Shown here in pieces: positions 1 to 26,995 of a stretch of DNA of 26,995 nt. Origin of the DNA: a virus. Where the stretch lies: IMG/VR virus record IMGVR_UViG_3300024999_000332, positions 1 to 26,995 of that record, one strand, 5' to 3'. The notes under the pieces are model-generated. The model ran no database searches. It was not told the DNA's origin and worked only from the letters and a program-made list of their open reading frames with translations. The stretch's first letter is position 1, and every line of letters starts with the position of its first letter. The position numbers and the translations under genes were made by a program.

Positions 1-539
1 CGGCTCTGGATGAGCGGCACGTTCTCGAACAGGACGAGCGGGATCGGATCGCCCTCGAACGCGTCGAGCAGCAGCCGCACGCCGCGGACGGTGAGCCGGT
101 TGAGTGCCTGGTAGCGGCGGGTGCTCGAGCGCCCCTTCGCGAGTAGCCCCGAGAACCCCTTGCAGGGCGCGGAGGTGAAGGCGATGTCCGGGCGGCGCCC
201 GCCGAAGGCACGGACGATGTCCGCGGCCGTGGCCTCGCGCCAGCCTGGCGGCGGCGCGCCCGTGTTCCCGCAGGCGCGGCACCGATCGGCGCCGTCCTCG
301 ACGCACTCGGCGTGGAAGTCGAGGAACTGCCCGCGGTCGAAGAGGTCGAGGCAGGTCGCCGGCACGCCCACGAACCGCTCGAAGTCCGCGCAGGCGCCAG
401 GGTCGGCGTCGATGCCGCCCACGCATTCGAAGCTCGCCTCCACCTCGCCAACGCGGACGTGGCCGGCGTTGAACCCGGAGGCGCCGCCGCCGTCGCCGCA
501 GAAGAGGTGACCGTGCAGGATGGTGCGATGGGTCAGCAC
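1..539 (-). CDS. DNA cytosine-C5 methyltransferase, C-terminal part cut by the left window edge
   Basis: This protein would transfer a methyl group from S-adenosylmethionine to C5 of cytosine, most simply to shield phage DNA from restriction. The visible 179 residues show motif I (LFCGDGGGASGF, residues 12-23), an acidic SAM-contact segment (GGIDADPGA, 41-49), the catalytic loop with its nucleophile (SAPCKGFSG, Cys126; the usual form is PPCQGFS) and the motif VI ENV triad (172-174). The target-recognition domain and C-terminus lie beyond position 1. The chosen GTG start at 539 overlaps the stop of the upstream exonuclease gene, implying translational coupling. A small Cys-rich insert (Cys79, Cys87, Cys90) sits before the catalytic loop and is not a standard motif; it may bind zinc. 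The family call is firm; target sequence is unknown. Confidence 0.9.
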   Translation of the reverse strand, partial: MLTHRTILHGHLFCGDGGGASGFNAGHVRVGEVEASFECVGGIDADPGACADFERFVGVPATCLDLFDRGQFLDFHAECVEDGADRCRACGNTGAPPPGWREATAADIVRAFGGRRPDIAFTSAPCKGFSGLLAKGRSSTRRYQALNRLTVRGVRLLLDAFEGDPIPLVLFENVPLIQS

Positions 540-1438
540 GAGTGCACCTCTCCGTCCGCGCCGAGCACGCGTTGCTGGCCGTCCTGGCCGATGCGGCGGG
601 TGATCAGCGCGCCGCAGCTGCAGCGCGTCGTCGGCGTCGCCTGCCCCCACGTGGGTTCGGGCACGCCCTCGATCCGGTGCCAGTCGCAGCGGGGCGCGAT
701 CCGGTCCCCCCGTCGGAGGCAGTAGTCGGCGAAGTCGCGCTCCTGCCAGAGCGCCGCGGACCGCTGCCAGGCGAGCAGGTCCCCGACGGTCTTCATCGTC
801 GGCGCGTCGTCCTCGTCCTCCTCGTCGCCGCCGTTCCACCGCCGAGGCTGGGCGCCAGCGGGCCCGCGGAAGGCCCCGGCGCTCCAGGCCGCGCGCATGA
901 GCGGGCGAACCAGGTAGGCGAGCGAGAGCGCGTCGCCCGTCGCCCCGTGAGCGTCGAGAACGATGCCGTGCTCCTGGGCGAGTTCGACAAGCCGGCCGGG
1001 ACGCCCGCGCGTCTTGGTGGCCTTCCGCACGACGAGGAGGTCGAGCCAGGGCCAGGCGACGGGGGCGCGGCCGAGCCGCTCCTGCTCGGTCGCGAGGAAG
1101 GTGTAGTCGGCGGGGGCGCAGTAGGCGGCGGGCAGCCGGCCCGCCAGTGCGACCTCGACGAGCGGGGCCACCTCCGCCCAGCTCGGGGCGGCGGCCACGG
1201 CCGCGTCGTCGATCCCGTGCACGCGGGTGGCGTCGGCGGGGATGGAGACGGGCGGGCGAACCAGCGAGCGGAAGGCGATGCGGGGCGGCTCCTCGCTCCC
1301 GAGCTCGACGTGGACGACGGCGACGTCCACCACGTGCGCGTCGGGGCCCGCGTGCGTCGTCGCTTCGAAGTCGATGCAGGCGACGGGGCAGCCGCGGAGG
1401 GGGACCGATCGGTCGATCGGTGCGGGACGCTCGATCAC
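533..1438 (-). CDS. DnaQ-like (DEDD) 3'-5' exonuclease
   Basis: The 301-residue protein resembles RNase T/DnaQ-family exonucleases, which remove nucleotides from 3' ends using two metal ions. The N-terminal half carries the DEDD pattern: ExoI DFE (Asp23, Glu25), an HGID motif at 74-77, ExoII around Asp111 (PADYTF) and the ExoIII HxxxxD form (His164, Asp169). The last ~100 residues are a separate region with Cys/His residues (DWHRIEG, then CSCG) that may bind zinc. The frame stays open far upstream, but GTG at 1438 is chosen because it follows GGAGGTGGGAA and overlaps the stop of the upstream membrane peptide. It could proofread, degrade host DNA or process recombination ends; with no polymerase in the window this cannot be decided. 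Confidence 0.85.
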   Translation of the reverse strand: MIERPAPIDRSVPLRGCPVACIDFEATTHAGPDAHVVDVAVVHVELGSEEPPRIAFRSLVRPPVSIPADATRVHGIDDAAVAAAPSWAEVAPLVEVALAGRLPAAYCAPADYTFLATEQERLGRAPVAWPWLDLLVVRKATKTRGRPGRLVELAQEHGIVLDAHGATGDALSLAYLVRPLMRAAWSAGAFRGPAGAQPRRWNGGDEEDEDDAPTMKTVGDLLAWQRSAALWQERDFADYCLRRGDRIAPRCDWHRIEGVPEPTWGQATPTTRCSCGALITRRIGQDGQQRVLGADGEVHSC

Positions 1439-1623
1439 TTCCCACCTCCGATCACGCTCGCGATCATGCGGTTGATCTCGCGGTCGACGTCCTGCGCGGG
1501 CAGAAGCACGCCCGCGCAGATCGCGATCGAGATCGCGCCGAGGATCGTGATCACGATCGTGCGGCCGATGGCCTCTCCGATCGTGGGCGGCGGGTTGTCC
1601 GTAGGGTGGTGGCGGTTGTACAC
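1435..1623 (-). CDS. Small single-pass membrane protein (62 aa)
   Basis: This is an unrecognised short protein with one hydrophobic stretch of about 20 residues (TIVITILGAISIAICAGVLL, roughly residues 23-42) between a polar Pro/His/Asn-rich N-terminus and a C-terminal polar helix. That shape fits a single-span inner-membrane peptide. The GTG start at 1623 is well supported: GGAGAACC lies two bases upstream and a CGACCA box lies further up. The stop overlaps the GTG of the exonuclease gene. Longer in-frame starts exist within the upstream gene but lack a ribosome site. The function could be superinfection exclusion, a holin-like role or host takeover; the sequence does not tell them apart. Confidence 0.7.
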   Translation of the reverse strand: MYNRHHPTDNPPPTIGEAIGRTIVITILGAISIAICAGVLLPAQDVDREINRMIASVIGGGK

Positions 1624-1639
1624 AGGTTCTCCGTTCCCC

Positions 1640-1667
1640 TGGTCGCGGGGTGGTTGCAACGGTATCA
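1640..1667 (-). promoter_or_regulatory. Putative extended -10 promoter and leader for the membrane-peptide unit
   Basis: Read on the minus strand, TGATACCGT (1667-1659) fits an extended -10 (TGnTAnnnT). It is followed by the palindrome GTTGCAAC (1660-1653) and by a CGACCA box (1645-1640) 16 nt before the GTG start. The -10 lies in the last bases of the upstream gene. No good -35 and no CGCGCCG spacer box are visible, so this differs from the main promoter family. The promoter at 24220-24228 shares the TGnTACCGT core. Confidence 0.4.
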
Positions 1668-2171
1668 CGCGACGCGCGTGCCGTAGAGCGTGACGTCCCA
1701 GCCGGCGGACTGCAACCAGGGGACGAGCCACTGGAGGTGGCATCCCTGGCCGGGCTTGCACGTGCACGCGAGGTAGGAGTCGTGGGGGACGAGGTGGCGG
1801 TCGAGGAGGGGGTGGGCGGTCCAGGTGAGGGCGCCGGGTGCGAGATCGCCCGCGCTGGCCTGGCGCGCCCACCGCGCGACGAGGGCGTCCCGGTAGCGGT
1901 CGATGGCGCCGGCACCCTGGTAGAAGAGCGGGGCACGACGCTCGGCGAGGGCGGCGTGCATCAGCTCCACCTCCGCGCCCTCGGCGTAGAGGTGGTCGGG
2001 GCGGCCGTGGGTGAGCGCGCGAACCCAGATCGGGGGCTGCGCCATCGCCGCGAGGTGGCGACCGACCGAGGGCAGGTCGGCGCCTCGCGCGCGCTCCACC
2101 CCGCGCTGGATCAGCGTCTCCTGCCAGTTCGGGAGCGAGGCCGCGTCGAGGAGGTGAAGGACGGGCCTCAC
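1665..2171 (-). CDS. Hypothetical protein with a DUF4326-like C-terminal cysteine motif
   Basis: This 168-residue protein has no firm family. Its C-terminal part reads YLACTCKPGQGCHLQWLVPWL, and upstream of this is IDRYRDAL. That arrangement resembles DUF4326 proteins, which carry a YRxxL segment followed by CxCKPxxCH and are common in phages without a known activity. The GTG start at 2171 overlaps the stop of the preceding gene, and no stronger start is visible. The gene ends inside the promoter/leader of the membrane-peptide unit. The DUF4326 match is by eye from a short motif, so treat it as tentative. Confidence 0.6.
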   Translation of the reverse strand: MRPVLHLLDAASLPNWQETLIQRGVERARGADLPSVGRHLAAMAQPPIWVRALTHGRPDHLYAEGAEVELMHAALAERRAPLFYQGAGAIDRYRDALVARWARQASAGDLAPGALTWTAHPLLDRHLVPHDSYLACTCKPGQGCHLQWLVPWLQSAGWDVTLYGTRVA

Positions 2172-2527
2172 GGCTCGCTCCCCGAGTCCAGATCTTCGGA
2201 CGGAAGCGGGCAGGGCTCGTCGTGGGCGAGGCCGCGACCGCAGTTCCGGCACACGTGCGCGTGGTGCTCGCAGAGGCGCGAGTCGGGCTCGTCGTCGCAG
2301 TCGGGGTGTGGCCCGAAGAACTGCGTCAGCGCGAGGAGCAGAAGCCCGGTGCCTGGCGAGAGCCGGACCTCGGGCGGCGTGTCGTCGCAGTCCACGCCGG
2401 CGGAGAGCTCCAACAGCGCACGCCGCATCGCCTCGGCGTCGCCCCGCTCGCGCGCGGCGAGGACGGCCGGCGCGGTGAGCGCGCCCGTCCACTGGTTGAT
2501 CCCGTCGTCGCAGTCGTGGTCGGCCAT
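2168..2527 (-). CDS. Hypothetical acidic protein with possible zinc ribbon (119 aa)
   Basis: The product is not recognised. It is acidic and repeats CDD three times (HDCDDG, VDCDDT, PDCDDEP). Near the C-terminus it has HVCRNCGRG followed by HDEPC, a CxxC...C pattern that could bind zinc. The ATG start at 2527 shares its A with the TGA stop of the upstream gene (TGATG) and has GGGAGG upstream; a GTG one codon earlier is possible. Tight overlaps on both sides show it is translated within the same unit as its neighbours. Confidence 0.7.
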   Translation of the reverse strand: MADHDCDDGINQWTGALTAPAVLAARERGDAEAMRRALLELSAGVDCDDTPPEVRLSPGTGLLLLALTQFFGPHPDCDDEPDSRLCEHHAHVCRNCGRGLAHDEPCPLPSEDLDSGSEP

Positions 2528-2769
2528 CACGCCTCCCGAAGCCAGCGCTCGGCGGCGCGCTCGTGCGCTGCAGCTCGAGCCTCGGAGTCCGTCGCCGCTT
2601 CAATGAAGCGCTCGCGCCAGTAGTCGTCGGGCGCGGCCTGGGACTTCCGGCGCTGGAGATGCGCCTGGGCGCGCGCCTCCTTCGCCTCGGCGAGACGCTG
2701 GCGCGCGAGCCAGCGCCGCGTGCCCGGCCGAAGCGGCACGGGCGCGAGCGAGGTGGGGTGGTTCTCCAT
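2527..2769 (-). CDS. Hypothetical Arg/Ala-rich helical protein (80 aa), first gene of its unit
   Basis: This is a short, very polar, Arg/Ala/Glu-rich protein, probably almost all helix (for example RLAEAKEARAQAHLQRRK), with a basic N-terminal half. It might bind nucleic acid, but no motif proves this. It is the first gene after the promoter at 2812-2840, and the start at 2769 is preceded by GAGG. The cassette sequence GGAGAACC, which elsewhere precedes the start codon, here overlaps the ATG itself (ATGGAGAACC), so the leader seems to have shifted relative to the gene. Confidence 0.65.
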   Translation of the reverse strand: MENHPTSLAPVPLRPGTRRWLARQRLAEAKEARAQAHLQRRKSQAAPDDYWRERFIEAATDSEARAAAHERAAERWLREA

Positions 2770-2811
2770 CGGGGCCTCGTGTGGAGCGGTTGGTCGTCCG
2801 CTCTCCCGACC

Positions 2812-2840
2812 ACCATACGCCAGCGCGGCGCGGTCTGCAA
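2812..2840 (-). promoter_or_regulatory. Family promoter (CGCGCCG-spacer type) for the 2769-leftward unit
   Basis: On the minus strand: -35 TTGCAG (2840-2835), a 17-nt spacer containing CCGCGCCG and ending TGGCG, and -10 TATGGT (2817-2812). A second TTGCAC sits directly upstream at 2846-2841. CGACCA follows at 2796-2791, about 15 nt after the -10. It closely matches the promoters at 8334, 14359, 16997 and 22804. Confidence 0.75.
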
Positions 2841-2863
2841 GTGCAAACCGCGCCACCGGACGG

Positions 2864-3970
2864 CTACTCGTCGTTCTCCTCGCCGTCTCCGTTCTCCTCG
2901 TCCTCGTCCTCGTCCTCCTCGCCGTCGTAGTCCTCGGGCTCGTCGGCGGGGTCCTCGTGCTCGACCTCAACGGGCGGCGCCTCGGGCTGGACGGCGGGCC
3001 GCGACCCGAAGAGCGACATCTGGCGCTCCTTGCCCTCCATCTGGCGCGTGTCGATCACGATGTCGGTGGCGGTGTCGATGACGCGGATCACCCCGTCGTG
3101 GTAGTCGGCGACCTCGATCACTTGGACCTTCCGCACCTCCTCGCGCTTGCGGATGACGTCGGCCACCTGGGCGCGCGCGCCGGTGAGGCCGTTCATCTCC
3201 GTCTTCATCTGGCGCTTCACCTCGGCGTGGCGCGCGGTCGCCTCCTCGATCTTGGCCTCGAGCTGGGCGAGCTCGTCGCCGCGCGCGAGCAGGTCCGTGT
3301 CGGTGAGGGTGAAGGCGTGGTTGATGATCTTCTCGACGAGCACCTTGGTACGGGCGGGCGGGACGATGCGCGCCACCACCTGGCCGCCCTCGGGCGCGGG
3401 CGCGGCGGCGCTCCCGCCGGTGACGAGGCGGAGGTGGGTGCGGTCGGGCGCGGCCTCGCCGGGGACGGGCTCCTCGGGCGGCGGCGGCTCGATCGGCGGC
3501 TGCGCGAGCAGCCAGCGGACCGCGTCCTGGGCGACGAGGAGATCGACGGACTCCGGCCCGCCCTCGGCCCCCACGCCCTCACGGCCGTTCGCCCACGCCT
3601 TGTAGGCGCGGATCGCGACCAGGTCCTTTCCGGCGGCAACCTCGGCGCGGATCTCGCCCTCCACCTCGACGGGCGGGCGGGCGAAGGTGATCACCACCGG
3701 GGCCTCGGGCTCCGCCGCGGAGGGCGCCGGATCGGCGGCCGGCTCGGCCGAGGTGACCTCCGACGTCGGGGTCGCGTCGTCGCTCGTGAGCGTGCCGCCC
3801 AGCGCCGTGGCGAGCGCTGCGGGGTCCACGCCCTGCAGGCTGATGGAGACGGCGCCGTCCGCCTCCTGGCGCACCTCGGGCGGCGATTCGGTGAGGGGCA
3901 CGTCGCCCTGCTCGTGGTTGGTGGCGGCGGCCGCTTCGGCGGCCAGTTCCTTCTTCGTCTTCCTGCCCAT
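2864..3970 (-). CDS. Hypothetical coiled-coil protein with acidic tail (368 aa)
   Basis: No family is recognised. The protein has four parts: a basic start (MGRKTKKE), a low-complexity Ala/Pro/Glu-rich linker to about residue 100, a mixed region (VVITFARPPVEVEGEI and beyond), and a predicted coiled coil at about 231-280 (ELAQLEAKIEEATARHAEV). A short beta-like segment follows (YHDGVIRVIDTATDIVIDTR), then a strongly acidic C-terminal tail of about 30 residues. An acidic tail of this kind could mimic DNA or contact a partner protein. The ATG at 3970 has GGAGG six bases upstream. The gene ends 24 bp before the -35 of the next leftward promoter. Confidence 0.75.
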   Translation of the reverse strand: MGRKTKKELAAEAAAATNHEQGDVPLTESPPEVRQEADGAVSISLQGVDPAALATALGGTLTSDDATPTSEVTSAEPAADPAPSAAEPEAPVVITFARPPVEVEGEIRAEVAAGKDLVAIRAYKAWANGREGVGAEGGPESVDLLVAQDAVRWLLAQPPIEPPPPEEPVPGEAAPDRTHLRLVTGGSAAAPAPEGGQVVARIVPPARTKVLVEKIINHAFTLTDTDLLARGDELAQLEAKIEEATARHAEVKRQMKTEMNGLTGARAQVADVIRKREEVRKVQVIEVADYHDGVIRVIDTATDIVIDTRQMEGKERQMSLFGSRPAVQPEAPPVEVEHEDPADEPEDYDGEEDEDEDEENGDGEENDE

Positions 3971-3984
3971 GGGGGCCTCCGGGA

Positions 3985-4182
3985 TCAGGTGGTGGTGGTC
4001 GGGGTCACGAGTTGGGCGTGTAGCGCCCAGGTGTCGAAGAGGCGGATGGGCGCCGCGTGGGGGCGGGGCTTCGACGCGCGGCCGTGTGCCCTCCGCGTCT
4101 CCAGGTAGTGCACGACGCGACGGTCGCGGCGCACGACCTCGCGGGTGACGATCGCGTCGTCGAGCACGCGTCGGTAGGTCAT
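3985..4182 (-). CDS. Hypothetical basic protein (65 aa)
   Basis: This is a short Arg/His-rich protein (VTREVVRRDRRVVHYLETRR) ending in a Thr run. It is not recognised. The ATG overlaps the upstream stop (ATGA), which is the main support for the start. The Thr-rich end falls in the leader of the next gene, where a CGACCA match (4001-3996) also occurs; in this case it is part of the coding sequence and may be chance. Confidence 0.6.
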   Translation of the reverse strand: MTYRRVLDDAIVTREVVRRDRRVVHYLETRRAHGRASKPRPHAAPIRLFDTWALHAQLVTPTTTT

Positions 4183-4388
4183 GCCACCGCCACGCGGCAC
4201 CGGCATCGCGGGTGCCCGCAGCCGGTGATCGGATCTCCCCAGACGATCGCCGCCTCCTGGACGTCGAGCGGGACCTCCGCGTCGGCGGGGAAGCGACGCA
4301 GGCGGGTGAGCACCCGGACCATGCCGCGGTTCTCGGGCTGGATCTTCCGCGCGGCACGGAAGAAGGCGCGAAGATCCCGGACCGTCAC
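4179..4388 (-). CDS. Hypothetical small protein with C-terminal Cys/His motif (69 aa)
   Basis: This unknown protein begins VTVRDLRAFFRAARK, likely an amphipathic helix, and ends GCGHPRCRC, a compact Cys/His cluster that could bind a metal. The GTG start at 4388 overlaps the stop of the methyltransferase gene. It sits between overlapped genes on both sides, so it is almost certainly translated, but nothing in the sequence assigns a role. Confidence 0.65.
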   Translation of the reverse strand: MTVRDLRAFFRAARKIQPENRGMVRVLTRLRRFPADAEVPLDVQEAAIVWGDPITGCGHPRCRCRVAVA

Positions 4389-5119
4389 GGCACCCCCAGC
4401 AGCGCGCCCGCGGCGCGGGTGCGGGCGATCTTGCGGGCGAGGGCGGGCACGACGTCGCGCAGGTCCTGGCCGAGGGTGGCGGGCGACTCGTTGCCGGCGC
4501 AGAACCAGCGGGGGCGGGCGCGCCGGGCGAAGAGCTCCAGGTAGGGCCCGTCCGGGAACATGCGCTCGAGCGCGTCCTGGACGACCTCGGTCTTGACCGA
4601 GTAGGCGAGCGCGGGCGCCTCGAACACGTCGCGGGTGGCGCGGTCGCGAAGGTGCCGGTACGGCGAGCCGCGCACCCCGACCGCCGCAACCTCCTTCGCC
4701 GCGCGCGCGAGGCGCCCGAGGCCGAAGTGCAGCTTGCCGATCCGGCGGCTGATCCGCGCCGCCAGCTCCTTCGCGCCCACCCCCTCGGCCATCGCCTCCG
4801 TGACGATGGCCTGGACCTCGGCGGGCGTCGGCGGAGCCGGACGCTTCGACCACACCCACTCCCCGACGGGGCGGAAGCCCCACGCGCGCATGACGCGCGC
4901 GCCGTCCTCGGCCATCGACGAGGGGCGCCAGAGGACGCAGACGGCGTCCTCGGCCATGCACTCCCCGACCGGAAGGGCGGCGACGTCGTCGGTGGTCATG
5001 ACCGCGTAGTTGGAGGCGGCGCCACGCGGCACCTCCGACATGGTGAGATGATCCCCGAACGCCCAGGAGGGATCGGCGGCCACGACCCGGTAGGGCCGGA
5101 AGACGTCGGAGGCGCTCAC
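4385..5119 (-). CDS. MT-A70 family DNA N6-adenine methyltransferase
   Basis: The 244-residue protein matches the MT-A70 group of SAM-dependent methyltransferases, which methylate N6 of adenine. The catalytic motif DPSW (16-19; canonical form DPPW) follows RVVAA, and the order of motifs is circularly permuted as expected. VLWRPSSM and WVWSKR form the core strands, and GPYLELFARRARPRWFCAGNE near residue 200 matches the conserved family end where SAM binds. An internal insert of ~60 residues (PTPAEVQAIVTEAM and onward, a helical segment) is longer than in minimal family members. The GTG start at 5119 overlaps the upstream stop. It is probably a stand-alone phage methylase for evading restriction. 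Recognition sequence unknown. Confidence 0.85.
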   Translation of the reverse strand: MSASDVFRPYRVVAADPSWAFGDHLTMSEVPRGAASNYAVMTTDDVAALPVGECMAEDAVCVLWRPSSMAEDGARVMRAWGFRPVGEWVWSKRPAPPTPAEVQAIVTEAMAEGVGAKELAARISRRIGKLHFGLGRLARAAKEVAAVGVRGSPYRHLRDRATRDVFEAPALAYSVKTEVVQDALERMFPDGPYLELFARRARPRWFCAGNESPATLGQDLRDVVPALARKIARTRAAGALLGVP

Positions 5120-5694
5120 GTGCCGCTCCGCGTCCCGCTCGTCCAGTCGGGCAGGCTGGCGGGGTCGGCCCCCGCCGGGTTGGGGCCGAGCTGGGAGCGC
5201 CGCGACCGGTAGGCCCCGTGCCGCGGCGTGTCGTCGTGCGTCGCCCGCCAGCGCGGGTTCTCGAGCTCGCGCCACGCGGCCTCCAGCCCCGCCGCGCGCG
5301 CGGCGTTCCCCCACCCCTCCCAGGTGGCGGCGCGCACGCCCGGCCCGGTCAGCGCCGTGCCGCTGAACCCGCGCCGCCGCTGCCAGGTCTGGAACTCCAG
5401 GCGCATGCCGTCGGTGGCGATTCCGTCGTTGCGGAGGAGCGCCGCGAAGACGCCGCGCGTGTCGCGCGCGACGAGGTCGACAAGAGCCACGTCGCAGGCG
5501 AGGCCGATCTCCCGCGTGGCGGGCGTCTCCTCGCCGAAGAGGGGCACGATGTTCCGATGCACGAGGATCGGCGCGAGGCCCTCGGCGACGAGGATGCGGG
5601 CGATCAGCGTGGCGCGGTCGACGTGCCAGGCGCGGATCTCGGGGTGCTCGGCCGCGTAGGGCGCGGCGACGTAGGCGGGTGGACGGGGCTGCAT
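5116..5694 (-). CDS. DUF4406 / nucleoside deoxyribosyltransferase-like protein
   Basis: The first ~75 residues (AYVAAPYA, APILVHRNI, ACDVALVDL) follow the Rossmann-like pattern of nucleoside 2-deoxyribosyltransferase-like proteins, including phage DUF4406 members. These may act on nucleotides or nucleotide-like ligands; activity here is inferred only from fold. The C-terminal half (EFQTWQRRRGFSG, TWEGWGNAARA) is less conserved and may be a separate domain. The ATG at 5694 follows GGAGAACCG and is the first gene behind the promoter at 5738-5767. Its stop overlaps the MT-A70 gene, which would link nucleotide handling and DNA methylation in one unit. Confidence 0.7.
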   Translation of the reverse strand: MQPRPPAYVAAPYAAEHPEIRAWHVDRATLIARILVAEGLAPILVHRNIVPLFGEETPATREIGLACDVALVDLVARDTRGVFAALLRNDGIATDGMRLEFQTWQRRRGFSGTALTGPGVRAATWEGWGNAARAAGLEAAWRELENPRWRATHDDTPRHGAYRSRRSQLGPNPAGADPASLPDWTSGTRSGT

Positions 5695-5737
5695 CGGTTC
5701 TCCGCGGGGCCTGGTTGGTCGTCGGCGCCGCTTGGGT

Positions 5738-5767
5738 GTCATACACCGACGCGGCGCGGGGTGTCAA
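5738..5767 (-). promoter_or_regulatory. Family promoter for the 5694-leftward unit
   Basis: On the minus strand: a consensus -35 TTGACA (5767-5762), an 18-nt spacer with CCGCGCCG and ending TCGGTG, and -10 TATGAC (5743-5738). CGACCA follows at 5721-5716 and GGAGAACC next to the ATG. The spacer is one base longer than in the other family members. The -35 overlaps the end of the RuvC-like gene. Confidence 0.75.
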
Positions 5768-6411
5768 CGCCGCGTGCTCGCGTCGGCGAGTGTACGCTGG
5801 GCAGGTCCGCGCGGGGCAAGGTCGGCGTGACGCGCCGCCCCGACCGAGAGAAGGATGGCGTCGGCGACGTCCCCCTGCGCGCCGCCCGCCGCCTCGGGCG
5901 CGGGATCCCAGGGGAACGGGTCGAGGAAGCGCCCCCACCCCAGCGCGCGCACGAGGTCGCGCGCGGCGATCTTCCGTTGGAGGCGCCCGTTGCCGCCGAG
6001 GGACCACCACGCGCGCCAGGGCGTGGGCTCGACGAACCAGGGGTAGGCGAGTTCGGGACGCTGGGCGCTCCAGAGCGCAACGGCGCCGGCCAGCGTGCCG
6101 AGGCCGTACCCGGTCTTCGCCTGGTTCCCGGCCTTGGGCTTGCCCCCCTTGGCGCCGCCGCGCGAGGCGCCGCTGTAGCAGGCGGGAGGCTCCTCGATGA
6201 CGATGCGGACGCGCGAGTCGTGGGCACGCCGCATCATCTCCGCCTCGGCGAGTTCGTGGGAGATCGGCCCGTCGAGGTAGCGGGCCACGCCCGGCCAGCG
6301 CCAGGCGAGCCCACCGAGCTTCACGTGGCCGGTCGAGAGCGGCCCCTGCTCGGTCGCGAGGCACCATCCCCAGCCACCCCACGCGAGGTCGTTGCCGTGG
6401 ACGAGATTCAC
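5764..6411 (-). CDS. RuvC-like Holliday-junction resolvase / RNase H-fold nuclease
   Basis: The 215-residue protein has the layout of phage RuvC-like nucleases, which resolve branched DNA during recombination and before packaging. An acidic residue lies on the first strand (Asp8 in NDLAWGGWGW), a second strand ends in Glu73-Glu74 (VRIVIEEPP), and a C-terminal helix carries Asp181 and Asp184 (GDVADAILLSVG). These correspond to the catalytic acidic residues of the RNase H fold. A Gly/Lys-rich loop (GASRGGAKGGKPKAGN, 81-96) after the second acidic site is probably disordered. The GTG start at 6411 overlaps the upstream stop. It is last in its unit, ending at the next promoter. Other RNase H-fold nucleases remain possible. 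Confidence 0.75.
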   Translation of the reverse strand: MNLVHGNDLAWGGWGWCLATEQGPLSTGHVKLGGLAWRWPGVARYLDGPISHELAEAEMMRRAHDSRVRIVIEEPPACYSGASRGGAKGGKPKAGNQAKTGYGLGTLAGAVALWSAQRPELAYPWFVEPTPWRAWWSLGGNGRLQRKIAARDLVRALGWGRFLDPFPWDPAPEAAGGAQGDVADAILLSVGAARHADLAPRGPAQRTLADASTRR

Positions 6412-6737
6412 CGGGTGCGCCGGTCGTAGGCCGGACCCGAGCAGTCGCGCGGGGTGAAGACGAGCGCGGGCACACCATCGAGCTGCTCGACGCGGACGGT
6501 GGCCTCGTCGAAGGCGCCGCCGCCGCGGCGCTCCAGGTGCGCTGGCATCTCCTGCAGGTCCTTGAGACGCACGCCCGGGAGGCGCAGCTCGGAGCGGAGG
6601 AGCGGTCGCGGGCACGCCCCCCAGAAGCCCTTGGCCGCGCCCACGATCGCGCCGCGCTCGATGCCGGTGAGCGGCGTGCCAGCCTCGCGCGCGAGGCGCA
6701 GGACGCGGCGGCGAGGCGGGAGGAGGGAGGTGCTCAC
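6408..6737 (-). CDS. Hypothetical protein (109 aa)
   Basis: This unrecognised protein starts with a basic segment (LLPPRRRVLRLAREAG), has a possible short helix-loop region (GIERGAIVGAAKGFWG), and then a strand-rich part (EATVRVEQLDGVPALVFTPRD). The GTG start at 6737 overlaps the upstream stop, and its own stop overlaps the resolvase start. Placement suggests a job in DNA metabolism, but no motif shows one. Confidence 0.65.
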   Translation of the reverse strand: MSTSLLPPRRRVLRLAREAGTPLTGIERGAIVGAAKGFWGACPRPLLRSELRLPGVRLKDLQEMPAHLERRGGGAFDEATVRVEQLDGVPALVFTPRDCSGPAYDRRTR

Positions 6738-7060
6738 GTCGAGCTCCAGGGGGTGCGCACGGTGCGGATGGCGCGCGCCGTTGCCGCACGACGCTTCTCG
6801 ATCAGCGCGAGGCCGAGCGCCGTCCGATCCACGGTCGCACCCGCGGCGATCGCCTGGTTGCAGCGGTCGCGGCCGATCAGGTCGAAGTGCTCGCGCGGCT
6901 CGCCGCGGTGCTGGATCCACTCGGGCCTCATGCCGATCGACTCGGCAAACGTGAGCAACTCGGTCGTGCCCTCCGCGCCGTGGAGCGTGGACACCATGTG
7001 CGCGGTCGTCACCCGCCGACCCCGGAAGGTGTCGAGGCGGGGCGGGTCGATGACGATCAC
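6734..7060 (-). CDS. DUF4031 domain protein
   Basis: The 108-residue protein fits DUF4031, a short family found in phages and bacteria with no proven activity. Typical features are the opening strand VIVIDPP, a Gly-Arg turn, the central TTELLTFAESIGMRPEWIQ helix region, the EHFDL segment and the DRCNQAIAAGAT helix. Family members often sit among replication or nucleotide genes. The GTG start at 7060 overlaps the upstream stop. The family call rests on the order of these segments, read by eye. Confidence 0.75.
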   Translation of the reverse strand: MIVIDPPRLDTFRGRRVTTAHMVSTLHGAEGTTELLTFAESIGMRPEWIQHRGEPREHFDLIGRDRCNQAIAAGATVDRTALGLALIEKRRAATARAIRTVRTPWSST

Positions 7061-7338
7061 GACTCGCCTCCGATCTCGACGGTGAAGGTGATGGGCTTCA
7101 GGTGGCGCGGCGCGGCGACCACCCGGGCCACGTTGTCGGCGCCGATCTCCACCGACACGACGACGAGGTCTGGGTTGACGCGCTCGACCCACCCCTTGAT
7201 GGCGCGGGCGCTCAACCGCGGCGACTGCGCGATCGAGCGGCGGATCGTGTCGGTGGCGCGGCGTTGCACCTCGCGGACCAGGCGCCGAACGAGAGCAACC
7301 TGCGTGACTACCTGCGCCCGGCGGCGAGCCCTACCCAC
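7057..7338 (-). CDS. Hypothetical protein (93 aa)
   Basis: The first half is basic and helical (GRARRRAQVVTQVALVRR, REVQRRATDTIRRSI) and the second half alternates short strands (DLVVVSVEIG, ITFTVEIGG). No family is recognised. The GTG at 7338 lies inside the last codons of the upstream gene (8-base overlap), and the stop overlaps the DUF4031 start. The basic helix could contact nucleic acid; this is speculation. Confidence 0.6.
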   Translation of the reverse strand: MGRARRRAQVVTQVALVRRLVREVQRRATDTIRRSIAQSPRLSARAIKGWVERVNPDLVVVSVEIGADNVARVVAAPRHLKPITFTVEIGGES

Positions 7339-7687
7339 CCGGCACCTCCTCGACGGGCCCGGCGTCGACGTCGGGAATCGAGGCGATGCTGGCGCGCCAG
7401 CTCTCCTCCGTGCGGCGCAGCACCTCGGCGAGGGGCATCACCTCGACGATGCCGTGCCCGAATGCGCCCTGCTCCAGCTCCTCGCTGGGCTGGAGATCGT
7501 TGTACCACACGAGCGGGCCGTCCCGACGGAAGCTGCGGCGCCAGGTGTAGCCGCTCTCGACGTCGGTGTAGGGCTCGACGCGCTCGCGCGCGAGGAACGC
7601 GATCAGCGCTTCGCGGGTCGAGGCGCGCGCGACGATGTGTTGATCCTCCATCCGGCCGCGCATCGGGTTGAGCACGAGAACGAACAT
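7331..7687 (-). CDS. Hypothetical protein (118 aa)
   Basis: An unknown protein starting MFVLVLNPMRGRM. It contains a region rich in aromatic and charged residues (SGYTWRRSFRRDGPLVWYND) and an acidic C-terminal helix (GIVEVMPLAEVLRRTEESW). The ATG at 7687 shares a base with the upstream TGA (TGATG). The hydrophobic start is too short for a membrane span or signal peptide. Its stop is a TAG, unlike the TGA stops of most neighbours. Confidence 0.65.
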   Translation of the reverse strand: MFVLVLNPMRGRMEDQHIVARASTREALIAFLARERVEPYTDVESGYTWRRSFRRDGPLVWYNDLQPSEELEQGAFGHGIVEVMPLAEVLRRTEESWRASIASIPDVDAGPVEEVPGG

Positions 7688-8295
7688 CAACCCTCCCACG
7701 GCGCGTCGCCGGCCGGCGGCGCCTCGACCACGTAGGCCTCGCCGTCCCAGCGCGGAAGCGGCGTGCCCGACCGCGCGCACACCTTCACCATCCCCCCGAA
7801 CTTGAAGCTGCGCGTAGCGTCGCGATGGTGGTCCTTGGCGAAGACGAGATCCCCGCGCGTGCCGAGGACGGTGCCGTCGCGCTCCTGCGGCGGCGCACTC
7901 GCGGCCGCGTCCTTCGCCCGGTAGTCGAAGTGGCAGCGCACCTCGAACCGGGCCGCCAGCGCGAGGTGCTCGGCCAGTCGGAGCGGCTCGCGCGCGCTCG
8001 TCGGCACGGAGAGGTCCACCGGGGGGATCGGATCGCCCACCACCTCCTGGAGATCACAGTCGTCGGCGTAGAGCACTCCGGGGTGCCACTGCCCGGGCGC
8101 GGTGGCCTGCTCCAGCAGCACCGTCCAGCCGTCGTCGCGCGCGAGGCGGTGGGTGGTGTCCCCCTCGCGCAGCGGCGGGAGAGGCCAGAGGAAGAGCACG
8201 CGCTCGACGCGCACGGGGTTCCCGGGCAGGGGGCGGACGAGAACGCGGGCGATGCGGCGATCGCGGGCGAGGTCGGACGGGTCGGGGATCGGCAT
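7687..8295 (-). CDS. Hypothetical protein (202 aa), first gene of its unit
   Basis: No family is recognised. The protein begins with a basic region (DLARDRRIARVLVRP) and then alternates strands and loops; its C-terminal part (DLVFAKDHHRD, SFKFGGMVKVCARSG) resembles no motif I can place. The start is well supported: ATG at 8295 preceded by GGAGAACC, a CGACCA box and the promoter at 8334-8362. As first gene in a unit that also makes DUF4031 and RuvC-like proteins, it is likely an early gene. Confidence 0.7.
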   Translation of the reverse strand: MPIPDPSDLARDRRIARVLVRPLPGNPVRVERVLFLWPLPPLREGDTTHRLARDDGWTVLLEQATAPGQWHPGVLYADDCDLQEVVGDPIPPVDLSVPTSAREPLRLAEHLALAARFEVRCHFDYRAKDAAASAPPQERDGTVLGTRGDLVFAKDHHRDATRSFKFGGMVKVCARSGTPLPRWDGEAYVVEAPPAGDAPWEG

Positions 8296-8333
8296 GTGGT
8301 TCTCCAGGGTGCCGCTGGTCGTGCGGCGGGTTG

Positions 8334-8362
8334 AACATACGCCAGCGCGGCGCGGGGCGCAA
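8334..8362 (-). promoter_or_regulatory. Family promoter for the 8295-leftward unit
   Basis: On the minus strand: -35 TTGCGC (8362-8357), a 17-nt spacer with CCGCGCCG and ending TGGCG, and -10 TATGTT (8339-8334). CGACCA follows at 8321-8316, then GGAGAACC before ATG 8295. The -35 begins at the base right after the stop codon of the upstream gene, so the promoter sits exactly at the unit boundary. Confidence 0.8.
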
Positions 8363-9112
8363 CTACCGCCAGGGCGGTTGCGCGTCGTCGTCGCTCGCCC
8401 ACGCCGGCGCATCGGCGTCGCTGGGCAAAGGCGCCTCCTCGGGCCAGGGCGGGGCGACGTCCTCCTCGGCCGGCGGCGGAGCGGGGCGGGAAGGGGCCTC
8501 GCGCCGGTCCACCGCGGCGGCGAGCGCGCCGCCCCCGAAGCGCTGCGGCCCGCGATCGCGCATCTCGAGGATCCGCGCGTAGGCGGCGGGGGTGTGCCGC
8601 ATGCTCTCCTCCAGCACGGGCAGTTCGCGGTGGGTGACGTGCGTGCGCGTCGTGGCCGGGCTCGCGGTCCAGGCGTCGAGCACCTCGCGGAAGGGCGGGG
8701 CCGCGCCCGCCATGGACGCGCCGAGCTCGCAGTCGCACTTCGCGATCACCACCCGCACCTCGGCGAGGCCGTTGCGCTCGAAATGCCGCGCCATCTCCCG
8801 CCAGCCCGGTTGGCGCGCGCAGTCGGGGCAGCCCTTCGGCGCCGGCCCGCGCGGAAGCGCTCGCGCCGCCGCCGTGCCGCGGCTGGCGCGCCCGCGCCCA
8901 CCCTTCCCGCCGCCGAGGCGCTTGACGATGGTGGCGAGCTTCGGCGCGGACTCGTCCTCGCGCAGCACCCCGGCCGTCACCACCTGGAGCTGGGAGAGCG
9001 GGACGTGCTCGAGCGCCTTGTACCACTCGACGAGCAGCTCCCCCTCGACCTTCATCCGCGGCCACTGCTGGCGCAGGTACCCGATGATGACGTCGACGTC
9101 GGCGCGGCTCAC
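8363..9112 (-). CDS. Putative helicase-loader-type replication protein with zinc motif (249 aa)
   Basis: The N-terminal ~65 residues (DVIIGYLRQQWPRMKVEGE, LLVEWYKALEHVPLSQLQV, then ESAPKLATIVKRLG) follow the pattern of the G39P-type loader/inhibitor domain of phage replicative helicases: short helices, a WY-x-AL segment, and a Pro before the last helix. A central Cys pair (CPDC, about 80) and a second pair (KCDC) may form a zinc site. The C-terminal part is Pro/acidic-rich and ends in AQPPWR. It is the third of three overlapped genes after the initiator-like gene, as expected for initiator-loader order. No helicase gene is in the window. Domain assignment is by pattern, so moderate. Confidence 0.65.
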   Translation of the reverse strand: MSRADVDVIIGYLRQQWPRMKVEGELLVEWYKALEHVPLSQLQVVTAGVLREDESAPKLATIVKRLGGGKGGRGRASRGTAAARALPRGPAPKGCPDCARQPGWREMARHFERNGLAEVRVVIAKCDCELGASMAGAAPPFREVLDAWTASPATTRTHVTHRELPVLEESMRHTPAAYARILEMRDRGPQRFGGGALAAAVDRREAPSRPAPPPAEEDVAPPWPEEAPLPSDADAPAWASDDDAQPPWR

Positions 9113-9756
9113 CGCCGGCTCCCGTCGCCCAGGCGCCGGAACCCGCCGCCGCGATCCCCGCCGTCGCCGAGCAGCCGCGTGACGTCGAAGCCGCCGGTGA
9201 TCGCCCCCACCTCGGCGCTCACCGCCTTGCGGGTGCGGGCCGCGGTGTAGGCTTCGCGGAAGCGGCGCGAGGTGTGATGCTCCTGGGCCTCGGTCGCGTC
9301 GCGGTAGCCGATCGTGCCGCCGATGGCGGCGAGGCCCTCGCGCATCGCCGCGTCGCGGCCGGGGTTGTCGGCGTCGAGCTCTCCCGCCCGCGGGTCGCGC
9401 CCGCGCCGCCGGCCGGTGCCCTCGCCCACGTACTCCCCGAACCCGACTTGCCGGCACCAGGTCTTCACCGCCGCCCAGGCCACGTCGGAGTCGTCGAGCG
9501 CCGCGAGCTGGCGGCGCGGAACGAGCGCGAGCAGCCGGCCGGTGTCCGGCCACGGTTTCCAGAACTGCCCCGGCGGGAGCGGCTCGCGGACGTAGGCGAG
9601 CACCGCGGCCTCCAGGTCGGCGAGGGAGAGGTCGGCGAGGGCGGCGGCGTAGACCCTCGCGGCGGCGGGCAGGTTGCCGGCGATCGCCGGTTCGGGCTTG
9701 ATGCCCGCCAGCTCGAGCACCTGGAACGACGCGAGGACGTGCTTCGGTTCGATCAT
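9109..9756 (-). CDS. Putative replication accessory protein related in layout to the adjacent loader (215 aa)
   Basis: The N-terminal ~80 residues (ASFQVLELAGIKPEP, AARVYAAALADLSLADLEAA, then WPDTGRLLAL) have the same helix order as the next gene: a helix, a YxxAL-type helix, a following helix, then a Pro-containing segment before the last helix. It could be a second helicase-loader-like or primosome protein. The C-terminal half is Arg/Gly-rich (TGRRRGRDPR, GDGGDRGGGFRR) and likely disordered and basic. The ATG at 9756 overlaps the initiator stop (ATGA) and has GAGGAACC just upstream, a near match to the cassette ribosome site. Confidence 0.55.
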   Translation of the reverse strand: MIEPKHVLASFQVLELAGIKPEPAIAGNLPAAARVYAAALADLSLADLEAAVLAYVREPLPPGQFWKPWPDTGRLLALVPRRQLAALDDSDVAWAAVKTWCRQVGFGEYVGEGTGRRRGRDPRAGELDADNPGRDAAMREGLAAIGGTIGYRDATEAQEHHTSRRFREAYTAARTRKAVSAEVGAITGGFDVTRLLGDGGDRGGGFRRLGDGSRR

Positions 9757-10844
9757 CGGGGTTCCTCGGAGAAGGGCACGTCGAGCGCGCCGGGTCGGGG
9801 TGGGGAGGCGCCGCCGCCGTCCATCTTGGCAAAGGCGGCGGCGTAGCGGTCGGCCATTGGGGCGACGCCGCGGCCGGGCGGGGCACCGGCGCGAGGCTGC
9901 GGAGTCGGGACCGCGAGGCACCCGAGGCGCACGCCCCAGGTGTGCCAGAGGTGCTGGGCAAGGGCCCGGCGGACGGGCTCGTTGAGGCCTCGGCCAGCGT
10001 GTCGCAAGTCGTCCAGCGGGAGCGAGAGCAGCCCGCGGGTGGACTCGATCCCGGCGCGCAGCACGGCCTCCAGGATGAGCACCCGGCCGGCGGTCGCGCC
10101 GAACAGGAGCGCGGTGAGATCCCCGGGTAGCTCTCGACCGTCAACCTCGACGGGGCTCGTGTCGGGGAGCGGCATCGGCGGCGGGGGCGGCGGGTAGGCG
10201 CGGCGGGGCTGGCCGCCCGGGTCCACGGCAGTGGTTGTCCCGGGCGGCGCTCCGGCTACCGCATGCGGCCCTCCAGGTGAAGCGGGTCGGGGGGCCTCCG
10301 GCGCGCGTGCGCGTGAACCCCCCAGATCGGTGATCCGGTGATCCGGTGTTTCCTCTGATCGCGCACGTGGCGGTGAGCTGGCGGCGCGCTGGCGATCCGC
10401 TGGCGATCCGCTGGCGATTTTAGCGGAATTGTCGGCTTTGGTCCGCGTCGTGGCTGGCGATCCGCTGGCGGCGCGCTGGCGATCCGCTGGCGATCCGCTG
10501 GCGAACGGCTCGGGGGCAGGCTCCCCGTCCCGAGTCCAGGTGTCCTCCCAGGCTTTGTGGTCGGCGACGACCTCCTTCACGGCGTGATCGGTCCACCCCC
10601 AGCGCGCGCGCAGGGCTGGGCGGCCGGGCATGCGCGCGACGCGGAACCGGCCTCGGGCGCCGCGTTCCCGGCCCTCGGCGGCGGCCATCGCCGTCGCACG
10701 CACCTGGCCGCGCCACCACCGGAGATCCATCCACACGGCCTCCTCGGGCCAGGGACGGGTGAGCCCGTCGGCGATCGCCGGCCACCACTCGGCGTCGAGC
10801 GGCTCGAACCCGAGCGGGTCGAAGTCCAGCTCGCGGGCGCTCAC
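9753..10844 (-). CDS. Replication-initiator-like protein with internal iterons (363 aa)
   Basis: The N-terminal domain (DLRWWRGQVRATAMAAAEG at about 41-59, then RPALRARWGWTDHAVKEVVA) looks like the winged-helix DNA-binding region of phage replication initiators, where a WGW-type turn leads into the recognition helix. A middle low-complexity linker follows, coded by nine copies of an 11-bp repeat (10377-10507), which gives GSPADRQRAASGSP-like peptide. A Pro-rich hinge (YPPPPPPMPLP) leads to a helical C-terminal domain (GRVLILEAVLRAGIESTRG). The GTG at 10844 overlaps the upstream stop. An initiator with its origin inside its own gene, followed by loader-like genes, parallels lambda O/P. The role is inferred. 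Confidence 0.65.
   Translation of the reverse strand: MSARELDFDPLGFEPLDAEWWPAIADGLTRPWPEEAVWMDLRWWRGQVRATAMAAAEGRERGARGRFRVARMPGRPALRARWGWTDHAVKEVVADHKAWEDTWTRDGEPAPEPFASGSPADRQRAASGSPATTRTKADNSAKIASGSPADRQRAASSPPRARSEETPDHRITDLGGSRARAPEAPRPASPGGPHAVAGAPPGTTTAVDPGGQPRRAYPPPPPPMPLPDTSPVEVDGRELPGDLTALLFGATAGRVLILEAVLRAGIESTRGLLSLPLDDLRHAGRGLNEPVRRALAQHLWHTWGVRLGCLAVPTPQPRAGAPPGRGVAPMADRYAAAFAKMDGGGASPPRPGALDVPFSEEPR
10377..10507. repeat. Nine-copy 11-bp iteron array: candidate replication origin
   Basis: On the plus strand the unit is GCTGGCGATCC. Copies start at 10377, 10388, 10399, 10410, then 10453, 10464, 10475, 10486 and 10497. Five are exact; 10377 and 10464 both read GCTGGCGGCGC, and the two array-end copies (10410, 10497) vary in the last bases. 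The arrays (4 and 5 units) are split by a 32-bp gap at 10421-10452. A run with far more A+T than its surroundings spans 10416-10438 (TTTTAGCGGAATTGTCGGC lies in it). Eleven bp is about one helical turn and is not a multiple of three, so selection appears to act on DNA, not peptide. Confidence 0.75.
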
Positions 10845-11020
10845 GGAGCGGATGCCGCGGGGGTGGTGGAGGAGAAGAGCAGGCGGCGTCCGCGGGGCTC
10901 ACCCGCCGCCGGGTCACGGTCCGGCGGCGGGGAGCCGCGGCCCCACGTGGGGGCCGTCAAGTCGTGGACGGTGGGGTGCCGATGCCGTGACGCCGTCGGA
11001 CCCTGAAGACGTCGATCCAT
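10841..11020 (-). CDS. Possible small protein (59 aa), upstream of the initiator gene
   Basis: This frame begins at ATG 11020, which shares bases with the TAA stop of the preceding small frame (TAATG), and ends at a TGA overlapping the GTG of the initiator gene. Both junctions fit translational coupling. The product (MDRRLQGPTASRHRHPT...) is Pro/Arg/Ser-rich with no recognised domain. Its third-base G+C is lower than in neighbouring genes. It may instead be a leader that sets initiator expression. Confidence 0.35.
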   Translation of the reverse strand: MDRRLQGPTASRHRHPTVHDLTAPTWGRGSPPPDRDPAAGEPRGRRLLFSSTTPAASAP

Positions 11021-11232
11021 TACCCCGAGCACGCGGCCGAGGTCAAGCGCGATCGGGTGGCAACACCCCGGCCCGGCCTTGCGCGAGGCGTCGCCACGGG
11101 GCACACTTGGGGTGCCCTGATCCGTCGCTTGGTCGGCCCGCCACCTGCAAAGGCGGCGGGTGCCCGCAAGGGCCGACGAGGACGGGTGCGGTGAGCCCAC
11201 ACGATCGTGCTCCCGCGGCTCCCCTCCGGCAC
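11020..11232 (-). CDS. Possible small basic protein (70 aa) with strong ribosome site
   Basis: A GTG at 11232 lies just after GGAGAACC and GGAGG, one of the better ribosome sites in the window. The product is rich in Arg, Pro and Ala (HRTRPRRPLRAP, GGGPTKRRIRAP) with two Cys and no family. In this stretch all three minus-strand frames have similar, reduced third-base G+C, so coding is uncertain. A 6-bp stem (GGGCAC/GTGCCC, 11099-11117) lies within it. It could be a real small gene or a structured leader. Confidence 0.35.
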   Translation of the reverse strand: MPEGSRGSTIVWAHRTRPRRPLRAPAAFAGGGPTKRRIRAPQVCPVATPRARPGRGVATRSRLTSAACSG

Positions 11233-11277
11233 GCTCCTCCGGTTCTCCCGGGCGCGCTGGAGGGGGCCTCACGTCCG

Positions 11278-11670
11278 TCACTTGCGGGCCCGCTCGACGC
11301 GCCACCCGCGCAGGCGCATCCAGGTGGCGACGTCCTCGGGGCGACCGCTGCGAACCAGGCTCCTGGCCATGCCGTGGACCATCCCGAGCCGCGTGGCGTG
11401 CTCGACGAGCTCTTCGGAGCTGCACTCGATCCCGCCGTCCCCGTCCTCGGGCATGACGTACCAGCGTGCTTCCTCGGCCTCGCGCACGCGCTTCCCCGCC
11501 TGCAGCCCGCGCACGAGGTGGCGGCGCACGCCGCGCAACGTCTCGCGCACGCGGTCGTCGAGGTGGCGGCGCACCCTCCCGACGTCAACGTGCTCGAGGA
11601 GCCCTTCCGCGTCCATCTCGGCGAGCACGGCGTCGACGTAGCCGGCGATCGCCTCGTCTACTCCAGCCAC
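11278..11670 (-). CDS. Hypothetical helical protein (130 aa)
   Basis: This unrecognised protein appears wholly helical: EAIAGYVDAVLAEMDAEG, then RVRRHLDDRVRETLRGVRR, then a C-terminal segment (EELVEHATRLGMVHGMARS). The GTG at 11670 lies 13 bases inside the SbcC-like gene end, which supports coupling. It may serve the SbcC/SbcD complex or the replication genes that follow, but this rests only on position. Confidence 0.65.
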   Translation of the reverse strand: MAGVDEAIAGYVDAVLAEMDAEGLLEHVDVGRVRRHLDDRVRETLRGVRRHLVRGLQAGKRVREAEEARWYVMPEDGDGGIECSSEELVEHATRLGMVHGMARSLVRSGRPEDVATWMRLRGWRVERARK

Positions 11671-14321
11671 GCGCGGCCTCCCTCGACGCGGAGGAGGACG
11701 TCGGCCTGCTCCCAAGCCTGCTGGCGGTGGCTGATGAAGAAGACGTTGCGGAAGCCGCCGAGCTCCATCGCGCGGCGCAGCATCGGCGGGTAGAGCGAGG
11801 CCCAGGCGTCGGAGAGGCCGCGGTCGGCCTCGTCCCGGTAGAGCGTCTCGATGTGGGTGCCAGCGCGCCGCGCGTTGAAGACGACGAGCGCCAGCTTCAG
11901 CGCCTCGTCGACGAGGGTGAACTCCCCCTCGGAGAGGCGGTCGGTCGGGCCCCGGCTCGCCCGCAGGCCGTCGAGGACGTCGATCTCAAATACCTCCTTC
12001 TGAACGCGGCCCCCTCCCGCCTCCTGGATGGTGCGGAGGTTGACGGTGAAGCGCGGCCCGAAGCACGACTCCAGGATCTCGTTGGTGAGCGTGGACACCT
12101 CGGGGCCGGCGGCGTCGATCTCCAGCGCCTGGATCCCCGACCGGCCGAAGGCGTTCTCGACGAGGACGAACCCGGCGCGGCGGAAGGCGACGCGCTGGCG
12201 CTTCTCCTCCAGGTCGGCGCGGCGCTTCGCGACGTCCCCGAGCTGGGCCAGCTTCCCACGGAGCACGTCGAGGTTGGAGCGCGCGGCCACCACCGCGGCG
12301 CGCGCGGCGGCGAGGGCCTGGCGCGCGGCGGCGGTGCGGGCGTTGGCGGCGTCGGCGTCGACGCGCGCGCCCTCGGGGTCGGGCGGGATCTCCACCTCGT
12401 CGCGGGCGAGAGCGGCGGCGTACTCGCGCCGCTCGGCCCCCGTCAGCGTCTCGCGGAGGAGCGGGAGCTGCGCCGCCGCCGCCTCCAGCTCCCGGAGGCG
12501 CGTGTCCGCGCCGGCGTGGGCGCTCACGGTCGCCTTGGCGAGCCGCCCGCGCTTGGCCACCGCAGCCTCGGCGGAGGACGCCTCCACCACCGCGGCCTCG
12601 GCGACGGCGAGGTCCGCCTCCAGGGTGGAGACGCGCGCCGTCGCCTCGTCGAGCGTGGCCTGCGCGTCGGCCGCCGCGGTGACGGTGGCGCGGTGACGGA
12701 CCGCCGCCTGCTCCTGCGGGACGCGCGCCTGGACGGCGGCGGCGGCCCGGTCCCGCTCGGCTCGCAGCTGGGTCAGCGCCGCCTCGCGCGCGTTGGCGTC
12801 GACGATGGCCCGGTCGGTCGTGGCCTTGCGCGCCTCCAGGTCTGCGACCTCGAGCTCAAGGTTCGGGACGCGCTCCGAGGCCGCGCGCGCGTCGGTGAGA
12901 AAGCGGCAAGTGCCCGCGTCCGCCCGCGTCCCACACCCGACCTCCTCGTCCGCCTCCGAGCCGAACGTCAGCATGCGCCGCCCGCCGCACGGCACCGCGC
13001 TCACGAGGCTCGCCGCCTTCCGCGCGGTGTCGAGGGCGGTGCGGTTGACGGTCAGCTTCGCGCCCAGGGTCGAGGCCTCGTCGAGGAGCCGGCGGCGCTC
13101 GGGTGCGAGCACGGCCTCCTCCTCGCGGGCGCGCTGGTCGAGGCGCGCGTGGTCGGCGCGGAGCTGCTCGAGTTCGGCGAGCGTGGGCGCGAGCTCGACG
13201 AGGGCGCGACGCGCCAGGTCCGCGCCGGAGAGGGCGGCGGTGGCGCGGGTGACGGAGGTGCGCGCCGCGTCGAGGGCCGTGCGCTTGTCGTCCCGGGCGG
13301 TGGTGGCGGCGCGGCTCACCGCGCGCGCGGCGCGCCAGTCCGTCTCGGCCGAGGCGACGTCGGCCTGGGCGATGACGAGCGCGGCGGCGCGCTCGCGCAC
13401 CCCCACCTCGTCGGCGACGACGGCCTCCAGCGCGGCGATGCGCTCGCGCGCGACCCGCGCCTCCTCGGCGGCGGCGCGCTCCTCGGCGTCGAGATCCGCA
13501 CGCCGCTTCAGCGCGGAGGCGCGCGCGGCCTCCAGCGTCTGCAGGAGCCCGACGGCGCGCTGGCCAGCGTCAACGGCGGCGTGCAGGCCGGCGTCGGCCT
13601 GGGCCTCGGCGGTGACGAGCGGGGCGAGCGCCGCGTCCGCGCCCGCCACCTGGTCGCGCAGCTCGGCGGCGACGGTGGCGTCCTCGAGCACGCGCGCCAC
13701 CTCGCGATCGAGGTCGGCCATCTTCGCGTCGAGCAGCTTGCGCGCGATGGCGGCGCGCTCGGCGCGCGCCTGCAGGTCCCCGAGCGCGAGGAGGTCGGCG
13801 AAGAGCGCCTTGCGCGCCTCGGGCTTCATGCCGAAGAAGTTGCCGGCGCGGTTCTGCGCGGAGAAGGCGCTCGCCATGTACAGCGACTTCGGGGGGAAGC
13901 GGCCGACCACCGCGGCCTCGCCGTCCTTCGCGGGGCGGCCGCGGACGAGCAGGTCGAAATCGGTCGTCCGCCCCTTGGTGTCCTCGCAGCCGGGGCCGTA
14001 CAGGAACGCCTCCATCGCGCCCGCGCCCTGGCGCGCCTCGGCGTCGATCTTCAGGAGGCTGCGGTACTGGTCCCCGCCGTATTCGAAGGTGAGGTCCACC
14101 GTCGCCGCGCGCCCCGTGCAGTAGCGCGGGAGCGAGTCCGCGCGCGTCGAGAGCTCTCGCCAGAGCGGGACGGGGCCGCCGAGCGCGTCGAGCAGCGACG
14201 TCTTCCCCTCGCCGTTGCCGCCGACGACGGCGACGAGGCCGGGCGGGAGCTCGGTCAGGTCCAGGGTGAGTGGGGTCGTGAAGCGCGTGAACCCCGAGAG
14301 GGTGAGCAGGAGCGGTCGCAT
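11658..14321 (-). CDS. sbcC: SbcC/Rad50-like SMC-family ATPase
   Basis: This 887-residue protein is the ATPase and coiled-coil partner of an SbcD/Mre11 nuclease, which opens hairpins and trims DNA ends (T4 gp46 is the phage counterpart). The Walker A loop is GGNGEGKTS at 34-42. Long coiled-coil arms run from about 190 to 700. The ABC signature LSEGE is at 796-800, Walker B acidic pair Asp830-Glu831 (YRDEAD) and a FISHRQ switch near the end. At the arm tip the usual CxxC hook is replaced by Cys445, Cys463 and Cys472. ATG 14321 follows GGAGAACCG. The partner nuclease lies at 15664-16956 in a separate unit. Confidence 0.92.
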   Translation of the reverse strand: MRPLLLTLSGFTRFTTPLTLDLTELPPGLVAVVGGNGEGKTSLLDALGGPVPLWRELSTRADSLPRYCTGRAATVDLTFEYGGDQYRSLLKIDAEARQGAGAMEAFLYGPGCEDTKGRTTDFDLLVRGRPAKDGEAAVVGRFPPKSLYMASAFSAQNRAGNFFGMKPEARKALFADLLALGDLQARAERAAIARKLLDAKMADLDREVARVLEDATVAAELRDQVAGADAALAPLVTAEAQADAGLHAAVDAGQRAVGLLQTLEAARASALKRRADLDAEERAAAEEARVARERIAALEAVVADEVGVRERAAALVIAQADVASAETDWRAARAVSRAATTARDDKRTALDAARTSVTRATAALSGADLARRALVELAPTLAELEQLRADHARLDQRAREEEAVLAPERRRLLDEASTLGAKLTVNRTALDTARKAASLVSAVPCGGRRMLTFGSEADEEVGCGTRADAGTCRFLTDARAASERVPNLELEVADLEARKATTDRAIVDANAREAALTQLRAERDRAAAAVQARVPQEQAAVRHRATVTAAADAQATLDEATARVSTLEADLAVAEAAVVEASSAEAAVAKRGRLAKATVSAHAGADTRLRELEAAAAQLPLLRETLTGAERREYAAALARDEVEIPPDPEGARVDADAANARTAAARQALAAARAAVVAARSNLDVLRGKLAQLGDVAKRRADLEEKRQRVAFRRAGFVLVENAFGRSGIQALEIDAAGPEVSTLTNEILESCFGPRFTVNLRTIQEAGGGRVQKEVFEIDVLDGLRASRGPTDRLSEGEFTLVDEALKLALVVFNARRAGTHIETLYRDEADRGLSDAWASLYPPMLRRAMELGGFRNVFFISHRQQAWEQADVLLRVEGGRAWLE

Positions 14322-14358
14322 CGGTTCTCCGGGCGCATGGTCGAGTGCGCCTCCCCCA

Positions 14359-14387
14359 TCCTTACACCGACTCGGCGCGGAGTGCAA
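14359..14387 (-). promoter_or_regulatory. Family promoter for the SbcC-replication unit
   Basis: On the minus strand: -35 TTGCAC (14387-14382), a 17-nt spacer with CCGCGCCG and ending TCGGTG, and -10 TAAGGA (14364-14359). The first three bases of the -10 are the TAA stop of the Mom-like gene. CGACCA follows at 14343-14338 and GGAGAACC before ATG 14321. It drives the SbcC-like gene and, by overlaps, probably the genes down to 8363. Confidence 0.8.
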
Positions 14388-15243
14388 CGACCGCCGCGGC
14401 ACGATCCTTCTTCGGGTAGGGGCGGGCCGGGGCCGTGGTGTCGGGCAGCGTGTTGGCGACCCCGGCCGGATCGAAGACGTAGACGTGGTTCCCCGGGTGG
14501 CGAAGCGGGGTGAACGGGCCCTCGCCGCCGCGGGTGATCCGCTCCACCCACCGCGTCCACGTCTCGTGAGGCCGGCGCGGCTGGGCTCCGAGGGCGAGCA
14601 GCGTGCGCGCGTAGGCGGCGCCGCCCTTGGACTTCACGGGATCGCCGGTGTCGAGAGCGCGGACTTTGGAGAGGGATCGGCCATCGAGGAGGCAGCCGCG
14701 CGCGTCGAGCCACTTCAGCTCGGGATCCGAGAGCCCGACGTAGCGCGCGCCCTTCGCCTGGTAGGCGGCGCCGACGTGGCCGGGCATGGTCACCACGCCG
14801 GCCTCGTCGCGGCGCGGCACGGGGTCGGAGTAGGAGAGTACGGCGCGGACGCGAGGGCGGTCGGCCTGGAGGATCGCGAAGGCGCGCGCCAGCGTCCACG
14901 TCTCCGCGTTGAACGGCACCTCGTCGAGCAGCACGAGGCGGTTGAGCTGGAGGCCCTCGTCGGCGGGCACGCCCGTCCAGCGCGGGATCGACTTCTGCGA
15001 CGCCCCGGTGCCGAAGGTGCACACGCCGACGAGCTCGGGCGCGAAGAACAGGCGGCGGCGGTAGAGGCCGACGCACACCGACACCGACGGCCAGCTCCCC
15101 GAGTAGTGGTGGCGCGTCACGAACTCGCGCGCGGTCGCGTGCCGATCGAGCAGCTCGACGCCGAAGCCGCTCGGGTCGAAGGCCTCGCCGCGCCGGCGGA
15201 ACGACTCCCGCCGCTCGCGCCAGCGCTGGGTGCGGTCGGTCAC
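14362..15243 (-). CDS. mom: Mom-like DNA adenine modification enzyme (GNAT fold)
   Basis: The 293-residue protein matches phage Mu Mom, an acyltransferase-fold enzyme that converts adenine in DNA to a carbamoylmethyl derivative and blocks many restriction enzymes. Family signatures are present in order: RHHYSGSWPSVS (44-55), LVGVCTFGTGAS (71-82), LQLNRLVLLDEVPFNAET (98-115) followed by LARAF, and VLSYSDP (135-141) leading to GAAYQAKG. An N-terminal basic region and a ~100-residue C-terminal extension are extra relative to Mu Mom. The GTG at 15243 overlaps the stop of a zinc-motif protein, and SbcD-like is two genes upstream. No Com-type regulator is recognised, though the upstream zinc protein could act like one. 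Confidence 0.82.
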   Translation of the reverse strand: MTDRTQRWRERRESFRRRGEAFDPSGFGVELLDRHATAREFVTRHHYSGSWPSVSVCVGLYRRRLFFAPELVGVCTFGTGASQKSIPRWTGVPADEGLQLNRLVLLDEVPFNAETWTLARAFAILQADRPRVRAVLSYSDPVPRRDEAGVVTMPGHVGAAYQAKGARYVGLSDPELKWLDARGCLLDGRSLSKVRALDTGDPVKSKGGAAYARTLLALGAQPRRPHETWTRWVERITRGGEGPFTPLRHPGNHVYVFDPAGVANTLPDTTAPARPYPKKDRAAAVVALRAESV

Positions 15244-15638
15244 GTCTCGCCCACGGGTACGGTCCCAGCCCCGCGACAGCGAGCGCAGGCGTAGTCCGGG
15301 GCGCTCGCCTCGATGCCGTAGCCATTGCACGTCGGGCAGCGCTTCCGCGTGCCGATCCGAGCCACGGCGGCGAGGGCCTCGTCGGCGACCCACGCAGGCC
15401 AGCCCCCGCGGAACCCGGCGCGGTAGTGGTCCCCGCCGTACTCGCACAAGGCTCCCTCCTCGACCAGGAGGGAGAACCCGTGCCACCGGCCGTCCGGGTC
15501 GTTGAAGTCCTCGAGCTGGAGCACGGCGCCGTCGGGGCCAGTGCAGCGGAGCGTGCCTCGCTTCCAGGTCCGGCCCACATGCCACCTGGGCGGGAGCTTC
15601 CAGACCAGGAAGGCGCGAAGGAGGTCGCGTGCCTTCAT
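15240..15638 (-). CDS. Hypothetical protein with DnaJ-type CxxCxGxG zinc motif (132 aa)
   Basis: The N-terminal 90 residues (WKLPPRWHVGRTWKRG, VLQLEDFND, GFRGGWPAW) are not recognised. The C-terminus has CPTCNGYG and CARCRGAG, two CxxCxGxG-type knuckles that form one zinc site in DnaJ-like domains. It lies directly upstream of the Mom-like gene and overlaps it. In phage Mu the gene before mom, com, encodes a small zinc-finger protein that activates mom translation, so the order is suggestive, but this protein is larger and its fingers differ. The ATG at 15638 has no strong ribosome site and lies 25 bp after the SbcD-like stop. Confidence 0.65.
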   Translation of the reverse strand: MKARDLLRAFLVWKLPPRWHVGRTWKRGTLRCTGPDGAVLQLEDFNDPDGRWHGFSLLVEEGALCEYGGDHYRAGFRGGWPAWVADEALAAVARIGTRKRCPTCNGYGIEASAPDYACARCRGAGTVPVGET

Positions 15639-15663
15639 CGGGTCCGCCGCACGCGGGGACGGC

Positions 15664-16956
15664 TCACGCCGCGCTCCCGCACGCCGCCAGCGAGTCGGCC
15701 GCGATCTCCTCGTCGGTGCGGGTGTCGATCTCGGCGAGCGCGTCGATCGCTGCGGCCTGCTCGTTCGCGTCGGGGGCGGTCGCGAGCGTCCCCCAGAAGG
15801 CGCGCATCTTCGTGGGCGCGTCGATCGCCGCGGCGACCTCGGGAGCGCGCATCCGCAGGCGCGGCTCGATCTTCCGCTCCTGCTTCACGCGGTGGGCGAG
15901 GGCCTCGACGCGGGCGACCTCGTCCGCCCAGGGGCAGCCGGACACCCACTGCTCGGGGACGACGAGGACCAGCTTCACCTCGGCGCCCGCGCAGCTCGCG
16001 ATCTCCGCGTCGGTGGGGCGGGTGATCCAGCGCGGCACACCCTCGTCGTGGTCGGCCGCCCAGCGGTAGTGGAGGGTGACGAAGTCGCGGCACGGGGAGG
16101 CGTGGTGCTCGACGTAGACGGCGGCGCGCTCTCCCGGGACGGCGGGGTAGGCGCCCTCGCCGAGGGGGGCGTGGGCGCGGGCGACGTCGACGGGACCCAC
16201 GTGCACAAGGTGCCAGCCTTTCACGTCCTTCTCGCCGAAGTCGTTGCGCCACGGGCTGCCCGGGTACCAGGCGCGGACGGCGACCTCCTGGCGGAGGTGG
16301 ATGTGCCCGAGGGCGATGTAGTCGGCGGGGAGGCCGTCGAGCTCGTGCCGGGTGAGCTCGATCTCCTGCCCCGCCAGCACCTCGCCGCCGCTGGTCCGGC
16401 ACCCGGACACCTGGACGTGCGCGAGCACGACGTGAGCCTCGGCCGGCGCGGCCGCGCGGCGGGTGCGCATGCGGTGACCCCACATCGCGAGCAGCACGCG
16501 CAGCCGCTCCTCGATCGCGCGCTGCGCCCCCGCCATGCCCCCCTCGATGGCCTCGCCCGCGAGGAGCGCACGCTTGGTGGGGTAGGCCATCGCGTAGACG
16601 TGGCACGGGCCCGCCAACGTGTCGACGGTGATGGCGCGCGCGTCGGCCACGACGACGATCGGCCAGGCTCCGCCGAGGTGCTGCAACCCCGCCACGTCCT
16701 CGGCGACGTCGTGGTTCCCGACGACGACGACGACCGGGGCCTGGCTCGCGAGTCGGACGATCGCCGGGTAGAGCACCGCGCGCTCGCGCGGGGTCGAGCG
16801 GTGGGGGACCTCGTGGCCGTAGAGGTCGCCTGCGACGAGGATGAGGTCGGGCTCCGCGGCGAGGATGTCGTCGACGACGGCGGCGAGCGTCGCGGCCTGG
16901 TCGGCGAGGCGAGCGCCTTCGGTGACGTGGGGGTCGGCGAGGTGGGCGATGCGCAT
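15664..16956 (-). CDS. sbcD: SbcD/Mre11-like metallophosphoesterase nuclease
   Basis: This is the nuclease partner of the SbcC-like ATPase; it cuts hairpins and processes double-strand ends with two metal ions. The metallophosphoesterase motifs are in order: HLADPH (Asp8, His10), AGDLYGH (Gly43-Asp44), GNHD (80-83), AHVQVSG and GHIH. After the catalytic core come a capping region and a C-terminal helical part (EVARVEALAHRVKQER). The 430-residue length is normal. The ATG at 16956 follows GGAGAACC and is the first gene behind its own promoter. Unlike the usual adjacent sbcD-sbcC pair, a zinc protein and a Mom-like gene plus a promoter lie between the two. Confidence 0.92.
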   Translation of the reverse strand: MRIAHLADPHVTEGARLADQAATLAAVVDDILAAEPDLILVAGDLYGHEVPHRSTPRERAVLYPAIVRLASQAPVVVVVGNHDVAEDVAGLQHLGGAWPIVVVADARAITVDTLAGPCHVYAMAYPTKRALLAGEAIEGGMAGAQRAIEERLRVLLAMWGHRMRTRRAAAPAEAHVVLAHVQVSGCRTSGGEVLAGQEIELTRHELDGLPADYIALGHIHLRQEVAVRAWYPGSPWRNDFGEKDVKGWHLVHVGPVDVARAHAPLGEGAYPAVPGERAAVYVEHHASPCRDFVTLHYRWAADHDEGVPRWITRPTDAEIASCAGAEVKLVLVVPEQWVSGCPWADEVARVEALAHRVKQERKIEPRLRMRAPEVAAAIDAPTKMRAFWGTLATAPDANEQAAAIDALAEIDTRTDEEIAADSLAACGSAA

Positions 16957-16996
16957 GGTTCTCCTACAGGGACGTGGTCGTGCGTCCCGTGCTCGC

Positions 16997-17025
16997 ACCT
17001 TACGCCACCACGGCGCGGGGCGCAA
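16997..17025 (-). promoter_or_regulatory. Family promoter for the SbcD-Mom unit
   Basis: On the minus strand: -35 TTGCGC (17025-17020), a 17-nt spacer with CCGCGCCG and ending TGGCG, and -10 TAAGGT (17002-16997). CGACCA follows at 16980-16975 and GGAGAACC before ATG 16956. It lies about 30 bp downstream of two hairpins that end the preceding unit. Confidence 0.8.
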
Positions 17026-17056
17026 CAGGTAAGGAATGCTGATGAGTTCGCGCAGG

Positions 17057-17075
17057 TCTTTCCAGATCGGAAAGA
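17057..17075. other. Second hairpin downstream of the terminator
   Basis: TCTTTCC (17057-17063) pairs with GGAAAGA (17069-17075) around an AGATC loop, a perfect 7-bp stem. It lies next to the 13-bp stem at 17076-17108 with no gap, between the end of one unit and the promoter of the next. It might back up termination or be a protein-binding site. Confidence 0.55.
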
Positions 17076-17108
17076 GCTCGACCTGATCGCCGTGGGATCA
17101 GGTCGAGC
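17076..17108 (-). terminator. Perfect 13-bp hairpin, likely terminator of the annealing-protein unit
   Basis: GCTCGACCTGATC (17076-17088) is the exact reverse complement of GATCAGGTCGAGC (17096-17108), with a 7-nt loop. It starts 3 bp after the stop codon of the gene ending at 17112. On the transcript it is followed by a short U-containing run (CUCUUUCC), not a full U tract, so it may be a weak or factor-aided terminator. Confidence 0.65.
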
Positions 17109-17111
17109 CGA

Positions 17112-17456
17112 TCAGGAGGCGGCGGCGCGCGCGAGGATGGCCGCCGCCTCCGACCCGTAGGGGAAGGTGGCTCGAGCGCGAGCGAAGCGCTCGGAGTGGT
17201 ACCACTGGACGGGGTCGCACCGGACCCCGACCGCCGCGTGGCACCGGGGGCAGGGCACGCTCTCCGCGTGGTGGCCGAGGTACACGTCGATCATGTCCAT
17301 CGCGGACACGAGCGCCGTGCCCGCCCGACTGTGCTCGCCGGTGTAGTGGAACTTCCCGGTCAGGGAGTTGATCCCGAGTTCGACGTGGGTGGCGCTCGCC
17401 ACGAGGCGCCCGGGGCCGACGAGGATCTCGACGCCCCGGTACGTCTCGGTGCTCAC
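17112..17456 (-). CDS. Hypothetical protein with phage-type C-terminal zinc motif (114 aa)
   Basis: The N-terminal part (YRGVEILVGPG, GINSLTGKFHYTGEH) is strand-rich and unrecognised. The C-terminus has CPRCHAAVGVRC followed by YHSERFARAR, a CxxC...C...H pattern that recurs at the ends of many phage proteins and probably binds zinc. The GTG at 17456 overlaps the stop of the annealing-protein candidate. It is the last gene of its unit; a strong hairpin starts 3 bp past its stop. Confidence 0.65.
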   Translation of the reverse strand: MSTETYRGVEILVGPGRLVASATHVELGINSLTGKFHYTGEHSRAGTALVSAMDMIDVYLGHHAESVPCPRCHAAVGVRCDPVQWYHSERFARARATFPYGSEAAAILARAAAS

Positions 17457-18679
17457 CGCGGCCCCGCCGCGAGCACCGCGTCGATCTCCGCCTTCCCCTT
17501 CGCCGACCGCAGCCACGCGACGAGCTGGGCGCGCTTCTCGTCGGTGGTGGTGGACGGGTCCGGCCACTTCTTCGACGCGCAGTAGGTGCGGATCTCGGGG
17601 AGGGTGTAGTCGGTCCCGTTCCACTTCACGGGCACGGGCGTCTGGAACGTGGGCTCGCCCGGCTCGATCTGGGCCTCGTCCTCCCAGGGCGGGGGCTCGT
17701 CGTCGGCCTGCTCCTGGAACGAACGCGAGGGAACCGGGGGCGCGGGCGGGGGCGCGGCCGAGGGCGGCGGGCCACCGCGGCGGACGGGCTCCGCGACGAC
17801 GCGCTCGCGCTCGGCGAGTTTGCGCGCCTCCTCCTGGAAGTCAGGCACGGTCCGCTCTCCGTGGTCGGGCAGAGCCGCCACCGGGCGTGCGGTGACGTCC
17901 ACCACCTGGCGGCCGTAGACCTGATCGACGATCCCGAGCTCGCGCCGGGCGATCGCGCGGTTGATCTCCACGTCGTCGGTGGGCGGCTGGTAGATCAGCG
18001 CAGGCCAGACGAACGGCCGCTCGGCCTCCTCCCAGGAGTAGACCTGGCGGATGGCGAGCAGCTCGCGGATGATCCGCGCCTTGGTGATCGACTCGGCGCG
18101 CTGGCTTCCCTTCGCGCGCATCCCCTGGGCCCGCTCGGAACTCATGCCCGCGATCTCGGCCGAGCCGTCGCGAAGGTCGGACTCGCCGGTCCCCTCGGCG
18201 TGGATCCAGGTGCCGTCGAAGAGCCGGACGCGCGCCCGCCCGCGGAAGCGCCAGTAGAGGGCGGTCCGCCCGTCATCGTAGCGTTCGAAGTACTCCCACT
18301 GGACGCCAGCGAGGTTGGCGAGCTGGCGGAGGCTGGGGAGCAGGAGCGAGATCCCGGACCCGCCCTTCTGTTCGTACCAGAGGCCGTTCGACTTCGGCGA
18401 GCCGGGCTTGCTGCTCTGCGCGCGCATCGGCGGGTACTGGCTGTCGATGAAGACGAAGCGCAGGCTGATCGCGAAGCTGGGCGGGATGAAGTCCAGGTGC
18501 GTCTCCGCCCCGAGGAGGTTCACCCCGCCGGAGCGGAGGTTGATCAGCGAGTCGCGGATGGTGCGCGGCTCGCGGAGCAGCCCGTCGGGGATGCCGTAGG
18601 TGCGGGGGTCCATCACCCGCGAGACGTACTCGCGGCGCTCGCGCACGAATTCTTCGTTGGACCTGGACTCGTTGGACAT
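17453..18679 (-). CDS. Putative single-strand annealing / recombination protein (408 aa)
   Basis: The N-terminal ~230 residues resemble phage annealing proteins by eye: a strand-rich core (HLDFIPPSFAISLRFVFID, ALYWRFRGRARVRLFD) followed by a conserved helix (SITKARIIRELLAIRQVYS, near 198-216) like the alanine/lysine helix in Rad52/Erf/RecT-type proteins. A Pro/acidic linker (DEPPPWEDEAQ) then leads to a C-terminal ~55-residue module (YTLPEIRTYCASKKWPDP and on), possibly SAP-like and DNA-binding. SbcC, SbcD and a RuvC-like nuclease in the same region make this plausible. The ATG at 18679 follows GGAGAACCCC and CGACCA. Other folds remain possible. Confidence 0.45.
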   Translation of the reverse strand: MSNESRSNEEFVRERREYVSRVMDPRTYGIPDGLLREPRTIRDSLINLRSGGVNLLGAETHLDFIPPSFAISLRFVFIDSQYPPMRAQSSKPGSPKSNGLWYEQKGGSGISLLLPSLRQLANLAGVQWEYFERYDDGRTALYWRFRGRARVRLFDGTWIHAEGTGESDLRDGSAEIAGMSSERAQGMRAKGSQRAESITKARIIRELLAIRQVYSWEEAERPFVWPALIYQPPTDDVEINRAIARRELGIVDQVYGRQVVDVTARPVAALPDHGERTVPDFQEEARKLAERERVVAEPVRRGGPPPSAAPPPAPPVPSRSFQEQADDEPPPWEDEAQIEPGEPTFQTPVPVKWNGTDYTLPEIRTYCASKKWPDPSTTTDEKRAQLVAWLRSAKGKAEIDAVLAAGPR

Positions 18680-18728
18680 GGGGTTCTCCCTGGCGCCGCT
18701 GGTCGGCCGACGCCGGTGGGTGGGGTGG

Positions 18729-19307
18729 TCAGCGGGCGGCGCAGGCCCAGCCGCTGCGGGTGGCGGAGAGGCGGCCGGTGTGGGCGACCTCGTCGGAGGG
18801 CGGAAGGAGGGTGCCCTGGTCGTCCTCGATGGAGAGCAGGCCCAGCGCGTGCAGGCGGCGGATCCGCGCGTCGGCGTCGGTCCAGAGCTCGCGCGCCTCG
18901 GAGACGGGGAGGCGGATCTTCGCCGAGAGGTAGCGGGAGAGGCCCTCGCTGCGGCTCGTCTGGACGGCGCCGACGAGCCAGCGCAGCACTTCGGCGTCGC
19001 CGGGCACGTGGTCGAGCTCGACGAGGCGGGAGGGGTCCGCGTCGATGGCGTCGAGGATCCGGCCGATCGTCTCGTCGTCGAGAGGGCGGCGATCCTTCGC
19101 GGCGACGTCGGGGGCGGCGAGCTTCCGCGCGAGCAGGCCGTGCGCCATGCCGATCTTCCCGGAGACGTGCGTGAGCGGGATCTCCGCCAGCGCGATCAGG
19201 GCGATCAGCCGCCGGCGGATCACCTCCTCGGCGCTCTCCGGGTGCGCGTCGGCGATGGTGTCGAGAGCGCGGCGCAGTGGCGAGCCGCGAGGGGCGGGAC
19301 GGGACAT
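18729..19307 (-). CDS. Hypothetical protein with a possible helix-turn-helix (192 aa)
   Basis: The segment LIALAEIPLTHVSGKIGMAH followed by GLLARKLAA (about 34-62) has the spacing of a Cro/CI-type helix-turn-helix, though the turn residues are imperfect. The rest is helical, with repeated basic/acidic stretches (SEGLSRYLSAKIRLP, ADARIRRLHALGLLS). If it binds DNA it could regulate the leader cassettes. Its own promoter is the one family member carrying an inverted repeat over the CGCGCCG box, which would suit autoregulation. The ATG at 19307 follows GGAGAACCG. The DNA-binding role is inferred. Confidence 0.6.
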   Translation of the reverse strand: MSRPAPRGSPLRRALDTIADAHPESAEEVIRRRLIALIALAEIPLTHVSGKIGMAHGLLARKLAAPDVAAKDRRPLDDETIGRILDAIDADPSRLVELDHVPGDAEVLRWLVGAVQTSRSEGLSRYLSAKIRLPVSEARELWTDADARIRRLHALGLLSIEDDQGTLLPPSDEVAHTGRLSATRSGWACAAR

Positions 19308-19329
19308 CGGTTCTCCTGGTCGGTGGACC

Positions 19330-19358
19330 ACCATACCCCACTCCGGCGCGAATGGCGA
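19330..19358 (-). promoter_or_regulatory. Variant family promoter for the 19307-leftward unit
   Basis: On the minus strand: a weak -35 TCGCCA (19358-19353), a 17-nt spacer with CGCGCCG and ending TGGGG, and -10 TATGGT (19335-19330). CGACCA (19322-19317) is closer to the -10 than in other members and only 9 nt from the start codon, abutting GGAGAACC. Confidence 0.65.
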
Positions 19359-19370
19359 GCACGCGCCGGA
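19342..19370. promoter_or_regulatory. Inverted repeat over the promoter: candidate operator
   Basis: TCCGGCGCG (19342-19350) and CGCGCCGGA (19362-19370) are perfect 9-bp inverted arms 11 bp apart (20 bp centre to centre, about two helical turns). One arm is the conserved CGCGCCG spacer box; the other lies just upstream of the -35. It could also act as a terminator stem for the gene ending at 19382, but no U tract follows. Confidence 0.55.
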
Positions 19371-19381
19371 ACGGGGTGGGG

Positions 19382-19942
19382 TCAGGTGGGGTCGAGCGGC
19401 GAGTCGATCACCGGCCCGTTGTCCTCGGCGTGGACCTGGGACCAGGAGCGCCAGTCGGGCGGGGTGAAGAGCGAGTGGTAGACCTCGCCGCGCGGGAGGA
19501 TGGGTTGCCAGTGCGCGTCGGCGAAGAGCCGCCAGTGGGCCACCTCGCGACCGCGGCCCTCGGGCGTCTTCGGTCCCTCGCGCCAGGTGAGGTGCGCGTC
19601 CTCGCCGTAGAAGGCCTCGACCCAGAGGCGCTCGATCTCGGGGCGGAAGTCGAGCACGGGAACGACGCCGATCAGCACGTCGTGGGGGAACGGCGAGAGC
19701 GACAGGTGAAAGCACCGATCGTAGTCCGGGTTGCGGATCCACCCGCTCTCGTGCATCCCAGCGTCGCGCGTGAACATGACCCGAGTCCGCGTCTCGCCGT
19801 GGTCGAAATGGCAGTAGGTGAGCCGGCGCATGGTGTCGGGGCCCATCTCGCCGCGCCAGGTCCAGGTGGTGGCGCGGCGTCGGAGCTCTCGCGCGACGGC
19901 CTGCATCCCGACCACGCAGGCGTCGCGCTTCGACGACGTCAC
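19382..19942 (-). CDS. Hypothetical protein (186 aa)
   Basis: This unrecognised protein is rich in aromatic, His and acidic residues (TYCHFDHGETRTRVMF, NPDYDRCFHLSLSPFPHD, WRLFADAHWQPILPRGEVY). No signal peptide or membrane segment is visible. The GTG at 19942 overlaps the upstream stop. It is the last gene of its unit; its stop lies 11 bp before the inverted repeat at 19342-19370. No function can be assigned. Confidence 0.65.
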   Translation of the reverse strand: MTSSKRDACVVGMQAVARELRRRATTWTWRGEMGPDTMRRLTYCHFDHGETRTRVMFTRDAGMHESGWIRNPDYDRCFHLSLSPFPHDVLIGVVPVLDFRPEIERLWVEAFYGEDAHLTWREGPKTPEGRGREVAHWRLFADAHWQPILPRGEVYHSLFTPPDWRSWSQVHAEDNGPVIDSPLDPT

Positions 19943-20352
19943 GACCGACCCGCGATCGCCGCGAGCTGAGCGCGCGCCTCGTCCCGCTCGGTCGTCACCT
20001 GCTCCAGGTACGCCTCGTCCCGCTCGTCCTCGGCGCGCAGCCGCCCCCAGACCAGCGCCATCGCCCGCGCGTGAACCTCGGCCGGGTCGAGGCCGTGGGG
20101 GAGCCACCCGAGGCTGGAGTCGGAGCCGTTGCCACGGAGCCAGATCCCGAGGCCCTCGTCGGACTCGCGGATCACGTAGGGGAGGACGGCGGCGTAGCGG
20201 TCGCGCTCGGCGCGAAGGCGCACGAGCTCGTTGGCCGCCCACGCGGCGCGCCACCCGTCGGACACGGGCGCGCCGTCGGGCCCTGCGGTGGGCGCGCCCG
20301 CGCGATCCAGCGCGGCGCGCTGGGAGAAGAGCAGGCGGGACTCGGTCTTCAC
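19939..20352 (-). CDS. Hypothetical protein (137 aa)
   Basis: The protein has an N-terminal segment (ESRLLFSQRAALDRAG), a helical region (AANELVRLRAERDRYAAVL) that may form a coiled coil, a short GIWLRGNGSDSS loop and a C-terminal acidic coiled-coil-like helix (EDERDEAYLEQVTTERDEA). The GTG at 20352 overlaps the upstream stop and has GGGAGG upstream. It is not recognised. The coiled-coil ends suggest an oligomer or scaffold partner. Confidence 0.65.
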   Translation of the reverse strand: MKTESRLLFSQRAALDRAGAPTAGPDGAPVSDGWRAAWAANELVRLRAERDRYAAVLPYVIRESDEGLGIWLRGNGSDSSLGWLPHGLDPAEVHARAMALVWGRLRAEDERDEAYLEQVTTERDEARAQLAAIAGRS

Positions 20353-22190
20353 CGCCCACCTCCCGCGATCGTCGCGAGGTCGACGGGGAAGCCCAGCGCG
20401 ATCAGCCGCTCGCGCGCCTCGACGGCGGCGAGGTAGCCGGGGACGGAGACGGCGAGCGCGTTGAGCGCCTCCTGGATGGAGGCGGCGCGCGCCTGCCCCT
20501 CGGGCGAGAGCGTCGGGCCCGCCGGCACGGCAAGACGCGCGTGGGCAGCGTGCGGCACGCCCGGCCGGGCCCGCCCACCGCGGAGCCGCTCGACCTTCCC
20601 GGCGAGCTCGCGGACGAGCACGGCGCGGTTGGCGTGGGCACGCTCCCACTCCAGCGCGGACTCGAGCAGGGGCAGGTCGTCGACGCCGACGCCGACGAGG
20701 GCGTCGCGCTGGGCGCGGACGCTGCCCACGAGCGCGTCGAACCGCTCCAGCGTCGCGCCGTCGACGACATCGAGACGTTCGGTGAGGAACGCGGCCGTCT
20801 CGGTCGGGAGCGCCGCCGCCTGGCGGACCTCGGCCAGTCGCTCCTCGGCGAGCTGCGCCACCTCGGCGGGGACCTCCGCGCGCGCGTCGTTCTCGGCGCG
20901 CTGCGCCTTGGCCTCGGCCTGGGCGCGGTCCACGGCCGCGTCGAAGGCGCCGACCTCGGCCGCGCGGTCGACGGGCGGGAGCTGGGCGATCGCCTGCTCG
21001 ATCGCGCGCTCGATGCGCGCCCACGTCGCCTCGGTCCGGTCCGGGCTCGCGAGCTTGTGCATGCACACCTCGAGCACCTCGCCCATCCCGGGCCGGGCCT
21101 CGACGGCGTCGAGGAGACGGTCCTCGACCTCCTGGACCGTGCCCTCGCCCTCGCGCACCATCCGCAGCGCGGTCGAGAGCCAGCCGCGGACCTCGTCGTC
21201 GGAGGTGCTGGGCGCGGGCGCGCGGGAGGCGGGAGCGGCGGCGGGGGCCGGCTCCGTGGGCGTCACCGCGGGCGGGACGGGGGCCTGGACCTCGGAAGCG
21301 ACGGGCGTGGCCTTCGCCTTGCGCTGGCGCTTCGCCTTCGCGGGGGGCTCCGCCGGGGGCGTGGCGTCCGGCGCGAGGCTGTCGCCCGGGACTCCGTGGG
21401 TGTCGACGGCCTCGTCGTCCACGCGCTTCACGAACTGCGGCTCGGAGTCGACGAGGTCGTGCGCCTCGTCCCATCCACGCTTGAAGTCGTCGTAGTCGCG
21501 CTCGATGCGGTTCCCCTTGTCCCAGGCCTCGGGCCACGGGCGGCCCGCCATGAAGGCGTCGCGCCCGGCCATGAAAGCGGAGGAGCGCGCGCCGGAGTCG
21601 GGGATCATCTCGGGCTCGGGGACCGCTGCATCCGTCGGCGTCGGGGCGGAGGCCGGGGACGGGTCGACGGCGGGAACGGGCGCGGGCGCGGGCGCGACGA
21701 CGGGCGGGGTGGCCTCGGGCCCGTAGGGGGGCGCGGCGGCGGGCGGCGAGAGATCCTCGACCGAGGCGGCCTCGGGGAAGGGCGGCGGCACCTCCTCCTC
21801 GACGACGGGCGCGGGGGTCGCGGGCGCCGCCGTCTTCGCGTCGCGGCGCCGGCCGAGCTCCAGGAGGATCTCCTGCTGGACCCACATGCGGGTATCGGCG
21901 GCGGCGAGGGCGTCGAGCTGCTCGTCGGTGAGGGTGGGGATCGCCGGCTGGAGGACCTCCCGCGGCTTGCCCGCGATCGCGTCGACGCTCGCCTTGGCGG
22001 CGAGGGCGGCCTCGTCAACGGGGAAGAGCGGATGGTCGGCGGGGACGTCGACGATGCGTTCGGTGTCGATGACCAGGACCTGGTAGAAGCCCTTCCGGCG
22101 GGAGGGGCCCTGAAACATGACGACGTGGCCGTGCGGGGTCTTGTAGCGCCGGCCGGGCTCGGCTGTGGCGGCGGTGATGGGCTTGGACAT
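20349..22190 (-). CDS. Large low-complexity protein with an RMF-like segment (613 aa)
   Basis: No full-length family is recognised. The parts are: an N-terminal strand-rich region (RRYKTPHGHVVMFQG, GFYQVLVIDTERIV); a helix (LTDEQLDALAAADTRMW); a long Pro/Ala/Glu-rich linker; a segment at about 205-240 (AFMAGRDAFMAGRPW, then DDFKRGWDEAHD) that resembles ribosome modulation factor (A-x-x-x-G-x-x-A...G-W-x-x-A); a Lys/Arg patch (KAKRQRKAKAT); and a helical C-terminal half with probable coiled coil (AIEQAIAQLPPVDRAAEV). ATG 22190 lies after GGAGAACC. It could bind ribosomes or organise other early proteins; both are speculation. Confidence 0.7.
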   Translation of the reverse strand: MSKPITAATAEPGRRYKTPHGHVVMFQGPSRRKGFYQVLVIDTERIVDVPADHPLFPVDEAALAAKASVDAIAGKPREVLQPAIPTLTDEQLDALAAADTRMWVQQEILLELGRRRDAKTAAPATPAPVVEEEVPPPFPEAASVEDLSPPAAAPPYGPEATPPVVAPAPAPVPAVDPSPASAPTPTDAAVPEPEMIPDSGARSSAFMAGRDAFMAGRPWPEAWDKGNRIERDYDDFKRGWDEAHDLVDSEPQFVKRVDDEAVDTHGVPGDSLAPDATPPAEPPAKAKRQRKAKATPVASEVQAPVPPAVTPTEPAPAAAPASRAPAPSTSDDEVRGWLSTALRMVREGEGTVQEVEDRLLDAVEARPGMGEVLEVCMHKLASPDRTEATWARIERAIEQAIAQLPPVDRAAEVGAFDAAVDRAQAEAKAQRAENDARAEVPAEVAQLAEERLAEVRQAAALPTETAAFLTERLDVVDGATLERFDALVGSVRAQRDALVGVGVDDLPLLESALEWERAHANRAVLVRELAGKVERLRGGRARPGVPHAAHARLAVPAGPTLSPEGQARAASIQEALNALAVSVPGYLAAVEARERLIALGFPVDLATIAGGGR

Positions 22191-22214
22191 GGGCGGGGTT
22201 CTCCGAGGGTGGGG

Positions 22215-22415
22215 CTACGGCGCGAGGCCGTCGCGGTGGGCGATCTCCTGGCGGCGGGCGACGGCCAGCTCGCCGGTGGGGTCGGGGTCGTCTCCGGTGC
22301 CCTTGCATCGAGTGCAGGGGCCGGGAGCGTCGGGGCCGAAGTCGCGATCGAGCGTGCCGCAGGGCGCGCCGTCCGCGGAGCCGTAGCCGTTGCAATCGCG
22401 GCACGGGGGCTTCAT
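22215..22415 (-). CDS. Small DnaJ-type zinc-knuckle protein (66 aa)
   Basis: The protein has CRDCNGYG near the start (5-12) and CTRCKGTG about 30 residues on, two CxxCxGxG knuckles that form one zinc site, as in the cysteine-rich region of DnaJ. There is no J domain. A related pair occurs in the gene at 15240-15638. The ATG at 22415 follows GAGGAG, whose bases can also pair with TCCTC directly before the start (5-bp stem), so initiation could be modulated. A strong 14-bp hairpin lies 25 bp upstream. Confidence 0.7.
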   Translation of the reverse strand: MKPPCRDCNGYGSADGAPCGTLDRDFGPDAPGPCTRCKGTGDDPDPTGELAVARRQEIAHRDGLAP

Positions 22416-22439
22416 GAGGATCTCCTCTGGGGGGATGGT

Positions 22440-22472
22440 GCGATCACGATCGCGGAGGGCGATCGTGATCGC
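22440..22472 (-). terminator. Perfect 14-bp GATC-rich hairpin (terminator or regulatory)
   Basis: GCGATCACGATCGC (22440-22453) is the exact reverse complement of GCGATCGTGATCGC (22459-22472), with a GGAGG-containing 5-nt loop. It lies 20 bp after the stop of the gene ending at 22493 and 25 bp before the next ATG. Each arm has two GATC sites. No U tract follows, so it may attenuate or bind a protein instead of ending transcription. Confidence 0.55.
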
Positions 22473-22492
22473 GGTGTGGGCGCGGCCCTCTA

Positions 22493-22765
22493 CTACGCCT
22501 CGACCATGCGGGTGAGCACCTGATCGGCAAGCTCTCGCACGTCCGCGGTCACTGCGCCCTCGTCGCAGTCCTCGTCGGCGTTGGCCTCGACGCGGACGCC
22601 CGCGCCCGCGCCGCTGTCGCGGTGGTTGACCTGGACCTCGACCTTGGCGGCCGGGTAGCGCGTGCCGAGCTCCACGAGGAGCTGGTCGGCGTAGCGGTCG
22701 CAGTCGTCGAGGGTAAGGCCGATGGTGCCGAGGTCGCGAGCGTGGATGCGGAAGGTGATGGTCAC
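22493..22765 (-). CDS. Small acidic hypothetical protein (90 aa), first gene of its unit
   Basis: The protein begins with a strand (MTITFRIHARDLG), has a helix (TLDDCDRYADQLLVELG) and another strand (AKVEVQVNHRD), then an acidic stretch (ANADEDCDEGAV) and a C-terminal helix (DVRELADQVLTRMVEA). This looks like a compact alpha/beta fold without a known family. The GTG at 22765 follows GGAGAACCCC; the promoter at 22804-22832 and CGACCA at 22789-22784 lie upstream. It is likely abundant and early. Confidence 0.7.
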   Translation of the reverse strand: MTITFRIHARDLGTIGLTLDDCDRYADQLLVELGTRYPAAKVEVQVNHRDSGAGAGVRVEANADEDCDEGAVTADVRELADQVLTRMVEA

Positions 22766-22803
22766 GGGGTTCTCCGCGGTCGTTGGTCGGCGACCGTGAA
22801 GAC

Positions 22804-22832
22804 AGCTTACGCCAGCCCGGCGCGGGGTGCAA
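22804..22832 (-). promoter_or_regulatory. Family promoter for the 22765-leftward unit
   Basis: On the minus strand: -35 TTGCAC (22832-22827), a 17-nt spacer with CCGCGCCG and ending TGGCG, and -10 TAAGCT (22809-22804). CGACCA is at 22789-22784, GGAGAACC before the GTG. It follows the GATC-rich hairpin at 22856-22889 by about 24 bp. Confidence 0.8.
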
Positions 22833-22855
22833 GAGGAAAGCGATCACGATCCGTG

Positions 22856-22889
22856 CGATCGCGATCGGCCGAGCAGCCGATCGCGATCG
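22856..22889 (-). terminator. Perfect 14-bp GATC-rich hairpin, likely terminator of the DUF5131 unit
   Basis: CGATCGCGATCGGC (22856-22869) pairs exactly with GCCGATCGCGATCG (22876-22889) around a CGAGCA loop. It starts 7 bp after the stop of the gene ending at 22897. A further 6-bp stem (CACACG/CGTGTG, 22898-22913) lies in the last codons of that gene. About eight GATC sites occur between 22840 and 22910. There is no adjacent U tract. Confidence 0.6.
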
Positions 22890-22896
22890 ACGTCGA

Positions 22897-23211
22897 TCAC
22901 ACGATCGCGTGTGCGGCACCGTAGAGCCGGCGCAGCCCTGCCTCGTCGCCGGCCTCGCGGAGGGCCGCCGCGCGGAAGGCCCGCGCCATCGGGAACTCGG
23001 CCGCCGCCCACTCCCAGACGGCACGCCACTGGCTCGCGGTGAGCCGGCGCGCCCAGCGCGGACGGAGGGGCTCAAGCGAGAAGTGCACGCACCCCCAGGA
23101 GTCCCTCCCCCGGAAGTGCAACCCGCCGTGCAGGGTCCGCGACCCCTGCAGCGCCTCCTCCAGGAGCCGGCCGCGCATCCGCCAGCGGTGCCGGCGCTGG
23201 CGGGCGTTCAC
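22897..23211 (-). CDS. Hypothetical basic protein (104 aa)
   Basis: The protein is Arg-rich and mostly helical (RQRRHRWRMRGRLLEEALQ, SQWRAVWEWAAAEFPMARA) with a short strand region (LHGGLHFRGRDSWGCVHF). It is not recognised. The GTG at 23211 overlaps the stop of the DUF5131 gene. The basic nature suggests nucleic-acid contact, without proof. It is the last gene before the GATC-rich hairpin. Confidence 0.65.
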   Translation of the reverse strand: MNARQRRHRWRMRGRLLEEALQGSRTLHGGLHFRGRDSWGCVHFSLEPLRPRWARRLTASQWRAVWEWAAAEFPMARAFRAAALREAGDEAGLRRLYGAAHAIV

Positions 23212-24176
23212 GCCGCCACCGGGAGCTGGTCCCAGGTGGCGCCGTCGAGGAGGCGCCCGGCCGCCTTCTTCCCGTAGCGGAGGACGACCTCGGCGCCGGC
23301 GCCCGCCGCCTCGCGCGTGCAGTGGACGTGTCCGGCGTCGTCGACCAGGTAGGCCGGCGGCGAGCCAGCCGCGCCGTCGAGGGTGCTGTAGGGGGTGACG
23401 CCGTCGTGCGGACCCCACTCCCCGTGTTGCTTGAACAGGAAGGGGACGTCAGCAGCAACGCACTGGTCCCGAACCGAGCGGAACCACGCGGGGTGCGAGG
23501 GCCGCGCGTGCGCCCCCGACTCGCCGCCAACGATCCCCCACTCGATCCGGTTCGCGCCGCGGAGCACGTCCCGCGCCGCCCAGAAGGCGGAGTCGGTCCG
23601 TGGGTCGCGCACCATGGTGAGGTCGACGCGGCCGAGGAGCGGCTCCATCGAGAGCCAGCGCACCGCGTCGGGGACCTCGAGCAGGAACGGGATCCGCTCG
23701 TCGGCCCGCCGCTGGTCCTCGACGGTGACGCCCGGCCACACGTGGCGCGGCCAGCTCCCGAGCCGCGCGACGACGGCCGCCGCCACCTCGGGCCAGCGCG
23801 CCGCGCGCTTGGTGAGGAGGAGCCAGTCGCAGTCGGGGCGCGCCGCCATGGCCACGATCACCTCGACGATCCAGGCGAGCGGGACGTCCCGGTGGAGGAT
23901 GTCCGACATCGACGTGACGAAGATCCGCCGCCGGAAGGTGCGGCACCGCGGGTAGGCGAGCACGCGCCGCACGGCCTCCGCGACGTCCACCACCCGCACC
24001 CCGCCCACCCACCGCCCGTCCCGGGTCGTGCCCGCGTACTCGACCTGCCCCATCCGCTCGAGCCTCGCCGCCATGCCCATCGCGTAGCAGTGCGCGCAGG
24101 CGGGGCTCTCCATGTCGCACCCGTACAACCCGGGGTTGAGCGTGTCCGTCGCCCATTCGATCCCTGTCCGTCCCAT
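23208..24176 (-). CDS. DUF5131 (phage Gp37/Gp68-type) protein
   Basis: The 322-residue protein fits DUF5131, a family found in many phages and annotated as Gp37/Gp68 or radical-SAM-like. The N-terminal signature is seen as TGIEWATDTLNPG followed by Cys20, Cys27 and Cys30 (GCDMESPACAHCYA), a three-cysteine motif able to hold an iron-sulfur cluster. Other conserved parts are FVTSMSDILH, WLLLTKRAARW, WPGVTVEDQ, RWLSMEPLLG and GIVGGESGAHARP. The reaction is not established. The ATG at 24176 has GAGGAGG upstream and is the first leftward gene from the divergent control region. Confidence 0.9.
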   Translation of the reverse strand: MGRTGIEWATDTLNPGLYGCDMESPACAHCYAMGMAARLERMGQVEYAGTTRDGRWVGGVRVVDVAEAVRRVLAYPRCRTFRRRIFVTSMSDILHRDVPLAWIVEVIVAMAARPDCDWLLLTKRAARWPEVAAAVVARLGSWPRHVWPGVTVEDQRRADERIPFLLEVPDAVRWLSMEPLLGRVDLTMVRDPRTDSAFWAARDVLRGANRIEWGIVGGESGAHARPSHPAWFRSVRDQCVAADVPFLFKQHGEWGPHDGVTPYSTLDGAAGSPPAYLVDDAGHVHCTREAAGAGAEVVLRYGKKAAGRLLDGATWDQLPVAA

Positions 24177-24197
24177 CCGGTACCTCCTCGCGGCTCT

Positions 24198-24228
24198 TGG
24201 TCGGTCACGCCGCTCGCGCACGGTAGCA
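24198..24228 (-). promoter_or_regulatory. Putative extended -10 promoter and leader for the DUF5131 unit
   Basis: On the minus strand, TGCTACCGT (24228-24220) is an extended -10 (TGnTAnnnT), like that at 1659-1667. The palindrome GTTGCAAC (24238-24231) lies just upstream, and CGACCA (24203-24198) lies 21 nt before ATG 24176. There is no CGCGCCG box and no clear -35. Confidence 0.45.
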
Positions 24229-24259
24229 TGGTTGCAACCCACCTACCCGCCCGGGTAGG
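24224..24259 (+). promoter_or_regulatory. Rightward control region: possible -10 and an inverted-repeat operator
   Basis: TAGCAT (24224-24229) could be a -10 for the rightward genes, with a weak TCGGTC (24201-24206) at 17 bp; it overlaps the leftward -10. Downstream, CCTACCCG (24242-24249) and CGGGTAGG (24252-24259) are perfect arms two bases apart, ending 8 bp before ATG 24268. That position suits an operator or a hairpin over the ribosome site. Promoter assignment is weak; the repeat is certain. Confidence 0.4.
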
Positions 24260-24267
24260 CTGAAGGC

Positions 24268-25182
24268 ATGGCACGCAGCACCATCCCCTGGGACGAGCTC
24301 TTCGCGTGGATGGTGGCCAACGCCGCCACCCCCGCCGCCGCCGCCGCCCGCTTCGGCGTCAATCCCTCCAGCGTCCGGCCCGCCGTGAAGCACGAGGCGG
24401 ACAAGCTCGGGGGCGGGCGCCTGGGCGGGCACCCCACCTACGGCAAGCCCCTCCCGCCCGGCACGACCGCGGGCGATGCAACGCCCGCCCTCGATCCCGC
24501 GACCGCCGCGGCCGTCTACGTCCCGCTCTCCCAGCTCCGGCCCTGGGCGCGCAACCCGAAGAAGCACGGGGAGGCGGACGCGATCGCCGCGTCGATCATC
24601 CGCTGGGGGTTCGCCACCCCCCTCGTCGCGCGGCTCGCCGACCGGGAGATCATCGCCGGTCACGGTCGCATCGCCGCGGTCATGTCTCTGCAGAAGCGCC
24701 ACGCCCGCGCCTCCGCGGCCGACCGCGAGGCCTGGCACCCCGAGGCCGTTCGGCTCGCCCACGCGCCCGACCCCGAGCTCCCCGTCCGCTACATGGACCT
24801 GAACGAGGACGAGGCGCACGCCCTCGCCCTCGCCGAGAACGAGGCGAGCCGCGCGACCGGCTACGACCCCGCCGTCCTCGCCGCCGTGCTGCGCGACTTT
24901 CGCGCCCGCGGGGTGTCCACCGCCGCGATCGGCTGGAACCCCGCCGTCATCACCCGCATGGTCGGCGACGGGCCGAAGAGCCGGGGCCGACTGCCCGCCG
25001 CCGAGCGCTCGCCCGTCCGTCGCGTCACCATCGAGCTGTACGACGAGGACGCCGGGCTCCTCCGCCGCGCCATCGACGCCGCGCGCGAGGACGACGATCC
25101 CACCTCTCCCGAGCGAGAGCGGACCAACGGTCGGCGCCTCGGTCGGGTGTGCGCCGCCTTCCTCGCCGCGCGCGGCGCATAG
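24268..25182 (+). CDS. ParB/Srx-fold protein with N-terminal helix-turn-helix, next to terminase
   Basis: The 304-residue protein has an N-terminal helix-turn-helix (about 21-43, TPAAAAARFGVNPSSVRPAV), then a ParB-like domain at about 84-200: VPLSQLRPWARNPKKH, AASIIRWGFATPLV, the GHGR motif (131-134) and LALAENEAS. A C-terminal part (VTIELYDEDAGLLRRAI) is of unknown role. Such ParB-like proteins commonly sit beside phage terminase or methyltransferase genes; CTP binding or nuclease activity has been shown for some relatives only. The ATG at 24268 has GAAGG upstream. Its TAG stop overlaps a possible GTG start of the next gene. Confidence 0.8.
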   Translation: MARSTIPWDELFAWMVANAATPAAAAARFGVNPSSVRPAVKHEADKLGGGRLGGHPTYGKPLPPGTTAGDATPALDPATAAAVYVPLSQLRPWARNPKKHGEADAIAASIIRWGFATPLVARLADREIIAGHGRIAAVMSLQKRHARASAADREAWHPEAVRLAHAPDPELPVRYMDLNEDEAHALALAENEASRATGYDPAVLAAVLRDFRARGVSTAAIGWNPAVITRMVGDGPKSRGRLPAAERSPVRRVTIELYDEDAGLLRRAIDAAREDDDPTSPERERTNGRRLGRVCAAFLAARGA

Positions 25183-25193
25183 TGGGCCGCCCC

Positions 25194-25721
25194 ATGGGAC
25201 GGAAGCCGCCCGACGCGAAGCTCCTCGACGAGATCGTCAACTCGATCTCCCTCGGGCTGTCGGACAAGACGGCATACGAGGCTGCTGGGGTGTCACACGG
25301 GGCGTTCTACCAGTGGATACAGAAGGGGACCGACGATCCACATGCGACGCCGCCTCGGAAGGCGCGCGAGCCGTACAAGAACTTCGTGGAGCGGCTTTCG
25401 CGCGCGCGCGCGGAGTTCATCCGCAACCACGTGGCCACCGTCACCGCGGCGTCGATGGGGTCGGTGATCGAGCACTACGGCCCGGACGGGCGACTGACTC
25501 ACATCGAGCGGAAGAACGACGGGGACTGGCGGGCGGCGAAGTGGCTGCTCTCGGTCCGCCAGCCTGACCAGTTCTCCGAGCGCTACGTCGTCGAGAACCG
25601 GAACGCACCGGTCCCGGTCGAAGACCCGCACCGGGACCTGGACGACATGTCGCCGGAGGAGCTCGCGGCCGAGGAGGCGCGGCTGCGCGCCAGGTCCGTC
25701 GAGGGGGCGGACGGGGCGTGA
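25194..25721 (+). CDS. terS: Terminase small subunit
   Basis: The 175-residue protein resembles phage small terminases, which recognise the packaging site and regulate the large subunit. A helix-turn-helix lies at about 21-44 (GLSDKTAYEAAGVSHGAFYQ), a helical oligomer region follows (FVERLSRARAEFIRNHVATV), then DWRAAKWLLSVRQPDQFSER, a conserved feature of the family. An acidic C-terminal tail (DMSPEELAAEEARL) may contact the large subunit. ATG 25194 is used; an in-frame GTG at 25182, overlapping the upstream TAG, would add four residues and suits coupling better. The stop overlaps the large-subunit GTG. Confidence 0.85.
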   Translation: MGRKPPDAKLLDEIVNSISLGLSDKTAYEAAGVSHGAFYQWIQKGTDDPHATPPRKAREPYKNFVERLSRARAEFIRNHVATVTAASMGSVIEHYGPDGRLTHIERKNDGDWRAAKWLLSVRQPDQFSERYVVENRNAPVPVEDPHRDLDDMSPEELAAEEARLRARSVEGADGA

Positions 25722-26995
25722 CTCCCGCCGCCGACCGCCTCGCGGCGATCGAGCGACGCCGCGAGGATCGGCTGCGCGCGATCCGCACTCGTCGGAGCCG
25801 GCACGAACTCTCGCCGTTCCTCGAGCTGACCAACGCGCGCTACCTGCTCGGGGCGATGCACCTGATCATCGCCGCTGAGTTGGAGGCGTTCGAGGACGGG
25901 GTGCGCGCCGGGACCTGCCCCCACCTGATGATCCAGGCGCCGCCCCGCCACGGAAAGAGCGAGATCGTCTCGGTCAAGGCGCCCGTCTGGATGCTCGGCC
26001 GGAACGAGGGCATGGAGGTGGTGTGCGCGAGCTACGCGGCCGACCTGGCGATCCAGCACTCCCGGCGAGCTCGCGAGTGCGCGCGCTCCCCCGAGGCGAT
26101 CTCCGTCTTCCCCTCGCTCGCGCCGACCGACCTGCAGCTCCGGCGGGAGTCGCGGCGCGGCCTTGGGCCCGCGGCGACGCTCGACCGCGTCGAGCAGTGG
26201 CAAACGGGGAACCACGGGCAGTACAAGGCCGTCGGCGTGGGCGGCCCGCTCACCGGGCACGGGTTCAACGTCGGCATCGTCGACGACCCGGTGAAGGACG
26301 CGGCCGAGGCGTCGAGCGCCACCACGCTCGACCAGCGCTGGGACTGGTACACCTCGACCTTCTACACCCGCATGGACGCCCGGCGCGGCGGGGTGATCGT
26401 CACCCACACCCCCTGGAGCGTGGACGACATCAGCGGCCGGCTCCTCCGCCAGGAGCGGGAGCGCTGGCGGGTGGTGGCGCTGCCCGCGATCGCCGACGCC
26501 GAGGAGGCGGCGAGGCTGATCGCCCTCGGGCACACGCCCTTTCGGTCCGAGGGCGAGGCACTCGACCCCGCGCGCTGGCCGCTCGAGCGCCTGCAGCGGA
26601 TCAAGGCCACGCTCCCCGCGCGGTGGTGGCGAGCCCTCTTCGACCTCCGGCCCGTGCCGACGACCGGCACGATGTTCCAGCGCCCCTGGTTCCGCGAGCG
26701 GTACCGGGCCGATCCCGTCGACGTCGCGCGCGAGGCCGACGCGGTCTGGATCACCTCCGACGCCGCGCGCAAAGCCGGGGTCACCAACGACTTCCACTCG
26801 ATCCAGGTGTGGGCGGTCCGCGGGGCGCGGCTCTACCTGCTCGACCGGATCTGTCAGCGGCTCGAATACCCCGAGTATCGCGACCGCATGGACGGGATGG
26901 TCAACAAGTGGAGCGCGGTCCTCACTGGTGTATTGGTCGAGGACGCGGCCAACGGATCCAACTACTACCAGGAACGCAAGCACACCGTCGTCGGG
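25718..26995 (+). CDS. terL: Terminase large subunit, cut by the right window edge
   Basis: This is the ATP-driven packaging motor and nuclease. The visible 426 residues contain Walker A APPRHGKS (74-81), a VVCASYAADLA segment (about 101-111), Walker B GIVDD (186-190), the VTHTPW coupling motif (228-233) and the start of the nuclease domain: WITSDAARK with Asp348, DFHSIQVW around Asp358, and LVEDAANG with Asp409. The RNase H-fold nuclease would need one more C-terminal acidic residue beyond the edge. The GTG at 25718 overlaps the small-subunit stop. The family call is firm; the packaging type cannot be told from this sequence. Confidence 0.95.
   Translation, partial: MTPAADRLAAIERRREDRLRAIRTRRSRHELSPFLELTNARYLLGAMHLIIAAELEAFEDGVRAGTCPHLMIQAPPRHGKSEIVSVKAPVWMLGRNEGMEVVCASYAADLAIQHSRRARECARSPEAISVFPSLAPTDLQLRRESRRGLGPAATLDRVEQWQTGNHGQYKAVGVGGPLTGHGFNVGIVDDPVKDAAEASSATTLDQRWDWYTSTFYTRMDARRGGVIVTHTPWSVDDISGRLLRQERERWRVVALPAIADAEEAARLIALGHTPFRSEGEALDPARWPLERLQRIKATLPARWWRALFDLRPVPTTGTMFQRPWFRERYRADPVDVAREADAVWITSDAARKAGVTNDFHSIQVWAVRGARLYLLDRICQRLEYPEYRDRMDGMVNKWSAVLTGVLVEDAANGSNYYQERKHTVVG

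Follow-up and report, generated by a model that had tools for sequence, protein, structure and literature searches.

What do nine copies of an 11-bp unit do in the middle of a viral gene? The window analyzed here is the whole of IMG/VR record IMGVR_UViG_3300024999_000332 (26,995 bp, 74% G+C), which derives from an uncultured virus and is possibly a fragment. The first-pass annotation had described four plus five units around a 32-bp gap within the linker of a gene and had read them as the iterons of a replication origin designed like that of phage lambda; the unit coordinates bear out the arrangement. Iteron array 1 (10377..10420, plus strand) consists of four units, starting at 10377, 10388, 10399, and 10410, and iteron array 2 (10453..10507, plus strand) of five, starting at 10453, 10464, 10475, 10486, and 10497. 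The core GCTGGCG is common to 9/9 units, with four-base tails that vary (GCGC, ATCC, ATCC, and ATTT in array 1; ATCC, GCGC, ATCC, ATCC, and AACG in array 2); five of the nine are exactly GCTGGCGATCC, with GATC inside each. Degenerate units extend the lattice, namely unit 0, CGTGGCGGTGA (CGTGGCG; 10366..10376, plus strand), and one after array 2, GCTCGGGGGCA (GCTCGGG; 10508..10518, plus strand). The two arrays were the two top-scoring tandem segments of the window (TRF also reported them), no segment of equal score arose in 12 dinucleotide-preserving shuffles, and a search of the window found no second array elsewhere. The 32 bp from position 10417 are 50% A+T, which places them in the top 0.1% of windows, few others being equal or higher. 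When the codons of the gene were resampled synonymously, GCTGGCG cores numbered 2.1 on average and seven at most (20,000 trials), compared with the nine observed. Thus, the protein sequence does not by itself impose the repeat. Units 10377–10417 and 10464–10504 resemble an in-frame duplication offset by 87 bp, and at this offset both arrays encode ASGSPADRQRAAS in the same frame.

The gene carrying the arrays (9753..10844, minus strand) is an open frame of 363 aa, assigned as an initiator gene from N-terminal-domain homologues that likewise carry arrays, and its product is divided into an N-terminal helix-turn-helix (HTH) domain, a linker that contains the arrays, and a C-terminal helix-hairpin-helix-like domain. 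The N-terminal domain (aa ∼12–105; 10530..10811, minus strand), delimited by a 23-locus alignment and an AF2 model, is the putative iteron binder. Its model (pLDDT 87.7) is all-helical, with five helices and the HTH formed by helices 75–82 and 86–94; a β-wing after the recognition helix was not found in it, and neither model nor profile searches gave a confident PDB match. The winged-helix-like domain predicted by the first-pass annotation was therefore replaced by a wingless HTH. The domain had no match in cultured phages, plasmids, Pfam, PHROGs, or PDB. The linker appears disordered; it is of low complexity and rich in proline, serine, alanine, and arginine. The C-terminal domain (aa ∼222–305; 9930..10181, minus strand) was recognized by alignment and is also present in L022/L056; its model is of low confidence (pLDDT 64) and weakly resembles the RNAP α-CTD and the RAD51 N-domain (all E > 0.5). 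Within the initiator group, the C-termini form a mosaic, and one of them, in the relative L009/L029, gave a hit to PHROG 678 "replication initiation O-like" (E 1.6e-6).

Whether the arrays belong to a family of such genes was addressed by searching for relatives. Direct searches with the window protein yielded no match in phages (tblastn, 50,697 records), plasmids (72,556 records), or viral contigs; four other family members were likewise without a match in the phage records, two scans of 84,980 bacterial and archaeal genomes with the N-domain profile gave no relatives, and the exact 22-bp double iteron was not found in viral contigs. Scanning viral contigs for three tandem cores (GCTGGCGNNNN) matched 19 contigs, of which six distinct ones (plus near-copies) have the split arrangement of the window, and the genes of these split-array contigs share the N-terminal domain with the window protein (consensus W..IA..L..PWP..A..DLRWW.DQ...PGRPAL..RWGWTDH.VR.LLRD..W). 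Contigs L004, L008, L010–L013, L016, L018, and L020 show the GCTGGCG tandem pattern without the split architecture and were set aside; in L018, three GCTGGCG units at 11-bp spacing (46–74) lie at the end of an integrase-like gene and are perhaps integrase arm sites or a chance occurrence. N-domain profiles, with the repeat ignored, added 16 further distinct loci (L025, L027, L028, L031, L034–L040, L043, L047, L048, L049, and L051). The domain is thus present on 22 other distinct contigs, all from distantly related uncultured viruses, which with the window makes 23 loci. The homologue searches used exact short patterns, which more distant members lacking an array might escape; the three protein-profile scans did not select on the array, and none returned a domain without one.

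In 16/16 of the loci found through the protein, the N-domain is directly followed by 11-bp arrays that flank a gap, those of L035 being weak (three clear units). A homologue keeping the domains without the repeat, named by the first-pass annotation as the finding that would speak against an origin, was looked for among these 16 and encountered in none, which supports the original proposal of iterons within the linker of an initiator gene as a replication origin of lambda-like design. The jump from core to core across the gap is 43 bp in 13 of the first 18 loci, 44 bp in four, and 54 bp (43 + 11) in L033, whose array 2 opens with a degenerate unit; in the five loci found later it is 43 bp in three, 44 bp in one, and about 44 bp in L048 (counted by eye, ignoring one unit with two mismatches). 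The core itself varies between phages (GCTGGCG, GCTGGAG, GCTGGAC, GCTGGCC, GCTGGTG, GTGGTAG, GTGGTAC, and CCGGTAG, with L051 being odd). Relative to the reading frame, the element occurs in all three phases (9/5/4), and its translation is not the same from locus to locus. Selection therefore acts on the DNA, and the array is not a peptide repeat, as had been proposed from the unit length of the window's array. A peculiar case is L028, where some 20 units follow position 4207 and the gap module is repeated at least four times, each at a 43-bp jump, as if half of the origin had been duplicated.

The sequences between and beside the arrays were also conserved. The 32-bp gap (10421..10452, plus strand), delimited by the 43/44-bp jump in the relatives and by information content, contains a 13-bp motif (about GATWNTCGGCGTT) that is conserved and keeps a constant distance to array 1; in the window the element reads GAATTGTCGGCTTT (about 10427–10440), and the motif recurs in L047 as GATATTTTCGGCGTT. 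In each locus, the gap has a lower G+C content than the genome. As an unwinding element it is nevertheless disfavored by the conserved motif and the fixed length, which are more like those of a protein site. An IHF site in the gap was exact in L036 and present with one mismatch at the same place in L034; for the whole set, comparison with shuffles gave p 0.07, and it was dropped as a general feature. Toward the C-terminal side, array 1 is followed by a CGCG box (CGCGCACGTGG; 10360..10370, plus strand), CGCG marking the array border in 17/18 loci, and then by short tandem repeats, in the window CGGTGATC in 2.6 copies (10328..10348, plus strand; detected by TRF) and in relatives, for example, TCTGTCTCTGTCTCTG (L021) or CTCTGTGCTCTGTGCTCTG (L026). 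These flank repeats are unusual compared with other windows of their own locus (p < 0.05 in 16/18 loci; combined p about 1e-20). Judged by sequence, the most likely candidate unwinding element is not the gap but the flank with these tandem repeats next to the CGCG box. A G/T strand bias of the flank is strong in most relatives but was not seen in L031, L035, or the window, and for this reason the flank is described here by its tandem repeats only.

The GATC inside five units of the window had been suggested to tie initiation to adenine methylation. The five units do contain it; however, the arrays proper of 14/17 relatives contain no or nearly no GATC (L021 and L028 have three each, L035 one), and it is in excess across the window as a whole (233 observed compared with about 61 expected from base composition). 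Being neither conserved nor restricted to the array, the tetranucleotide does not support a methylation link as part of the design. GC skew, which had been proposed as a check, tracked gene direction, with no switch at the array.

If the encoded protein reads the iteron, residues of its HTH should change together with the bases. Such covariation was found between residue 87 (H87 in the window; 10584–10586, minus strand), which follows the RWGWTD motif, and iteron base 7: in 23/23 loci, H, W, or Y goes with G, and R or K with C. In the AF2 model, residue 87 comes second in the predicted recognition helix (aa 86–94, DHAVKEVVA; 10563..10589, minus strand). The association was apparent in the first 18 loci (permutation p 0.004 over all columns), and over 23 loci mutual information was maximal at residue 87 (p < 0.0002 over columns; next best column p 0.9). 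The rule for base 7 was written down before the loci of the last scan were examined, and that scan used the first half of the N-domain only, which made it blind to residue 87; the five later loci obeyed it 5/5 (W-G, R-C, K-C, W-G, and W-G). For the odd cores (L027, L028, L039, and L051), the register was set by anchoring to the gap. Parsimony gave five changes each for residue and base, and the three independent pairs on well-supported branches were all concordant; with five inferred changes, three of them well supported, a phylogenetic sign test cannot reach 0.05. The covariation is what would be expected if the encoded protein reads the iteron, and suggests that it does. Residue 76, a proline of the PGRP motif in the window (P76; 10617..10619, minus strand), paralleled the TGG/GGTA register in 18/18 of the first set, with V or L accompanying GGTA-type cores in relatives. 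A simple rule of proline versus non-proline was later broken by L048, which combines G with a TGG core, and by L051, which has R and an odd core; position 76 is regarded as a hint only.

Loader-like genes had been proposed just downstream of the initiator. For the window itself no support for this was found: the gene after the initiator (9109..9774, minus strand), a putative helicase loader by position only, and the next one (8363..9130, minus strand) match no family and have no clear similarity to the gene in the corresponding place of the closest relative; the initiator's neighbor has no match in phages or viral contigs either, and neither a helicase nor a family-matched loader was seen in the window. 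The relatives gave a clearer picture. A DnaB-type helicase is encoded directly after the initiator in L029, L039, L049, and L051 (Pfam DnaB_C, E 1e-47 to 2e-92), and inspection of Walker-A frames pointed to DnaB-like genes in L026 and L031, AAA+ loader-like genes in L033 and L040, and, 3 kb downstream, a DnaB-like frame in L043. With an IstB/DnaC-like AAA+ protein in L028 (Pfam IstB-like), ten relatives in all have a DnaB helicase or AAA+ loader near the initiator.

Other parts of the window deserve mention in their own right. Between the start of the initiator gene and the upstream gene lie 433 bp without a clear gene (10845–11277), with several G+C-rich inverted repeats, perhaps a promoter, terminator, or regulatory RNA; Rfam gave no match for this segment, and Rfam and tRNA searches were empty. 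Upstream of the initiator gene, SbcC-like and SbcD-like subunits (11658–14402 and 15664–17025, minus strand; the SbcD-like protein without a match in phages) flank a gene for a Mom-family DNA-modification protein (14362–15240, minus strand; Pfam Mom 8e-22; about 32–37% identity to parts of Mom-like phage proteins), from which the phage may hypermodify its own DNA. An MT-A70 adenine methyltransferase domain (4385–5110, minus strand; Pfam 6e-18) and a DUF5131 family protein (23208–24242, minus strand; Pfam 1e-77) are encoded as well, as is a 408-aa protein without a match in viral contigs or phages. A ParB-like protein (24268–25182, plus strand; PHROG 1e-23) is encoded opposite to most genes, and its neighbor resembles, by eye only, a terminase small subunit.

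Taken together, the data make it very probable that the phage starts theta-type replication here, from an origin contained within the linker of its initiator gene. The most serious competitor is an operator or copy-control (handcuffing) site that serves self-repression or titration, with the true origin elsewhere. Plasmid iterons serve control as well as initiation, and the covariation, which suggests binding by the encoded protein, is by itself no proof of initiation. However, the site lies in mid-gene and not at a promoter, the fixed 43-bp geometry, the conserved gap site, and the repeat-rich flank are origin-like, and DnaB or loader genes adjoin it in relatives, which leaves this explanation improbable. 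Against an origin at the array speak the lack of a GC-skew switch there and of a recognizable helicase or loader gene in the window; it is also possible that a different main origin is located elsewhere, the window being a 27-kb record and possibly a fragment.

Iteron-like arrays occur at partition sites too, and a ParB-like protein is encoded in the window; the arrays could accordingly be a centromere-like site that is bound by the HTH protein and is not an origin. The ParB-like gene is, however, about 14 kb off, the domain that would read the iterons is encoded in the array's own host gene, which adjoins DnaB/AAA+ loaders in relatives, and the lack of relatives in the 84,980 bacterial and archaeal genomes gives no sign of a stable plasmid-prophage lifestyle. 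A partition site is hence very hard to reconcile with the data. Equally far-fetched is a feature of the protein, i.e., repeat expansion within a low-complexity linker with no function of the DNA. The linker does appear disordered, and the same peptide is encoded twice in one frame; yet this reading is already contradicted by the three frame phases and differing peptides of the relatives, by the resampling that never yielded nine cores, and by a unit length that is not a multiple of three, with spacing and flank conserved as DNA.

The preferred reading, an origin within its initiator gene, builds on what was computed (the arrays, DNA-level conservation in every frame phase, fixed spacing, flank and gap motifs, the helicase or loader neighbors of the relatives, and the covariation), and from this we infer binding, melting, helicase recruitment, and a start of replication at the array. 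The helical N-terminal HTH domain would bind the 11-bp iterons, and the four-unit and five-unit arrays, at a fixed 43 bp from core to core, would thereby be joined in a single nucleoprotein complex lying more or less along one side of the helix; the conserved gap site would probably accommodate either a DNA bend or another contact with protein. This complex would go on to melt the simple-repeat flank next to the CGCG box, toward the C-terminal end of the gene as seen from the arrays, and the helicase or helicase loader encoded just downstream would be recruited by the divergent C-terminal portion of the protein.

Such an origin would have precedents. In lambda, the central part of gene O contains the iterons along with an A+T-rich unwinding tract, and gene P is adjacent (PMC7466680); as here, the iterons are within the coding sequence of the initiator, in the linker after its DNA-binding domain. 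Unlike lambda, where four iterons (six in Stx phages) form one block with a flanking A+T-rich tract, the family of the window has two blocks (typically 4 + 5) of 11-bp units with a 43–44-bp jump, a CGCG box, and a simple-repeat flank. Sequence or profile homology to lambda O was found neither for the window protein, compared with Pfam and PHROG, nor for its N-domain; the window protein also does not match PHROG 678, in contrast to the C-terminal part of L009/L029. In SPP1, direct repeats are inside gene 38 for the origin-binding protein (oriL), together with an A+T-rich unwinding element, and the genes for loader 39 and the DnaB-type helicase 40 follow (PMC6316719). The position of the repeats within the gene of the origin-binding protein is shared; the repeat geometry differs, SPP1 has a second origin, oriR, whereas the window has no second array, and tblastn of the window protein against the 50,697 phage records revealed no homology to gp38. 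Iteron plasmids, too, have iterons in tandem, spaced by roughly one helical turn and next to an unwinding element; the initiator binds them. Their iterons are usually outside the rep gene; here, they are inside, and the protein was unmatched in the 72,556 plasmid records. The best explanation, by analogy, is that the locus works like the lambda and SPP1 origins, with the same design and a different domain, split 11-bp geometry, gap site, and flank.

Beyond the origin itself, it seems rather probable that these genes represent an undescribed family of phage initiators with an in-gene origin architecture of its own, i.e., two 11-bp arrays 43–44 bp apart with a conserved site in the gap between them, CGCG at the border, and simple repeats as the unwinding flank, and that very few residues, chiefly 87 and possibly 76, set iteron specificity, having switched together with the DNA several times and each switch having created a private origin. 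The locus would add an initiator/origin family that is known only from uncultured phages and had no counterpart in the protein libraries searched. Under a simple rule, a single amino acid goes with a single origin base, and the joint change of the initiator and its embedded origin would be directly testable by swaps of single residues. Sequence alone may thereby suffice to locate origins in metagenomic phage contigs. The family also illustrates how one stretch of DNA can carry two codes, with the function of the DNA being kept while the phase of the reading frame drifts.
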